Source: Rhizobium sp. Pop5 (GTDB lineage: Bacteria; Pseudomonadota; Alphaproteobacteria; Rhizobiales; Rhizobiaceae). Taken from it: a stretch of DNA of 64,000 bases. Shown piece after piece: positions 1 through 64,000 of the stretch. Positions within the stretch are counted from its first letter, which is position 1, and each line of letters starts with the position of its first letter. Position numbers and translations under genes: made by a program. Below the pieces are notes generated by a model, which did not search any database, was not told the DNA's origin, and saw only the letters and a program-made list of their open reading frames with translations. Location: positions 3,366,001-3,430,000 of the forward strand of contig NZ_CP099399.1 in NCBI RefSeq assembly GCF_024721175.1, read 5' to 3'.

Positions 1-30
1 TCGGCACCTCTTCGGCCGCAAGGGCCAAAG

Positions 31-51
31 TAGGACAGCAACACTGTCCTA
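31..51. promoter_or_regulatory. perfect inverted repeat, operator-like
   Basis: TAGGACAG and CTGTCCTA form a perfect 8-bp inverted repeat around a 5-nt spacer. No T-run follows, so it looks more like a dimeric-regulator operator than a terminator. The regulator is unknown. The controlled gene could lie left of the window. The rest of bases 1-304 is fairly AT-rich and holds no gene I can support. Confidence 0.3.
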
Positions 52-304
52 ATTCATCAGTTCTATGCCAGAAACGATCATGGTCCGCAAGAGCGTCCCG
101 TTAAAAATCGTGATTTTGCGACGGAAGATTGCCAGATAAACCCCGATGGCGAAATAAAATTACTCCTTACTGCATTATTCTTTTTATTGATTGCGTAGTT
201 CAATTTTCGTGATGTGTCAGGCGTGGCAATCTTGATCCCGTGAAGCTTTGGCGTAAGGTCCGCTGCGAACCTCCCAGCCCGATCCACGCCCCAGGTCTCC
301 ATTC

Positions 305-1357
305 ATGTTCTTTGCTTCCGATAATTGGGCCGGCGCCCACAGATCCATTGCCGAACGCTTGCTGGCGGAATCGGCCGGCTTTGCCCCTGCCTATGGCGCC
401 GGCGATCTCGATAAAAAGGTCGAGGCCCGCTTCTCCGAGATCTTCGAGCGTGAGGTTTCGGTTTTCTTCGTCGCCACCGGCACCGCTGCCAACGCCTTGT
501 CTCTGGCGAGCGTCCAGCGCCCCGGCGGCATCACCTTCTGCCATTCGGAAGCCCATGTGATCGAGGATGAATGCGGCGCGCCGGAATTCTTCTCCGGCTC
601 CGCCCGCCTCGTTGCTGTCGACGGTGAAGCTGGCAAGATCGATCCGGCCAGGCTTTCGGCAAGGATCGCGCACTTCCCCGAAGACGCCCTCCGTCATGGC
701 CGCGCCAGCGCGGTGACCATCACCCAGGCGACCGAGATCGGCACCGTCTATTCCCTGCCTGAGATCGGCGAGATCGCTGCCATATCAAGGAAGCGCAACA
801 TGCCGCTCCACATGGACGGCGCCCGCTTTGCCAACGCGCTGGTGGCGCTTGGCGCCACCCCAGCCGAGATGACCTGGAAGCGCGGCGTCGACATGCTGTC
901 CTTCGGCGGCACCAAGAACGGCTGCTGGTGCGCGGAGGCGATCGTCTTCTTCAATCCCGATCAGGCAAAGGAAATGCCCTTCATCCGCAAGCGGGCCGCC
1001 CAGCACTTCTCCAAGTCGCGCTTCATCGCCGCCCAGTTCGATGCCTATTTCGAAAACGGCCTCTGGCTCGATCTCGCCCGCCATTCGAACGGCATGGCAG
1101 AGCGCTTGCGCGCCGGCATCGGCGCGAGCGGTACCGCCCGCCTCGCCTGGCGGACCGCATCCAACGAGGTTTTTGCCGTCGTCAGCAAAAGCGCGGCCAA
1201 AACCGCGGAGGAGAAGGGCGCGAAATTCTACGAATGGCCGGTGCCGGCGACAACGCCGGATCTCGTTTCCGGAAGCGAGACCCTCATCCGTCTCGTCACC
1301 AGCTTCGCGACGACAGAGGCCGATGTCGATGGTTTCCTGAAGTGCCTCTCCGCATGA
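305..1357 (+). CDS. ltaE: low-specificity L-threonine aldolase
   Basis: PLP-dependent fold-type I enzyme that cleaves L-threonine or L-allo-threonine to glycine and acetaldehyde in the cytoplasm. The 350-aa length is usual for the family. Visible motifs are the early catalytic-His neighbourhood CHSEAHVIEDE (about residues 79-89), the cofactor Asp in HMDGAR (169-174), and the Schiff-base Lys at about K204 in SFGGTKNG. The ATG at 305 is kept because the family N-terminus (MFFASDN) begins there; the ribosome site upstream is weak. It stands alone, convergent with the LysR gene 54 nt downstream. Confidence in the family is high. Preference among threonine, allo-threonine and phenylserine cannot be read from sequence. 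Confidence 0.92.
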   Translation: MFFASDNWAGAHRSIAERLLAESAGFAPAYGAGDLDKKVEARFSEIFEREVSVFFVATGTAANALSLASVQRPGGITFCHSEAHVIEDECGAPEFFSGSARLVAVDGEAGKIDPARLSARIAHFPEDALRHGRASAVTITQATEIGTVYSLPEIGEIAAISRKRNMPLHMDGARFANALVALGATPAEMTWKRGVDMLSFGGTKNGCWCAEAIVFFNPDQAKEMPFIRKRAAQHFSKSRFIAAQFDAYFENGLWLDLARHSNGMAERLRAGIGASGTARLAWRTASNEVFAVVSKSAAKTAEEKGAKFYEWPVPATTPDLVSGSETLIRLVTSFATTEADVDGFLKCLSA

Positions 1358-1410
1358 CCTCCGATCGACTGGCCTGCCGGTGCGGCGGGCCTGTCGAGCG
1401 GCGCGATGCC

Positions 1411-2265
1411 TCACGCTGACTTCAGCCTCCTCACTTTTTGCAGAATATCCTCCGAAAGTGCGGCGACCAGCGCCTGATCTGCGCCCTTGCGCGGCACCAG
1501 CACGAACTCCACGTCCTCCAGCACCGGCAGCTTTCCCGCGGCGATCTCCTTCAGCCCCGATGGCGCCATGCTGCGTGGCTGCACCAGGACGCCCATGCCG
1601 GCCCGCGCCGCCGCCGTCAGCCCGCTCAGGCTGCCGCAGGTGCAGACGATCCGCCACGCCACGCCGTTTCGACCAAGCGCCTCCAGCGCGATGGCTCGCG
1701 TCACGCTCGGCGGCGGAAAGGCGATGAGCGGCAGGAGACCGGAGGCGAGCACATGTTCGGGATCGCGCGCCAGCCAGACGAGCGGCTCGCGATAGACGAG
1801 TTTTCCCCGCGCATCGCCGAGCCGACGCTTGGCGAGCACCAGATCGATCTCGCCATTGTCCTGCATCTCGTAAAGGACGCCTGATAGTGCCACGGTCAGC
1901 TCAAGGTCGACGGAAGGATGCGAACGCACGAAATCCTCCAGCACTGCCGGCAGCTGGCTGGTAACGAAATCCTCCGACACGCCGAGCCGCAGGCTGCCGC
2001 GCAGGCTGTGGCTCTTGAACAGCGATTGGACCTGCCCCTCGATCTGAAGCATGGCGCGCGCATGCGAAAGCAGCGCCTCGCCATCGCCCGTCAGCATCAC
2101 CTTATGCGTGTCGCGCGCAAGCAGCTTGCGCCCGAGTGTGGTCTCCAGCCGCTGGATGTGCTGGCTGACCGTCGATTGGCCAAGGCCAAGCCTTTCTGCG
2201 GCCAGCGTGAAACTGCCCATCTGTTCGACGGCGACGAAACTGCGGAGTTGCGAAAGATCCAGCAT
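1411..2265 (-). CDS. LysR-family transcriptional regulator
   Basis: A 284-aa regulator with an N-terminal winged helix-turn-helix (MLDLSQLRSFVAVEQ onward, about residues 1-62, including the LGLGQSTVSQHIQRLE recognition region) and a C-terminal LysR effector-binding domain (about 88-280). I start it at the ATG at 2265, not the upstream ATG at 2313, because the HTH begins immediately there as is usual in the family. It diverges from the BASS-family transporter gene at 2358. In LysR divergons the regulator normally controls its neighbour and itself, so it probably regulates that transporter in response to an unknown ligand. Confidence 0.9.
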   Translation of the reverse strand: MLDLSQLRSFVAVEQMGSFTLAAERLGLGQSTVSQHIQRLETTLGRKLLARDTHKVMLTGDGEALLSHARAMLQIEGQVQSLFKSHSLRGSLRLGVSEDFVTSQLPAVLEDFVRSHPSVDLELTVALSGVLYEMQDNGEIDLVLAKRRLGDARGKLVYREPLVWLARDPEHVLASGLLPLIAFPPPSVTRAIALEALGRNGVAWRIVCTCGSLSGLTAAARAGMGVLVQPRSMAPSGLKEIAAGKLPVLEDVEFVLVPRKGADQALVAALSEDILQKVRRLKSA

Positions 2266-2283
2266 GACAAATCCAGTTTTTCG

Positions 2284-2341
2284 ATAACTGTTATTCCTTG
2301 CATCCTGGATCATAATGGACGACAGAACAATGACTGTTATT
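2284..2341. promoter_or_regulatory. candidate LysR operator between divergent genes
   Basis: In the 92-nt divergent promoter there is an 11-nt perfect palindrome, ATAACTGTTAT (2284-2294). The 9-mer ACTGTTATT occurs twice in the same orientation (2287-2295 and 2333-2341). This fits multi-site binding by the adjacent LysR protein, but the regulator-site link is inferred from position only. Confidence 0.4.
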
Positions 2342-2357
2342 ACGCCGCGAGAACGCC

Positions 2358-3362
2358 ATGCGCCGCTTTCTGCCCGATACTTTCACGATCCTGCTCGTCT
2401 GCACCGTCATCCTTGCTTCACTGCTTCCGGCGAGCGGCACATTCGCGGGCTATTTCGGCATCGCCACCGATCTTGCCATTGCGGCACTGTTCTTCCTGCA
2501 TGGAGCGCGCCTGTCGCGTGACGTCGTCATTGCTGGCCTCCTGCACTGGCGCCTGCATCTCGTCATCCTGCTGACCACCTTCGGCATCTTCCCGCTGCTC
2601 GGCCTGGCGCTCGGATTGGTCCCCGATACGATCCTGCCGCAGCCGCTTTATCTCGGCATCCTCTTCCTCTGCGTGCTGCCCTCGACGGTGCAGTCGTCGA
2701 TCGCCTTCACCTCAATGGCAGGCGGCAACGTGCCTGCCGCGATCTGTTCAGCCTCGGCCTCCAACATTTTCGGCATGTTCCTGACGCCCCTACTCGTCGG
2801 CCTGCTCTTTTCGGTCGGCGGTCACGGCGGCTTCTCCTTCGATGCACTTCAGCAGATCCTGCTGCATTTGCTTGCCCCTTTCATCGTCGGCCAGATCCTG
2901 CAGCCCTGGATCGGCGGTTGGATCCGCGCCAAGAAGAAGATCCTGATGCCAGTCGACCGCGGCTCGATCCTGATGGTCGTCTATCTCGCCTTCTCGACGG
3001 CGGTCGTCGAAGGGCTGTGGCACACTTTCTCGATTGCCGACATCGCCGTCGTCATCGTTGCCGACATCGTCCTTCTGGCGTTTGTCCTTGCTTTGACGAT
3101 GTTCGGCAGCCGCCGGCTGGGCTTCAACAAGGCTGATGAGATCACCATTACCTTCTGTGGCTCGAAGAAGAGCCTGGCCAGCGGTGTGCCGATGGCAAAC
3201 GTCATCTTCGCCGGCCAGTCGATCGGCGCGATCGTCCTTCCCCTGATGCTCTTCCACCAGATCCAGCTCATGGCCTGCGCCGTCATCGCTCAGAAATATG
3301 CCGCCGCCGCGGCCCGGCGCGCGACGGAACAGCAACTGGCGGACGCCGCCAGCCCGGCCTGA
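2358..3362 (+). CDS. bile acid:sodium symporter (BASS/SBF-like) family transporter, YfeH type
   Basis: A 334-aa inner-membrane protein with about nine or ten hydrophobic segments, starting MRRFLPDTFTILLVC. It matches the SBF-like/YfeH group of the bile acid:sodium symporter superfamily. The GSKKSLASGVPMANV segment near residue 270 resembles the conserved core crossing region of the family. Substrates in this subgroup are largely unknown and are probably organic anions. It is divergent from the LysR gene, which likely controls it. It is convergent with hsp20, with a terminator hairpin between them. The start matches the conserved N-terminus. Confidence 0.85.
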   Translation: MRRFLPDTFTILLVCTVILASLLPASGTFAGYFGIATDLAIAALFFLHGARLSRDVVIAGLLHWRLHLVILLTTFGIFPLLGLALGLVPDTILPQPLYLGILFLCVLPSTVQSSIAFTSMAGGNVPAAICSASASNIFGMFLTPLLVGLLFSVGGHGGFSFDALQQILLHLLAPFIVGQILQPWIGGWIRAKKKILMPVDRGSILMVVYLAFSTAVVEGLWHTFSIADIAVVIVADIVLLAFVLALTMFGSRRLGFNKADEITITFCGSKKSLASGVPMANVIFAGQSIGAIVLPLMLFHQIQLMACAVIAQKYAAAAARRATEQQLADAASPA

Positions 3363-3391
3363 GCACCAAATAAAATGAGCACCAAAGAAAA

Positions 3392-3414
3392 ACGGCGCCC
3401 CGATGGAGCGCCGT
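3392..3414 (-). terminator. Rho-independent terminator (hsp20 side)
   Basis: ACGGCGC and GCGCCGT form a 7-bp stem. On the minus strand it is followed by TTTTCTTT, so it terminates hsp20; on the plus strand only a short pyrimidine tract follows. Confidence 0.7.
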
Positions 3415-3439
3415 CCGTTTCCTTGCAAGGGAGCAATGA

Positions 3440-3910
3440 TTAGCCGTTGATGACCTGCGCCTCAATGGCCTTCGGAGCCTCGACCGGCTCGGCGGCAATC
3501 GCGATCTTGCGGGGCTTCATGGCCTCGGGAATGTTGCGCAGGAGGTCGATGTGAAGCAGGCCGTTCTTCAGCGAAGCGGCTGACACCTCGACATGATCGG
3601 CAAGCTGGAAGCGGCGCTCGAAGGTGCGCTTGGCAATGCCGCGATAGAGGAATTCGCCGCCTTCAGCGGTTTCCTCGTTCTTTTCACCCTTCACGGACAA
3701 CACATGGGCATGAGCCTCGATCGAAAGTTCGGTCTCGTCGAAACCGGCGACTGCCATGGTGATGCGATAGGTGTTTTCACCGGTGCGCTCGATATTGTAG
3801 GGCGGATAAGTCTGCGCCTGCTCCGGCTGGGCAAGGCTGTCGAGCATGGTGAAAAGCCGGTCGAAACCGACGGTGGAGCGATAAAGGGGAGAGAAGTCTA
3901 CGTGACGCAT
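3440..3910 (-). CDS. Hsp20/alpha-crystallin small heat-shock protein (IbpA-like)
   Basis: ATP-independent holdase that binds unfolding proteins in the cytoplasm during heat stress. At 156 aa it has the class A rhizobial sHSP layout: a short N-arm (MRHVDFSPLYRSTVGFDRL), an alpha-crystallin domain (about residues 38-130; GFDETELSIEA and FERRFQLADHVEV are characteristic) and a C-terminal tail. The AASLKNGLLHIDL strand is the conserved A-x-x-x-n-G-x-L motif. A strong GGAGG site precedes the ATG. The roughly 100-nt leader and RpoH-like promoter upstream indicate heat control at transcription and probably at translation. Confidence 0.93.
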   Translation of the reverse strand: MRHVDFSPLYRSTVGFDRLFTMLDSLAQPEQAQTYPPYNIERTGENTYRITMAVAGFDETELSIEAHAHVLSVKGEKNEETAEGGEFLYRGIAKRTFERRFQLADHVEVSAASLKNGLLHIDLLRNIPEAMKPRKIAIAAEPVEAPKAIEAQVING

Positions 3911-4010
3911 GATGTCCTCCTGTGGAAGCGACGTGTTGCGATAAAATGCCCCTGAAACCCCATCTTTGGCGGCCTCGGGACGGTTGCGCAGGCCCTTTTG
4001 GCACCCGCAG
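3911..4010 (-). promoter_or_regulatory. candidate ROSE-like RNA thermometer in hsp20 leader
   Basis: The leader between the predicted start site (about 4009) and the hsp20 ATG is about 100 nt, the usual size of rhizobial ROSE elements. Just before the start codon, CUUCC can pair with GGAGG across a 3-nt ACA loop, hiding the Shine-Dalgarno sequence. G-C-rich blocks upstream can form further hairpins. ROSE elements are established upstream of rhizobial small heat-shock genes. This instance departs from the classic UUGCU-CCUU-GGAGGA sequence, so I hold it as a candidate. Confidence 0.5.
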
Positions 4011-4015
4011 GATGG

Positions 4016-4044
4016 AGATGGTGATGGGTTTCGTGGAGTTCAAG
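4016..4044 (-). promoter_or_regulatory. RpoH (sigma-32)-type promoter of hsp20
   Basis: On the minus strand, CTTGAA (4044-4039) lies exactly 17 nt from CCATCT (4021-4016). This is close to the alphaproteobacterial RpoH consensus CTTGAA-N17-CCANAT. It lies about 105 nt upstream of the hsp20 start, as expected for a gene with a thermometer leader. Confidence 0.65.
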
Positions 4045-4371
4045 AACCTTTTTGAAATTGCACCGCTCGGCCCGGTGAACCCGATATGAACGATCGGTTC
4101 GGAAGGCATTCAGGCGCATTCGCCTAGGAATTTCGGTGTCGGGGTAAATCTGGTCCCGATGGCTGAAGTGCATCGTCCCTTCTTCTTCGGCCCAACTTCG
4201 GCCGGCTGCGAGCACCCTCATGCTCCTGCCGGCCCTTTTGCCGCCGCCCGCCTTGCGGGCGCGCCGCTTTCCAAGCCGCATGCCATGCGCTATCCCTAAC
4301 GCATCGTGCTTCCGAAAGGATGCACGGCGCTCTAATAGCGAAGCAGTCAGCAGCGGCGCAGTGGCAAGGTC
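4045..4371. other. intergenic stretch without recognisable gene
   Basis: 327 nt between the hsp20 promoter and the hydrolase gene. An open frame runs through it on the minus strand (3898-4656), but it overlaps the hsp20 promoter and the hydrolase coding region and looks like no known protein. Presumably it contains the hydrolase promoter. I see no repeat or RNA. Confidence 0.4.
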
Positions 4372-5346
4372 ATGGATCAGGTTCTCTATTCGACGCCCGA
4401 CAATCCCGCCCCGGGAAACCGCACCGAGGGGTTTTTCGAGAGCTATGACGGCCACCGTCTGCGCTACGCCGTTTTCCGCTCCAGCGCCCAGGTCGCCAAG
4501 GGTACGGTCGTCATCATCCAGGGCCGCAACGAATATATCGAGAAATATTTCGAGACGATTCGCGATCTGACCGCCAAGGGCCTCTGGGTCGCGACCTTCG
4601 ATCTGCGCGGCCAGGGCGGCTCGTCGCGGCTCCTCAAGCGCCGCAACCACGGCCACATCCGCCGCTTCGCCGATTATGAGCGCGATCTCGACACCTTCCT
4701 CGAAAAAGTGGTGCTGCCGGATACCCGTCTACCCTTCTACCTGCTCGGCCATTCCACAGGCGGGCTTATCGCTTTGTCGGCAGCTCCCTATCTCAACACC
4801 CGCATCGATCGCATGGTGCTGTCAGCCCCCTTCATCGGCCTGACGGGACAGGCGGCCTCGCCCCGCACCATCCGCACTCTTGCCGGGATGATGACGGCCC
4901 TCGGCCTCGGCTCCCTGCCGCTGACCTCGAAACTGAAGGAGCCGGATTTCCGCGACAATCCGCTGACCTCCGACGAAGCCCGCTTCGAACGCAATATCGC
5001 GATGATGAAGGCTCACCCGGAGTTGACGCTCGGGCCGCCGACGGCCCGCTGGCTGACCGAGGCCTTCCACACGATGGAGCGGGTTACCTCGCCCTATCAT
5101 CTCTTCTCGATCACTATCCCGACGATCGTCATCGCCCCGACGCGGGACGGCGTCGTGCCCTATACGGCGCAGGAGCGGCTCTCGCGCTATTTCCGCGCCG
5201 GTCAACTGGTGCCGATCAACGGAGCCCGCCACGAGATCTTTCAGGAACGGGATATCTACCGCGCCGCAGCGCTCGCCGCCTTCCACGCCTTCATTCCCGG
5301 CAGCGATGCCGAGGAAAACCAGGACGTCGCCGCGCTCGGGACGTGA
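4372..5346 (+). CDS. alpha/beta hydrolase, lysophospholipase-like (PldB family)
   Basis: A 324-aa serine hydrolase of the monoglyceride lipase/lysophospholipase L2 group. The nucleophile elbow GHSTG is at residues 126-130 (Ser128). The acid is probably Asp259 in APTRDGVVP and the base His287 in GARHEIF. The oxyanion region lies in VIIQGRNEYIEKY (about 48-60), a motif typical of PldB-like proteins. No signal peptide, so probably cytoplasmic. The start is supported by AAGG upstream and by the N-terminal lid-proximal sequence. Substrate is unproven; lysophospholipid or another fatty ester is the family expectation. It is convergent with hisN 16 nt downstream. Confidence 0.85.
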   Translation: MDQVLYSTPDNPAPGNRTEGFFESYDGHRLRYAVFRSSAQVAKGTVVIIQGRNEYIEKYFETIRDLTAKGLWVATFDLRGQGGSSRLLKRRNHGHIRRFADYERDLDTFLEKVVLPDTRLPFYLLGHSTGGLIALSAAPYLNTRIDRMVLSAPFIGLTGQAASPRTIRTLAGMMTALGLGSLPLTSKLKEPDFRDNPLTSDEARFERNIAMMKAHPELTLGPPTARWLTEAFHTMERVTSPYHLFSITIPTIVIAPTRDGVVPYTAQERLSRYFRAGQLVPINGARHEIFQERDIYRAAALAAFHAFIPGSDAEENQDVAALGT

Positions 5347-5362
5347 TGCCGCTAAGCTAGAA

Positions 5363-6136
5363 TCAGCGCTGCAGAATGGCGATTGCCTGCTCGTAGACCG
5401 CACGGCTGCCGGCGGCGATGATTGAGCCGCCATTTTCCGGACGCCCGCCGTCCCAGGTCGTGATGATGCCGCCCGCCCCCTCGATGACGGGAATGATGCC
5501 GCCGACGTCATAGGGCTTCAGACTGTTTTCGACGACGAGGTCGATGTGACCGGCGGCGAGCAGCGCATAGGCGTAGCAATCGCACCCATAGCGGAAGAGC
5601 CGCACCTGACGCTCGATTTCCCTGTATTTCTCCATCTCCTGCCCGGTGAAGAGATGCGGCGACGTCGTGAAGAGAATGGCGTTGGAAAGCGTCTCGCACC
5701 GGCGTGTCGCCAGTCGCCGTTCGCCCTCCGGCCCGATATAGATCGAACCATTCTCATCGGCGAAATACCGCTCGCCGGTAAACGGTTGCTCGATCATGCC
5801 CATGATCGCCCGGCCTTGCTTCTGCAGGCCGATCAGCGTCCCCCATACCGGCACGCCCGATATGAAGGCGCGCGTGCCGTCGATCGGATCGATCACCCAG
5901 ACATACTCGCGGTCGAGCCCAACATCGCCATGCTCTTCGCCGAGAATACCGTGGTCTGGAAAATTCTCCTCGATCAGCGCCCGGATGGCGAGTTCGGCCG
6001 CCCTGTCGCCTTCCGTTACCGGGTCGAACCCTGAGGAAAGCTTATTCGTGACATCGAGGCCGGAGCGGAAACGCGGCAGGGTCTCGGCCTTGGCGGCCTC
6101 CGCCAGACGATTGAAGAACGAGCGGTCAGGAAGCAT
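5363..6136 (-). CDS. hisN: inositol monophosphatase-family protein, probable histidinol-phosphatase
   Basis: A 257-aa Mg-dependent phosphatase. Metal-site motifs are visible: GEE (66-68), DPIDGT (83-88), and a C-terminal YDVGG metal Asp. The sequence after DPIDGT, RAFISGVPVWGT, is typical of the HisN group that removes phosphate from histidinol phosphate, rather than of SuhB or CysQ. The longer frame to 6253 starts in what looks like leader sequence; the ATG at 6136 gives the family N-terminus. A 5' ATG at 6172 is an alternative. Orthologues have often been annotated suhB, which gave the neighbouring sRNA family its Rfam name. Confidence 0.85.
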   Translation of the reverse strand: MLPDRSFFNRLAEAAKAETLPRFRSGLDVTNKLSSGFDPVTEGDRAAELAIRALIEENFPDHGILGEEHGDVGLDREYVWVIDPIDGTRAFISGVPVWGTLIGLQKQGRAIMGMIEQPFTGERYFADENGSIYIGPEGERRLATRRCETLSNAILFTTSPHLFTGQEMEKYREIERQVRLFRYGCDCYAYALLAAGHIDLVVENSLKPYDVGGIIPVIEGAGGIITTWDGGRPENGGSIIAAGSRAVYEQAIAILQR

Positions 6137-6238
6137 GGTGGCACCGTTTTGCTGGCGGGATATCGCCTTCATAGCGAAAAGCAGCAGGAATGCAATTATG
6201 CGACGGATGCCCAAAGATATCGCAACGCAATATATTGC

Positions 6239-6267
6239 TTGACATTTGTGCAATGCAATAGTAACGT
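6239..6267 (+). promoter_or_regulatory. promoter of the MmgR/suhB-type sRNA
   Basis: A consensus -35 TTGACA (6239-6244) is followed 17 nt later by a weak -10, TAACGT (6262-6267). This places the start at about 6272-6275, just before the first hairpin of the sRNA. It diverges from hisN. Confidence 0.55.
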
Positions 6268-6272
6268 CATCA

Positions 6273-6350
6273 GTACAGTCTTCTGACTGTAAATACCCTC
6301 CTTGGGTGTTTCCTCCCTAGACTAGCCGCGCTTCAAGCGCGGTTTTTTTT
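6273..6350 (+). ncRNA. mmgR: MmgR / suhB (alpha-r8 family) trans-acting sRNA
   Basis: About 78 nt with three hairpins. ACAGTC/GACTGT with a TTCT loop is at 6275-6290. ACCC/GGGT is at 6295-6307. A strong Rho-independent terminator, CCGCGCT/AGCGCGG, is at 6326-6342, followed by eight T residues. A single-stranded TTTCCTCCCT segment (6309-6318) would be an anti-Shine-Dalgarno seed. Size, architecture, the pyrimidine seed and the position beside an inositol-monophosphatase-family gene match the alphaproteobacterial suhB/MmgR RNA family, whose Sinorhizobium member limits polyhydroxybutyrate granule accumulation. Assignment is from memory of the family, without a covariance search. Confidence 0.8.
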
Positions 6351-6385
6351 GGCCAGGGAAAACGAAGTCGGAAGAGTAAGCGGCT

Positions 6386-7267
6386 TTATTCGGCGGCAAG
6401 CGCCCGATCGCCAGCGAATTTTTCGACATATTCCGCCATCTGCCGCATGAAGCAGGTGACCGAATCAACCACCGCAGCGAAATCGTCGCGCTTCTCCAGC
6501 GTCACCTCATCGACATAGATCGCCCGGTTCACTTCGATCTGCAGCGCATGCAGACCACGTGAAGGCCGGCCGTAATGTTCCGTGATGAAGCCGCCGGCAT
6601 AGGGCTTGTTGCGGATCGCCGTGAAGCCCATTTCCTCGAGGATGGCAATCGCAGCGCGCGAAAGCTCGGCCGAAGCGCTGGTGCCGTAACGATCGCCGAT
6701 GATGAAATCGGGCCGCGCCGTGCAGCCGGCGACCCTGACGTTGCCGGGCATCGAGTGACAGTCGATGAGCACGCCGAAACCGAACTGCACGTGCGTTCGC
6801 GCGATCAGCCGGCGCAGCGCCGCATGATAGGGCTTATAGACGGCTTCGACCCGGTCCAGCCCTTCCTGCACCGGCAGGCGCCGCGCGTAGATTTCCATGT
6901 TCTCGGCGACGATGCGCGGAATGGTGCCAAGGCCGCCCGCGACCCTCAGCGAATTGATGTTGGCATAGGGCGGCAAGAGCCCGTCGAACATGCGCGGATC
7001 GAGCTCGTAGGGCTCGCGATTGACATCGAGATAGGCGCGCGGAAAGTTGGCGGCGAGCAGCGGCGCACCGAGCGCCACCGCCGAGCTGAAGAGCTCGTCG
7101 ACGTAATGATCCTCGGAGCGGCGGATGGCGATGCCCTCGAGCCTGGACTGGGCGATGAATTCCGGTGGATAAATACGGCCGCTGTGGGGAGAGTTGTAGA
7201 CGAAGGGAATGGTCTGCGACACGGGCTCATGAACGTCAAAAAGCTCGTATTCGCGGATTTCCGGCAC
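6386..7267 (-). CDS. N-formylglutamate amidohydrolase family protein
   Basis: A 293-aa zinc hydrolase of the FGase family (HutG-like). Members release formate and glutamate from N-formylglutamate in histidine breakdown. Visible family blocks are YNSPHSGRIYP (about 24-34), SEDHYVDELF (about 51-60), NFPRAYLDVNREP (about 74-86), LIDCHSMPG and LQIEVNRAIY. These carry the His, Glu and Asp residues expected for metal binding. No hut genes lie nearby, so the substrate may be another N-formyl amino acid. It is transcribed away from cpdR, an arrangement I recall from other Rhizobiaceae. Confidence 0.88.
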   Translation of the reverse strand: MPEIREYELFDVHEPVSQTIPFVYNSPHSGRIYPPEFIAQSRLEGIAIRRSEDHYVDELFSSAVALGAPLLAANFPRAYLDVNREPYELDPRMFDGLLPPYANINSLRVAGGLGTIPRIVAENMEIYARRLPVQEGLDRVEAVYKPYHAALRRLIARTHVQFGFGVLIDCHSMPGNVRVAGCTARPDFIIGDRYGTSASAELSRAAIAILEEMGFTAIRNKPYAGGFITEHYGRPSRGLHALQIEVNRAIYVDEVTLEKRDDFAAVVDSVTCFMRQMAEYVEKFAGDRALAAE

Positions 7268-7385
7268 TTCTGGGCCTCTTTACCATGTCATGAACTGACT
7301 GCTTCGCCCATGTTGCCAGTTGCCCGGCCTCAAGTCCATACTATGTAGAAGGGATGGCGGTCGCACATAGGCAATTCACCGGTTG

Positions 7386-7398
7386 TTTACCGGGTAAA
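7386..7398. promoter_or_regulatory. palindrome in the FGase-cpdR divergent promoter
   Basis: TTTACCGGGTAAA is a perfect 6-1-6 palindrome in the 188-nt divergent intergenic region, 58 nt upstream of cpdR. No protein can be assigned to it; it does not match the CtrA TTAA-N7-TTAA motif. Confidence 0.3.
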
Positions 7399-7455
7399 GA
7401 CTAGTGTAAACGGCTGGTAGCCCACCCAAAACCTATTGATCAGCGGTCTGGATTA

Positions 7456-7818
7456 ATGACTCAGAAGATACTTCTCGCCGAAGACGACAACGACATGCGC
7501 CGTTTCCTGGTGAAAGCGCTCGAAAAGGCCGGCTACAAGGTCCTTTCTTACGACAATGGCGCCAGCGCCTATGACCGGCTGCGCGAGGAGCCGTTTTCCC
7601 TTTTGCTGACCGATATCGTCATGCCTGAAATGGACGGCATCGAGCTGGCGCGCCGCGCCACCGAACTCGACCCCGACCTGAAGGTGATGTTCATCACCGG
7701 GTTCGCCGCCGTCGCGCTGAACCCTGATTCGAAGGCGCCGAAGGATGCCAAGGTCCTTTCCAAGCCTTTCCACCTGCGCGACCTCGTCGACGAGGTCAAC
7801 AAAATGCTTGCCGCGTAA
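7456..7818 (+). CDS. cpdR: CpdR-like single-domain response regulator
   Basis: A 120-aa stand-alone receiver domain with no output. The acidic pocket is at E9, D10 and D11, the phosphoacceptor is D53 (LLLTDIVMPEMDG), the conserved Thr is in FITGFAAVAL and the Lys is K103 in LSKPFHLRDL. The sequence is CpdR: when unphosphorylated it acts as a ClpXP adaptor that promotes turnover of cell-cycle regulators. In Sinorhizobium CpdR1 is needed for polar ClpX localisation and symbiosis. Phosphate input is expected from the CckA-ChpT relay, which is not in this window. The start is an ATG conserved in the family. Confidence 0.9.
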   Translation: MTQKILLAEDDNDMRRFLVKALEKAGYKVLSYDNGASAYDRLREEPFSLLLTDIVMPEMDGIELARRATELDPDLKVMFITGFAAVALNPDSKAPKDAKVLSKPFHLRDLVDEVNKMLAA

Positions 7819-7902
7819 GGCTTGCCGGCCGGTGCGTCACAAAACTGAAAAAAGCCTATTGACGGCTCCGAAGGTTTTGTGATCTATGCGCCGCCATCGG
7901 AT

Positions 7903-7977
<75 letters not shown>

Positions 7978-7996
7978 TCCAGATTGCTTGATCTAT

Positions 7997-8026
7997 AAGG
8001 CCTTTCGAGAAATCGAGAGGCCTTTT
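7997..8026 (+). terminator. terminator after tRNA-Val
   Basis: AAGGCC (7997-8002) pairs with GGCCTT (8019-8024), and an inner TCGA pairing shortens the loop. A short T-run follows. Confidence 0.65.
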
Positions 8027-8075
8027 ACATTCGGGTTACAGGTTTGATAAACCTGACCGGTAGGAGTTCTTCAGC

Positions 8076-8357
8076 GTGGCACAGGTCATCAAACGACGTA
8101 AAACTCTCGTGGTTTCCAGCGACAAGATTTCGCTGGCAAAAGGCATCAGCCTTCCGCAGGGACGCTACCCCGTCACCGCCGAATATGTCGTGTCCCACAT
8201 GCGGGGCAGGCCGGTCGAGCAAGCCGGCCGTGTCATGCTCCCCCTGACGCGACAAAACCTCATTGACTTCGGCGTCGACCTGACCGGCAGCACGATGCTG
8301 GGTATCGATATCGACGTCAGCGGCAATATTGCGCGCAAGGAAGCCATCCTGGAGTAA
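8076..8357 (+). CDS. hypothetical protein (93 aa), GTG start
   Basis: I do not recognise this protein. It begins at a GTG preceded by TAGGAG (8061-8066) at good spacing, and the frame has strong rhizobial codon bias with no in-frame ATG near the start. The product is soluble and basic at the N-terminus (MAQVIKRRKTLVV), with no signal peptide or membrane segment. A minus-strand frame overlaps it (8025-8546) but lacks coding features. It stands alone between tRNA-Val and ropA, probably from its own promoter in 8027-8060. Confidence 0.6.
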   Translation: MAQVIKRRKTLVVSSDKISLAKGISLPQGRYPVTAEYVVSHMRGRPVEQAGRVMLPLTRQNLIDFGVDLTGSTMLGIDIDVSGNIARKEAILE

Positions 8358-8936
8358 TCCCCAGGGCGCAAGAGGCTGAGGCCGCCGCCCTTCCCGATCG
8401 GGAGCACTCCCGCCTTCAATGGCCATATCCGCCTGCCGCCGAGCCGCGTCAACGCGGGCGTCGGCAACATGATGACGGCAAGTCCCGAGGCAGGCAACTA
8501 AAGCATATCGCAATCCTTGATTCGCATGCTCCAGGTCGATCAGCACGCCCCGGCAAACCCTGCGCGCGCGCCCTTTGCCGATCCGCGCAGATTGCAGTTA
8601 TGACATTTTCGCATATCAACATATGCTCACACGAGCTTAAATTGCATACCTCCGCCCAAATTCAGCCCCTCGTTGGCTTTGCATCCAGAACTGCGATTTT
8701 GTGACGGACAGATGACAAATTTGTGACGAAATGCGTGTTATTTCAGCCACATAGCAAGTGCGGCTCAATGTCACAATCGGATATGTCGTTGCAGCGCAGC
8801 ATCACCTATGTCACTTCCGCAGCGGGGCAGGGACCGAGCTAAAAAGGTGCCGCTTCGATCACACGGGGTGAAGATCCATAGGGACTGCCGATGGCAACGG
8901 TCTTCATCCTCTTGCATCTGAACTGGAGGTTATTCC
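8358..8936. promoter_or_regulatory. long ropA upstream region with repeated GTGAC half-sites
   Basis: 579 nt without a convincing gene. The 3' half has direct repeats of TTTGTGACG at 8698-8706 and 8720-8728, exactly 22 bp (two helical turns) apart. TGTCAC occurs at 8769-8774 and 8809-8814, 40 bp apart. An inverted repeat GCATAT-CAAC-ATATGC is at 8611-8626. Such spacing is typical of OmpR/ChvI-class regulator sites and of strongly regulated porin promoters, but no regulator is identified. The 5' 140 nt (about 8370-8505) read through as a short peptide in one frame and may be a degraded gene end. Confidence 0.4.
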
Positions 8937-9980
8937 ATGAATATCAAGAGCCTTCTTCTCGGCTCCGCTGCTGCTCTCGCAGTAGTATCCGGTGCTCACG
9001 CTGCTGACGCTATCGTTGCTGCTGAGCCGGAACCGGTTGAATATGTCCGCGTCTGCGACGCTTACGGCACCGGCTACTTCTACATCCCGGGCACCGAAAC
9101 CTGCCTCAAGATCAACGGCTACATCCGTTTTCAGGTTGACGTCGGCCCGCACGCCAGCTCGATCGGCGCCGGCGGCGGCGGTTCTGTCGCCAACGACTCG
9201 GACTGGGACGCCCGTACGCGCGGCCAGGTTCAGTTCACCGCCAAGAGCGACACCGAATACGGTCCGCTGACCGGCGTTATCGTCATGCAGTTCAATGCTG
9301 ACAACGCTTCGGCCCAGAAGGCCCAGCTCGACTCCGCTTACCTCGACATTGCCGGCTTCCGCGCTGGTCTGTTCTACAGCTGGTGGGACGACGGCCTCTC
9401 CGGCGAAACCGACGATATCGGTTCTCCGGTAACGCTGCATAACTCGATCCGTTATCAGTACGAAACCGACGCCTTCTACGCTGGCATCAGCGTTGACGAG
9501 CTGGAAGACAGCCCGGTCTACAACGGCGAAGCCGCCAACAACTGGGGCGTTGCAGTCGGTCTCGGCGGCAAGGCTGGTATCTTCAGCTACCAGATCACCG
9601 CCGGTTACGACACCGACAACGAAGAAGGCGCCGTCCGCGCTATGGGTACGGTTGCCGTCGGTCCGGGCACGCTCGGCCTCGCAGCTGTCTACGCTTCCAA
9701 CCCGAACGCCTACTACAACAAGGCCGAATGGGCGATCGCCGCTGAATACGCCATCAAGGCGACTGACAAGCTGAAGATCACTCCGGCTGTTCAGTACTAT
9801 GACAACTACGGCATCACCGCTGGCAAGTTCAACGACGACGTCAACGCCTGGAAGGCCGGTGTAACGATCGACTACCAGATCGTCGACAACCTCTCGGCAA
9901 AGGTCTCGGTTCAGTACCTCGATGCTGACAACGCTGATGACGTAACCTCGGGCTACTTCCGCCTGCAGCGCGCATTCTGA
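8937..9980 (+). CDS. ropA: outer-membrane porin, RopA/Omp2b family
   Basis: A 347-aa porin forming a trimeric 16-strand beta barrel for passive diffusion of small solutes. A signal peptide, MNIKSLLLGSAAALAVVSG, is cleaved after about A22 (AHA|AD). The mature N-terminus has the family motif EPVEYVRVCDAYGTGYFYIPG with two cysteines (VCDAYG, ETCLKINGY), and the C-terminus ends in the outer-membrane signature Phe (RLQRAF). A clear TGGAGG lies before the ATG. Codon use is strongly biased to C-ending codons, as in highly expressed genes. Rhizobium carries several ropA paralogues; which one this is cannot be decided here. Confidence 0.93.
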   Translation: MNIKSLLLGSAAALAVVSGAHAADAIVAAEPEPVEYVRVCDAYGTGYFYIPGTETCLKINGYIRFQVDVGPHASSIGAGGGGSVANDSDWDARTRGQVQFTAKSDTEYGPLTGVIVMQFNADNASAQKAQLDSAYLDIAGFRAGLFYSWWDDGLSGETDDIGSPVTLHNSIRYQYETDAFYAGISVDELEDSPVYNGEAANNWGVAVGLGGKAGIFSYQITAGYDTDNEEGAVRAMGTVAVGPGTLGLAAVYASNPNAYYNKAEWAIAAEYAIKATDKLKITPAVQYYDNYGITAGKFNDDVNAWKAGVTIDYQIVDNLSAKVSVQYLDADNADDVTSGYFRLQRAF

Positions 9981-10000
9981 TGAAAAGGCTGCCGGCCGCT

Positions 10001-10103
10001 GCATGATTCCTTAAATCGGAATCGATTTAAGCGGAAAATTATGCAGCAATTCAAAGTGCTACAGCGCCCTTTACGCGTCTGACAAGACGCGCGGGCGCTG
10101 TAG
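10001..10103. repeat. rhizobial intergenic palindromic repeat after ropA
   Basis: Two nested palindromes in tandem. TTAAATCG-GAAT-CGATTTAA (10011-10030) is flanked by near-complementary TGCAT...ATGCA arms. Next is CTACAGCGCCC (10059-10069) with GGGCGCTGTAG (10093-10103), enclosing an inner GCGTCT/AGACGC hairpin (10075-10090). I recognise this composite from intergenic regions of many Rhizobium replicons. It may also stop ropA transcription, as no other terminator is visible. Confidence 0.65.
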
Positions 10104-10477
10104 ACCGCCAGCGATGACCAATTCCTGATCTGACTGACCTCCGATCGGGAAAGGATGGGTCTGGACTTCCCTGCCTGGGCCCATTCCCTTGACCAGACGT
10201 GCATACGAGACGGCAGGTGCCCCAGAAGCGCCTGCCGTTATCGTGCATTCGGTTCGTTGTGAATATCAGGCCGCCTTTACCATCGCGAGACCTTGCAACC
10301 GGCGGGCTTGACTGGACTTTTCGTTCATCTGCGGCCCACTGCCAAGCTCGCTCGGTCACCGGCGGATTCTTCGCACTGCAGGAATCATGGAACCAAATTC
10401 GGACACAGAACCATGCCATGGCGAACCGAAGGCGAGCCAGCGATTCGTCTCGCCAGGACATGGGGTTTGAGATCGAA
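10104..10477. other. intergenic stretch without recognisable gene
   Basis: 374 nt between the palindrome and the exported protein gene. Frames run through it on both strands, but none has a ribosome site, family resemblance or convincing codon use. It presumably carries the promoter of the next gene. Confidence 0.35.
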
Positions 10478-10972
10478 ATGAAGTTATCCGCGCTTGCTGC
10501 CGCCACAATTTTTTCTGCCGCCCTCGCCTTGCCGGCCGCCGCCGCCCCGGCGCCCGCCCCCGAGACGTTTCCCGGCGCGCCCGGCGTCATTACGCTTTCC
10601 GGCAAATGCGCCAAGCTTGTCGTCGCAAAGTTCGACGCCACCAAGGGCTGCAAGAACGAGCTTGCCAGTGTCACGCTGGCGAACGGCACGGTGACCTTCA
10701 TCTTCACTTCGGACGGTAAGGCGCTCGGCTTTCAGGGAGACGGCGCCGGCATCAAGCCCGCCTCCAACGGCAATGCCCGCCTGCCGCTGAGCCTCGTCAC
10801 CACGGGTGTCGGCAACAAGATGACCGGCCAGGTCAAGGTCGCCGGCTTCTGCACCTTCGGCAATCCCTATGCCGGCAAGCCGTTCGCGATCGAATGCACC
10901 GCCGAAAGCAAGGATTCTTCCTTCACAGGCAGCTTCCGCACCGGCGGCCAGTTGGTGAAGAAAGACAAGTAG
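10478..10972 (+). CDS. hypothetical exported protein (164 aa)
   Basis: Function unknown. The ATG at 10478 gives a textbook signal peptide (MKLSALAAATIFSAALALPA, cleavage near AAA|AP at about residue 23). An upstream in-frame ATG at 10460 would put six extra residues before it, and the longer open frame to 10199 reads as non-coding sequence. The mature protein has four cysteines (GKCAK, KGCKN, GFCTFG, IECTAES), suggesting two disulfides in the periplasm, and alternating short beta-type segments. It converges on the nuclease-like gene 10 nt downstream, so the two are not an operon. Confidence 0.7.
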   Translation: MKLSALAAATIFSAALALPAAAAPAPAPETFPGAPGVITLSGKCAKLVVAKFDATKGCKNELASVTLANGTVTFIFTSDGKALGFQGDGAGIKPASNGNARLPLSLVTTGVGNKMTGQVKVAGFCTFGNPYAGKPFAIECTAESKDSSFTGSFRTGGQLVKKDK

Positions 10973-10982
10973 CCCAGCCTCC

Positions 10983-11702
10983 TCAGGCGGCGCACCAGGC
11001 GCCGCCGGCAGCACCCGGCTTACGGGCCAGGCCCTCGTTGATCAGTTGCGTGCCGAAGGAGCGCCCGTCGCGCGAAACGACACGCGGCGCGCCGGAGGGA
11101 TCGGCCTTGCCCGCCGCATTCATGGTGAAAGGTCCGGCGTTCAGAAGCGCGAGCAGACGCGCCTTGCCGGCAAAGGCGACCCTGCGCTCGTCATCGCAGC
11201 GCGCCCGGTCGACGATCGGGCTCGCCATGTCGGCGATCACGATCTTTTCGCCCTTGTACCAGAAGACGCCGCCGTCTCCGACGCAGTTGATATGGGCGCC
11301 CTGGCCGCAATAGCCGAAGGCCGCTGTCCCCGTCTCCGGGGTAGCGGGAGAGGAAGGAGACGGTGTCGCCTTGACCGGCTGGGCAGTCAGCGTGGGAATG
11401 GCTGCGGGCGGCAGCGGCCCGGCCGCCGCCGGTGCGGGCTTCGGCGCCGGAGACGCGAGCGCCACCTGCTTCGGCGGCGCGTCTTTCCGCAAAGCAGGCT
11501 TCTCCTCCGCCATTTCCCGTATCAATGCCGCCGGTTGCCGGCCAAGCATCGGCTTGATGCTCTTCCAATGGTCGTAGGCCGCAATGCCGGCGATCGCGGC
11601 AACGCCGATCACCGTCCACGGCAACAGCCCACTGCCGCTGCGCGTCCTGCTCTTTCCTCTCGCCGGCGCCTTGCGGCGGCTTCGTGTCGCTGTCTTGGCC
11701 AT
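10983..11702 (-). CDS. membrane-anchored staphylococcal-nuclease-like protein, possibly inactive
   Basis: A 239-aa protein from the ATG at 11702. It has a basic N-terminus, one membrane segment (about residues 27-44, LLPWTVIGVAAIAGIAAY), a long Pro/Ala-rich linker (about 75-125), then an SNase/TNase-like domain. The block KGEKIVIADMASPIVDRARC followed by KARLLALLNAG recalls thermonuclease. The catalytic Glu normally found in the DTPE motif is replaced (here SPIV), so nuclease activity is doubtful. Topology puts the domain in the periplasm. The longer frame to 11741 adds 13 residues and is less likely. Confidence 0.65.
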   Translation of the reverse strand: MAKTATRSRRKAPARGKSRTRSGSGLLPWTVIGVAAIAGIAAYDHWKSIKPMLGRQPAALIREMAEEKPALRKDAPPKQVALASPAPKPAPAAAGPLPPAAIPTLTAQPVKATPSPSSPATPETGTAAFGYCGQGAHINCVGDGGVFWYKGEKIVIADMASPIVDRARCDDERRVAFAGKARLLALLNAGPFTMNAAGKADPSGAPRVVSRDGRSFGTQLINEGLARKPGAAGGAWCAA

Positions 11703-11805
11703 CTGTCCGATTCCCGTGAGGCCGGGATTATCGCCGCTCAATCCTTTCCGAAAGGTTGGCGTGACCCATCATCTTTGAAGGCGCATCGATCGGAATGAAC
11801 TTCAA

Positions 11806-11838
11806 TCAAAAAACAAACGCCCGGCATCATACCGGGCG
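11806..11838 (-). terminator. Rho-independent terminator of the 59-aa gene
   Basis: On the minus strand a stem of CGCCCGG and CCGGGCG (11818-11838) is followed by TTTGTTTTTTG. It lies directly after the stop codon of the small gene at 11863. Confidence 0.8.
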
Positions 11839-11862
11839 TCTGCATGTTAATTTGGCCGTTGC

Positions 11863-12042
11863 TCATTCGGGGCGCGCGGCCGAAGCTTCGCTTTTCCCAA
11901 TCGATGCCGGGCGACTGCCGGACGCAGCAGACGGCTTTGGACGTTTGCCGATATCGATATGCTCGTCCGCCGCCTCACGGACGGACTGCCATTCATTCTC
12001 GTGCCTGATGTAGATATCGCGGGGCACAAAATTCACAGTCAT
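11863..12042 (-). CDS. small hypothetical protein (59 aa)
   Basis: A short open frame beginning MTVNFVPRDIYIRHENEW and ending SEASAARPE. Support comes from a good ribosome site (AGGATGAG, 7 nt before the ATG), an immediate strong terminator after the stop, and codon use matching its neighbours. The N-terminal half is ordered and charged (REAADEHIDIGKRPKP) and the C-terminal half is Ser/Ala/Pro-rich. No family is recognised. It is 44 nt downstream of the next small gene on the same strand, so the two are probably one transcript. Confidence 0.65.
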   Translation of the reverse strand: MTVNFVPRDIYIRHENEWQSVREAADEHIDIGKRPKPSAASGSRPASIGKSEASAARPE

Positions 12043-12086
12043 ATGTTTCTCATCCTATTTCAAATCCGGCGGCTTGCGAAAATCCG

Positions 12087-12302
12087 TTATTTCTTGCCCT
12101 TGATGTCGGGACCACCCTTGGAAAGATCCGCACCGCTGACATGGGCAGGCACATGAATGTCGTGGATGACGCCAGGCGTCAGAGTCAGGTCGACATGATG
12201 CGGCGGCAGCACCTGGGCCTTCTGCATACGGTTCGGCCTTGCCCGCTTCATGCGGTCGGACGCTTCCGTGCGTTTGTCGGGAACATGGGTCGAGGTGTGC
12301 AT
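12087..12302 (-). CDS. small hypothetical protein (71 aa)
   Basis: Starts with tandem ATG codons at 12305 and 12302. AAGGAGG lies 6 nt before the second, so I use 12302. The product (MHTSTHVPDKRTEASDRMKR...) is basic, with no membrane segment. Its middle, HHVDLTLTPGVIHDIHVPAHV, alternates hydrophobic residues as a beta strand would and is His-rich (five His in about 25 residues). The strong ribosome site and the partner gene downstream argue that it is real. Function unknown. Confidence 0.6.
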   Translation of the reverse strand: MHTSTHVPDKRTEASDRMKRARPNRMQKAQVLPPHHVDLTLTPGVIHDIHVPAHVSGADLSKGGPDIKGKK

Positions 12303-12305
12303 CAT

Positions 12306-12656
12306 CGGCCTCCTTTTTTAAGCTCAACCAAAGCGTAACGGGCGGGCTGTCGGATGGTTCCCAAAAAATCGCCAATTTCCATGTGACGGTCGGCCTTGAC
12401 TGGCCCGGGAAGTTGATTACCTAGGACCCATCCCGCCGCCTTCCAGACATCGGCTGCGGGGAACATTGGTGCCGGGCCCCTCTGGCGAGAGTTTTTACGG
12501 CGCTCTCGTGATGTCGGTACCGCCTGCAGCTTAGCCGGCGGATTTTTCATCGATGAAAAAGCTCACCATGCCTTGTCAGCATGCCCGTTGTGGCATGCCG
12601 CGTTTCTCCACTGTCCCTACCCTCTACAACCAGCTTTGCGGTCGCGAGGTGCGGCC
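12306..12656. other. divergent intergenic region before the DUF475 gene
   Basis: 351 nt holding the promoters of the small-gene pair (minus) and of the DUF475 gene (plus). I looked for a yybP-ykoY manganese riboswitch, which often precedes TerC-like genes, and did not find its conserved core. A local hairpin-forming GGCATGCC-rich segment lies near 12580-12600. No gene seen. Confidence 0.35.
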
Positions 12657-13748
12657 ATGAATCAGCTTGCACCGCATAAATCCTCGCTCGGCTATTTCCG
12701 CTGGGCCTTCGTCGTCACGGCCGTCGGGCTCATTCTCGGCGCCGTGCTCGGTTGGCAGACGACCGGCACGATCGGCGGCATGGCGACGGTCTTCTTCATC
12801 TGCACCGTGCTTGCGGTGCTGGAAATCTCGCTCTCCTTCGACAATGCCATCGTCAACGCCAACAAGCTGAAGGAGATGACGCCGGTCTGGCAGAAACGCT
12901 TCCTCACCTGGGGCATCGTCATCGCGGTCTTTGGTATGCGTATCGTCTTCCCGCTGGCGATCGTCGCCATCGCAGCGCGGATCGGCCCCTGGGACGCTCT
13001 GGTGCTGGCCGCCCGCGAGCCCGATGAATATGCCCGCATCATGAACGACGCGCATCTGCCAATCGCAGCCTTCGGCGGCACCTTCCTGATGATGGTCGGC
13101 CTCAGCTATTTCTTCGATCATAAGAAGGAGATCCATTGGCTTCCGGGCCTGGAAAAGGTGATGGCGCGCTCCGCCACCATCAAGGGCGTCGAGATCGCCT
13201 TCGTGCTGGCGCTGATGCTCGTCTTCTCCTGGCTGATCGGCGGCGAGGAAGCCACTGTCTTCGTCCATTGCGCCATCTACGGCCTGCTTACCTTCCTCGC
13301 GGTCGAGGTCGTCGGCGGGCTGCTCGATGCCTCGCAGCAGACGATGAGCGCTGCCGCCAAGGGCGGTCTCGGCGCCTTCATCTATCTGGAGGTGCTGGAT
13401 GCCAGCTTCTCCTTCGACGGCGTCATCGGCGCCTTTGCGCTGACGCAGAACCTCTTCGTCATCGCGATCGGCCTCGGCATCGGCGCCATGTATGTGCGCT
13501 CGATGACGATCATGCTGGTGGAGAAGGGAACGCTTGCCGAATATCGCTACCTCGAACACGGCGCCTTCTACGCCATCCTGATCCTCTCGGTGATCATGTA
13601 TGCCCAGACCCTGGTGCATATCCCCGAGGTGATCACCGGTCTCGGCGGCGCGGCCCTGATCGGCCTGTCGTTCTGGTCGTCCATCCGCCACAACAAGCGC
13701 GAGCAGGCGGAAGATCACCCCGGCCAACGGGAAGAGCTTCACGCCTGA
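12657..13748 (+). CDS. DUF475 family integral membrane protein (TerC/YkoY-like)
   Basis: A 363-aa protein with about nine membrane segments. The paired acidic motifs typical of the TerC superfamily are clear: EISLSFDNAIVNA in the first half and EVLDASFSFDGVIGAF in the second. In TerC/Alx relatives the Asp residues are implicated in metal (Mn) export or in metalation of secreted proteins. The ATG at 12657 (GAGGT upstream) is chosen over the 84-nt longer frame, which would begin with non-homologous sequence. DUF475 members are sometimes linked with tellurite or metal stress; no ter genes are nearby. Confidence 0.85.
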   Translation: MNQLAPHKSSLGYFRWAFVVTAVGLILGAVLGWQTTGTIGGMATVFFICTVLAVLEISLSFDNAIVNANKLKEMTPVWQKRFLTWGIVIAVFGMRIVFPLAIVAIAARIGPWDALVLAAREPDEYARIMNDAHLPIAAFGGTFLMMVGLSYFFDHKKEIHWLPGLEKVMARSATIKGVEIAFVLALMLVFSWLIGGEEATVFVHCAIYGLLTFLAVEVVGGLLDASQQTMSAAAKGGLGAFIYLEVLDASFSFDGVIGAFALTQNLFVIAIGLGIGAMYVRSMTIMLVEKGTLAEYRYLEHGAFYAILILSVIMYAQTLVHIPEVITGLGGAALIGLSFWSSIRHNKREQAEDHPGQREELHA

Positions 13749-13803
13749 CGATCACGATGCCGCAGCGCCGGGCGTTGCGGCATCTCCAATCGGATAAAAA
13801 TAA

Positions 13804-13829
13804 AGCCCGCGACCATCCGGTTGCGGGCT
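13804..13829 (-). terminator. terminator between DUF475 gene and small DUF1127-like gene
   Basis: AGCCCGC and GCGGGCT arms, extended by GGT/ACC, form a strong stem. The minus strand continues TTTATTTTTA, so it serves mainly the 56-aa gene. It may also stop the convergent DUF475 transcript. Confidence 0.75.
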
Positions 13830-13856
13830 GTTTCATTCATGCATGAAGTGCAGATC

Positions 13857-14027
13857 TTAGCGGATGACCTGGCCGAAGGAGACCGGGTCGATGCCGAGTT
13901 CCCTGAGGTCACGAGCGCGCGGACGGCGGCCTGCTTCGACGGCGGCGCTGACGGCATTTGCGGCGCCGAGCGCAGCGAATGCGCGGCCAAGGAAACCGGT
14001 ATGGATGGCATTGCGGATAGCGGACAT
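13857..14027 (-). CDS. small DUF1127-like protein (56 aa)
   Basis: Starts at the ATG at 14027 (MSAIRNAIHTGFLGRAF). The C-terminal RPRARDLRELGIDPVSFGQV resembles the L-R-D-x-G-I/L motif of DUF1127 proteins, short Arg-rich proteins abundant in Rhizobiaceae; some have been linked to RNA turnover and phosphate or carbon metabolism in Agrobacterium. The longer open frame to 14114 is leader sequence. It has its own terminator. Family membership is moderately sure because the N-terminal half is atypical. Confidence 0.65.
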   Translation of the reverse strand: MSAIRNAIHTGFLGRAFAALGAANAVSAAVEAGRRPRARDLRELGIDPVSFGQVIR

Positions 14028-14126
14028 TGTCTTTTTCTCTTGCTCTGTGATTGACCTCTCATAGATGGAAACGCGCATAGGTCGCGACAACGCACGTAAC
14101 ATCACCCCAGCCATGCAAAAAGAAGA

Positions 14127-14153
14127 GGCCGGCCCATGTCTCCATGGCCGGCC
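14127..14153 (-). terminator. terminator of the tctCBA operon
   Basis: GGCCGGCC arms around CATG-rich inner pairing form a very stable hairpin. On the minus strand it is followed by TCTTCTTTTTGC. It lies 26 nt after the tctA stop. Confidence 0.8.
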
Positions 14154-14178
14154 CTGAGGGAGGGGTAGGTTGGTCTTT

Positions 14179-15696
14179 TTAGTCTTCGTTTGCCGCCAGC
14201 TGGGACAGCACCTGGCCCCGGCCGCGGATGCGCAGGATCAACGGGATGAGGAAGGCGGCCGCCGCCACGATGAACAGGCCTGCCGCGATCGGCGACATCA
14301 CCAGCGTCGTGATGTCGCCCTGGCTGATCGCCAACGCCCGGCGCAGCTGCTGTTCGGCGAGCGGCCCAAGGATCAGGCCGACCACAACGGGCGCAATCGG
14401 GTAGCCGAAGAGCCGCATCACATAGCCGAGCAGGCCGAAGGCGAGCAGCATGCCGAGCTCGAACACCGACGGATTGGCGCCGATCGTGCCGAGCGTCGCA
14501 AACAGCAGGATGCCGGCATAGAGCCACGGCTTCGGAATCGTCAGCAGCCGCACCCAGAGCCCGATCATCGGCAGGTTCAGGACGAGCAGCATCGCATTGG
14601 CGATGAGCAGGCTGGCGATCAGGCCCCAGACGAGCTGCGGATTGGTGGCAAACAGCAGCGGTCCCGGCTGCAGCCCGTATTGCTGGAAGCCGGCAAGCAT
14701 GATCGCCGCCGTTGCCGTCGTCGGCAGGCCGAGCGTCAGAAGCGGCACCAGGGTACCGGCGGCCGAAGCATTGTTGGCCGCTTCAGGGCCTGCCACACCT
14801 TCGATCGCGCCGTGGCCGAACTCTTCCGGGTTCTTCGCCAGCCGCTTTTCGGTCGAATAGGACAGGAAGGTGCCGATTTCAGCGCCGCCCGCCGGCATCG
14901 CGCCGATCGGGAAACCGATCAGCGTTCCGCGCAGCCAGGGCTTCCACGAACGCGACCAGTCCTCGGCATTCATCCAGAGCGAACCCTTGACCGCCTCGAC
15001 CTTTTCCGCGATCCGGTTGCCCTGCGCAGCGATGTAAAGCGTTTCGCCGATCGCAAACATCGCCACGGCAAGCGTCGTCACCTCGATGCCGTCGAGCAGG
15101 TCGGGGATGCCGAAGGAAAGCCGCGCCTGCCCCGTCTGCTGGTCGATGCCGACCATGGCGAGCGCGAAGCCGATAAACAGCGAGGTCAGGCCCCTGAGCG
15201 CCGAATCGCCGAAGGCCGACGACACGGTGACGAAGGCGAGCACCATCAGCGCGAAATATTCTCGCGGCCCGAAGACCAGCGCCAGCTTGACGATATAGGG
15301 CGCGATGAAGGCGAGCCCGAGTGTGGCGATCAGGCCAGCGACGAAGGAGCCGATCGCCGCCGTCGCGAGTGCCGGTCCGCCGCGCCCGGCGCGCGCCATC
15401 TTGTTGCCTTCGAGCGCCGTGACGATCGAGGCGCTTTCACCCGGCGTATTGAGGAGGATCGAGGTCGTCGAGCCGCCATACATGCCGCCGTAATAGATGC
15501 CGGCGAACATGATCAGCGAGCCGCCCGGATCGAGCTTGTATGTGGCGGGCAACAGCAGCGCCACGGTGAGCGCCGGGCCGATGCCGGGCAGCACGCCGAC
15601 GGCGGTGCCGAGTGTCACGCCGACCAGCGCGTAAACCAGGTTCATCGGCTGCATCGCAACCAGGATACCCTGCCATAGGAATTCGAATGTGCTCAT
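14179..15696 (-). CDS. tctA: tripartite tricarboxylate transporter, large membrane subunit TctA
   Basis: A 505-aa protein with about 12 membrane segments and the family motifs [17 protein letters not shown] (about 38-54), the [18 protein letters not shown] loop (about 70-87) and a second GxxPxGGAE motif ([12 protein letters not shown], about 270-281). It is the channel-forming subunit that works with TctB and the periplasmic TctC to import tricarboxylates or related carboxylates using an ion gradient. Last gene of the operon, 88 nt after tctB. TTT systems are numerous in rhizobia and proteobacteria, and substrates cannot be assigned without the binding-protein ligand. Confidence 0.93.
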
Positions 15697-15784
15697 CTTG
15701 GTGTCCCAGGCGGCATTCCCGGCCCTGCATTTCGCAATCGGGCGCCGCGAAAAATCAAAAGAGCTGACAGCGCATCCGGCGCGG

Positions 15785-16276
15785 TCAGAAGAACAGGTGT
15801 TCGAGCGGGCCGGCCGGCAGCGTCAGCTGCAGGAGCTGCGAGAAGATCGTCCAGACGACGAAACTCAAGGCGATGCCGAAGGGCAGCGAGATCCAGAGCT
15901 TGCGTTTGCCGAAGCCGCGTGCCGTCAGCGCAAACAGCACGCCTGTTGCAATCGAGAATCCGGCAACGCGCAGAAGCAGCATCTGCCCGGCAAGACCCGC
16001 GACGATCCAGATGACCGGCGACACTTCCTGCGTCTCGCGTTCCGGAAACTCGCCACGCCAGGCTTCGGCGACGGTCCAGACACCAAGACAGAAGAGGCCG
16101 AACGCCACCACCTCGGGCACCGTTGACGGGCCGATGCGGTCATATTGCGCGATCGTTTTCAGGTGCGATGCATCCCAGGCCATCATGCCCGCGATGGCGA
16201 AGAGGAAAATGGCAATGATGAACGCCGCCCAATCAGGGCGGCGCTCGCTTGCCGAGGAGATCTTGTCCTCGCTCAT
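15785..16276 (-). CDS. tctB: tripartite tricarboxylate transporter, small membrane subunit TctB
   Basis: A 163-aa protein with four predicted membrane segments (for example [18 protein letters not shown] near residues 16-33 and a C-terminal pair). Fits TctB in size and position. Its ATG overlaps the tctC stop by 4 nt, indicating translational coupling. The [17 protein letters not shown] block is characteristic of the family. Poorly conserved, so the identification leans on context. Confidence 0.88.
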
Positions 16277-17217
16277 TGAACAAGTCCGATCTCTTTGAGA
16301 ATGCCTTCGGTGGCGGCGACGTCCTTTTCGAGCTGCGCCTTGAAGGCGTCACCGGAAAGATAGGTGTCTGCCCAGCCCTTGGTCTTCAGGGTTTCCTGCC
16401 ATGTGGCGGAGCTGTGCAGCTTCTCGAAATCGGCGGTGACGGCTGCGACCTGGTCTGCCGACAGGCCGGGGGCAGCGGCGACCATGCGCCAGTTCTGGAT
16501 GCTGACGTCGGTGCCGGCTTCCTTCAGCGTCGGGGCGTCGACGCCGTCGATGCGCTTGTCGCTGGAGACGGCGAGAAGACGGAGCATGCCTGACTTCACC
16601 TGCGATTCGAACTCGCTGTAGCTCGAAACACCCGCCGTGACCTGGTTGCCGAGAATGGCCGCGAGCGCTTCACCGCCGCCGGAGAAGGCAACATAGTTGA
16701 TCTTGGTCGGATCGACGCCGGAAGCCTTGGCGATCAGGCCGACGGTGATGTGGTCGGTGCCGCCGGCTGAACCGCCGCCCCAGGAAACAGAACCCGGATC
16801 CTTCTTCAGTGCCGCAACCAGGTCAGCCATGGTCTTGATGTCGGACGAGGCGGGAACGACGACCGCTTCATATTCGCCGGTCAGGCGGGCGATCGGTGTG
16901 ACGTTCTTCAGCGTCACTGGCGACTTGTTGGTGAGGATCGCGCCGACCATGACGTAACCGCCGACGATCAGCGAGTTCGGATTGCCGGCAGCCTGGCTGC
17001 TGAACTGCGCAAGGCCGATGGTGCCTCCGGCGCCCGGAACGTTCTGGACCTGTACGTTGCCGGCGATCTTCTCCTGCTGCAAAACGGTCTGCAGCGAACG
17101 GGCCGTCTGATCCCAGCCGCCGCCGGGAGCGGCAGGCGCGATGATGGTGTAGTCAGCCGCATAGGCCGGCAGCGCGATGACGGCTGCGAAAATGGTTGCG
17201 ATGAACGTGTGCTTCAC
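16273..17217 (-). CDS. tctC: tripartite tricarboxylate transporter, periplasmic binding protein TctC
   Basis: A 314-aa solute receptor of the Bug family. The start is a GTG at 17217 with GGAGGAC just upstream, giving signal peptide (M)KHTFIATIFAAVIALPAYA cleaved before ADYT. The open frame runs on to 17379, but that extension has no export signal at its end. Bug motifs are visible: APAAPGGGWDQTAR near the mature N-terminus and the VPGAGGTIGLAQF ligand loop. First gene of tctCBA, so the promoter lies in 17218-17493. Ligand unknown (citrate or tricarballylate in characterised systems). Confidence 0.92.
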   Translation of the reverse strand: MKHTFIATIFAAVIALPAYAADYTIIAPAAPGGGWDQTARSLQTVLQQEKIAGNVQVQNVPGAGGTIGLAQFSSQAAGNPNSLIVGGYVMVGAILTNKSPVTLKNVTPIARLTGEYEAVVVPASSDIKTMADLVAALKKDPGSVSWGGGSAGGTDHITVGLIAKASGVDPTKINYVAFSGGGEALAAILGNQVTAGVSSYSEFESQVKSGMLRLLAVSSDKRIDGVDAPTLKEAGTDVSIQNWRMVAAAPGLSADQVAAVTADFEKLHSSATWQETLKTKGWADTYLSGDAFKAQLEKDVAATEGILKEIGLVQ

Positions 17218-17493
17218 GATGTCCTCCGTGGGCGGCTGAGCGGCCGCCTGTTGTTCTCCAGGAATCGGGAAGGATGGCCGGCCAGCGGACACGGTTGTCC
17301 TGAGTGACGAGCGGAATTCCTCCCAAGGCTTCAGCTCTCCGCCTCCACGGAGAAGAAGTAGCCAAAGCCACCACAACAACCTGTCATTCAGCTGACATCG
17401 GCGAGATAATCAGACGGAAAGGACACTTTTTTGCCGCAATTGGCGGACGCCGGTCTGAATACGGTACTCCGCCGCCTTTGAAGCTGACGCGTT

Positions 17494-18558
17494 TCACTGC
17501 GCCCGCAGAACCTCGTTCCAATGCGCGATCAGCCGCGCCCGCTTCACCTGGTCGAGATAGACCATCAGCCCGGGGCTGACCGGCACCGGCCGAAGCTGGG
17601 CGCCGAGCAGTTCCTGTAGCGTGTTGGCAGTATTTTCCCCCGCCACCTCGGGGCTGACGGCCGGGATCTGCAGCTCGCGCGCCATGATCGTCTGCCCCTC
17701 CTTCGACATGAAGAAGGCGAGATAGCGACGCCCGAGTTCGGGCTCGGCGGCCGCCTGCGGCACCAAGCCGATCCGCGACATCACCACCGTATAATCCTTC
17801 GGCAGCACGATGCCGACATTGGGGTGGCGTGAAGCCCAGTCGGCCGCATAGGAGCCAAGAATATTGTAGCCGAGCACGAAGCGCCCATCGGCGACGCGCT
17901 CAAGGATCGCCGAACTCGTCGAATAAAGCTTGACGCCGGCAGCCCCCATCGCCCCGATCACCGACCAGATATCGCCGAACTGTTCCTGGTCGCGCGCCAT
18001 GAAGAGAAAGCCGACGCCGGAGCGCTCGATATCGTAAGTGCTGATCCGGCCATACACCGCATTGCCCTTGCGCTTCAGATAGTCGACGAATTCCGCCCGT
18101 GAGCTCGGCACCTTTTCGTGCGCAAAACTCGGCTTGTGATAGACGAAGACCGCCGGCTCAAAGGTCAGGGCATAGGCGGTGTTGCGCCAGTTCGCCCATT
18201 TCGGCCATGACGAACTCATCGGCAGATTGCTGACCTGCGCATAACCGTCGTTGGAAAGCTTCACCTGCAGGTCCATCGCCGAAGAGAAGGCGAAATCCGC
18301 CGTCTTCTCACCGGCATCCGTCTCCCGGACGATCCGGTCGTAGATGTCGCCGGTCAGCATGTCCTCGTATTTGACCGCGACGTCGGGATTGGCCTCCTGG
18401 AAGCCCCGGATCATCGGCTGCGCCAGCGGCTCGTCGAGGGAGGAGTAAACGGTCAGCACCGCGGCATCGGCATTGCCCGATTTCGCCGGATAAAAGGCCT
18501 GATCGGCCAGGACGCAGCCCGGCCAAAGCGCCAGCAGCAAAATGAAAACTCTCCTCAT
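17494..18558 (-). CDS. periplasmic extracellular solute-binding protein (iron-type fold)
   Basis: A 354-aa binding protein with signal peptide MRRVFILLLALWPGCVLA. The mature chain starts with the class II binding-protein pattern LTVYSSLDEPLAQPMIRGFQE and contains EDMLTGDIYDRI and YNILGSYAADW, close to Fe3+/phosphonate-type receptors. No ABC permease or ATPase is adjacent, which is odd for an importer. In other proteobacteria similar orphan receptors sit beside tctDE-type two-component genes and appear to act as sensing partners. A TctD/TctE-like pair is 5 kb away here, so a sensory role is possible. Same strand as tctCBA but 276 nt from tctC. Confidence 0.75.
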   Translation of the reverse strand: MRRVFILLLALWPGCVLADQAFYPAKSGNADAAVLTVYSSLDEPLAQPMIRGFQEANPDVAVKYEDMLTGDIYDRIVRETDAGEKTADFAFSSAMDLQVKLSNDGYAQVSNLPMSSSWPKWANWRNTAYALTFEPAVFVYHKPSFAHEKVPSSRAEFVDYLKRKGNAVYGRISTYDIERSGVGFLFMARDQEQFGDIWSVIGAMGAAGVKLYSTSSAILERVADGRFVLGYNILGSYAADWASRHPNVGIVLPKDYTVVMSRIGLVPQAAAEPELGRRYLAFFMSKEGQTIMARELQIPAVSPEVAGENTANTLQELLGAQLRPVPVSPGLMVYLDQVKRARLIAHWNEVLRAQ

Positions 18559-18636
18559 GCCGCAACAATGCCCGAGCGGGCAAAGAGGAGCAAGGGCGAC
18601 GGCCGAAGACGGCCGCCGCCTGTTTCATGGAACCCG

Positions 18637-19113
18637 TTATGCGGCCGATGCGTATTCGATGGCCGCAAACATATGGTCGAGATTGAGAAAGCAGACCATT
18701 CCTTGGTCGAAAGGAATGATCCCGTAAGAGAACGCCGGGTCGTAACCGATGCCGAAATCCGGCACCGGCTGAATTCGATCCCCGCCGATCGACAGGATGT
18801 CGGACACGCGGTCAACCACGAGCCCGATGATGCTGTTTCTCACCTCGGCCACGACGATGGCGCTGCGATTGGCATCGATCGCGCTGCGCACGCCGAGTTT
18901 CGCGGCAAGGTCGATCACCGGTATGACCGTGCCGCGCAAATTCATCACGCCAAGGACGTGCGCCGGCGCGTGGGGCAGCGGCGTCGCCGCTGCCCATCCC
19001 CTGATTTCCCGGATCGAGGTGGTCTTGATGCAGAACTGCTGGTCGCCGAGATGGAAGGCAATGATTTCCAGTGCTGCATCCGAAAGCTTCTCGTATTGTG
19101 CGACGTCAGCCAT
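18637..19113 (-). CDS. cheW: CheW chemotaxis coupling protein
   Basis: A 158-aa SH3-like adaptor linking chemoreceptors to CheA. The family blocks are IIAFHLGDQQFCIKTTSIREI (first strand pair), VMNLRGTVIPVIDLAAKLG and GLVVDRVSDIL. I start it at the ATG at 19113, which shares its A with the TGA stop of the upstream chemoreceptor gene (TGATG), implying translational coupling. No cheA or cheY lies here, so it probably feeds the main che system elsewhere or strengthens arrays formed by its partner receptor. Confidence 0.92.
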   Translation of the reverse strand: MADVAQYEKLSDAALEIIAFHLGDQQFCIKTTSIREIRGWAAATPLPHAPAHVLGVMNLRGTVIPVIDLAAKLGVRSAIDANRSAIVVAEVRNSIIGLVVDRVSDILSIGGDRIQPVPDFGIGYDPAFSYGIIPFDQGMVCFLNLDHMFAAIEYASAA

Positions 19114-21068
19114 CAGAATTCGTCCCATTCAGCGGCGACAGCCGTGGCAGTTGCCGCTCTGCCACCAAAGGCGCCGGCGAGTTTCTGGCCGAGCGCACGG
19201 GCGGGAGAGGACACCGGCTTGTTGCCGGCCGCGGCGGCGCGAGCCGGTTGGCGAACCACGGAAGACCCCGTCCCGACGCCGTCGAGCTTGAACTGACCGA
19301 TGAGGTTGCGAAGCTTGACGGCTTCCTGCGCCAGGGTGCTGGATGCGGCGGTCGACTGTTCCACCATCGCGGCATTCTGCTGCGTCGTCTGGTCCATGGC
19401 ATTCACGGCGGTATTGACCTCCGCAAGCCCGGTCGATTGCTCCTTGGCCGAGACCGCGATCGATTCCATATGGCCATTGATCTCGATGATGAAGCCGCCG
19501 ATCGTCTTCAACGCCTCGCCGGTATCGCGCACCAACTTCACGCCGCTTTCGACCTCGGCGGAGGAGTTGTGAATCAGGCCCTTGATCTCCTTGGCGGCCT
19601 GAGCCGAACGCTGGGCAAGTTCACGCACCTCTTGCGCGACGACGGCGAAGCCCTTGCCGGCATCGCCGGCGCGCGCCGCTTCCACGCCCGCATTGAGCGC
19701 CAGAAGGTTGGTTTGGAAGGCGATTTCATCGATGACGCCAATGATATTGGAAATCTGCTGGGAGGAATCCTCGATCTTCGTCATCGCCTCTTCGGCGTGG
19801 CTGACGACCGCTGCCGACTGGACTGCCGATTGGTTCGCGCGGCTGGCGACGATACGTGCTTCCTCGGTACGCTTGGTGGAATTGGAAACGTTGGCGGTGA
19901 TCTGATCGAGCGCCGCTGCGGTTTCCTCCAGCGAGGCAGCCTGCTGCTCGGTGCGCCGCGAGAGATCCTGGGCGCCCGAAGAAATTTCGCGGGTTCCGTT
20001 ATCCATGCCCGAGACGGATTCGGAGATTTCCGCAAGCGTGGTTGCCAACTGGCGGATGGACTGGTTGAAGTCGTTGCGCAGAGGCTCGAAATTCGGTGCG
20101 AAGGCATCGTCCAGTTGGAAGGCCAGATCACCTGCCGCCAGCCGCTTCAGGCCTGTGGCAAGATTGCTGGTGACAAAGGCGACCTGCCCTGCCTCGGTTT
20201 CCTTGACGCGGTTGATTTCTTCCTGCTCCCTCGCCTGGCGCTCGCGGTTGGCATCGGCATCCGCCTCGAGTTTGCGATTGGTCACGGCTGCCTGGCGGAA
20301 AACTTCGACGGCGCCGGCGATTGCGCCGATCTCGTCCCGGCGGTCGGAGCCGCTTACGGTGATGGAAGTATCGCCCTCGGCGAGCCTGCGCATGACAGCT
20401 GTCATGCCGGCGAGCGGACGGATCATGGCTCTGTTCACGACGAACAGCATGAGGAGGCCGAAAACGATCATGGCGACCGAGCCGGTTATGATCGCATAAC
20501 GCGCCGTCACGGCTGCATCTGCCGCCTCGGCCGAGCGCGTCTTCAGGAGAGCCTGCTCGATGCCGGCGATTTCACCTGCTTTGGCGCGGATCTGATCCAT
20601 CCATTTCTTGCCGACGCCGGAGACCTCAAGATCGCGCGCCTGCTGCACGGTCTCCTTGGCCGCCATCAGCTTCGTTTCCTGGACAACGACATCCTTCGTC
20701 CAGCCGTCGACCAGGGAAGCCAGCTCGTCGAGCCGCGCCTGCTGGGCCGGATTATCCGCTGTAAGGCTGCGCACCTTCTGCATGTTGTCGGCGTAGGACT
20801 TGGCTCCGGCCTTCTGCGGCGCAAGGAAATTTTCGTCTGCCGACAGGAGGTAGCCACGCATGCCGGTTTCCTGGTCGACCATGGCCGCGACGATGTTGTT
20901 CAGGGTTCCAAGCACCGTATAGGTATGTTCGGTCCAGCCCGCGGCCTTCTCCTGGGTCGCCAGTGAGCTGTAGCTCAAGACGTTGATAATGGTGCTGAGG
21001 GCGAGCAGCAGCGAAAAGACGAGCGCCATTTTGCCCAGGATTCTGATATTATTGAAAAAAGTAAACAT
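19113..21068 (-). CDS. methyl-accepting chemotaxis protein with CHASE3 sensor
   Basis: A 651-aa receptor with TM1 about 12-32, a periplasmic CHASE3-like helical domain about 38-185 (contains the NNIVAAMVDQETGMRGYLL motif), TM2 about 192-212, tandem HAMP segments to about 340, and a signalling domain with the highly conserved hairpin IDEIAFQTNLLALNAGVEAA (about 443-462). It ends EWDEF, resembling the C-terminal CheR/CheB docking pentapeptide found on some rhizobial receptors. No ligand-binding pocket can be inferred; CHASE3 ligands are unknown. Forms a two-gene unit with cheW. Confidence 0.92.
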   Translation of the reverse strand: MFTFFNNIRILGKMALVFSLLLALSTIINVLSYSSLATQEKAAGWTEHTYTVLGTLNNIVAAMVDQETGMRGYLLSADENFLAPQKAGAKSYADNMQKVRSLTADNPAQQARLDELASLVDGWTKDVVVQETKLMAAKETVQQARDLEVSGVGKKWMDQIRAKAGEIAGIEQALLKTRSAEAADAAVTARYAIITGSVAMIVFGLLMLFVVNRAMIRPLAGMTAVMRRLAEGDTSITVSGSDRRDEIGAIAGAVEVFRQAAVTNRKLEADADANRERQAREQEEINRVKETEAGQVAFVTSNLATGLKRLAAGDLAFQLDDAFAPNFEPLRNDFNQSIRQLATTLAEISESVSGMDNGTREISSGAQDLSRRTEQQAASLEETAAALDQITANVSNSTKRTEEARIVASRANQSAVQSAAVVSHAEEAMTKIEDSSQQISNIIGVIDEIAFQTNLLALNAGVEAARAGDAGKGFAVVAQEVRELAQRSAQAAKEIKGLIHNSSAEVESGVKLVRDTGEALKTIGGFIIEINGHMESIAVSAKEQSTGLAEVNTAVNAMDQTTQQNAAMVEQSTAASSTLAQEAVKLRNLIGQFKLDGVGTGSSVVRQPARAAAAGNKPVSSPARALGQKLAGAFGGRAATATAVAAEWDEF

Positions 21069-21761
21069 GATCGTTCCGCTTCACTTCGGCGAATGAAAGA
21101 TGTCAGGGTGGAGAAAGCCATATCGAGTCATTCGAGCGGCGTAGGGGCTTGAAACTCCAGCCAATTCGCGCCCCCTGGAACGATTACGTGTCGGCAATGG
21201 CTAACAAGATTCTACTTTTGAGCAGCCACGTAAAATCTGCTGCGCGATTTGGCTACCGGTTGTAAAAAGTGGATAGTTCTTCGATGAAATTTTCACGGAA
21301 TAGCATCATGGAATCTCTTTCCCGCAATTTTACCGGTCATTTCGACGGCGCATATTGAGGCCGGGGACGTGAAACCTCACCGAATCACCGTCTTGCTGAT
21401 CCCGGAGGCCTAGCCAGCCTCCTGGCAATCGCCAGGGACCACTTCATGCAGCCGCCGGTGCGGCGGTTTGATCATGATTTTCCCCGGTCTGATTGGGCAT
21501 CGACGTCCGGTTTTTGCCCGACTTGCAAAGTATTGGGATGGAGCGAAAACATTCCTTTTGCTGGTCGAGGGCCGGTTCTCGCCATAAAGGATTATGGTTT
21601 GGCGCCGTCCTTAGCCCGTTTAGAGTATTGATGAAGATTGGCGACGTTATAGGGTGCGCTGCTGCGTCAAACGACCGCCCGGATGTCTATTCGGGGGAAG
21701 GCTCTACGCGACAAAACTCTGAAAAAACTAGGTTAACCTGGGAAGATCCATGGGAGGGGTC
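21069..21761. other. intergenic region between mcp and the TPR cyclase
   Basis: About 690 nt carrying divergent promoters. The mcp side (21069-21360) is relatively AT-rich. The centre has a hairpin cluster listed separately. Short plus-strand frames at 21446-21631 and 21493-21777 lack ribosome sites, and the second overlaps the cyclase start, so I reject both. Confidence 0.4.
21404..21470 (+). ncRNA. possible structured RNA or attenuator (three adjacent hairpins)
   Basis: GGAGGC/GCCTCC (21404-21422, 7-nt loop) shares two bases with CCTGGC/GCCAGG (21421-21436, AATC loop), so the two stems compete. A third stem, CCGCC/GGCGG (21452-21466), is followed by TTTG. The order resembles an attenuator or a small RNA with a weak terminator. 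No promoter or family match is recognised. Confidence 0.3.
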
Positions 21762-23630
21762 ATGGAACGACGACTGAGCGCTATTCTCGCTGCGGATGTC
21801 GTCGGCTACAGCCGACTGATGGGCATCGATGAGTCAGGCACGCTGCAGGCGCTGAACCGCCATCGCTGCGAGCTGGTCGACATCAGGATTTCGGACTACA
21901 AGGGCAGGATCGTCAAACTCACCGGCGACGGCATCCTTGCCGAGTTCCAGAGCGTGGTGAATGCGGTCGCCTGCGCCGCCGAAATCCAGCGCAGCATGTC
22001 GGCCCGCAACGAGAACGTCCCCAAGGACGAACGCGTCGAATTTCGCATCGGCATCAATCTCGGCGACGTCGTCGTCGAGAACGGCGACATATTCGGCGAC
22101 GGCGTCAATCTTGCCGCGAGGCTGGAGCGCATCGCTGCGCCAGGCGGCATCGCAGTCTCCGCCTCGGTGCGCGACCAGGTCGGCTCACGCCTCAATCTCG
22201 GCTTCGAATCCATCGGCGAGCACACGCTGAAGAACATCAGGCAGCCGGTTCAGGTCTATACCGTCACTTTCGCGCCGCCGCCCTCCACCCGGCTAGTCGC
22301 GCAGAACCGCAACACATGCTTCATCGCCGTTCTGCCCTTCACCAATATGAGCGGTGACGCCGATCAGGACTATTTTTCCGACGGCATCACCGAAGACATC
22401 ATCACCGATCTCTCCAAGATCTCCAGCCTGCATGTCGTGCCGCGCAACACCATCTTCACCTACAAGGGCACATCGGTGAAGGTGAAGCCGCTCGCCCAGG
22501 AGCTCGGCGTGCGCTACGTGCTCGAGGGAAGTGTGCGCATCTTCGGCAAGCGCGTCCGTATTTCCGGCCAATTGATCGACACCGCCAATGGCGACCACCT
22601 CTGGGCCGAGCGTTACGACCGCGACCTGACCGACATCTTCGCGATCCAGGACGAGATCACCCACGCGATCGTCGGTCAGTTGAAGGTACGCCTGCTGCCG
22701 GAAGAAAAGCAGGCGATCGCCAACGAGCCGACGGCCAATGTCGAGGCGTATACCTATTATCTCAGGGGCCGCCAGCTCTCCCACACCTGGACGAAATCAT
22801 ACCTGCAGCTTGCAAGGCGCATGTTCTGCAAGGCGGTCGAGCTCGATCCGGATTATGCCCGCGCCTATGCCGGTATTGCTGATTGCGACGCGGCGATCCG
22901 CGATTGGGCTCCCGACGACGTGCCCCTGAGGCGCATCCTCGACATGAGCGCCCGTGCCCTGGAGCTCGATCCCGATCTTCCCGAAGCCCACGCCTCCCGG
23001 GGGCTGGCCCTGCATCAGAGCGGCGATGATGAGCGGGCGGCCGCCGCCTTCGAACGCGCCTTGGCGCTCGATCCGAACCTCTACGAGGCGAATTTCCACT
23101 ATGCTCGCTTCTTTTTCATGCGCGGCAATTTCGCCGAGGCCGTTCAGTATTTCACCCGCGCCGCCGATATCCGGCCTGACGATTACGTCTCGCCGATCCA
23201 TCTGATGGCCGCCTACCGCTCGCTCGGCCGCCTCGTGGATACGGAAAACTGGGCGCGCCTCGGCCTGCAGCGGGCCGAACGCGCGCTCAATCTCAACCCG
23301 GAAAATTCCGGCCCTGCCCATCGCGGCGCGCTGGCCTTTGCCCATATCGGCGACATCAAGAGGGCACGCGACTGGGCCGCACGCGCCATCGCCATCGATC
23401 CCGACGACATCGTCGCCCAGTACAATCTCGCCTGCGTCTATTCCGTGCTTGGCGATGTCGACCAAGCGATCGACCTCCTGGAGAAGCTGCTGCCGAACAG
23501 TTCCGTCTATCATATCAAATGGTTCAACAATGACTCCGATCTCGACAACATCCGCCACGACCCTCGCTTCCGCAAGCTGCTTGCCGCGGCGTTGACGCAA
23601 CGCGAGCGGATCGAAAGGACTGCGAGCTAG
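21762..23630 (+). CDS. class III adenylate cyclase with TolB-like and TPR regions
   Basis: About 622 aa. The N-terminal cyclase domain (about 1-170) has metal Asp in SAILAADVVGYSRL, the K-L-T-G-D-G segment with substrate-type Lys and second metal Asp, and the GDGVNLAARLE transition-state region. A TolB-like segment follows (about 185-320; VLPFTNMSGDADQDYFSDGITEDI across its start), then about six TPRs to the end. No membrane segment. The ATG at 21762 is chosen because GGGAGGGG precedes it; the ATG at 21750 overlaps that site. This architecture is expanded in rhizobia, which encode many cyclases. Input signal unknown. Confidence 0.9.
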   Translation: MERRLSAILAADVVGYSRLMGIDESGTLQALNRHRCELVDIRISDYKGRIVKLTGDGILAEFQSVVNAVACAAEIQRSMSARNENVPKDERVEFRIGINLGDVVVENGDIFGDGVNLAARLERIAAPGGIAVSASVRDQVGSRLNLGFESIGEHTLKNIRQPVQVYTVTFAPPPSTRLVAQNRNTCFIAVLPFTNMSGDADQDYFSDGITEDIITDLSKISSLHVVPRNTIFTYKGTSVKVKPLAQELGVRYVLEGSVRIFGKRVRISGQLIDTANGDHLWAERYDRDLTDIFAIQDEITHAIVGQLKVRLLPEEKQAIANEPTANVEAYTYYLRGRQLSHTWTKSYLQLARRMFCKAVELDPDYARAYAGIADCDAAIRDWAPDDVPLRRILDMSARALELDPDLPEAHASRGLALHQSGDDERAAAAFERALALDPNLYEANFHYARFFFMRGNFAEAVQYFTRAADIRPDDYVSPIHLMAAYRSLGRLVDTENWARLGLQRAERALNLNPENSGPAHRGALAFAHIGDIKRARDWAARAIAIDPDDIVAQYNLACVYSVLGDVDQAIDLLEKLLPNSSVYHIKWFNNDSDLDNIRHDPRFRKLLAAALTQRERIERTAS

Positions 23631-23721
23631 AACCTTTCCCGATCGGGCACCAATCTTCAAAATCGCTGTGACATCGCCGCGTCACCTCTGTAATCTCCCT
23701 TGAAAAACAGGGGGAACGTCC

Positions 23722-24398
23722 GTGCGCATCCTGCTCACCGAAGACAACATCGCGCTGGCCGACGGCCTGTCGGCGATCTTGCGCGGCACGGGCCATGCCG
23801 TCGATGTCGTCCATGACGGGGCGTCGGCCAACGCCGTCATCGCGGCAGAGAATTTCGATCTTGTCATTCTTGACCTCAACCTGCCCGAGATGGATGGGCT
23901 CGACGTGCTGCGCGCCATGCGCGCCCGGCAGAACCAGGCGGCCGTCCTCATCCTGACGGCGCGCGGCACGCCGGAAGAGCGGGTGAAAGGTCTCGATCTC
24001 GGCGCCGACGACTATCTGATCAAACCTTTCGACATCGCCGAATTCGAAGCCCGCGTGCGCGTGCTGCTGCGCCGCCAGGCGGGCCTGCGTTCGGCGACCG
24101 TCGGCTTCGGCGGCATTTCCTTCGACCTCACGTCACGCACCTTTTCATCTGGCGCGACACCCTCGACATTCCCGCCCGCGAGCTCGGCCTGCTCGAAATC
24201 CTCTTCATGCGGGCCGGCAAGGTCGTCGCCAAGGAAGCGATCATGCAGTCACTGACGGCCTTCGACGACGACATTTCCGCAAATGCCATCGAGCAATATG
24301 TCAGCCGTCTGAGGAAACGCCTCTCCCCGCATGGGCTCACGGTCAAGACCGCCCGCGGCATCGGCTATTATCTCGACAAGCTGCCAGAGGCCTCATGA
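23722..24398 (+). pseudogene. TctD/QseB-type response regulator with a -1 frameshift
   Basis: GTG start at 23722 after AGGGGGAA. The receiver domain is intact (TEDN, phosphoacceptor in VILDLNLPEMDG, Lys in YLIKPFD). At 24142-24145 the reading frame breaks in a T4 run: upstream the frame reads LTSRTFSSGATP and ends at 24255 as a meaningless tail. One extra T would restore TFFIWRDTLDIPARELGLLE and the winged-helix DNA-binding domain, which continues in another frame to 24398 (VSRLRKRLSPHGLTVKTARG). Total length 677 nt is one base short of 226 codons. This is either a true loss of DNA binding or a homopolymer sequencing error. It overlaps the kinase gene by 4 nt. Confidence 0.8.
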
Positions 24399-25777
24399 CA
24401 TCAGCCTATTCGCTCAGGCGCCGCCTGCTCTTCTGGCTGCTGGTATCGACGGCCGTCATCGGAACGCTGGCGCTCGCCGATACCTATCGCGAGGCCGTCC
24501 AGACGTCGAATATCGTATCCGACCGCGTGCTCGCCGGCTCGGCACTGGCGATCGCCGAGCGAGTCGTCGTCGCCGAGGATGGAACGCTGCAGGTCGATAT
24601 CCCCTATGTCGCGCTTGAAATGCTGACCTCGGCCGCGCAGGATCGCGTCTTCTACCGGGTCGATGGCCCGCCGGGCCAGTTCATCACCGGCTACCAGTCC
24701 CTGCCGGTCCTCAAGAAAGCGCCGAGCGAGGCCGCCGCCTTCGCCGACGACAGCTTCCGCGGCGAGCCGATCCGTGTGGCGACGCTCGAACGCTCCGCCT
24801 CGACCGGTATCCGCTCCGTACCCTTCGTCGTCACCGTCGCCGAGACCACCATCGCCCGCCGGCAATTGGCCCAAGCAATCCTCGTCCGCTCGGCGCTACG
24901 CCTCGCTTTCATGATCCTGGGCGCGGCCGTCATCGTCTGGATCTCCGTCACCGTGGCGCTTCGTCCCCTCTACAAGCTTGGTGACGCCATCGGCGAGCGC
25001 AGTCCCGACGACCTGCATCCGATCGAGGAGACCGTGCCGAGCGAAGTCGAGCCGCTGGTCGGAACGGTCAACTCCTTCATGGTCCGCCTGCAATCGGCGC
25101 TCGATGCCTTACGACACTTCACCGGCAATGCCAGCCATCAGCTGCGCACGCCGCTCGCGATCATCCGCACCCAGCTCGCCCTTTCCGCCCGCGCCGGATC
25201 GCTTGACGAGGCCCAGGCGGCGGCGCTGAAGGGCGATCAGGCCGTTGCGCATGCCGAGCGCATCCTTGCCCAGCTTCTCCTGATGGCGAAGATCGACGCC
25301 GCCACTGCCAAGGAGGCGCTGACCGCCTCCGCCATCGATCTTGCAGCCATCGCCCAGGAAATCACCGGCGAGCAGATCCCGACGGCCGCGGTCGCCGGCA
25401 TCGATCTCGGCTTCGAGGGCGAGAGCCCGGCGATGATCCGCGCCGAGCCGCTGCTGATCGGCGAAATGCTGCGCAATCTCGCCGGCAATGCCATCGCCTA
25501 TGCCGGCAAGGGAGCCGAAGTTACCGTCCGCATCATCGCCGCTTCTGAGACGATCCGCCTCGAAGTCGAGGATAATGGCCCCGGCATTCCCAGTGAGAAA
25601 CTGGAGGCCGTACGCGGGCGTTTTTCGCGCGGCAATGATTCCGGCGCGCCAGGCGCCGGCCTCGGCCTGCCGATCGTCGAAGAAATCGCCAATCTTTTCA
25701 ACGCCGCCCTGACACTGGAGCCGGGCGCGGGCGGCAGGGGGCTGAAGGCGGCGGTCACCTTTGCCAAGGCGGCGTAA
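24395..25777 (+). CDS. TctE-like sensor histidine kinase
   Basis: A 460-aa inner-membrane kinase. TM1 is about 10-29; a periplasmic 2CSK_N-type sensor domain covers about 30-160; TM2 is about 165-188; then a short HAMP-like linker and a HisKA domain with the phospho-His at about H248 in NASHQLRTPLAII. The ATP domain has N box LAGNAIAYA, G1 DNGPGIP and G2 GAGLGLPIVEEI. Its ATG overlaps the regulator gene stop. Family members of the TctE type sense carboxylates. With its regulator frameshifted, it may be uncoupled in this strain. Link to the tctCBA operon 7 kb away is inference. Confidence 0.88.
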   Translation: MTSAYSLRRRLLFWLLVSTAVIGTLALADTYREAVQTSNIVSDRVLAGSALAIAERVVVAEDGTLQVDIPYVALEMLTSAAQDRVFYRVDGPPGQFITGYQSLPVLKKAPSEAAAFADDSFRGEPIRVATLERSASTGIRSVPFVVTVAETTIARRQLAQAILVRSALRLAFMILGAAVIVWISVTVALRPLYKLGDAIGERSPDDLHPIEETVPSEVEPLVGTVNSFMVRLQSALDALRHFTGNASHQLRTPLAIIRTQLALSARAGSLDEAQAAALKGDQAVAHAERILAQLLLMAKIDAATAKEALTASAIDLAAIAQEITGEQIPTAAVAGIDLGFEGESPAMIRAEPLLIGEMLRNLAGNAIAYAGKGAEVTVRIIAASETIRLEVEDNGPGIPSEKLEAVRGRFSRGNDSGAPGAGLGLPIVEEIANLFNAALTLEPGAGGRGLKAAVTFAKAA

Positions 25778-25887
25778 AAGCCGGCGGGTCTTCAGCCTTC
25801 TGCCCTTGCTTTCTCTCGCTGCATTGCACACACTGAATTCGGGAACAGCAAGCCGCACAACGATGCGCGCCGGACAAAAAGAGAAAT

Positions 25888-28800
25888 ATGTCGATCAAAG
25901 CCAGCATCTATCATCTGACGCATTACACCTATGACAAACCGGTCCGCCTCGGCCCTCAGATCATCCGGTTGAAACCGGCCTCGCATTCGAAGACACGGGT
26001 GCTCAGCCACTCGCTGAAGGTCACACCCTCCAATCACTTCGTCAACCTGCAGCAGGATCCCTACGGGAACTATCTTGCCCGGTACGTCTTCCCGGACCCG
26101 GTGACGGAATTCAAGATCGAGGTCGACCTCGTTGCCGACATGACGGTCTACAATCCCTTCGACTTCTTCGTCGAAGAGGAGGCGACCAAATGGCCCTTCG
26201 ACTATCCTGAAACGATCCGCGAGGACCTGTCGATATACATGACGCCGGAGCCGGCCGGCCCGCGCCTGAAGGCGCTGCTTCCGACGCTCGACTGGTCGCC
26301 TGGTCAGCCGACGGTCGACATGATCGTCGGTTTGAATGCCCGCCTGCAGCGGCAGATCGGTTATGTCATCCGCATGGAAGCCGGCGTCCAGACGCCCGAG
26401 GAGACGCTGGAAAGCGCCAAGGGTTCCTGCCGCGACACCAGCTGGCTGCTTGTCCAGATCCTGCGCCATCTCGGCCTTGCTGCCCGCTTCGTCTCCGGCT
26501 ACCTCATCCAGCTGACGCCGGATCTGAAAGCGCTCGACGGCCCCTCCGGCACCGAAGTCGATTTCACCGACCTGCATGCCTGGGCCGAGGTCTATCTGCC
26601 CGGCGCCGGCTGGGTCGGCCTCGATCCCACTTCCGGTCTCCTGACCGGCGAAAGCCACATCCCGCTTGCATCAACGCCGCATTACCGCAACGCCGCCCCG
26701 ATCTCCGGCGGTTATTTCGGCGAGGCCGAAACCGAATTCGCCTTCGACATGAAGGTCTCGCGCGTCGCCGAACATCCGCGCATCACCAAGCCCTTCTCCG
26801 ATGAAAGCTGGAACGAGCTCAACGAACTGGGCGAGAAGGTCGACCGAATCCTCGAGGCCGAGGATGTACGCCTCACCATGGGCGGCGAGCCGACCTTCGT
26901 TTCGATCGACGATTTCCAGTCGGCCGAATGGAACACCGAGGCCGTCGGCCCGACCAAGCGAGAAAAGGCGGACGCGCTCATCCGCCGGCTTCGCGCCCGT
27001 TTCGCGCCGGATGGATTCCTGCATTACGGCCAGGGCAAATGGTATCCGGGCGAAAGCCTGCCGCGCTGGACCTTCTCGCTCTACTGGCGCAAGGACGGCC
27101 TGCCGATCTGGTCCGACGACGATCTCGTCGCCACCGAGGGCCGAGACTATAAGGCCACGGAGGACGATGCCGGCCGGCTGCTGACGGCGATTGCCGGCGA
27201 GCTCGACCTGGCGCCGGACTACGTGGTTCCCGCCTTCGAGGACCCCGCCGAATGGCTGGTCAAGGAAGCAAGCCTGCCCGAGAATGTCGATCCCGCCAAT
27301 TCAAAGCTCAAGGATGCCGAGGAACGCAGCCGTATCGCCCGCGTCTTCGACCGCGGGCTGACGCGCCCGACCGGCTACGTCCTGCCCGTCCAGGCCTGGA
27401 ATGCACGCGCCAGCGGCCGCAGCTGGGTGAGCGAGAAATGGTCGACCCGGCGCGGCCGCATCTTCCTCATGCCGGGCGACAGCCCTGTCGGCTACCGCCT
27501 GCCGCTCAATTCGCTCGCCTATATCCCACCCTCGCAATATCCCTATATCAACCCTCTCGATCCTTTCGTGCAGCGCCCCGAGCTGCCGGATTTCGGGCAG
27601 GATGGCGGGCGCCCCCTGCAGGCCGCGCACTTCCAGCCCTTTACCGGCCAGCAGCGGGTGACGCCGCAATCGTCCAGCGAGATCGGCGGCCACGTCCGCA
27701 CGGCGCTCTCCGTCGAGCCGCGCGACGGCCGCCTCTGCCTCTTCATGCCGCCGACGGAAACGTTGGAGGATTATCTCGACCTCATCGCCTCGACCGAGCG
27801 CGCCGCGGCAGCCCTCGGCCTTGCCGTTCATATCGAAGGTTATCCGCCGCCGCAGGACGAACGCCTCAACGTCATCCGCGTGGCACCCGACCCCGGCGTC
27901 ATCGAGGTCAATATCCATCCATCCTCGACGTGGAAGGAAACGGTCGACATCACCACCGCCATCTATGAGGAGGCCCGTCAGAGCCGCCTCGGCGCCGACA
28001 AGTTCATGATCGACGGCCGTCATACCGGCACCGGCGGCGGCAACCACGTCGTCGTCGGCGGCAGCAATCCGAACAACAGCCCCTTCCTGCGCCGCCCCGA
28101 CCTCTTGAAGAGCCTCGTGCTGCACTGGCAGCGCCATCCCTCGCTCTCCTACCTCTTCTCCGGCCTGTTCATCGGCCCGACCAGCCAGGCGCCGCGCATC
28201 GACGAGGCCCGCCACGACAGTCTCTACGAGCTGGAGATCGCCATGGCGCAGATCCCGGCGCCCGGCGGCGGCCTCCAGCCCCTGCCCTGGCTCGTCGACC
28301 GCCTGTTTCGCAACCTGCTGATCGACGTGACCGGCAACACCCACCGCGCCGAAATCTGCATCGACAAGCTCTTCTCCCCCGATGGTCCGACCGGTCGTCT
28401 TGGCCTCGTGGAGTTCCGCGGTTTCGAAATGCCGCCGAACGCCCGCATGTCGCTGGCGCAGCAATTGCTGGTGCGCGCGCTGATCGCCCGCTTCTGGACG
28501 AATCCGGCCGAAGGCAAGTTCGTGCGTTGGGGAACCTCGCTGCACGACCGCTTCATGCTGCCGCATTATGTCTGGGCCGACTTCCTCGACGTGCTGGCGG
28601 ACCTGCGCGAAAACGGTTTCGATTTGAGCTCCGAATGGTTCAAGGCACAGCTCGAATTCCGTTTCCCCTTCTGCGGCGAAGTCGAATATGAAGGCTCGAA
28701 GTTGGAGCTTCGCCAGGCGCTGGAACCCTGGCATGTGATGGGCGAGCAGGGCGCAGTCGGCGGTACGGTGCGTTATGTCGACTCTTCCGTCGAGCGCCTG

Positions 28801-29211
28801 CAGGTTCGTCTCGAAACCAGTAACGCCTCGCGCTACACCGTCACCTGCAACGGCCGCACCCTGCCGCTGACACCGACCGGCGCCTCGGGCGTCGCCGTCG
28901 CCGGCGTGCGTTTCAAGGCCTGGCAGCCGGCCTCCGGCCTGCATCCGGTGCTTCCGATCAACACGCCTTTGACTTTTGACATTTATGATACATGGTCGAA
29001 GCGTTCGATTGGCGGCTGCATCTATCATGTTGCCCATCCGGGCGGCCGGACCTATGACACCTTCCCGGTCAACGGCAACGAGGCGGAAGCAAGGCGGCTC
29101 GCGCGGTTTGAGCCGTGGGGACATACGGCGGGCGGTTACATCCCGCGCGCCGAGGCGGGTTCGCCGGAATTCCCGCTGACGTTGGATCTGAGGCGGCCCG
29201 CCGGAATTTGA
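25888..29211 (+). CDS. transglutaminase-like / DUF2126 putative amidoligase fusion
   Basis: A 1107-aa cytoplasmic protein. The N-terminus is a transglutaminase N-region then a core domain with the Cys-His-Asp triad C181 ([12 protein letters not shown]), H230 ([12 protein letters not shown]) and D246 ([10 protein letters not shown]). From about residue 320 to the end is DUF2126, annotated in Pfam as a putative amidoligase of the glutamine-synthetase/GCS-like fold; [36 protein letters not shown] and [21 protein letters not shown] blocks are visible. First gene of a three-gene set; transglutaminase folds here often act as peptidases rather than cross-linkers. Product and substrate unknown. Confidence 0.88.
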
Positions 29212-29249
29212 GGCCGGGGCTAAGGCCGAGGGTTGAGGTTGGGTTTTTG

Positions 29250-31667
29250 ATGGGTAAGAGACCGGCAGTGGAGCGCAAAGAGGAGGCAGAAGGCAGCATC
29301 GGCAAGGATGCGGCCTTCGACTATGCGCCGCTTCCCGGCTCGGCTGACGAAATGGTCGACAATAAGGGCGCGATCCGTCCCGTCTGGCAGCGGTTCCTCT
29401 CGCATCTGACCACGATGCCGGAAAAAGACCTTGCCGAGCGTTTCGCTCGCGCCGACCGTTATCTCAGAGATGCCGGCGTCTTCTATCGTGCCTATGGCAG
29501 CAAGGGCACCGGCGAACGCGCCTGGCCGATCTCGCATATCCCGGTGCTGATCGACGAACGCGAATGGCAGGCGCTGTCGGCGGGTCTTGTCCAGCGCGCC
29601 GACCTCCTGGAAGCGATCATCGCCGATATTTACGGCGAGAACCGGCTGGTGCAGGAAGGCCTCCTGCCGCCGGCGCTGATCGCCGCCAACCCCGAATTTC
29701 AGCGCCCGCTTGCGGGCATCCGGCCGGCATCCGGCCACTATCTGCACTTTTGCGCCTTCGAGATCGGCCGCGGCCCCGATGGCAACTGGTGGGTGCTGGC
29801 CGACCGGACGCAGGCGCCATCCGGGGCCGGTTTCGCGCTGGAAAACCGCGTCGCAACGACGAGAGCCTTCTCGGATGTCTATGCCGAAACCCCGGTCCAC
29901 CGCCTTGCCTCCTTCTTCGGCGCCTTCCGCGACGCGCTGCAGGGCATGAAGCATTCGGGCGACGATCGCATCGCCGTGTTGACGCCAGGTCCTGCCAACG
30001 AGACCTACTACGAGCACGCCTACATTGCCCGCTATCTCGGCTTCATGCTGCTCGAGGGCGAGGATTTGGCCGTCGTCAAGGGCCGCATCATGGTGCGCAC
30101 GGTCGCCGGCCTGAAACCGATCGGCGTGCTCTGGCGCCGTCTCGATTCGGCCTTCGCCGATCCGCTGGAACTGAACCAGAATTCGCATATCGGCACACCA
30201 GGCCTCGTCGAAGCGCTACGCGCCGAAAGCGTCACCATCGTCAATGCGCTCGGCACCGGTATCCTCGAAACCCGGGCGCTCCTGGCCTTCATGCCGACCA
30301 TCTGCCGGCATCTTCTGGGCAAGGATCTGCAGTTGCCGTCGATCGCCACCTGGTGGTGCGGCCAGCAGGAAGAGCGCGACCATGTCGCCGAAAATATCGA
30401 GAAGATGGTGATCGGCCCGGCCTATTCGCGAGCCCCCTTCTTCGACGACAACGGCGAATCCGTGCTCGGCTCGTCGCTGCGCGCGACCGCCAAGGATTCC
30501 ATCACCGATTGGCTGAGTTCCGACGGCCCGAAACTTGTGGGACAGGAGGTCGTGACGCTCTCGACGACGCCGGCCTGGGTGGACGGCAAGCTCGTGCCGC
30601 GGCCGATGTCGCTGCGCGTATTCGCTGCCCGCACGGCCAATGGCTGGCAGATCATGCCCGGCGGTTTCGCCCGTATCGGTTCCGGCGCCGATGTCGCGGC
30701 AATCGCCATGCAATCGGGTGGAGCGGCAGCCGACGTTTGGATCGTCAGCGACAAGCCGGTCGAGCGCCACACCCTGCTTCCGGCCGAAGGCAGCTTCACC
30801 CGCAACATGCCGGGCAGCCTGCCGAGCCGGGCGGCTGACAATCTGTTCTGGCTCGGCCGCTACATCGAGCGCGCCGAAGGGGCGTTGCGCATCCTGCGTG
30901 CCTGGCATGCGCGTTTTGCCGAAGCCGCCGATCCGAGCCAGCCGCTGCTCGCCGACGTCTCCGCCTATCTCGCGGCCGTCGATATCGATACCGCCGAACC
31001 TGTGCCGGAAACGCTGCTGCGCAACATCGACAGCGCGGTTTATTCGGCCAGCAACATCCGAGACCGTTTCTCACCGGACGGCTGGCTGGCGCTCAACGAT
31101 CTCGCAAAGACCGCCCGCCGCTTCCGCGTTACCGTCTCTGCTGGCGACGACGCCAGCCATGCGATGACGATCCTCCTGCGCAAGCTCGCCGGCTTCGCCG
31201 GCCTCGTCCATGAGAACATGTACCGCTTTACCGGCTGGCGCTTCCTTTCGCTCGGCCGCTATATCGAACGCGGCCTGCATATGACCCGCCTGCTCGGTCA
31301 CATGTCCGGCCCGGAAGCGCCCGACGGCGCGCTCGACATGCTGCTCGAGATCGGCGACAGCGTCATGACCCACCGCCGCCGCTACAACGTCAACACGGCG
31401 CGGCTGACCGTCACCGACCTGCTGGCGCTCGACCCCTTGAACCCGCGCTCGGTCCTGTTCCAGGTGAACGAGATCCACCATGAGGTCGAGCAGCTGCCGA
31501 ACGCCCTGATCAACGGTCAGATGTCCCCCTTCTACCGCGAGGCGATGCGGCTTCATTCCGGCCTGGCTGTGATGACGCCGGAGGGCATGGGGGTCGAGGT
31601 CTACCAGCGGCTCGAACGCGAATTGGAGCAGCTTTCCGATCTGCTCGCCCAGACCTATCTCGGGTAA
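29250..31667 (+). CDS. circularly permuted ATP-grasp / alpha-E domain fusion
   Basis: About 805 aa from the ATG at 29250 (MGKRPAVERKEEAEG). The open frame extends back to 29115, but that part overlaps the DUF2126 gene. The N-terminal two thirds (about 1-480) is a CpATP-grasp domain (motifs YRAYGSKGTGERAWPISHIP, TPGPANETYYEHAYIARYLG, NQNSHIGTPGLVEAL). The rest (about 500-805) is alpha-E, starting near LPSRAADNLFWLGRYIERAE. In most bacteria these two are separate adjacent genes; here they are one protein. Predicted to form amide bonds on a peptide or amino acid using ATP. No experimental substrate is known to me. Confidence 0.88.
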   Translation: MGKRPAVERKEEAEGSIGKDAAFDYAPLPGSADEMVDNKGAIRPVWQRFLSHLTTMPEKDLAERFARADRYLRDAGVFYRAYGSKGTGERAWPISHIPVLIDEREWQALSAGLVQRADLLEAIIADIYGENRLVQEGLLPPALIAANPEFQRPLAGIRPASGHYLHFCAFEIGRGPDGNWWVLADRTQAPSGAGFALENRVATTRAFSDVYAETPVHRLASFFGAFRDALQGMKHSGDDRIAVLTPGPANETYYEHAYIARYLGFMLLEGEDLAVVKGRIMVRTVAGLKPIGVLWRRLDSAFADPLELNQNSHIGTPGLVEALRAESVTIVNALGTGILETRALLAFMPTICRHLLGKDLQLPSIATWWCGQQEERDHVAENIEKMVIGPAYSRAPFFDDNGESVLGSSLRATAKDSITDWLSSDGPKLVGQEVVTLSTTPAWVDGKLVPRPMSLRVFAARTANGWQIMPGGFARIGSGADVAAIAMQSGGAAADVWIVSDKPVERHTLLPAEGSFTRNMPGSLPSRAADNLFWLGRYIERAEGALRILRAWHARFAEAADPSQPLLADVSAYLAAVDIDTAEPVPETLLRNIDSAVYSASNIRDRFSPDGWLALNDLAKTARRFRVTVSAGDDASHAMTILLRKLAGFAGLVHENMYRFTGWRFLSLGRYIERGLHMTRLLGHMSGPEAPDGALDMLLEIGDSVMTHRRRYNVNTARLTVTDLLALDPLNPRSVLFQVNEIHHEVEQLPNALINGQMSPFYREAMRLHSGLAVMTPEGMGVEVYQRLERELEQLSDLLAQTYLG

Positions 31668-31672
31668 CGGCG

Positions 31673-32551
31673 ATGCTCTACGATCTCACTCTCCGCATGG
31701 GTTACAGCTACGATGTGCCGGCCTCCGGCGCCCGCCACATCATGCGTCTGATGCCGCTGTCGCTGACCAATCGCCAGCGCCTGGTCGCTGGCTCGATCAC
31801 CATCTCGCCGACGCCGGACGAACAGTCGCATTTCGTCGATTTCTTCGATCACCCCGCCACCTCGTTCATGCTGCGCGCGCCGCACGAGACGCTCGACATC
31901 CGTATGCAGGCCCGCGTGCAGGTCGAAAGCCAGCCGATCGCCGCCGATTTCTCGCCGCTCCTTGCCGACCTGCCGGAGGAATTATCCGGCATCTGGTCAC
32001 TGGCGCCGGATTCGCCCCATCATTTCCTCGGCGACAGCCCGCGCCTGACGCTAGCGCGCGAAATCTCCGATTATGCGCGAAGCTGCGCCACTCCTCAGCT
32101 GACGGTAATGCAGATCGCCCATGCGCTCTGTGCCCGCGTCAACAAGGACTTCACCTACGACCCCGATGCGACGACCGTCGACACGACGCCGCTCGAAGCT
32201 TTCAAGCTGAAGCGCGGCGTCTGCCAGGATTTCACCCATATCATGATCCTGGCGCTTCGAAGCCTCGGCATTCCGGCGGGCTACGTCTCCGGTTTCCTGC
32301 GCACCATCCCGCCGCCCGGCAAGGAGCGGCTGGAAGGGGCGGACGCCATGCACGCCTGGGTACGGGTCTGGTGCGGCGAAACGATCGGCTGGATCGAGCT
32401 CGACCCGACCAACAACATCCCCGCCGGCACGGACCACATCGTCGTCGCCTACGGCCGGGACTATTCCGACGTCGTTCCCGTCATTGGCGTCTTGAAAAGC
32501 TATGGCGGCCAGCGTGCGGTCCAGGCGGTCGACGTGATCCCGCTGAAATAA
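31673..32551 (+). CDS. transglutaminase-family protein (cysteine protease fold)
   Basis: A 292-aa protein starting 5 nt after the previous stop, so co-transcribed. An N-terminal beta domain (about 1-130) is followed by a transglutaminase core with C184 (KRGVCQDFTHIM), H227 (ADAMHAWVRVWC) and D244 (GWIELDPTNN). It has no signal peptide. This is the third member of the ligase/peptidase set; in other proteobacteria the next gene is often a proteasome-related Anbu protease, but here a TadG-like gene follows. Hydrolysis or transfer of a peptide made by the ligases is the likely role. Confidence 0.88.
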   Translation: MLYDLTLRMGYSYDVPASGARHIMRLMPLSLTNRQRLVAGSITISPTPDEQSHFVDFFDHPATSFMLRAPHETLDIRMQARVQVESQPIAADFSPLLADLPEELSGIWSLAPDSPHHFLGDSPRLTLAREISDYARSCATPQLTVMQIAHALCARVNKDFTYDPDATTVDTTPLEAFKLKRGVCQDFTHIMILALRSLGIPAGYVSGFLRTIPPPGKERLEGADAMHAWVRVWCGETIGWIELDPTNNIPAGTDHIVVAYGRDYSDVVPVIGVLKSYGGQRAVQAVDVIPLK

Positions 32552-32661
32552 TCCCAAAACTGGAAAAATCCGCCGATTCGTTAAAATTGTATTGACGTCG
32601 TAAGGACGATGGAAAGGAGGGCGTGCGTAAATCACCTCACAGGGTTTCCAGTTAGGTGAAC

Positions 32662-33900
32662 ATGATGAGCACCTCCTTTTCGCATCCCTGCCTGCGTCGC
32701 ATGTTTAGCGATCGCGGCGGTAACTTCGGCATTATGACCGCGATCCTGATGCCCGTTCTTCTTGGCGCTGCCGGTATGGCGATCCAGGTGGGCGATATCT
32801 TGCTCTCGAAACAACAGTTGCAGGAAGCAGCCGATTCGGCTGCTCTGGCAACCGCTACCGCGCTCGCGAACGGCACGATCCAGACCTCGCAAGCCGAGAC
32901 CTTCGCGCGGAATTTCGTCGCCGGGCAGATGGCGAATTACCTGCAGAGCGGGGTCGACATCACGAGCGGCACCGCCGTCAATGTCCAGACGACGACATCG
33001 GGCAAATCGACATCCTACCAGGTAACGGTTTCGCCGAGTTATGATCTCGCGGTCAATCCGCTCATGCAAGCGGTCGGGTTCGGCACCCAGCATCTTTCGA
33101 CCTCGGGCACGACGACCAGCGGCCATTCGCAGAGCCAGGGCTCGATCTCCATGTTCCTCGCACTCGACAAGTCAGGGTCGATGGGCGATGCCACCGCAAC
33201 CGTCAACGCGGATGATCCGACGGAGTCCTTCACCTATGACTGCAACCCCCACCTCAACAAGAAGGGCACCAAAATAATCTACGACACCTGCACCGGCAGT
33301 CGTGCGCACTATTACACCAAAATAGAGGCGCTGAAGATCGCGGCCGGCAATCTCTTCGGCCAGCTCAACAGCGCCGATCCCAATGCGGAATACGTGCGCA
33401 CCGGCGCGGTATCCTACGATATCATTCAATACTCACCCAGCAGTCTCGCTTGGGGAACGGCCGGCGTCACGAGTTACGTTAACGCGCTGCAGGCAAGTGG
33501 AGGCACGAATTCAAGCGGTGCTATGAGCACCGCCTACACGTCTCTGACGGCCAAGAATGCCGCCGGGAACGACGCCGAGGACTCCGCCCACAAGCTGAAG
33601 ACCGGACAGGTGCCCAAGAAATACATCGTCTTCATGACCGACGGCGACAATAACGACGACAGCAACTACGGCCGTTCATATGACACCTTGACCAAGGCGA
33701 CATGCGACACCGCCAAATCAAAGGGTATCGAAATCTACACGATCGCTTTTATGGCGCCCGAGGGCGGACAGGCGCTGCTGCATTATTGCGCCTCCGATGA
33801 CGCCCATTATTTCCAGGCGGAAAAGATGGAAGACCTGCTTGCCGCGTTCAAGGCGATCGGGGCAAAGGCCTCTGCCCAGGTGACGCGCCTGACGAACTGA
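32662..33900 (+). CDS. TadE/TadG-like protein with von Willebrand A domain
   Basis: About 412 aa. The N-terminal Flp-pilus TadG region has one membrane anchor (about 24-46, GIMTAILMPVLLGAAGMAIQ) and the ADSAALATA motif that follows it. A VWA domain covers about 162-405, with MIDAS residues DKSGSMG (near 169-175), a Thr-containing loop and MTDGDND. Mostly periplasmic. Start uncertain: GTG 32656, ATG 32662 or ATG 32665 are all possible; GGTGA fits the later ATGs best. No other tad genes are near, so it is an orphan of that system. It has its own terminator. Confidence 0.83.
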   Translation: MMSTSFSHPCLRRMFSDRGGNFGIMTAILMPVLLGAAGMAIQVGDILLSKQQLQEAADSAALATATALANGTIQTSQAETFARNFVAGQMANYLQSGVDITSGTAVNVQTTTSGKSTSYQVTVSPSYDLAVNPLMQAVGFGTQHLSTSGTTTSGHSQSQGSISMFLALDKSGSMGDATATVNADDPTESFTYDCNPHLNKKGTKIIYDTCTGSRAHYYTKIEALKIAAGNLFGQLNSADPNAEYVRTGAVSYDIIQYSPSSLAWGTAGVTSYVNALQASGGTNSSGAMSTAYTSLTAKNAAGNDAEDSAHKLKTGQVPKKYIVFMTDGDNNDDSNYGRSYDTLTKATCDTAKSKGIEIYTIAFMAPEGGQALLHYCASDDAHYFQAEKMEDLLAAFKAIGAKASAQVTRLTN

Positions 33901-33924
33901 TAAGTATCGGCTAAAGGCCGAACG

Positions 33925-33958
33925 AAAAGCCGCGCCGGAACAAACCGGCGCGGCTTTT
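33925..33958 (+). terminator. strong bidirectional-type terminator after the TadG-like gene
   Basis: A perfect 14-bp stem, AAAAGCCGCGCCGG with CCGGCGCGGCTTTT, around a 6-nt AACAAA loop, ending in TTTT. It separates this gene from the glycogen cluster. Confidence 0.9.
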
Positions 33959-34172
33959 CGTTATCGCATCCCACGCATCAGATCGGGAAAAGCGATTGAA
34001 ATCAACCTCTTTGAACGACGTGAATATGAAGGTTTCGCAAATTTTTCGTTTGTCCAAATCCCTTGTTGCAAGTGCTTAGTAACGATGCATAAACTGTCGG
34101 CAGCGCAAGCGAGAAATTGATTGCATCAGGCATAACATCCTGAAACCAAATTAAAATTGGCGAGATCTGACG

Positions 34173-36635
34173 ATGAACACTGTTCCCAAGCCGGTTATCC
34201 CCTCCCCCGCTCCCCGCAGTTCAAGGCCGGAAATTCTCGCAGAAGAAATCATCGAACGCCTGACCTACCGCATCGGCAAGGACGCCAAGGTGGCAAAGCC
34301 GCATGACTGGCTGACGGCGACGATCCTCGTGGTGCGCGACCGCATCATCGACAAGTGGATGGCTTCCACGCGCGAAGTCTACGCGACCGGCGCCAAGCGC
34401 GTCTATTATCTATCCCTCGAATTCCTGATCGGCCGCCTGATGCGCGACGCCGTCTCCAACCTCGGCCTGATGGAAGAGGTGCGCGATGCGCTCACCTCGC
34501 TCGGCGTCGATATCAACGTCATCGCCGGCCTGGAGCCGGATGCCGCACTCGGCAACGGCGGCCTCGGCCGTCTGGCCGCCTGTTTCATGGAGAGCATGGC
34601 GACGGTCGATGTACCGGCTTATGGCTACGGCATTCGCTACGTCCACGGCCTCTTCCGCCAGCAGCTGGCCGACGGCTGGCAGGTGGAGCTGCCCGAGAAC
34701 TGGCTCGCCCACGGTAACCCTTGGGAGTTCGAGCGCCGCGAGAGCGCCTATGAAATCGGCTTCGGCGGCGCGGTCGAATTCATCACCACCCATGACGACC
34801 AGCCGCGTTATGTCTGGAAGCCGGCCGAACGTGTCATCGCCGCTGCCTTCGACACACCCGTCGTCGGCTGGCGGGGAAAACGCGTCAATACGCTCCGCCT
34901 CTGGTCGGCGCAGCCGATCGACCCGATCCTGCTCGACGCCTTCAACGCCGGCGATCACATCGGCGCGCTGCGCGAAAGCAACAAGGCAGAAAGCCTGACC
35001 CGCGTCCTCTATCCCGCCGACGCCACGCCCGCCGGGCAGGAACTGCGCCTGCGCCAGGAATTCTTCTTCTCGTCGGCCTCGCTGCAGGACATTCTGCGCC
35101 GCCATCTGCAGCAATATGACGACTTCACCTCGCTGCCGGACAAGGTGGCCATTCAGCTGAACGATACCCATCCCGCCGTCTCGGTCGCCGAACTCGTGCG
35201 CCTGCTCTGCGACGTGCACGGCATGGATTTCGACCAGGCCTGGGATATCACCCGCCGCACCTTCTCCTACACCAACCACACGCTTCTGCCCGAAGCGCTG
35301 GAAAGCTGGCCCGTTCCCCTCTTCGAACGTCTGCTGCCGCGCCACATGCAGATCGTCTATGCGATCAATGCCAAGATCCTGCTCGACGCGCGCAAGGGCA
35401 AGAATTTCTCCGACAGCGAAATCCGCTCGATCTCGCTGATCGAGGAAAGCGGCGACCGCCGGGTGCGCATGGGCAACCTCGCCTTCATCGGCTCGCACTC
35501 GATCAACGGCGTCTCGGCGCTGCATACCGACCTGATGAAGGTCACCGTCTTTGCCGACCTGCACAAGCTCTACCCGGACCGGATCAACAACAAGACCAAC
35601 GGCATTACGCCGCGCCGCTGGCTGCAACAGTGCAATCCCGGTCTCACCGGCCTGATCCGCGAAGCGATCGGCGACGAATTCCTCGATGACGCCGAAAAGC
35701 TTCGTCCGCTCGAAGCGCATGCGTTCGATCCGAGCTTCCAGCAGAAGTTCGCCGCCGTGAAGCGGGCGAACAAGGTGGCGCTTTCCAACCTCGTCGCGAG
35801 CCGCATGGGCGTCAAGCTCGATCCGTCGGCGATGTTCGACATTCAGATCAAGCGCATTCACGAATACAAACGCCAGCTTCTGAACATCATCGAAGCCGTC
35901 GCTCTCTATGACCAGATCCGCTCGCATCCCGAGCTGGATTGGGTGCCGCGCGTAAAACTCTTCGCCGGCAAGGCGGCGCCGAGCTACTACAACGCCAAGC
36001 TCATCATCAAGCTCATCAACGACGTCGCCCGTACCATCAACAATGACCCCTCGGTGCGGGGCCTGCTCAAGGTCGTCTTCGTGCCGAACTATAACGTCTC
36101 GCTCGCCGAAGTCATGGTTCCGGCCGCCGACCTCTCCGAGCAGATTTCGACGGCCGGCATGGAAGCATCCGGCACCGGCAACATGAAGTTCGGCCTCAAT
36201 GGCGCGCTAACGATCGGCACGCTCGACGGCGCCAACGTCGAAATGCGTGACAATGTCGGCGAGGACAATATCGTCATCTTCGGTCTCCGGGCAGACGAAG
36301 TTGCAAAGGTCCGCAGCGACGGTCACAATCCCCGCGCCATCATCGAAGGCTCACGCGAACTTGCTCAAGCGCTTTCGGCCATCGGCTCCGGCGTCTTCTC
36401 GCCGGATGACCGCAACCGCTACACGGCGCTGATCGACGGCATCTATTCGCACGACTGGTTCATGGTTGCCGCCGATTTCGACGCTTACGCCCAGGCTCAG
36501 CGCGAAGTCGACCAGATCTGGACCAACCAGTCCGCCTGGTACACCAAGACGATCAACAACACCGCGCGGATGGGCTGGTTCTCTTCCGACCGGACGATCA
36601 GGCAATATGCAGACGAAATCTGGAGAGCCGGATGA
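34173..36635 (+). CDS. glgP: glycogen phosphorylase
   Basis: An 820-aa PLP enzyme that releases glucose-1-phosphate from the non-reducing ends of glycogen. The PLP Lys is at about K672 within EASGTGNMKFGLNG. Other family blocks are GNGGLGRLAACF (about 128-139), the YGYGIRYVHGLFRQ segment, and NDTHPAVSVAEL near 330. The ATG at 34173 follows a weak purine-rich site. First gene of glgP-glgB-glgC-glgA-pgm-glgX, all same strand, so the operon promoter is in 33959-34172, an AT-richer 214 nt with no other feature seen. Confidence 0.96.
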   Translation: MNTVPKPVIPSPAPRSSRPEILAEEIIERLTYRIGKDAKVAKPHDWLTATILVVRDRIIDKWMASTREVYATGAKRVYYLSLEFLIGRLMRDAVSNLGLMEEVRDALTSLGVDINVIAGLEPDAALGNGGLGRLAACFMESMATVDVPAYGYGIRYVHGLFRQQLADGWQVELPENWLAHGNPWEFERRESAYEIGFGGAVEFITTHDDQPRYVWKPAERVIAAAFDTPVVGWRGKRVNTLRLWSAQPIDPILLDAFNAGDHIGALRESNKAESLTRVLYPADATPAGQELRLRQEFFFSSASLQDILRRHLQQYDDFTSLPDKVAIQLNDTHPAVSVAELVRLLCDVHGMDFDQAWDITRRTFSYTNHTLLPEALESWPVPLFERLLPRHMQIVYAINAKILLDARKGKNFSDSEIRSISLIEESGDRRVRMGNLAFIGSHSINGVSALHTDLMKVTVFADLHKLYPDRINNKTNGITPRRWLQQCNPGLTGLIREAIGDEFLDDAEKLRPLEAHAFDPSFQQKFAAVKRANKVALSNLVASRMGVKLDPSAMFDIQIKRIHEYKRQLLNIIEAVALYDQIRSHPELDWVPRVKLFAGKAAPSYYNAKLIIKLINDVARTINNDPSVRGLLKVVFVPNYNVSLAEVMVPAADLSEQISTAGMEASGTGNMKFGLNGALTIGTLDGANVEMRDNVGEDNIVIFGLRADEVAKVRSDGHNPRAIIEGSRELAQALSAIGSGVFSPDDRNRYTALIDGIYSHDWFMVAADFDAYAQAQREVDQIWTNQSAWYTKTINNTARMGWFSSDRTIRQYADEIWRAG

Positions 36636-38839
36636 AAACGCCGAAAACAGTCCCTGAAGTAAAGCTTTCCTGGGAAATTTCGGCAGATGAAATCAAGGCG
36701 ATCCTTGCCGGCTCGCATTCCAATCCCTTTGCCGTCCTAGGTGTGCACCAGGCCGGCGACGCTTTCGTCACCCGGTGCTTCATTCCCGGCGCCGAAGAAG
36801 TAACCGCCATGACGCTCGACGGCAGCGTCATCGGCGAACTGAAGCAGCTCCATGGCGACGGCTTCTTCGCCGGACCGGTTTCGCTGACCAAGCTCCAGCC
36901 GGTGCGTTACCGCGCCCGGCGCGGCGATGGCGAATGGGCGGTGACCGATCCCTACAGCTTCGGTCCGGTGCTCGGACCGATGGATGACTATTACGCCCGC
37001 GAAGGCTCGCATCTGCGCCTGTTCGACAAGATGGGCGCCCACCTCATCAAGCATGACGGCGCCCAGGGCGTCCACTTCGCCGTCTGGGCGCCGAATGCGC
37101 AGCGCGTCTCCGTCGTCGGCGATTTCAACAATTGGGACGGCCGTCGCCACGTTATGCGCTTTCGCGCCGACAGCGGCATCTGGGAGATTTTCGCCCCCGA
37201 TGTACCGCTCGGCGTTGCCTATAAGTTCGAGATCCGCGGCCAGGACGGCGTCCTGCTGCCGCTGAAGGCCGATCCCTTCGCCCGCCGCAGCGAGCTCAGG
37301 CCGAAAACCGCTTCCATCGCCGCCGCCGAGCTGGAGCAGGTCTGGGAGGATGAAGCCCATCTGAAGCACTGGCGCGAAACCGACAAGCGCCGCCAGCCGA
37401 TCTCGATCTACGAGGTGCATGCCGCCTCCTGGCAGCGCCGGCAGGACGGCACCATGCTCTCCTGGGACGAACTCGCCTCGAACCTCATCCCCTATTGCGT
37501 CGACATGGGCTTCACCCATATCGAATTCCTGCCGATCACCGAGCATCCCTACGATCCCTCCTGGGGCTATCAGACGACCGGCCTTTACGCCCCGACGGCC
37601 CGCTTCGGCGAGCCGGAGGGTTTTGCCCGTTTCGTCAATGGCTGCCACAAGGTCGGCATCGGCGTCATTCTCGATTGGGTACCGGCGCATTTCCCGACCG
37701 ACGAACATGGTCTCGGCTGGTTCGATGGCACGGCGCTCTATGAGCACGAAGACCCGCGCAAGGGCTTCCACCCCGACTGGAACACGGCGATCTATAATTT
37801 CGGCCGCACCGAGGTCGTCTCCTATCTCGTCAACAATGCCCTCTACTGGGCGGAGAAATTCCATCTCGACGGCCTGCGTGTCGATGCCGTCGCCTCGATG
37901 CTCTACCTCGATTATTCCCGCAAACACGGCGAATGGATCCCGAACGAATATGGCGGCAACGAGAACCTCGAAGCCGTCCGCTTCTTGCAGGATCTCAACA
38001 TCCGCATCTACGGCCAGCACCCTAATGTCATGACCATCGCCGAGGAATCGACCTCATGGCCGAAGGTCTCCCAGCCCGTGCACGAAGGCGGCCTCGGCTT
38101 CGGCTTCAAGTGGAACATGGGCTTCATGCACGACACGCTGAGCTACATGAGCCGCGATCCCGTGCACCGCAGGCACCATCACAACGAGCTCACCTTCGGC
38201 CTGCTCTACGCCTATTCGGAGAATTTCGTGCTGCCGCTGTCGCATGACGAGGTCGTCCACGGAAAAGGCTCGCTGATTGCCAAGATGCCCGGCGACGACT
38301 GGCAGAAATTCGCCAATCTGCGCGCTTATTATGCCTATATGTGGGGCTATCCCGGCAAGAAATTGCTGTTCATGGGCCAGGAATTCGCCCAATGGAGCGA
38401 ATGGAGCGAAGCGAAGTCGCTTGACTGGAACCTGCTTCAGTACCGTATGCACGAGGGCATGCGCCGCCTGGTGCGCGACCTCAACTTCACCTATCGCAGC
38501 AAACCGGCGCTGCATGAGCGCGACTGCGAGGGTGACGGCTTCGAATGGCTGGTGGCCGACGACAGCGAGAATTCAGTCTTTGCCTGGTTGCGCAAGGCGC
38601 CCGGCCAGAAGCCCGTCGCCGTCATCACCAATTTCACCCCTGTTTACCGCGAGAACTATTCGATCCGCCTGCCGTCCGAAGGCCGCTGGCGGGAGATACT
38701 GAATACCGATGCCGATATTTACGGCGGCAGCGGCAAGGGCAATGGCGGGCGCGTGCAGGCCGTCAATGCCGGCGGCGAAATCACCTGCTCGATTACGCTG
38801 CCGCCTTTGGCAACGATCATGCTTGAACCTGAAAATTAA
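36632..38839 (+). CDS. glgB: 1,4-alpha-glucan branching enzyme
   Basis: A 735-aa GH13 enzyme that creates alpha-1,6 branches in glycogen. An N1 region and CBM48 (VHFAVWAPNAQRVSVVGDFN) are followed by the (beta/alpha)8 barrel with DWVPAHFP, the nucleophile region GLRVDAVASMLYLDYSR, and the LSHDEVVHGKGS catalytic-Asp region. Full N-terminal extension present, so long-form. ATG overlaps the glgP stop by 4 nt, so the genes are coupled. Confidence 0.96.
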   Translation: MKTPKTVPEVKLSWEISADEIKAILAGSHSNPFAVLGVHQAGDAFVTRCFIPGAEEVTAMTLDGSVIGELKQLHGDGFFAGPVSLTKLQPVRYRARRGDGEWAVTDPYSFGPVLGPMDDYYAREGSHLRLFDKMGAHLIKHDGAQGVHFAVWAPNAQRVSVVGDFNNWDGRRHVMRFRADSGIWEIFAPDVPLGVAYKFEIRGQDGVLLPLKADPFARRSELRPKTASIAAAELEQVWEDEAHLKHWRETDKRRQPISIYEVHAASWQRRQDGTMLSWDELASNLIPYCVDMGFTHIEFLPITEHPYDPSWGYQTTGLYAPTARFGEPEGFARFVNGCHKVGIGVILDWVPAHFPTDEHGLGWFDGTALYEHEDPRKGFHPDWNTAIYNFGRTEVVSYLVNNALYWAEKFHLDGLRVDAVASMLYLDYSRKHGEWIPNEYGGNENLEAVRFLQDLNIRIYGQHPNVMTIAEESTSWPKVSQPVHEGGLGFGFKWNMGFMHDTLSYMSRDPVHRRHHHNELTFGLLYAYSENFVLPLSHDEVVHGKGSLIAKMPGDDWQKFANLRAYYAYMWGYPGKKLLFMGQEFAQWSEWSEAKSLDWNLLQYRMHEGMRRLVRDLNFTYRSKPALHERDCEGDGFEWLVADDSENSVFAWLRKAPGQKPVAVITNFTPVYRENYSIRLPSEGRWREILNTDADIYGGSGKGNGGRVQAVNAGGEITCSITLPPLATIMLEPEN

Positions 38840-38857
38840 GACTGGTGGGAGGAGAAA

Positions 38858-40120
38858 ATGGTAGAAAAGCGTATTCAGCCACTTGCCCGCGATGCAATGG
38901 CCTATGTTCTGGCGGGCGGCAGGGGGAGCCGTCTCAAGGAACTCACCGACCGGCGCGCCAAGCCCGCCGTCTATTTCGGCGGCAAGGCTCGCATCATCGA
39001 TTTCGCTTTGTCGAACGCGTTGAACTCAGGCATTCGCCGCATCGGCGTCGCCACGCAATACAAGGCGCATTCGCTGATCCGCCACATGCAGCGCGGCTGG
39101 AACTTCTTCCGCCCGGAACGAAACGAAAGCTTCGACATCCTGCCCGCCTCGCAACGCGTTTCCGAAACGCAATGGTATGAAGGCACCGCCGACGCCGTTT
39201 ATCAGAACATCGATATTATCGAGGATTACGGCGTCGAATACATGGTCATCCTCGCCGGCGACCATGTCTATAAGATGGACTATGAATGGATGCTGCAGCA
39301 GCACGTCGATTCCGGCGCCGACGTCACCATCGGCTGCCTGGAAGTGCCGCGCATGGAAGCGGTGGGCTTCGGCGTCATGCATGTCGACCAAAAGGATAAT
39401 ATCATCGCCTTCGTCGAGAAGCCGGCCGATCCGCCTGCCATTCCCGACAAGCCCGATTTCGCGCTCGCCTCGATGGGCATCTATGTCTTCCACACGAAAT
39501 TCCTGCTCGACGCGCTGCGCCGCGACGCCGCCGACCCGAATTCGAGCCGCGATTTCGGCAAGGACATCATCCCCTATATCGTCCAGCACGGTAAGGCGGT
39601 CGCCCACCGCTTCGCCAAGTCCTGCGTCCGTTCCGATTTCGAGCACGAGCCCTACTGGCGCGACGTCGGCACGATCGATGCCTATTGGCAGGCCAATATC
39701 GACCTGACGGCGATCGTCCCGGAGCTCGACATCTACGACAAGTCCTGGCCGATCTGGACCTATGCCGAGATCACCCCGCCGGCGAAATTCGTCCATGACG
39801 ACGAGGACCGCCGCGGCTCGGCCACCTCCTCCGTCGTCTCGGGCGACTGCATCATCTCGGGCGCCAGCCTCAATAAGAGCCTGCTCTTCACCGGTGTCAG
39901 GGCCAATTCCTTTTCCAAGCTGGAAGGAGCGGTCATCCTGCCGAATGTGAAGATCGGAAGGCGCGCCCAGCTCAAGAACGTCGTGATCGACCATGGTGTC
40001 GTCATTCCGGAAGGCTTGGTCGTCGGCGAGGACCCCGAACTCGACGCCAAACGCTTCCGGCGGTCGGAAGGCGGCATCTGCCTGATCACGCAACCGATGA
40101 TCGACAAGCTGGATATCTGA
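38858..40120 (+). CDS. glgC: glucose-1-phosphate adenylyltransferase (ADP-glucose pyrophosphorylase)
   Basis: A 420-aa enzyme making ADP-glucose from ATP and glucose-1-phosphate, the committed, allosterically controlled step of bacterial glycogen synthesis. Nucleotide loop [23 protein letters not shown] (here cut across residues 14-36) and the substrate site VEKPADPP are visible, with the C-terminal left-handed beta-helix (about 300-420) carrying [17 protein letters not shown]. Agrobacterium-type enzymes are activated by fructose-6-P and pyruvate. GGAGG lies before the ATG. It follows glgB by 18 nt. Confidence 0.96.
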
Positions 40121-40123
40121 CTT

Positions 40124-41566
40124 ATGAAAGTTCTTTCGGTTTCGTCCGAAGTCTTCCCTTTGATCAAGACAGGGGGCCTGGCCGATGTGTCCGGCGCCCT
40201 GCCCATTGCTCTGAAAGCCTTCGGGATCGAGACCAAGACCCTTCTGCCCGGCTATCCCGCCGTCATGAAGGTCATTCGCGATCCCGTCGCAAAACTCGAA
40301 TTTCCCGACCTGCTCGGTGAGCGGGCGACCGTGCTGGAGGTCCAGCACGAGGGCCTCGATCTGCTCGTCCTCGATGCGCCCGCCTATTACGACCGGCCGG
40401 GCGGTCCCTATCTCGATCCGCTCGGCAAGGACTTTCCCGACAACTGGCGCCGTTTCGCGGCTCTCTCGCTCGCAGCCTCCGAAATCGCCGCCGGCCTGCT
40501 GCCCGGCTGGCAGCCGGACCTGGTCCACACCCATGACTGGCAGGCCGCGCTGACGTCGGTCTATATGCGCTATTATCCGACGCCGGAACTGCCGAGCGTG
40601 CTGACGATCCACAACATCGCCTTCCAGGGCCAGTTCGGCCCTGAAATCTTTCCCGCCCTGCGGCTGCCAAGCCATGCCTTCGCTGTCGACGGCATCGAAT
40701 ATTACGGCACCATCGGCTTCCTCAAGGGCGGGTTGCAGACCGCCCACGCGATCACCACGGTCAGCCCGACCTATGCCGACGAGATCCTGACATCGGAATT
40801 CGGCATGGGGCTGGAGGGTGTCATCACCAGCCGCATCGACCATCTGCACGGCATCGTCAACGGCATCGACACCGATATCTGGAACCCAGCGACCGATCCC
40901 GTCGTCCACACTCATTATGGCCCGACGACGCTGAAGAACCGCGAGGAAAACCGCCGGTCGATCGCCGAGTTCTTCCACCTCGACAACGACGATGCCCCGA
41001 TCTTCTGCGTCATCAGCCGCCTCACCTGGCAGAAGGGCATGGATCTCGTCGCCAACGTCGCCGATGAGATCGTCGCCATGGGCGGCAAACTCGTTGTGCT
41101 CGGCTCGGGCGACGCGGCGCTCGAAGGCGCCCTGCTCGCCTCGGCCGCCCGCCATCCCGGTCGGATCGGCGTCTCGATCGGCTACAACGAGCCGATGTCG
41201 CACCTGATGCAGGCCGGCTGCGACGCGATCATCATTCCCTCGCGCTTCGAACCCTGCGGCCTCACACAGCTTTACGGCCTGCGCTACGGCTGCGTGCCGA
41301 TCGTCGCCCGCACCGGCGGCCTCAACGATACTGTCATCGACGCCAATCACGCCGCACTTGCGGCGAAAGTGGCAACGGGCATACAATTTGCACCCATAAC
41401 CGAAACGGGCATGCTACAGGCAATCCGCCGTGCGATGCATCTTTACGCGGACCGAAAACTCTGGACCCAATTGCAAAAGCAAGGCATGAAATCGGATGTC
41501 TCCTGGGAGAAGAGCGCCGAACGCTACGCTGCCCTCTATTCAAGCCTCGTCTCGAAAGGCATGTGA
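40124..41566 (+). CDS. glgA: glycogen synthase (ADP-glucose, GT5)
   Basis: A 480-aa glucosyltransferase that elongates alpha-1,4 chains. The N-terminal [13 protein letters not shown] motif (about 15-27) is the ADP-glucose-binding loop. HTHDWQAAL and the C-terminal [17 protein letters not shown] with the Glu and Cys of the family are present. Starts 3 nt after the glgC stop, so the pair is strongly coupled. Nothing unusual. Confidence 0.96.
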
Positions 41567-43204
<1,638 letters not shown>

Positions 43205-43216
43205 TCCGGGGGGAGC

Positions 43217-45187
43217 ATGCGGGATAGCAATTCGGCGCGGGGCGCGATCGTCTTCGAGACCGGCGTCGAATTTGCCGCGTGGTCGCATCATGCCGCACAG
43301 ATCGAACTCTGCCTCTTCGAGGATGACGGCAACAGGGAATTCGCGCGCCTGCCGATGGCGCGCGATGGCAACCACATTCATCGTCTCTTTGTCGACGGCC
43401 TCAGGCAAGGCGCCCGCTACGGCTATCGCGCCGACGGCATCTATGCGCCCGACAACGGCCTCTGGTTCGATCCCTCCAAACTGCTGACCGATCCTTACGC
43501 GAAAGAGATCGACCGGCCGTTCCGTTACGATCCACGCCTCGGCATCTATGGCGAGGACAGCCAGGATCTGATGCCGAAGGCGATCGTCACCACCGATACC
43601 CCAGCTGCAATCGAAAAGCCGCTCTTCAAACCGGGCGGCTTTATCTATGAGGTGGCGGTTCGTCCTTTCACCATCCTTCACCCGGATGTGCCGGAGGCTC
43701 AGCGTGGCACCGTCGCAGCCCTTGCCCATCCCTCCGTCATCGCGCATCTGAAGCGGATCGGCGTCGATGCTGTCGAGCTGATGCCGATCACTGCCTGGAT
43801 CGACGAACGCCACCTGCCGCCGCTCGGCCTCACCAATGGCTGGGGCTATAATCCCGTCGGCCTGATGGCGCTCGATCCACGGCTTGTTCCCGGCGGCATG
43901 GCGGAACTGCGCGAGACGGTCGCGGCTCTCCACGCCGAAGGCATCGCGGTCATTCTCGACCTCGTCTTCAACCATACCGGCGAGAGCGATCGCTATGGCG
44001 CGACACTGTCGCTGCGCGGCCTCGACAACCTGCATTATTACCGTCACGCTCAGAACAGCCCCGGTGAACTCGTCAACGACACGGGCACCGGCAATACGAT
44101 CGCCTGTGATCACCCCGAGGTCAGGCGTCTCGTTATCGACAGCCTGCGTCATTTCGTGCTCAACGCCGGCGTCGACGGTTTTCGTTTCGATCTCGCCCCG
44201 GTCCTCGGCCGCACCGCCACGGGCTTCGAGCCCAATGGTACACTTGCGGCGATCCTGGCCGACGATGTGCTTGCCGACCGCGTCATGATTGCCGAACCCT
44301 GGGATATCGGCCCCGGCGGCTACCAGCTCGGCAATTTCCCGCGACCCTTCCTGGAATGGAACGACCGGGTTCGTGACGACCTGCGCTGCTACTGGCGCGG
44401 CGATCAATGGAAGACGGGTTCGCTCGCCACGGCGCTTGCCGGCTCCTCCGACATCTTCTCCCGCAATGACGGCAAGGATACCCGCAGCGTCAATTTCCTC
44501 GCCGCTCACGACGGCTTCACGCTGATCGACCTTGTCTCCTATGCCGGCAAGCACAACGATGCCAATGGCGAGCACAATCGCGACGGCCACAACGAGAACC
44601 ATTCCTGGAACAACGGCGTCGAGGGCGAAACCCACTATCCCAGCATCCGCAAGCGCCGGATCAACGACGTCATGGCGCTGATTTCGACGCTCTTTGCCAC
44701 TCGGGGCAGCATCATGCTGACGGCCGGCGACGAGGGCGGCCGCAGCCAGCGCGGTAACAACAATGCCTATTGTCAGGATAACGAGATCACCTGGCTGGAC
44801 TGGAAGACGCTGAACGAAGATCTTGTCGCCCACACCGCCTTCGTGTCAGGGCTGCGCCGCCGCTTCACCGCCTTTTGGGAAACCGGCTTCCTCTCCGGCG
44901 ATGGCGATGTCGAATGGATTTCGCTCTCTGGCGAAGCGATGACCGTCGCTGAATGGGAGACGCCGTCGCTCTCGACCCTCGGCATGCTGCTTGCGACCAG
45001 CGACCGCTCCTCTCGAGGCGAGCAGACCCGGCTTGCCGTGCTCTTCAACCGGTCGGACAGCCGCCAGATATTCACGCTTCCCTCGAAAGGCGAGGCCTGG
45101 CGGCAACTGACGCCGGAGGGGACAAAAAAAGCCGGTGCCGACGTTACCGTCGAGCCACGCTCCGTCGCCTTTTTCGTGGAAAAATGA
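43217..45187 (+). CDS. glgX: glycogen debranching enzyme GlgX
   Basis: A 656-aa GH13 isoamylase-type enzyme that hydrolyses alpha-1,6 branches of phosphorylase-limit dextrin. CBM48-like N-terminus (about 1-90), then the barrel with DLVFNHTGESDRYG, the nucleophile region VDGFRFDLAPVLGR and the Glu region MIAEPWDIGPGGYQ, and the third acid in FLAAHDGFTLIDLVSY. Starts 12 nt after pgm and closes the cluster. No obvious terminator follows; transcription may continue into maoC. Confidence 0.95.
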   Translation: MRDSNSARGAIVFETGVEFAAWSHHAAQIELCLFEDDGNREFARLPMARDGNHIHRLFVDGLRQGARYGYRADGIYAPDNGLWFDPSKLLTDPYAKEIDRPFRYDPRLGIYGEDSQDLMPKAIVTTDTPAAIEKPLFKPGGFIYEVAVRPFTILHPDVPEAQRGTVAALAHPSVIAHLKRIGVDAVELMPITAWIDERHLPPLGLTNGWGYNPVGLMALDPRLVPGGMAELRETVAALHAEGIAVILDLVFNHTGESDRYGATLSLRGLDNLHYYRHAQNSPGELVNDTGTGNTIACDHPEVRRLVIDSLRHFVLNAGVDGFRFDLAPVLGRTATGFEPNGTLAAILADDVLADRVMIAEPWDIGPGGYQLGNFPRPFLEWNDRVRDDLRCYWRGDQWKTGSLATALAGSSDIFSRNDGKDTRSVNFLAAHDGFTLIDLVSYAGKHNDANGEHNRDGHNENHSWNNGVEGETHYPSIRKRRINDVMALISTLFATRGSIMLTAGDEGGRSQRGNNNAYCQDNEITWLDWKTLNEDLVAHTAFVSGLRRRFTAFWETGFLSGDGDVEWISLSGEAMTVAEWETPSLSTLGMLLATSDRSSRGEQTRLAVLFNRSDSRQIFTLPSKGEAWRQLTPEGTKKAGADVTVEPRSVAFFVEK

Positions 45188-45278
45188 ACCCCTGGGTCCG
45201 CCCGGACGAATCCTTGTCGCAATCGTCATAAATGCGCGATAAGGCTTTGAAGTGGCGCGCTTATCTCACGAGGAATGC

Positions 45279-45767
45279 ATGGGCACGGAAATTTCACTCT
45301 CCGACGTGCGGGGATTGATCGGCATGGAAACAGGCCTTTCGGATTGGATCACCGTCGACCAGACGATGATCGACGCCTTCGCGGGAGCCACCGACGACCA
45401 TCAGTTCATTCATGTCGATCCGGAGCGCGCGGCGGCCGAGAGCCCCTTCGGCGGTACCATTGCCCATGGTTTCCTGACGCTGTCTCTGCTGTCGGCGATG
45501 AACTACAATTGCCTGCCGAAAGTGCGCGAGCAGACCATGGGCATCAATTATGGGTTCGATCGCGTCCGCTTCATGACGCCGGTGAAGAGTGGCGCCCGCG
45601 TCCGTGGTCGCTTCCTGCTCTCCGATGCCCGGTTCCGTGGCGGCGGCATGCTGATGACCACCTATGACGTGACCATCGAAATCGAAAACGAGAAGAAGCC
45701 GGCCCTGACGGCAAAATGGATCACCATCATCCAGTTCGATCCGAAGGACCGCCCCGAGGACGCCTGA
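45279..45767 (+). CDS. MaoC-like (R)-hotdog dehydratase
   Basis: A 162-aa hotdog-fold protein. The catalytic pair is in FAGATDDHQFIHVD (the Asp-x-x-x-x-His signature of hydratase 2) and IAHGFLTLSLLS follows it. Likely hydrates 2-enoyl-CoA or acts in polyhydroxyalkanoate or branched fatty-acid metabolism; exact substrate unknown. Start placed at the ATG at 45279 with GAGG upstream, since the 27-nt longer GTG start adds non-conserved residues. No fatty-acid genes are nearby. Confidence 0.85.
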   Translation: MGTEISLSDVRGLIGMETGLSDWITVDQTMIDAFAGATDDHQFIHVDPERAAAESPFGGTIAHGFLTLSLLSAMNYNCLPKVREQTMGINYGFDRVRFMTPVKSGARVRGRFLLSDARFRGGGMLMTTYDVTIEIENEKKPALTAKWITIIQFDPKDRPEDA

Positions 45768-45781
45768 GCAAAACGCTGCTC

Positions 45782-46183
45782 TTATTGCTCCGGCGAATTG
45801 AAGACCGCTTCGAGCGCGTGTCCGTCGGGATCGATAACGAAGGCGGCATAATAATGCGCGCCATAGTCGGGCCGCAGGCCGGGACCGCCATTGTCACGGC
45901 CGCCATGCGCGATCGCCGCCGCATGAAACTGATCGACCGCCGCGCGACTCGACGCGGCAAAAGCCAGATGAAAGCCCGGACCGGGCGGACGTTGGCCCTC
46001 CGGCCGATGCTTGATCGCCAGCTTGTCTCCACCACCGGGAGGGCCGTAGCCGACCGCCTGCCCCGTCTGCCCCGGCCTGATATCGTCCCAGACCCTGACA
46101 TAACCGAGCGCAGCGAAGGCAGCATCGTAAAATGCCGCCGACCGCTCGATATCGGAAACGCCGAGGGAAGCATGATGCAGCAT
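45782..46183 (-). CDS. VOC-family (glyoxalase/bleomycin-resistance fold) protein
   Basis: A 133-aa single-domain protein with two beta-alpha-beta-beta-beta modules. MLHHASLGVSDIERSAAFYD starts the first, and YAAFVIDPDGHALEAVFN ends the second, with the His5 and Glu near the C-terminus in metal-ligand positions. VOC members range from lyases to dioxygenases and antibiotic-binding proteins, so the function is open. Convergent with maoC. The upstream sox operon ends 45 nt away on the same strand. Confidence 0.82.
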   Translation of the reverse strand: MLHHASLGVSDIERSAAFYDAAFAALGYVRVWDDIRPGQTGQAVGYGPPGGGDKLAIKHRPEGQRPPGPGFHLAFAASSRAAVDQFHAAAIAHGGRDNGGPGLRPDYGAHYYAAFVIDPDGHALEAVFNSPEQ

Positions 46184-46228
46184 CTGTCTATCCCTTGAAC
46201 GGAGGACTATGCGGGAATTGCCTCGGCC

Positions 46229-46777
46229 TCAATGTCCCGCATCGCCAGCCGCTTCGGCCAGCAGTCCGAAGACGAAGTCCGAAAACGACCGCCAGCACTC
46301 GACCCGGAACGTGTCGTCTTCGGTGCGGAGCAGCACGATCTCCGCCTTGCCGAAAATCGTGCGCGATGCGGCGCCGACCGGAAAGGAATACAGCGACAGA
46401 TCCTGCGGGCAACCGGCCGAAAGCGTATCCTCCGCGCCTGGTCCCGAGACGATGATCGCGACATTGCGGTGGGAAACGTCGGTCGCCGAATGCAGCGCTC
46501 CGGCGCCGGCAAATATTGCCATCAGATCGGCGCCTGCCTCATCGATCACCAGCCACTCATCAGGCCCGATCCAGAGCACCGATCGGGCGCCGGCCCGGCT
46601 CGATGTCTTCGGGGCGGTCGGCACGGACACACCGAGAGCGGAGGAAAGTGCGGCGAGCGATTCCGCCGGCGCGCGCAGCGCTACCCGGCTCGCGGCCGGG
46701 GCCACCGTGAGCCGCACGTTTGCGGAGCCGCCGAGACGGCCGGCAAGCACGGGCTTGCGAATTGCGACATCAGCCAT
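46229..46777 (-). CDS. soxG: sarcosine oxidase gamma subunit
   Basis: About 182 aa from the ATG at 46777, which has a GGAAGGAGG site upstream. SoxG is related to the GcvT tetrahydrofolate domain and stabilises the heterotetramer. It overlaps the soxA stop by 8 nt. Family features include VLWIGPDEWLVI (about 66-77) and VSHRNVAIIVSGPGAEDTL. Last gene of soxBDAG. Size is typical. Confidence 0.9.
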   Translation of the reverse strand: MADVAIRKPVLAGRLGGSANVRLTVAPAASRVALRAPAESLAALSSALGVSVPTAPKTSSRAGARSVLWIGPDEWLVIDEAGADLMAIFAGAGALHSATDVSHRNVAIIVSGPGAEDTLSAGCPQDLSLYSFPVGAASRTIFGKAEIVLLRTEDDTFRVECWRSFSDFVFGLLAEAAGDAGH

Positions 46778-49763
46778 GGATGCGGCCTCCTTCCTTGTCA
46801 AAGAACACCAGATCCGTCACTTCGACGGCGATCGTCCGGTCCGGCATCGGCACGTAGAGCGTCTCGCCCATCCGCGCCCGGCCGCCGGCGATCAGCGCGA
46901 AGGCGATCGACCTGCCGCAATTATCCGACCAGTATGCCGAGGTGACATGACCAAGCATCGTCATCGGCTTCTGCTCGTTCGGGTTGGCAACGACCTGCGC
47001 ACCTTCTTCGAGCACCAGCTTCGGATCCTTGGTGACGAGGCCGACGAGTTGCTTGCGTCCCTCTTTGACGAGGTCCGGCCGCTGAAGACCGCGAATGCCG
47101 ACGAAATCCTTCTTTTTCTTGGAAACCGCCCAGGCAACTCCCGCGTCATCGGGGGTCACAGTGCCGTCAGTATCCTGCCCGACGATAATGTACCCCTTTT
47201 CGGCGCGCAGGACGTGCATCGTCTCGGTGCCGTAAACGCAAGCGCCGAGCGGCTCGGCATTGGCCCAGACGGCTTCGAGCACCGACTGGCCGTAGTCGGC
47301 CGGCACGTTGATTTCGAAGCCGATCTCGCCGGTGAAGGAGACCCGGAAGAGCCGTGCCGGCACGCCGCAGACCGTGCACTCGGCAACGCTCATATGCGGG
47401 AAGGCCTCATTCGAAAGGTCGACCCCTTCGACCAGTGGCGCGACGATCTCGCGCGCCTTCGGTCCCTGAACGGCGATAACAGCCCATTGTTCGGTCACCG
47501 AGGTCAGCCATACCTTCAGATCCGGGAATTCGGTCTGCAGGTAGTCTTCCATGTGATGGAGAACGCGCGGCGCACCGCCGGTCGTCGTCGTCACATGGAA
47601 ACGGTCCTCCGCGAGACGTCCGACGACGCCGTCGTCGTAAACGAAGCCGTCCTCGCGCGTCATGATGCCGTAGCGGGCTTTGCCGGGCTTCAGCGTGTCC
47701 CAGGCATTCGTATAGATGAGGTTGAGGAATTTCGCCGCATCCGGCCCCACAACCTCGATCTTGCCGAGCGTCGAAGCGTCGAAGATGCCCGCCGTCTCGC
47801 GTGCAGTCCGGCATTCGCGCGCGACCGCCTGATGCATGGTCTCGCCGGCCCGGGGATAGAACCAGGCGCGTTTCCAGTTACCGACATCTTCGAAGACGGC
47901 GCCATGGGCTTCTTCCCAGCTGTGCAGCGGCGTCTTTCGCGTCGGATCGAACAGCTCTCCGCGAGAATGGCCGATCAGCGTGCCGTAGGTCACAGGCGTA
48001 TAAGGCGCGCGGAAGGTGGTGAGACCGACCTGCGGGATTTCCTTGCCGAGCATTTCGGCGGCGATCGCCAGGCCGTGCATGTTGGAAAGCTTGCCCTGGT
48101 CCGAGGCCATGCCGTTGGTCGTGAAGCGCTTGATATGCTCGATCGAATGCATGCCTTCGCGCACGGCAAGGCGGATATCCTTGGCACAAACGTCATGCTG
48201 GAAATCGATGAAGGCCTTGGCGTTGGTTTTCGGCCCGGCGCCTTCGGCAGCGCCGATCATGCCACCCGTCCAATCATAGGCCTGTTCGCCCGAGAGCGCG
48301 ATCTTCGTGCCACCGCTCTTGCCGCTGGCCTTCGCCATCAGCTCGCCGGCGGCAAGCGATTCCTCGATCGTCCGCTGCAGGTCGTCAGTGCCGTTGCACG
48401 CGCCGACCGAAAGGCAGTCCTGCGCATAGGTTCCGGGCAGGAAGCGCTGGCTTTCGGCATCGAAAGCGACCTTGCCGCGTGACTGCGAGAACAGATGAAC
48501 GGACGGCGTCCAGCCGGCAGAAACCAGGAGCGCATCGACCGCGATCTTACGCGACGAACCGCCGCCGTTGCGCGCAACCGTCATCGACGAGATGCGCAAC
48601 CGTCCTGCCGTATTCACCACTGACTGGCCAGCCAGAACATCGATGCCGAGCGCGCGCGCCTCTGCCAGCACCGCCGCACCCGGCGCCTGTTCGACATCGA
48701 CGATGGCGGCGATCGAAACACCAGCCCGCTTCAGGTCGAAAGCCGCCTCGTAAGCCGAGTCATGCGCCGTATAGATGCCGATGTTCTTGCCAACGGCAAC
48801 GCCGTAATGGTTGAGATAAGTCCGCGCCGCCGAGGCGAGCATGATGCCCGGTCGGTCGTTGTTCGGAAATACCATGTGCCGTTCGATCGCGCCATTGGCG
48901 AGGATCACCCGCTTGGCCCGGATCTGCCAGAGCCGCTCGCGCGGCAGGTCATGGGAGGGATTGGCGAGATGATCGGTGACGCGTTCGGCAAGGCCGACGA
49001 AATTGTGGTTGTAGTAGCCGAACGCGGTCGTGCGCAGCAGCACTTCGACATTGTCCATCGCCTTCAGCTGCGCCAGGGTCTTCTGCGCCCAGGCGAAGCC
49101 TTCCTGTCCGTCGATTTTCGCGCCGGTATCGTAGCGCAGCGCCCCGCCGGCTTCTGGCTGTTCGTCGCAGAGGATCACCCTGGCGCCGGTCTGAGCCGCG
49201 GCCAGCGCCGCCGAAAGACCGGCAACGCCAGCGCCGACAACCAGCACGTCGCAATGGGCATAGCGGCTCGCATAATGATCCGGATCGCCTTCAGTCGGCG
49301 CGACGCCGAGGCCGGCGGCGCGACGGATAAGCGGTTCGTAGACATGCTTCCAGGCGGCGCGCGGCCACATGAAGGTCTTGTAGTAGAAACCGGCGGCGAA
49401 GAATGGCGACATCAGATTGTTGATGGCGCCGATATCGCGGGCGAGCGAGGGCCAGCGGTTCTGCGACTTGACGATCATGCCGTCAAAGACTTCCTGAACC
49501 GTCGCGCGCACGTTCGGCTGCTTGCGCGCCGCGTCGCGGGCGACATCGATCAGCGCATTCGGCTCCTCGGCGCCGGCCGAGAGAATGCCGCGCGGGCGGT
49601 GATACTTGAACGACCGGCCGACGAGATGCACGCCGTGGGCGATCAGCGCCGAGGCGACGGTATCGCCTTCAAGCGCCGCATAGGTCTGACCGTCGAAGCT
49701 GAAGCGCGCGGTCTTGGCTGGCGTCAGGCGCCCCTTGCCGGCAATACGGTTGACGCCGCTCAT
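46770..49763 (-). CDS. soxA: sarcosine oxidase alpha subunit
   Basis: A 997-aa subunit of the enzyme that oxidises sarcosine to glycine, passing the one-carbon unit to tetrahydrofolate. Order: a ferredoxin-like N-terminal domain (about 15-95), an NAD/FAD-type dinucleotide fold (VLVVGAGVAGLSAALAAA, near 170-190), a BFD-like region, and a C-terminal aminomethyltransferase (GcvT) part from about 600, containing THF-folding motifs such as WKRAWFYPR and GEIGFEINVP. ATG overlaps the soxD stop by 4 nt. Confidence 0.93.
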   Translation of the reverse strand: MSGVNRIAGKGRLTPAKTARFSFDGQTYAALEGDTVASALIAHGVHLVGRSFKYHRPRGILSAGAEEPNALIDVARDAARKQPNVRATVQEVFDGMIVKSQNRWPSLARDIGAINNLMSPFFAAGFYYKTFMWPRAAWKHVYEPLIRRAAGLGVAPTEGDPDHYASRYAHCDVLVVGAGVAGLSAALAAAQTGARVILCDEQPEAGGALRYDTGAKIDGQEGFAWAQKTLAQLKAMDNVEVLLRTTAFGYYNHNFVGLAERVTDHLANPSHDLPRERLWQIRAKRVILANGAIERHMVFPNNDRPGIMLASAARTYLNHYGVAVGKNIGIYTAHDSAYEAAFDLKRAGVSIAAIVDVEQAPGAAVLAEARALGIDVLAGQSVVNTAGRLRISSMTVARNGGGSSRKIAVDALLVSAGWTPSVHLFSQSRGKVAFDAESQRFLPGTYAQDCLSVGACNGTDDLQRTIEESLAAGELMAKASGKSGGTKIALSGEQAYDWTGGMIGAAEGAGPKTNAKAFIDFQHDVCAKDIRLAVREGMHSIEHIKRFTTNGMASDQGKLSNMHGLAIAAEMLGKEIPQVGLTTFRAPYTPVTYGTLIGHSRGELFDPTRKTPLHSWEEAHGAVFEDVGNWKRAWFYPRAGETMHQAVARECRTARETAGIFDASTLGKIEVVGPDAAKFLNLIYTNAWDTLKPGKARYGIMTREDGFVYDDGVVGRLAEDRFHVTTTTGGAPRVLHHMEDYLQTEFPDLKVWLTSVTEQWAVIAVQGPKAREIVAPLVEGVDLSNEAFPHMSVAECTVCGVPARLFRVSFTGEIGFEINVPADYGQSVLEAVWANAEPLGACVYGTETMHVLRAEKGYIIVGQDTDGTVTPDDAGVAWAVSKKKKDFVGIRGLQRPDLVKEGRKQLVGLVTKDPKLVLEEGAQVVANPNEQKPMTMLGHVTSAYWSDNCGRSIAFALIAGGRARMGETLYVPMPDRTIAVEVTDLVFFDKEGGRIHG

Positions 49764-50101
49764 TGCGCCTCTCCTTCCAGGGCTTCATATGTCTCGACAG
49801 GACTATGCTGCTCGGCTTCCGCGCCGATCCGCGGCTTCGGCTCACCGGCCTTATAGGTCATGATGAACTTGTCGCTCACCGTGTCGCGCGCCGCATTGAA
49901 GAAGCGTCCGCAGCCGTGAATATGACGCCAACGTTCGAAGATCAGCCCCTTCGGATTGTCGCGCAGAAAGAAGTAGGCCTCGAATTCCTCGTCTGAAATC
50001 GAAGCGATATCGGTGGGCCGCGCGATATGCGCGTCACCCGCGCCGCGGAATTCGAGCTCGGAGCGCTCTTCCTGGCAGTAAGGGCAATGGATCAGCAGCA
50101 T
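49760..50101 (-). CDS. soxD: sarcosine oxidase delta subunit
   Basis: A 113-aa zinc-binding subunit. The Cys pair C6 and C9 (HCPYCQEE) and the HIHGCGRFF motif (His60/His62, Cys64) match the structural Zn site of SoxD. Together these hold the folded small subunit against SoxB. It starts after the repeat-containing gap from soxB and is coupled to soxA. The body from residue 14 is conserved. Confidence 0.93.
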   Translation of the reverse strand: MLLIHCPYCQEERSELEFRGAGDAHIARPTDIASISDEEFEAYFFLRDNPKGLIFERWRHIHGCGRFFNAARDTVSDKFIMTYKAGEPKPRIGAEAEQHSPVETYEALEGEAQ

Positions 50102-50118
50102 GTGGAAATTCCTTCTCC

Positions 50119-50168
50119 TCCCCTTCTCCCCAGCGGAGAGAAGGCGCCTGCAAGACGGATGAGGGGGT
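50119..50168. repeat. rhizobial intergenic repeat between soxB and soxD
   Basis: CCTTCTCCCC and GGAGAGAAGG (50122-50144) form a 10-bp stem with one mismatch around AGC. GGATGAGGGGG follows at 50157-50167. This pattern is a short repeat I recognise from many intergenic sites of Rhizobiales. It fills most of the 106-nt soxB-soxD gap. Confidence 0.6.
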
Positions 50169-50207
50169 GAGCGACGAAAGCAGCGAGCATCTGAGCGAAA
50201 GCACTCA

Positions 50208-51461
50208 TCAATGCGCCACCGCCGCCGCAGCCGCCTCGTCGATCAACCGGCCGCTGCGGAAGCGCTCCAGCGTCAACCCGGCATTGAACTTATGCGGCTC
50301 GTCGCGGGCGATCAGGTGCGCAAACAGATTGGCCGAGCCCGGCGTCGCCTTGAAGCCGCCGGTGCCCCAGCCGCAATTGACGTAAAGCCCCGGAACCGGC
50401 GTCTTCGACTGGATCGCCGAACGGTCCGGCGTATTGTCGACGATGCCGCCCCACTGCCGCATCATCTTGACGCGCCGGAACATCGGGAAGAGTTCGCAGA
50501 TGGCATCGAGCGTGTGCGTGATGATCTGCAGCCCGCCCGTCTGGGAATAGGAATTGTACTGGTCGGTGCCGGCGCCGATGACAAGCTCTCCCTTGTCGGA
50601 CTGGGAAATATAGGCATGCACCGTGTTCGACATGACAACGCACGGGAAGATCGGCTTCAGCGGCTCGGAAACCAGCGCCTGGAGCGGGCTCGATTGCAGC
50701 GGCACGCGCACATCTGCCATCTTCATGACTGTCGTCGTGTGGCCGGCGGCCGACACGGCGATCTTTTTGGCGCCGATAAAGCCACGCGAGGTCTCGACGC
50801 CGGTCACCCGTCCGTCAGGACCGCGCCGGATGCCCGTCACTTCGCAATTCTGGATGATATGGACACCGCGGTCTGATGCCGCACGGGCATAACCCCAGGC
50901 GACCGCATCGTGACGCGCCGTGCCGCCACGCCGCTGCAGGGCCGCGCCATTGATCGGATAGCGCGCGCTGGCCGAAATATCGAGCGGCGGACAATAGGCC
51001 TTGGCCTGCTCGGGCGTCAGCCATTCATTGTCGATGCCGTAGAGCCGGTTGGCATGGATGTGCCGCTTGAAGGACTGCTGGTCGTGAATATTGTGCGAAA
51101 GCATCATCACGCCGCGCGGCGAATACATCACATTGTAGTTGAGCTCCTGAGAAAGCCCTTCCCAGAGCTTCATCGAATGCTCGTAGATCTGCATGCTCTC
51201 TTCGTAGAGATAGTTCGAGCGGATGATCGTGGTGTTGCGCCCGGTATTGCCGCCGCCAAGCCAGCCCTTCTCGATCACCGCGACATTGGTGATGCCATGC
51301 TCCTTGGCGAGATAATAGGCAGCGCCCAGACCATGACCGCCGGCGCCGATGATGACCACGTCGTATTCGGCGCGCGGCTCCGGTGAAGTCCACTGCTTCT
51401 CCCAGCCTCTGTGGCCACGCATGGCCTCCCGCGCCACGGCAAAAACCGAATATTTCCGCAT
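50208..51461 (-). CDS. soxB: sarcosine oxidase beta subunit
   Basis: A 417-aa flavoprotein carrying the covalent-FMN and FAD sites and the sarcosine oxidation centre. From the ATG at 51461 (MRKYSVFAVAREAMRGH) with GGAG upstream; the frame runs to 51653, but that 64-residue extension looks like leader. The FAD fold is YDVVIIGAGGHGLGAAYYLA (about 33-52). GGIVDNTPDRSAI and NCGWGTGGFKATPG are typical of the C-terminus. First gene of the operon and of the betaine/sarcosine pathway set; upstream GbdR-type sites were not found. Confidence 0.93.
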   Translation of the reverse strand: MRKYSVFAVAREAMRGHRGWEKQWTSPEPRAEYDVVIIGAGGHGLGAAYYLAKEHGITNVAVIEKGWLGGGNTGRNTTIIRSNYLYEESMQIYEHSMKLWEGLSQELNYNVMYSPRGVMMLSHNIHDQQSFKRHIHANRLYGIDNEWLTPEQAKAYCPPLDISASARYPINGAALQRRGGTARHDAVAWGYARAASDRGVHIIQNCEVTGIRRGPDGRVTGVETSRGFIGAKKIAVSAAGHTTTVMKMADVRVPLQSSPLQALVSEPLKPIFPCVVMSNTVHAYISQSDKGELVIGAGTDQYNSYSQTGGLQIITHTLDAICELFPMFRRVKMMRQWGGIVDNTPDRSAIQSKTPVPGLYVNCGWGTGGFKATPGSANLFAHLIARDEPHKFNAGLTLERFRSGRLIDEAAAAAVAH

Positions 51462-51769
51462 CCGCCTTCTTCTCCTATAGGGCAAGGGCTGTTCTCCGCG
51501 CCCATACAAATCGCAAATCCAAATGCGGCACAACGGTTCTTTTGCGACGCGCGAGAGCCCTGCTTTTGACACTGCGCGACATGACGCCGAAAACTGCGCG
51601 GTTTTCTGTCGACGCCATGCTTGGCCTCGGATCTCCGGCGATACCGTTTGCACGGAGGGGCGGAAGCCTGCACGCCCGCTCGCCCACCGGCACGCTTAGC
51701 CCAACTGGGCGAGAAGACAAGCAGTTACCGAAATGTTAATTCTCCTTATGTTCCCGGGGTACGTGTATC
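51462..51769. promoter_or_regulatory. divergent soxB-fecR-like promoter region
   Basis: 308 nt between divergent genes. A 6-bp inverted repeat GAAAAC-TGCGCG-GTTTTC (51589-51606) is the only operator-like element I see. It is closer to soxB than to the FecR-like gene. No gene or RNA is supported here. Confidence 0.35.
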
Positions 51770-52825
51770 ATGTGGGGTCGGAGTTCATACATCGCGGCGC
51801 TTTGCATCGCGCTCGGAAGCGCGCAGCCCGCGCCCGCAGCAGAGCCGGTCGGCCAGGCTGTCGTTATCAAGACCGAAGTGACGGGACAGGATGGCCCGAT
51901 TGAGGTCAACACTAGCGTTCATCGCGACGAGCGCATCCGGACATCGCAATCCGGTCTCGGCCAGTTCCTTTTCCGGGATGGCACCAAGCTGGCGGTCGGC
52001 TGGGGGTCTTCGGTCGTCATCGATAAATACGTCTTCGACGATTCACAATCCGTCCAGAAGCTCACTATCAGGGCGGCGAAGGGAACCTTTCGCTGGGTCA
52101 GCGGCAATTCGAAATCCTCAGCCTACCAGATCCTGACGCCAGCAGGCACCATCGGCGTGCGCGGCACCGCATTCGATTTCTATGTCGGCCCGGACGGCAC
52201 CACCGCCGTCGTGCTGCTGAACGGGGCGGCCAGTTTCTGCGGTCCGGGCGGCTGCCGACAGTTGCAGCAACATTGCGACTGCGTCGTCGCCAAGCCGAAC
52301 GGCAATATGACGGCGACCCGACCCGCCGACCGCCGCGTTCTCGCGGCGCTCGGAAATCAGCGGGCCCTGCCCTTCCTTTCCGGCAACCAGCGACTTTCGG
52401 GCCGCCTCGGCCTGCTCGGCGGCTGCAACATGGCTTCGGCCGCACCGGAAAGGAGCGACAAACCTGCACCAGATCCCGCCCTGCCGCCCAGCCCGCCTCC
52501 CAGTCCGCCGCGGCAGGAACCGCCGGAAAGACGCGCCGAGCCGCAGAAGGAACGGCCGGAAAAGCCTGACAGGCCCCATCACGACAAGCCAGACAGGCAT
52601 GACGGGTATGATAAGCCGGAGGGCCACGAAGATCGCGATCGTGACGATCATCATGACAGGCCGGAAAGCCACGACGACCATGGAGACCGCGGCGATGACG
52701 GCGGGCACGACCACGACCGAGATCATGATCATGATGGAGATCACCATCGCGGCGGCGGCCACGACGGTAATCGGGACGGACATCACGACCGCGACAGCGG
52801 CCGGAACTTCAGCCACGATCGCTAA
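51770..52825 (+). CDS. FecR-domain secreted protein with His/Asp-rich tail
   Basis: A 351-aa protein with signal peptide (MWGRSSYIAALCIALGS, cleavage near AAA). FecR-type beta domain about 40-155, containing RTSQSGLGQFLFRDGTKL and ILTPAGTIGVRGTAFDFYVG. From about residue 225 it is Pro- and charge-rich, and the last 90 residues are dominated by Asp, His, Arg and Gly (repeated DHD and HHD clusters). Such a tail could bind divalent metals. It is convergent with the CHASE2 cyclase, 6 nt apart; FecR proteins and CHASE2 cyclases are frequent neighbours. Not a FecR of the FecI-type iron system, as no sigma factor is near. Confidence 0.82.
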   Translation: MWGRSSYIAALCIALGSAQPAPAAEPVGQAVVIKTEVTGQDGPIEVNTSVHRDERIRTSQSGLGQFLFRDGTKLAVGWGSSVVIDKYVFDDSQSVQKLTIRAAKGTFRWVSGNSKSSAYQILTPAGTIGVRGTAFDFYVGPDGTTAVVLLNGAASFCGPGGCRQLQQHCDCVVAKPNGNMTATRPADRRVLAALGNQRALPFLSGNQRLSGRLGLLGGCNMASAAPERSDKPAPDPALPPSPPPSPPRQEPPERRAEPQKERPEKPDRPHHDKPDRHDGYDKPEGHEDRDRDDHHDRPESHDDHGDRGDDGGHDHDRDHDHDGDHHRGGGHDGNRDGHHDRDSGRNFSHDR

Positions 52826-52831
52826 GACCCG

Positions 52832-55003
52832 TCAATCGGCGGCGCTCTTTTCGACCTCGTCCGGCGCCTCCCGGAAATGATCGGTCCTGCTTGATATTCG
52901 TTGGTAGAATTCCGCCAGACCGCCGATCACCTGCGTCGCCCTGAGCTTTGCGGTGGCGATGAGCTTTCTGCTGTTCCTCGAATGCGAATGCAGGGCCTGC
53001 GTCAGCTGCCGGTGAACGACCTCGAGAGCGGCGAATTCCGCGGATGCCGCGACACGCTCGTCGCCAACGACGGCAAGGATCTGCGTTCGGCTGCTCTTGC
53101 CCTTGAGCGGGAGGGCGCCGGCCTCGATCACCGCCATTCCCTGCACCAATCGTGCGGTGCTGTCGGAGATGAGGATATCGAAGCCGACTTCCTTGCAGCA
53201 CGACTCGATCCGCGCCGCGACATTGACGGCATCGCCGACCGCCGAATAGTTGAAGCGTGTCTTGGCACCCATATTGCCGACGCAGGCAAGCCCGGTATGA
53301 ATGCCGATGCCGATCCCGACCTCCTGTCCCGGTCCGAAGCCGAAAGCGTCGCCGGCATTCAATTCCGTGAGCGTCTCGCGCATGGCAAGGGCAGCGCGAA
53401 CCGCTTTGGTTGCATGGTCCGCCACGTCGACGGGCGCGTTCCAGAAGGCCATGATCGAATCGCCGATGAACTTGTCGAGCGTGCCTTCATTGGCGACCAC
53501 ATGGCGGCTCAGCGCATCGAGCAGAGTATTCAGAAAGGCAACGACATCGGTCGGCGCCAGCCGCTCGCTGATTTCGGTAAAGCTCCTGACGTCGACGAAC
53601 ATCACCGTCAATTCGCGATCGTCTCCGCCGAGGCGCAAGGCATCACGATTGTGTTCGATGCGATGGAGCAGCGACGGAGAGAGATAATGGCCAAAGGCAC
53701 GCCGCACCTCGCGCCGCTCCCGGTCGATCACCAGGATGCGGAACGAAGTCGCGGCAAAATGGGTGATCGAGCCGCTGATGATCGGAGCCAGCGGATCGAA
53801 CAGAAGCCCGGCATAGAGAAATGACAACCAGGACGCCACGAGCGCCATCGCCGTGATCAACAGTCCACAGATCAGAGCGACGGCGGGGCTGACGAAGGTC
53901 GTCACCACCACGAGCAGGCATCCGAGGATCGCGATCGTCATGATCTCAAGCCCATCGGCCCAATCCGGCCGCGACAGGAAACGGCCGGAGAGGATCTGCT
54001 CGACCGCCTGCGCATGCAGCGAAACGCCGGGAACGTTCTCGCCGAGCGCGGTGACACGAATATCCTGCAGGCCGGCGGCCGATGTGCCGACGAAAACGAT
54101 GCTGCCCTCGATGGCGGCGGCGACCTCTGGCGAGGGGCCTTCGGCGGCAAGCACCTGCCGGACGGATATATACCGCTCGGCCCGGTCGGGCGTGACATAG
54201 AGCCAGAGTTCGCCCGCCGCCGTCAACGGCACGACGTATTCCCCGATCTTCACCGATGTCATGATGCCGGCTCGCTCGGGCGCTCCGGAGACCACATAGG
54301 TCGTTTCTCCCTGCGCGACGCGTAGCGCCTCGATCGCGAGATTGGGATAGAGCTGCTGGCCATCGGTCAGGAACAAGGGAACGGCGCGCACCACCGGCGA
54401 CGGATTGCCGGGGTTCAGGCTGATATGACCGAGTCCTGCCGCACTGGCCTCCAACTGCGGCCTGAGCGGTGTCGAGGCGCCGAGATAGGGCGGAGCCTCG
54501 ACGGGGCTTTCGTCCTTGATGGCGAAGTGCGCTTTCACCGGCGGCCGGTAATTGCCCTTATTGGAAAGGCCGAAACCGAGCACGACAGGCTTTTCGGAAA
54601 TCGAGCGGGCGAATATCTCGTCATTATCGGGCAATTTCTCTGCAAGCGAAGGATCGACCCCCGCGACCTCTCGGACAACATTGCGCGGCGACAGCCGGTC
54701 CGGCTCGGAAAAGAGGACATCGAAGGCAATGGCCGAGGCACCCATATTAGAAAGCCGGTCCACCAAGAGGGCCAGCCGGTCTCGTGGCCAGGGCCATTGG
54801 CCGAATTCCCGCAACGAAGCCTCGTCGATGTCGATCACCCGGACCGGCATCGGCTCGAAGGTGCGGGGGAGCAGCCGCTGATACTCGTCGAAAGTCACGC
54901 CGCGGATCAGCTTGAACATCCCGGGATCGCCAGCCCGCAGCATCGTGAGGAAAGCCACGATCGCCAAGCCGATAACGACACCGATTTGCTGCGCGCGCGT
55001 CAT
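52832..55003 (-). CDS. CHASE2-domain class III adenylate cyclase
   Basis: A 723-aa membrane cyclase. N-terminal membrane segment (about 5-22), periplasmic CHASE2 domain about 35-345 (PVRVIDIDEASLREFGQWPWPRD), then three membrane segments (about 355-430) and a cytosolic cyclase domain (about 470-650) with metal Asp in VMFVDVRSFTEIS and LDKFIGDSIMAFW carrying the substrate Lys and second Asp. The purine-contact stretch reads RFNYSAVGDAVNVAAR, with Asn where adenylate cyclases often have Asp. ATP remains the likely substrate. The C-terminal tail beyond 650 is basic and unassigned. Confidence 0.9.
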   Translation of the reverse strand: MTRAQQIGVVIGLAIVAFLTMLRAGDPGMFKLIRGVTFDEYQRLLPRTFEPMPVRVIDIDEASLREFGQWPWPRDRLALLVDRLSNMGASAIAFDVLFSEPDRLSPRNVVREVAGVDPSLAEKLPDNDEIFARSISEKPVVLGFGLSNKGNYRPPVKAHFAIKDESPVEAPPYLGASTPLRPQLEASAAGLGHISLNPGNPSPVVRAVPLFLTDGQQLYPNLAIEALRVAQGETTYVVSGAPERAGIMTSVKIGEYVVPLTAAGELWLYVTPDRAERYISVRQVLAAEGPSPEVAAAIEGSIVFVGTSAAGLQDIRVTALGENVPGVSLHAQAVEQILSGRFLSRPDWADGLEIMTIAILGCLLVVVTTFVSPAVALICGLLITAMALVASWLSFLYAGLLFDPLAPIISGSITHFAATSFRILVIDRERREVRRAFGHYLSPSLLHRIEHNRDALRLGGDDRELTVMFVDVRSFTEISERLAPTDVVAFLNTLLDALSRHVVANEGTLDKFIGDSIMAFWNAPVDVADHATKAVRAALAMRETLTELNAGDAFGFGPGQEVGIGIGIHTGLACVGNMGAKTRFNYSAVGDAVNVAARIESCCKEVGFDILISDSTARLVQGMAVIEAGALPLKGKSSRTQILAVVGDERVAASAEFAALEVVHRQLTQALHSHSRNSRKLIATAKLRATQVIGGLAEFYQRISSRTDHFREAPDEVEKSAAD

Positions 55004-55230
55004 GATCTTACCGGCAGTCCCCTCCGCGGCCGGCGGGGCGATCCGCTCCTGCCGACAGACAGGCTACGCCGCTTTCGATCCAAACGCCATTCGCAGATGC
55101 GTTCCCGATCCTTACTTTCGGCCTCTCGTGCGACGCTTAGTTTTGGCGGGAATGACAAGGCTTCGATCTTGCCGAGCAGGCGGCGAAATGTTCTTGTAGC
55201 GATCGAAAATCGGATGTTTTCCAGAAAAGA

Positions 55231-56853
55231 ATGAGGGGCGCCTTGATTTCCGAAACCGCCGCGCGCCGAAGCGGTTACTGGTTGATCGTCGTCGTGCTGG
55301 CAATGCTCGCAGGGCTGCCGCTTGCCGTCTGGCTCGATATCAGCGATCTCTCGGGAAATACGCTGCGGCGTCAGGCGCGCGACATGAGCTCGCTGATATC
55401 GAGCATCCGCTCCTATTATTCCGCGAATGTCGTGGGGCGCGTTCTGGCCGCGCATGCCAGCGGCGCAACCGAAGGGACGGTCGTCTCCCATAACTATGCG
55501 AATATACCGGGCGCTATCCCGCTGCCGGCCACGCTTTCTCTGGAACTCGGCGACGTCATCAAGGAACAGCAGGCCAACATTACCTACCGCTTCGTCTCCG
55601 ACCTTCCCTTCAAGAGCCGCGCATCCCACGAACTGGACGACTTCGAGAAACAGGCGCTCACCGCCTTGCGCGCCAATCCGCAGCAGACGCTGAACGATCT
55701 CACCCGCGTCGGATTGACGGATACCCTGCGCTTCGTCACCCCTGTCGTCATGGGGCAGGCCTGCGTCGCCTGCCACAATACCCATCCCGAAAGCCCGAAG
55801 ACCGATTGGAAGGTCGGCGATGTGCGCGGCATTCAGGAAGTCATCATAAGGCAGCCCTACGCGAGCAACGTCTTCGCCTTCAAATACCTGCTCTGCTATT
55901 TCCTTTTCGTCGCCGTCATCGGCATCAGCTTCATCGTGCTCCAGCGGCAGCAGACACGCGCAATCCACAGCGCCAACCAGGATCTGGAAATGGCGAATGA
56001 ATTCCTCGCCAGCGTTTCCCTGAAGATTTCGCGCTATCTCTCGCCGCAGATCTACAAGAGCATCTTCAGCGGCCAGAAGGACGTCGTCGTTCATACCGAG
56101 CGCAAGCGCCTGACGATCTTCTTCTCCGACATCAAGGATTTCACGGCGACCACCGAGCGCCTGCAGCCCGAAGCCCTGACGGAGATGCTCAACGAATATC
56201 TGACCGAAATGTCGAACATTGCGCTCGCGCACGGCGGCACGGTGGACAAGTTCATCGGTGACGCGATGCTGGTCTTCTTCGGCGATCCGGAAACGAAGGG
56301 GCCGGAGGAAGATGCGAAGGCATGCCTGCGCATGGCCGTCGACATGCAGCGCCGTCTCGGCGAACTCAAGGACAGATGGCGCAGAAACGGCACCGAAGAG
56401 CCTTTCGTCGTGCGCATGGGAATTAACAGCGGCTACTGCAACGTCGGCAATTTCGGCAGCAACGACCGGATGGACTACACGATCATCGGAGCGGAGGCCA
56501 ATCTCGCAGCTCGTCTGCAATCGATCGCCCAGGGCGGAGAAATCGTCATCAGCTACGAAACCTATGCGTTGGTGAACGAAATCGTCGACGCCCATCCCCT
56601 GCCGCCGATCACGATGAAGGGTATACAGCGCGCGATCGTGCCCTATGCCGTGGACGGGCTGACGCTCGGCGCCGACCACAAGAGCCGCGTCTTGAGTGAG
56701 CATCTCTCCGGACTCGACCTGCATCTGGATATGAGCCGGTTGGAGCCCGCCGACCGGCTGCGGGTCCGCGCGGCGCTCAAGGAGGCGATTGCCGCGCTTG
56801 ATGAAGCCCAGCCCGAAACCCCGGATCGTAACCGGATATCGGGCGAAGGGTGA
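55231..56853 (+). CDS. adenylate cyclase with periplasmic haem-c (Tll0287/DUF3365-like) sensor
   Basis: A 540-aa cyclase. TM1 about 17-38; periplasmic domain about 40-215 with a single haem-c motif, C178-V-A-C181-H182, followed by [18 protein letters not shown] as in Tll0287-like domains; TM2 about 218-238; coiled linker; catalytic domain about 290-465 with metal Asp300 ([11 protein letters not shown]), substrate Lys and Asp in [16 protein letters not shown], and NLAARL. A TTG at 55243 behind GAGGGG is an alternative start. Divergent from the CHASE2 cyclase by 227 nt. Suggests cAMP output tied to haem redox or gas sensing. Confidence 0.88.
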
Positions 56854-57010
56854 TTTTTCCGGCCGCCTTCCCATATCTGTCTGGACTTCCCGTACCCGAT
56901 CTGCTATCCCGCATCACCAATCGCAAGGCTGCGGCCGCGCGAACGTTATTTTTTTGCCCCTGGCGCTGCGCCGCCTCAGGCATCAACCAAACCAAAGGAA
57001 CGTGATTCTC

Positions 57011-57223
57011 GTGCAGGTACTTGTCCGCGATAACAATGTCGATCAGGCTCTCCGCGCTCTCAAGAAGAAGATGCAGCGCGAAGGCATTTTCCGCGAAATG
57101 AAGATGCGCGACTACTACGAGAAGCCGTCGCAGAAGCGTGCCCGCGAAAAGGCCGAGGCCGTTCGCCGCGTTCGCAAGCTGGCCCGCAAGCGCGCCCAGC
57201 GCGAAGGCCTGGTCGCACGCTAA
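57011..57223 (+). CDS. rpsU: 30S ribosomal protein S21
   Basis: A 70-aa basic protein; GTG start at 57011 ([18 protein letters not shown]) with AAGGA upstream. The open frame runs in from 56789, but that part reads as leader. The [13 protein letters not shown]-terminus is the rhizobial form. S21 assists initiation. Its terminator lies in 57263-57294. Rhizobia can carry more than one rpsU; this one is between cyclase and TPR genes. Confidence 0.95.
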
Positions 57224-57262
57224 GCGTTGCCGTCGTTTTTTCGACGTTTTCAGATGCATTGT

Positions 57263-57294
57263 GGCGGGGGCGATAGGTTCGCCGCCGCCTTTTT
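57263..57294 (+). terminator. terminator after rpsU
   Basis: GGCGGGGGCGA and TCGCCGCCGCC pair with one mismatch, followed by TTTTT. Confidence 0.8.
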
Positions 57295-57312
57295 AGTTTG
57301 CCGCTGAAGATC

Positions 57313-57335
57313 GCATATCCGCGAACCGGATATGC
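57313..57335. promoter_or_regulatory. perfect 8-bp inverted repeat in TPR lipoprotein leader
   Basis: GCATATCC and GGATATGC are separated by 7 nt, starting 22 nt before the lipoprotein ATG. Spacing and symmetry fit a repressor site or a leader hairpin near the ribosome site. No protein assigned. Confidence 0.35.
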
Positions 57336-57357
57336 CGCATGGGGAAAGCGAGCCCGA

Positions 57358-58227
57358 ATGGCTGTTACCACCTTCAATCCGTCCCGCGCCTCGCGCCTGC
57401 AGAAAGCCGCATTCCTGCCCGCTTTGGCGCTGGCGGCAATGTTCGGTCTCGCCGGCTGCGACACGACGTCCACCTCGGACGCCGTGATCCACATCGACAA
57501 GGCGCAAGGTTCGGAAGAGAACATTGCATCACTGACGGCGGTCATCAATGCCAATCCCAAAGACCCGGAAGGCTATAACGTCCGCGGCTCCGCCTACGGT
57601 CGCGCCGGCCAATTCCGCCAGGCTCTGAACGATTTCAACACGGCGTTGCAGATCAATCCGCGCTTCTTCCAGGCCTATGCCAACCGCGCACTCGTCTATC
57701 GCAACATGGGCCAGCAGCCGCAGGCGATCGCCGATTACAACGCCGCCCTGCAGATCAATCCAAGCTATGACGTCGCCTATATCGGCCGCGGCAATGTCTA
57801 TCGCATGGCCGGCCAGGACGATCCGGCCTTCAACGATTTCAGCAAGGCGATCCAACTCGGCACCACCGATGGTCGCGCCTATCACAATCGCGGCCTGATC
57901 TACCAGAAGCGCAATCAGCAGGATAAGGCGATCGACGATTTCTCGAAGGCGATCTCGCTCGCGCCGAATTCGCCCGAGCCCTATAATGGCCGTGGCATTT
58001 CCTATATCGCGCTGAACGACGACGATAACGCCTTCGCCGATTTCAATCACGCGATCGAACTCAACAGCAACATCGCCGAATCCTGGGCCAACCAGGCGCT
58101 TGTTTACGAACGCCGTGGTGACAAAGCAAAGGCCGCCCGCTCTTATCGTCACGCCGTCGGCCTCGATCCGAAATACCAGCCGGCTCGCGACGGCCTCGCC
58201 CGCGTCGGCGTTGCCTCAGCCGGCTAA
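57358..58227 (+). CDS. TPR-repeat lipoprotein (NlpI-like)
   Basis: A 289-aa protein from the ATG at 57358. Lipobox LAGC at about 31-34 after a hydrophobic h-region, so it is acylated at Cys34 and likely outer-membrane bound. Residues about 60-280 hold about six or seven TPR units (for example AYANRALVYRNMGQQPQAI, AYHNRGLIYQKRNQQDKAI), a scaffold for protein partners. In E. coli, NlpI-type proteins recruit peptidoglycan hydrolases and proteases; here partner unknown. It stands between rpsU and the HWE kinase. Confidence 0.85.
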   Translation: MAVTTFNPSRASRLQKAAFLPALALAAMFGLAGCDTTSTSDAVIHIDKAQGSEENIASLTAVINANPKDPEGYNVRGSAYGRAGQFRQALNDFNTALQINPRFFQAYANRALVYRNMGQQPQAIADYNAALQINPSYDVAYIGRGNVYRMAGQDDPAFNDFSKAIQLGTTDGRAYHNRGLIYQKRNQQDKAIDDFSKAISLAPNSPEPYNGRGISYIALNDDDNAFADFNHAIELNSNIAESWANQALVYERRGDKAKAARSYRHAVGLDPKYQPARDGLARVGVASAG

Positions 58228-58505
58228 GAAGATCAGCAGGGCGGCCCGGACCACCGGTCGCCTGCTGCAGCCAGGCAGATCCGCCGTGTCGAAAAGCCTG
58301 GCGAAAAAACGGCCGCCGTCCTCGACCGCCTGTCATAGTATGTTGCAACCCGCTCTTGCTCCCCCTAACATGGGTCCGCTTCGATAGCTTGCTATCGGGC
58401 GTCCGAAAACCTGTTGAGGGCGGTTTGCGAGAGATGCGGATCTTTGCTTTCCTGACCGCGAGCGAAAACTGTTGCGGGCTGCGCGCCTACGACATGGCGC
58501 AATAG

Positions 58506-60158
58506 ATGAAGATCGTCACTCTGTTCTTCCCCAAGGCCTCGATCGGCACCTATCTCGTCGCCATGGCAGTGGCGATCGCACTGCCGATCTTCGCCTTCGT
58601 GGCGCTGCTTCTGCTGCAGTTGGAGGATAATCAGCGTTCGACACTCAAGCGTGAGACGACGCAGGATGCGCTCGCCCTTTCCCGCATCATCGACCGTCAG
58701 CTTCAGGATATGGCAACGACGCTACGGCTGCTGTCGAGCTCCCCGGAGCTCGAAAACGGCAACCTCGCAGCCTTCCACGAGCGTACGGAAACAGCCCTGC
58801 GCGACAATACGATGTTCGTCATCGCCGTCGACCGTACTGGCCAGCAGCTCCTGAACACGCGCCGGGCGTTCGCCACACCGCTCGAGAAGATTGCGAACAT
58901 GCCTGCCCTCGAGTCGGCCATGGCCTCCGGCCGCATCGAGGCGTCCGACGTTTTCCGCGGTCGGATCAGCGGCGACTGGGTCTACAACGTCACCCTGCCG
59001 CGTGACGGCAATCCGGTCGCAGCCCTCATCATCACGCAGGACGCCAGGGATCTGGGCAAGCTCGTGACGACGGAGGGCCTTGCCCTCGGCTGGTCGGCCG
59101 CCGTCATCGACCAGAGCGGCCACGTCGTCGCCTCCACGGGCCCCACCCATCTCGAGCCCGGCACGCCCTTCGACCCGCGGATCCTGCCAGCGCTGAGGGC
59201 TTCCCGCGGTGTCTTCCAGGACGAGACGATCCTGCCGCACATGCTGCTCGGTTATGCCCAGATCCCCGGCTGGTCGTGGAAGACGGTGATCTGGGGACCG
59301 GTCGCGCAGGCTTCGATCCTCAGCACCTGGCGCTTCCTGATTATCGGCGGCATCGCGCTGGTGCTCGTCGCCGTGCTCGCCGCCTATGCCGTCGCAAGGC
59401 AGGTGCGCACCACCATCCGCGAGATCGCCGATATGGCGAACCGCATGGGCGAAGGCCACATCGTCTCGCCCGTCGAGACCAGCGTCATCGAGGCGAACCA
59501 GGTGGCGATCGCCCTTTCGAATGCCTCCTTCGATCGCAGCCAGACCGAGGACCGGCTGCGTTTCGTCATGCATGAACTCGTTCACCGCACCAAAAACCTT
59601 CTGACGCTCGCCCAGGCGATGATGCGCCAGCTCGCCAAACAGGCCGACAGCGTCGAGACCTTCCAGGCCGCCGTCGCTGATCGCCTCCAGGGGCTTGTGC
59701 GATCGATCGAGCTTCTGACCAGCGAACAATGGGGAGGCGTGTCGCTGCGGCGGGTCGTCGACATCCATCTGCAGGCCTTCCCGCAAGCAAGCGAGCAGAT
59801 AGAAATCAGCGGCGATGATTTCGTGCTGAAACCGGATGCGGTGCAAAATCTCGGCCTCGCCTTGCATGAACTCGCCACCAATTCGGTGAAATACGGCGCT
59901 CTCTCCGTGCCGCAGGGCCGCGTCCGATTCCAATGGCGGGATGTCAGGGAGGAAGACAAGCCGGAGCCTCTGCTCCGTTTCACATGGGAGGAGAGCGGCG
60001 GCCCGACGGTCGTAGAGCCGTCGCGTTCCGGCTTCGGCACGACCGTTATCAAGGCTCATGCCGCCGCCGCCTTCCGCGGCACGGTAGACGTCGATTTCCG
60101 GCCCGAAGGCCTGTTATGGGTGCTGACGGCGCAACGCGCCACGCTGGAGCGGGCATAG
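58506..60158 (+). CDS. HWE-family sensor histidine kinase
   Basis: A 550-aa membrane kinase. TM1 about 15-38; periplasmic sensor with a double-PAS/CACHE look (about 45-265); TM2 about 275-297; HAMP linker; kinase core with phospho-His H360 in MHELVHRTKNLL, the N box ALHELATNSVKYGALS, and the W-E of the HWE name in FTWEESGGP (about 489-497), then a G box near GFGTTVIKAHAAA. No response regulator lies next to it, so it probably signals to an unlinked regulator (for example the PhyR/EcfG stress branch in alphaproteobacteria). Start at ATG 58506. Confidence 0.88.
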   Translation: MKIVTLFFPKASIGTYLVAMAVAIALPIFAFVALLLLQLEDNQRSTLKRETTQDALALSRIIDRQLQDMATTLRLLSSSPELENGNLAAFHERTETALRDNTMFVIAVDRTGQQLLNTRRAFATPLEKIANMPALESAMASGRIEASDVFRGRISGDWVYNVTLPRDGNPVAALIITQDARDLGKLVTTEGLALGWSAAVIDQSGHVVASTGPTHLEPGTPFDPRILPALRASRGVFQDETILPHMLLGYAQIPGWSWKTVIWGPVAQASILSTWRFLIIGGIALVLVAVLAAYAVARQVRTTIREIADMANRMGEGHIVSPVETSVIEANQVAIALSNASFDRSQTEDRLRFVMHELVHRTKNLLTLAQAMMRQLAKQADSVETFQAAVADRLQGLVRSIELLTSEQWGGVSLRRVVDIHLQAFPQASEQIEISGDDFVLKPDAVQNLGLALHELATNSVKYGALSVPQGRVRFQWRDVREEDKPEPLLRFTWEESGGPTVVEPSRSGFGTTVIKAHAAAAFRGTVDVDFRPEGLLWVLTAQRATLERA

Positions 60159-60219
60159 ACCCCAGGAACAATCACCATCTCCACTCGTTTCGGACAGGTC
60201 GTTCCAAAGGAGAAAGACC

Positions 60220-60702
60220 ATGTTCAAGCAAAGGATGATCGCAGCCGCGGCGCTGGCGGCCGCAGCCTGGGCAGGCCCGGCGGGCGCGGAAAATTATGTC
60301 ACGCTTGGCCGTCTCGTCTGTGGATCGGATGGCGGCCAGGGCCTGATCATCACCTCACAGAAGAATCTCATCTGCACCTATACGCCGGCGTCAGGCGGCG
60401 CCAAGGCGGTCTATGCCGGCAAGGTCGAAAAATTCGGCCTCGATGTCGGCCAGACCGGCAAGAGCGTCATGATCTGGCAGGTGCTGGCAAAGACCGGTAC
60501 GGATATTCCGCAATTCGCCCTTGCCGGCGAATATTACGGGATCGGCGCCGATGCGAGCATCGGTGCGGGCGCCGGCGCCAAGGTGATCGCCGGCGGCACC
60601 AACAAGGCTTTCATGCTGCAGCCGCTGAATGTTCAGGCCCAGGAAGGGCTGAATCTCGCGATCGGCGTCGAGAAGATGACGCTCGTGCCGGGCGAGATAT
60701 GA
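60220..60702 (+). CDS. DUF992 family exported protein
   Basis: A 160-aa protein with signal peptide MFKQRMIAAAALAAAAWAG, cleaved near AGA|EN. GGAG site before the ATG. DUF992 features: two Cys (GRLVCGSDGG, NLICTYTP) near the mature N-terminus, glycine-rich repeats such as IGADASIGAGAGAK, and an LNVQAQEGLNLAIGV C-terminus. Family is common in Rhizobiales and has unknown function; probably periplasmic. Stands alone. Confidence 0.85.
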   Translation: MFKQRMIAAAALAAAAWAGPAGAENYVTLGRLVCGSDGGQGLIITSQKNLICTYTPASGGAKAVYAGKVEKFGLDVGQTGKSVMIWQVLAKTGTDIPQFALAGEYYGIGADASIGAGAGAKVIAGGTNKAFMLQPLNVQAQEGLNLAIGVEKMTLVPGEI

Positions 60703-60734
60703 TGTAAGCCGCGACGCACGGCCCACTGAATCGA

Positions 60735-60757
60735 ACAGCCGCCCAAGGGGCGGCTGT
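60735..60757. terminator. bidirectional hairpin between DUF992 and pntB
   Basis: ACAGCCGCCC and GGGCGGCTGT form a perfect 10-bp stem with an AAG loop between the convergent genes. No long T-run on either side, so termination is inferred from location. Confidence 0.55.
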
Positions 60758-60768
60758 ATCTGGGTCAA

Positions 60769-62163
60769 TCAATGCGCGATCGCCTTGTTGATATCCTCGG
60801 TCATCTTCTTGGCATCGCCGAGCAGCATCATCGTGCCGTCCTTATAGAACAGCGTATTGTCGATGCCGGCATAACCGGAGCCGAGCGAGCGCTTGACGAA
60901 GAGGCAGGTCTTGGCCCGGTCGACGTCGAGGATCGGCATGCCGTAGATCGGCGAGGTCTTGTCGTCGCGCGCAGCCGGATTGGTGACGTCATTGGCGCCG
61001 ATAACATAGGCGACGTCGGCCTGGGCGAATTCCGAATTGATGTCCTCGAGCTCGAAGACTTCGTCATAGGGAACATTGGCTTCGGCGAGCAGCACGTTCA
61101 TGTGGCCGGGCATGCGGCCTGCGACCGGGTGGATCGCATATTTCACCTCGACGCCGTTCTTCTTGAGATTGTCGGCGAGCTCGCGCAACGCATGCTGGGC
61201 CTGGGCGACCGCCATGCCGTAACCGGGCACGATGATGACCTTGGAGGCATTCGCCATCAGATAGGCCGCGTCCTCCGCCGAGCCGAGCTTGACGGTCCTG
61301 TCTGAGGTATCGGCCGCACCCGATGCCGTCTCGCCGCCGAAGCCACCGAGGATGACGGAGATGAAGGAACGGTTCATGCCCTTGCACATGATGTAGGAGA
61401 GGATCGCACCGGAGGAGCCGACGAGCGCGCCGGTGATGATCAGCGCCAGGTTGCCGAGCGTAAAGCCGATGCCGGCTGCGGCCCAGCCGGAATAGGAGTT
61501 CAGCATCGAGACGACGACGGGCATATCCGCCCCGCCGATCGGCACGATCAGCAGGACGCCGAGCGCCAGCGACAGCGCCACAACGGCCCAGAAGTCGAAA
61601 TGGCTTTCAGTGGCGGCAAGCCCGATGATGAAGAGCACGATCAGCACCAGCAGGGTCGCATTGATCAAATGCCGATAGGGCAGCAGGATCGGCTTGCCGG
61701 ACATTCGGCCGTCGAGCTTCAGGAAGGCGATGATCGAGCCGGTGAAGGTCAGCGCCCCGATCGCGACGCCAAGCGCCATCTCGATGCGCGCCTCGGTGTG
61801 GATATGGCCGATCTCACCGATGCCGAAGGAAGCAGGCGTGTAGAGCGCGGAGGCCGCGACCAGCACGGCGGCGAGGCCGACCAGCGAATGGAAGCCCGCG
61901 ACGAGCTGCGGCATCGAGGTCATCGCGATGGTACGGGCGACGTAGGCACCGACGCTGCCGCCGATGGCAAGGCCGAGAATGATCAGCACGAAGCCGCCGA
62001 AGTTGGGCGTCGCCAGCACGAGCGTCGTCAGGATCGCGATCCCCATGCCGACCATGCCGTAGAGATTGCCCTTGCGACTGGTGGCCGGATGCGACAGGCC
62101 GCGCAGCGCCAGGATGAAGAGGACGCCGGAGACGAGATAAAGGAAGGCTGCGATATTGGTCAT
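60769..62163 (-). CDS. pntB: NAD(P) transhydrogenase beta subunit
   Basis: A 464-aa subunit. About eight or nine membrane segments in the N-terminal 270 residues form part of the proton channel. The C-terminal dIII domain binds NADP(H): VIIVPGYGMAVAQAQHAL and YAIHPVAGRMPGHMNVLLAE are its GYG and PVAGRMPGH motifs. Uses the proton gradient to make NADPH from NADH. Last gene of pntAA-pntAB-pntB, 7 nt after pntAB. Confidence 0.95.
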   Translation of the reverse strand: MTNIAAFLYLVSGVLFILALRGLSHPATSRKGNLYGMVGMGIAILTTLVLATPNFGGFVLIILGLAIGGSVGAYVARTIAMTSMPQLVAGFHSLVGLAAVLVAASALYTPASFGIGEIGHIHTEARIEMALGVAIGALTFTGSIIAFLKLDGRMSGKPILLPYRHLINATLLVLIVLFIIGLAATESHFDFWAVVALSLALGVLLIVPIGGADMPVVVSMLNSYSGWAAAGIGFTLGNLALIITGALVGSSGAILSYIMCKGMNRSFISVILGGFGGETASGAADTSDRTVKLGSAEDAAYLMANASKVIIVPGYGMAVAQAQHALRELADNLKKNGVEVKYAIHPVAGRMPGHMNVLLAEANVPYDEVFELEDINSEFAQADVAYVIGANDVTNPAARDDKTSPIYGMPILDVDRAKTCLFVKRSLGSGYAGIDNTLFYKDGTMMLLGDAKKMTEDINKAIAH

Positions 62164-62170
62164 CGATCCC

Positions 62171-62569
62171 TCACCTGTCCTTCTTGCGGTACATCGAAAG
62201 CATCCGCTGCGTGACGAGGAAGCCGCCGAAGATATTCACCGAAACAAGCACCAGGGCAACGAAACCGAAGCCAGTCGCAAGCCCGCTGGTGGAGATACCG
62301 ACCGCCAGAAGCGCGCCGACGACGATGACGGAGGAGATCGCATTGGTGACGGCCATCAGCGGCGTATGCAGCGCCGGCGTCACCGACCATACGACGTAAT
62401 AGCCGACGAAGATCGACAAGACGAAGATCGCGAACTGGAAGACGAAAGGATCGATCGCTCCCCCGGTCGCCGCACTCGCCGCTTCCGGCGCCTGGGCCGC
62501 CGCCGTGATGACGGCGGTCACGGCCTGATCGAGCTGCTCCAGCGCTTTGTCCATTGCTTCACTGGCCAT
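62171..62569 (-). CDS. pntAB: NAD(P) transhydrogenase small membrane subunit (alpha-2)
   Basis: A 132-aa subunit with three or four membrane segments ([20 protein letters not shown] and [15 protein letters not shown]) matching the C-terminal dII part of PntA that is separate in alphaproteobacteria. Its start shares one base with the pntAA stop (TAATG), so translation is coupled. Confidence 0.92.
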
Positions 62570-63717
62570 TAGCTGTCTCCCTTCTTCGCGCCGCCGAAGG
62601 CGGGATGAACGACGTCGCCGGCATAGGTCAGCATCGTCGCCTTGACGAGTTCGTCGTCGAGATTGACGACGACGCTCGCGCTTTCCTTGTTGACCATGGT
62701 CTCGAGGAAAGTGACGAGGTTCTTGGCGTAGAGCGCCGAGGCGCTGGCCGCGACCCTGCCCGGCATATTGGCGAACCCGATCACCCTGACGCCTTCGACA
62801 TCGGCGATCTCGCCGGCGACGACGCCTTCGATATTGCCGCCGCGCTCGACTGCGAGGTCGACGGCGACCGCGCCCGGCTTCATCGAGGCGAGCATGGCGC
62901 GCGACACGAGCCGCGGCGCCGGGCGGCCGGGAATGAGGGCGGTGGTGATGACGATGTCCTGCTTGGCGATATGTTCCGCCACCAGGGCTGCCTGCTTGGC
63001 CTGATACTCGGCAGACATCTCCTTGGCGTAGCCGCCTGCCGTTTCCGCCGCCTTGAACTCCTCGTCCTCGACGGCGATGAACTTGGCGCCGAGGGAAGCG
63101 ACCTGCTCCTTGGCGGCCGGGCGGACGTCGGTGGCCGAGACCGCAGCACCCAGGCGGCGCGCGGTCGCGATCGCCTGAAGACCGGCGACGCCGGCGCCCA
63201 TGACGAAGACCTTGGCAGCCGGCACGGTACCTGCCGCCGTCATCATCATCGGCATGGCGCGGTCGTAGACACCAGCCGCTTCGATGACGGCCTGATAGCC
63301 GGCGAGATTGGCCTGGGACGACAGCACGTCCATCGACTGGGCGCGGGTAATGCGCGGCATCAGCTCCATGGCGAATGCCGAAAGGCCCGCACTTGCCAGA
63401 GCCGCGATCGCTTCGTCATTGCCATAAGGATCCATGACGGCGATGACGACGGCGCCGCTCTTATAACCCGAGATCTCGGATGCGCTTGGACGGCGCACCT
63501 TCAGTACCACGTCGGCGGAGGCGGCATCGGCAAAACTGCCGATCCTGGCCCCCACGGCCTCGAACTCGGCGTCCGGAATGCGCGACGGCACGCCGGCGCC
63601 GGCTTCGACGACGACGTCGAAGCCGAAACTCTTCATCTTCTTCACGGTCTCGGCGGAGGCGGAGACACGTGTCTCCCCGTCCGTGTTTTCCCTCGCAACG
63701 AAAATAATATTGCCCAA
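62569..63717 (-). CDS. pntAA: NAD(P) transhydrogenase alpha-1 subunit (NAD-binding)
   Basis: A 382-aa soluble dI domain that binds NAD(H). TTG start at 63717 ([15 protein letters not shown]) behind a very strong GGAGGAGGGGG. NAD-fold glycine motif [19 protein letters not shown] is visible (about 173-191), and the mobile loop near [18 protein letters not shown] is typical. First gene of the operon. Homologous to alanine dehydrogenase, but the split gene order excludes that. Confidence 0.94.
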
Positions 63718-63872
63718 CTGCCCCCTCCTCCGGGTCAGCCAGACCGCCGCAGGCTCCCCCGCGCGGGCCGAGCATCTAATTCACAAAGCTTCGGAGAAGC
63801 TTCTCCTCCCTCAGAGCGCCATGCGTCCTTTCGGACGCGCAAAGGACGCTCTGCTCCTCTGAATCTACGCGA

Positions 63873-63992
63873 TCAGCGGAACAGGGCGATGCCCACGGCG
63901 AGAAGAACGATGAAGACGAAAAGGCCACCGAGAAGGCCGGCGCCGCCGAAGAAACCGGCGGTCATCGCAAGCAGGAGGACGACGAGAAGCAT
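63873..63992 (-). CDS. small hydrophobic protein, possibly truncated by the window end
   Basis: Reads MLLVVLLLAMTAGFFGGAG and then about 20 more residues rich in Leu, Gly, Phe and Val before the TGA at 63873-63875. The 39-residue version is almost entirely membrane-like. The frame is open to the window edge, so the true start may lie beyond 64000; no ribosome site can be seen. It lies upstream of pntAA on the same strand. Not recognised, and possibly spurious. Confidence 0.4.
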   Translation of the reverse strand: MLLVVLLLAMTAGFFGGAGLLGGLFVFIVLLAVGIALFR

Positions 63993-64000
63993 CGTGCCGT

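Follow-up and report, generated by a model that had tools for sequence, protein, structure and literature searches.

Proteins that join an N-terminal transglutaminase (TG) fold to a ligase-like domain were described in 2008 as the TG plus carboxylate-amine ligase family, of the Mycobacterium tuberculosis Rv2566 type, and a passage of that paper remarks on the lack of a small Pup-like gene next to them (PMC2588565). The Anbu operon, as set out in excerpts of PMC6376114 and PMC5666114, encodes an ATP-grasp protein, an alpha-E protein, a transglutaminase, and Anbu. Part of PMC3597751 cites a proposal, made in 2009, of a system that would synthesize or modify peptides, and our literature search found no published function for the family. 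Further parallels are the Rlo and RimB/RimK systems, compared here by description from sections of PMC12239564. Like the present set, both pair an ATP-grasp protein with a peptidase, and Rlo also includes a transglutaminase-like protein; differing features of these systems are a RimK-related ATP-grasp, an inactive membrane transglutaminase, and a retropepsin-like protease.

We analyzed a 64,000-nucleotide stretch of the Rhizobium sp. Pop5 genome (the window) that carries three neighboring genes, A, B, and C. Gene A has the domain arrangement of the Rv2566-type family and likewise no small Pup-like gene nearby. The set as a whole draws on the same families as the Anbu operon, from which it differs in having DUF2126, a fused gene B, no Anbu, and an ATP-grasp domain without the canonical residues. 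The same genome holds a second locus (L003), 512 kb away, where a circularly permuted (CP) ATP-grasp gene, a separate alpha-E gene, and a transglutaminase-fold gene stand in a row, that is, the first three of the four Anbu operon genes without Anbu. We refer to loci of this second kind as module 1, to their ATP-grasp as the sister type, and to the window locus as module 2.

Gene content and distribution of the A-B-C locus

The open reading frame list and a Pfam profile search place A, B, and C on the + strand in the same direction, with all profile scores above the cut-off. Gene A (25888..29211; 1,107 amino acids) consists of an N-terminal transglutaminase-fold part (25903..26628; PF08379 and PF01841) with the triad C181/H230/D246, followed by DUF2126 (26722..29193; PF09899, 1,330 bits), a putative amide ligase. 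Gene B (29250..31667; 805 amino acids) fuses a CP ATP-grasp domain (29541..30677; PF14403, 464 bits) to an alpha-E domain (30819..31661; PF04168, 200 bits). Its start is most likely the ATG at 29250; a longer frame from 29115 would overlap gene A. Gene C (31673..32551; 292 amino acids) matches PF08379 and PF01841 and carries the triad C184/H227/D244. A sequence-only reading of this DNA had described three closely spaced same-strand genes, the same protein families, and both triads; the profile matches and direct reading of the translations agree with it. It had also reported neither a linked protease nor a precursor gene, and this holds for the window locus. The gaps of 38 bases between A and B and 5 bases between B and C leave no room for another gene, and inspection of both revealed no small tag or precursor gene.

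The triads are well kept when rows identical over the matched part are counted once: Cys-His-Asp is present in 135 of 136 rows for gene A, the remaining row being gapped there, and in 116/116 for gene C. Part of PMC11081392 deals with Rv2569c, described there as a member of the YebA superfamily, and reports a protease that serine inhibitors block and cysteine inhibitors do not. If Rv2569c is a relative of gene C, its inhibitor profile would argue against simple cysteine catalysis.

Among the best 80 of at least 595 relatives, all alphaproteobacterial by title except one metagenome-assembled genome labeled Arenimonas, 79 keep the gene order A-B-C and a fused B; the other (L031) stops inside B at a contig end. 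The closest of these 80 to the window locus is that of Rhizobium sp. R635. B is also present and fused in 35/40 more diverse DUF2126 loci, so fusion is the rule, where the sequence-only reading had called alpha-E often separate. The same reading saw in the fusion a fixed 1:1 ratio; the fusion itself stands, and the ratio argument is weak because an unfused pair also adjoins DUF2126 (L126, L157, L169, and L177). Of 299 sampled Pseudomonadota genomes, 84 contain DUF2126, which also turns up on 25 plasmid records. An acidobacterial plasmid bears the same three genes in the order A-B-C, and a single plasmid carries ATP-grasp, alpha-E, A, B, and C consecutively. A scan of viral contigs returned one short relative (L179), which we set aside. 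The 6.74-Mb Pop5 genome contains one DUF2126 gene, two CP_ATPgrasp_2 genes, and three PF08379 genes. The window carries a typical example of this widespread set, with a layout that is known and common, and conservation across relatives excludes a chance grouping.

Active-site residues of the two ligase-like domains

We compared the ATP-grasp domain of B with the sister type, assigning proteins to either class by score against the window B or the L003 sister rather than by site residues. The scored positions were first chosen as conserved in 24 sister rows. Sequences were counted when distinct over a 360-residue stretch, which reduced 155 B-type rows to 145 and 45 sister-type rows to 44; the B rows include acidobacterial and Enterobacter plasmid copies, with Actinobacteria and Cyanobacteria left out. 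The D-E-N set is found in 44/44 distinct sister-type and 0/145 distinct B-type sequences, the latter count not being independent since most rows are close alphaproteobacterial kin. Taken singly in the B type, the Asn occurs in 0/145 and the Glu in 2/145 (L149 and L223). The alignment is gappy around the glycine-rich loop, where GGYG is present in 44/44 sister-type versus 0/145 B-type sequences and the loop lysine in 44/44 versus 15/145. In gene B of the window, codons 171 to 186 (29760..29807) place E171, A184, and R186 at the sister's D, E, and N positions, and codon 389 (30414..30416), also in the gappy region, encodes Gly in place of the sister's invariant Lys before the glycine-rich loop. 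By analogy with other ATP-grasp enzymes (Ddl and GspS), we take D, E, and N to be metal ligands and K to serve ATP binding in this fold.

A CP ATP-grasp of known structure, 3n6x, aligns with gene B over nearly its full length (E 5.7e-69), as well as with the sister family, and has D, E, N, K, and GGYG as in the sister, unlike B. Opposite the E and N of its E-D-N run, B has A and R, and B also lacks the lysine and the glycine-rich loop. A tree of 73 selected rows separates B (46 rows) from sister (27 rows) by one branch with support of 100/100; because the tree is unrooted, loss on the B side is the presumed direction of change. All 145 distinct B-type sequences keep a motif of their own, P[STALV]GxG, which suggests selection on B. 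Together with the one-branch split, this motif makes the site loss look old rather than ongoing decay.

These comparisons point to the ATP-grasp domain of gene B as a probable pseudo-ligase; since 15 B-type sequences keep the lysine, B may bind nucleotide or work by a changed chemistry. The sequence-only reading had posited two ligases at this locus, to be doubted if the ATP-binding residues were missing. They are missing from the ATP-grasp domain of B, and for that protein the claim lacks support. Should the fused ATP-grasp prove to be a pseudo-enzyme, B would fail when assayed as a ligase, and the sister would be the enzyme to assay; the relevant part of PMC6376114 reports that a module-1 ATP-grasp releases phosphate from ATP. 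We found no paper on an inactive ATP-grasp in open-license PMC text. As far as our literature search reached, it is new that the fused ATP-grasp lacks the canonical site throughout its family, as are the sister-locus dependence and the possible Peptidase_Mx partner discussed below.

The DUF2126 domain of gene A, the other proposed ligase, shows no such loss: each of 29 positions, chosen as invariant in 24 sequences, keeps the same residue in 131 to 136 of 136 rows, again with identical rows counted once. Comparisons aimed at a candidate kinship of DUF2126 with GS/GCS-like carboxylate-amine ligases gave no confirmation: it had no match among PDB sequences, and comparison with plant-type GCS profiles was negative. 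A comparison with YbdK-type ligases reached E 0.067, which is suggestive and below significance; decoys scored as high in 0/60 cases with the cut alignment and in 3/60 with the full alignment. Within this nonsignificant comparison, the stretch around E564-R566 aligns with a TLEMRI stretch of YbdK.

Co-occurrence and linkage of the two modules

The sister ATP-grasp of L003 (7308-8885 of that locus) keeps D-E-N and the loop lysine, and the distribution of the two modules across 299 genomes ties the window locus to loci of this kind. CP ATP-grasp is present in 84/84 genomes with DUF2126 versus 77/215 others, in Fisher tests that do not allow for common descent, and the 161 CP_ATPgrasp_2 genomes include 4 below the family cut-off. 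A CP ATP-grasp of the separate size occurs in 82/84 DUF2126 genomes among the matches listed, not all of them residue-checked, and in the remaining two it was seen at L157 and L169. All 10 genomes that lack DUF2126 and have two CP ATP-grasps combine a fused B type with a sister type, and gene C adjoins B in nine of them, being unseen in the 5-kb locus L236. Conversely, three genomes have A without any B (G064, G212, and G036, the last with one CP ATP-grasp), and on a plasmid (L177) A accompanies a separate ATP-grasp/alpha-E pair. Since A occurs without B, and B-C without A, with the sister in both, the constant element is the sister locus, with A or B-C as additions to it. Module 2, judging by co-occurrence in the sampled genomes, depends on module 1. 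Physical linkage differs by lineage: among the matches listed, DUF2126 lies within 12 kb of a module-1 ATP-grasp in 36/52 non-alphaproteobacterial genomes (38/52 counting L157 and L169) and in 1/32 alphaproteobacterial genomes. A further alphaproteobacterial locus outside the 299-genome sample, L081, has both modules side by side.

We propose that the window locus is the accessory half of a widespread two-part, ATP-dependent peptide-ligation and trimming system whose core half would be module 1, with its canonical CP ATP-grasp, separate alpha-E, and transglutaminase-fold protein. The fused ATP-grasp of B, having lost the usual metal- and phosphate-binding residues, would most likely act as a noncatalytic adaptor; together with its alpha-E domain, it would hold the same substrate or dock onto module 1. 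A second ATP-dependent amide-bond step would come from DUF2126, and the two cysteine-triad domains may trim or transfer the product. Gene content, residue loss, the single-branch split of B from its sister, the dependence on module 1, and linkage are observed; we infer the adaptor role of B, catalysis by DUF2126, and the peptide substrate, and we give the scheme as a whole an even chance of being right.

A less likely reading is that B still works as a ligase, with its metal coordinated differently, and that the set, as in the sequence-only account, is a second pathway complete in itself, with both ligases active. The intact fold evident from the 3n6x match, the agreement of many other B positions with the sister family, and the loop lysine kept in some B-type sequences favor an active B. 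The absence of both D-E-N and GGYG from every distinct B-type sequence argues against it, as does genome content: DUF2126 never occurs without CP ATP-grasp in the 299-genome sample, and the sister type is also present in the 10 genomes with B and without DUF2126.

Candidate peptidase partners and a possible link to nitrogen

Anbu, which the sequence-only reading took for the usual protease neighbor of this set, associates mainly with the sister locus. It is present in 9/14 fetched module-1 loci and in 8/40 diverse DUF2126 loci, with L169 an additional case; among the best 80 of at least 595 loci, only L081 has it. At the level of genomes, Anbu was found in 119/199 of the same family, in 0/3 sampled congeners, and not on a scan of L003. 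A hidden Anbu elsewhere in the Pop5 genome was considered and rejected: nothing in the genome matched the Anbu query at E 1e-20, and the sole PF00227 match, an open frame of 181 amino acids, is HslV-like in size. Because Anbu goes mainly with a different locus, its absence from the window locus does not amount to a replacement by the adjacent TadG-like gene, as had been suggested. With the window TadG as tblastn query, no counterpart was detected in Martelella, Mesorhizobium, Devosia, or Rhodobacter-type loci, and we regard TadG as a local neighbor only.

These counts also bear on a protein-tagging cycle, proposed in 2009 and cited in the text seen of PMC6376114, in which proteins receive a peptide or amino acid from a ligase and lose it again through Anbu or another peptidase. 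The frequent presence of Anbu at module-1 loci and its occurrence at DUF2126 loci would fit such a cycle. We nevertheless think it improbable: no small tag gene lies between A, B, and C, both modules persist in Pop5 although Anbu was found neither there nor in the three congeners, and, in the same portion of PMC6376114, Anbu peptidase activity was not detected.

A search for recurrent neighbors returned Anbu, apparent signaling proteins (one member scanned, GGDEF/PAS), small lineage-bound clusters, and, at four loci, a protein with a zinc ribbon and an HExxH motif, Peptidase_Mx. Peptidase_Mx occurs in 46/299 genomes. CP ATP-grasp is present in 45/46 of these genomes versus 116/253 others, and DUF2126 in 34/46 versus 50/253, in tests that ignore shared ancestry. 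In at least 13 of the 46 genomes, Peptidase_Mx lies within 4.5 kb of DUF2126 or the module-1 ATP-grasp, and the Pop5 genome has an unlinked copy with the HExxH motif. This zinc peptidase is a possible further partner of the system. Together with the reliance of module 2 on module 1, the Peptidase_Mx link narrows a vague "peptide pathway" to a few partners that can be tested in a laboratory bacterium.

A broader form of the adaptor reading, which we offer tentatively and hold to be rather doubtful, is that the pseudo-ATP-grasp/alpha-E protein would be a phylum-wide noncatalytic partner of an active ATP-grasp/alpha-E ligase, with Peptidase_Mx remaining where Anbu is missing. Core ligase, adaptor, DUF2126 ligase, and interchangeable peptidases would then form one modular peptide system for nitrogen limitation. 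That A, B, and C do unrelated jobs and are neighbors by history is very improbable, given their order in nearly all of the best 80 loci (of at least 595) and on the acidobacterial plasmid and their strong co-occurrence in the 299 genomes (uncorrected for ancestry), even though the parts mix and match and one genome (G191) has A and B-C on different contigs (L129 and L219).

A role of the system in nitrogen limitation is inferred from several observations. In Pseudomonas putida grown on nitrate versus ammonium, two genes with the annotations proteasome beta subunit and CP ATP-grasp rise by log2 4.44 and 3.99, as given in part of PMC8050072, and marine metagenome networks link these domains to urea use in an excerpt of PMC3597751. 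Using a matrix built from a consensus, we found sigma-54-like sites 5' of gene A in 6/31 non-alphaproteobacterial regions versus 0.51 expected, and 5' of the module-1 ATP-grasp in 4/34 non-alphaproteobacterial regions versus 0.57 expected and 1/17 alphaproteobacterial regions versus 0.18. Alphaproteobacterial gene A regions show no enrichment (2/91 versus 1.97 expected), and we reject a sigma-54 promoter as a general regulator; gene A of the window has no sigma-54-like site (best score, 6.4). As sites at alphaproteobacterial gene A are no more frequent than expected, the nitrogen link would reach the organism of the window by extension from other lineages. On an Acidithiobacillus megaplasmid, A and a separate ATP-grasp/alpha-E pair lie near ntrB, ntrC, a permease gene, and an amidase gene.

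Genes beside the set in the window

Conservation of the TadG/vWA gene (window positions 32656-33900) is mostly far below that of its neighbours. A tblastn search with the window TadG as query, against loci from the best 80 of at least 595 relatives, did not detect this gene in Martelella or in loci outside the Rhizobium type. Upstream of the set, the response-regulator ORF (23722-24255) spans 177 amino acids, compared with 225 in the relatives' loci L009, L011, and L080. Near 24162 the window sequence is 1 base shorter than L009, indicating either a frameshift or an assembly error.

Plasmid-borne loci

An Enterobacter roggenkampii plasmid (locus L178, 5769-14960) carries five genes in the order ATP-grasp, alpha-E, A (transglutaminase fold and DUF2126), B (fused ATP-grasp and alpha-E), and C (second transglutaminase fold), flanked on either side by IS6-family transposase genes. 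On an Acidithiobacillus caldus megaplasmid (L177), separate ATP-grasp and alpha-E genes accompany the DUF2126 gene, with ntrB/ntrC and an aliphatic amidase gene nearby.

Recurrent neighbour and split DUF2126 protein

Four non-alpha genomes (loci L127, L128, L130, and L141) share a recurrent neighbour of the set, a RidA/YjgF-type gene whose identification comes from a Pfam match in L130. In sampled genome G267, two ORFs (L154, 7628-10733) share one DUF2126 protein, which scores far below the other DUF2126 proteins.
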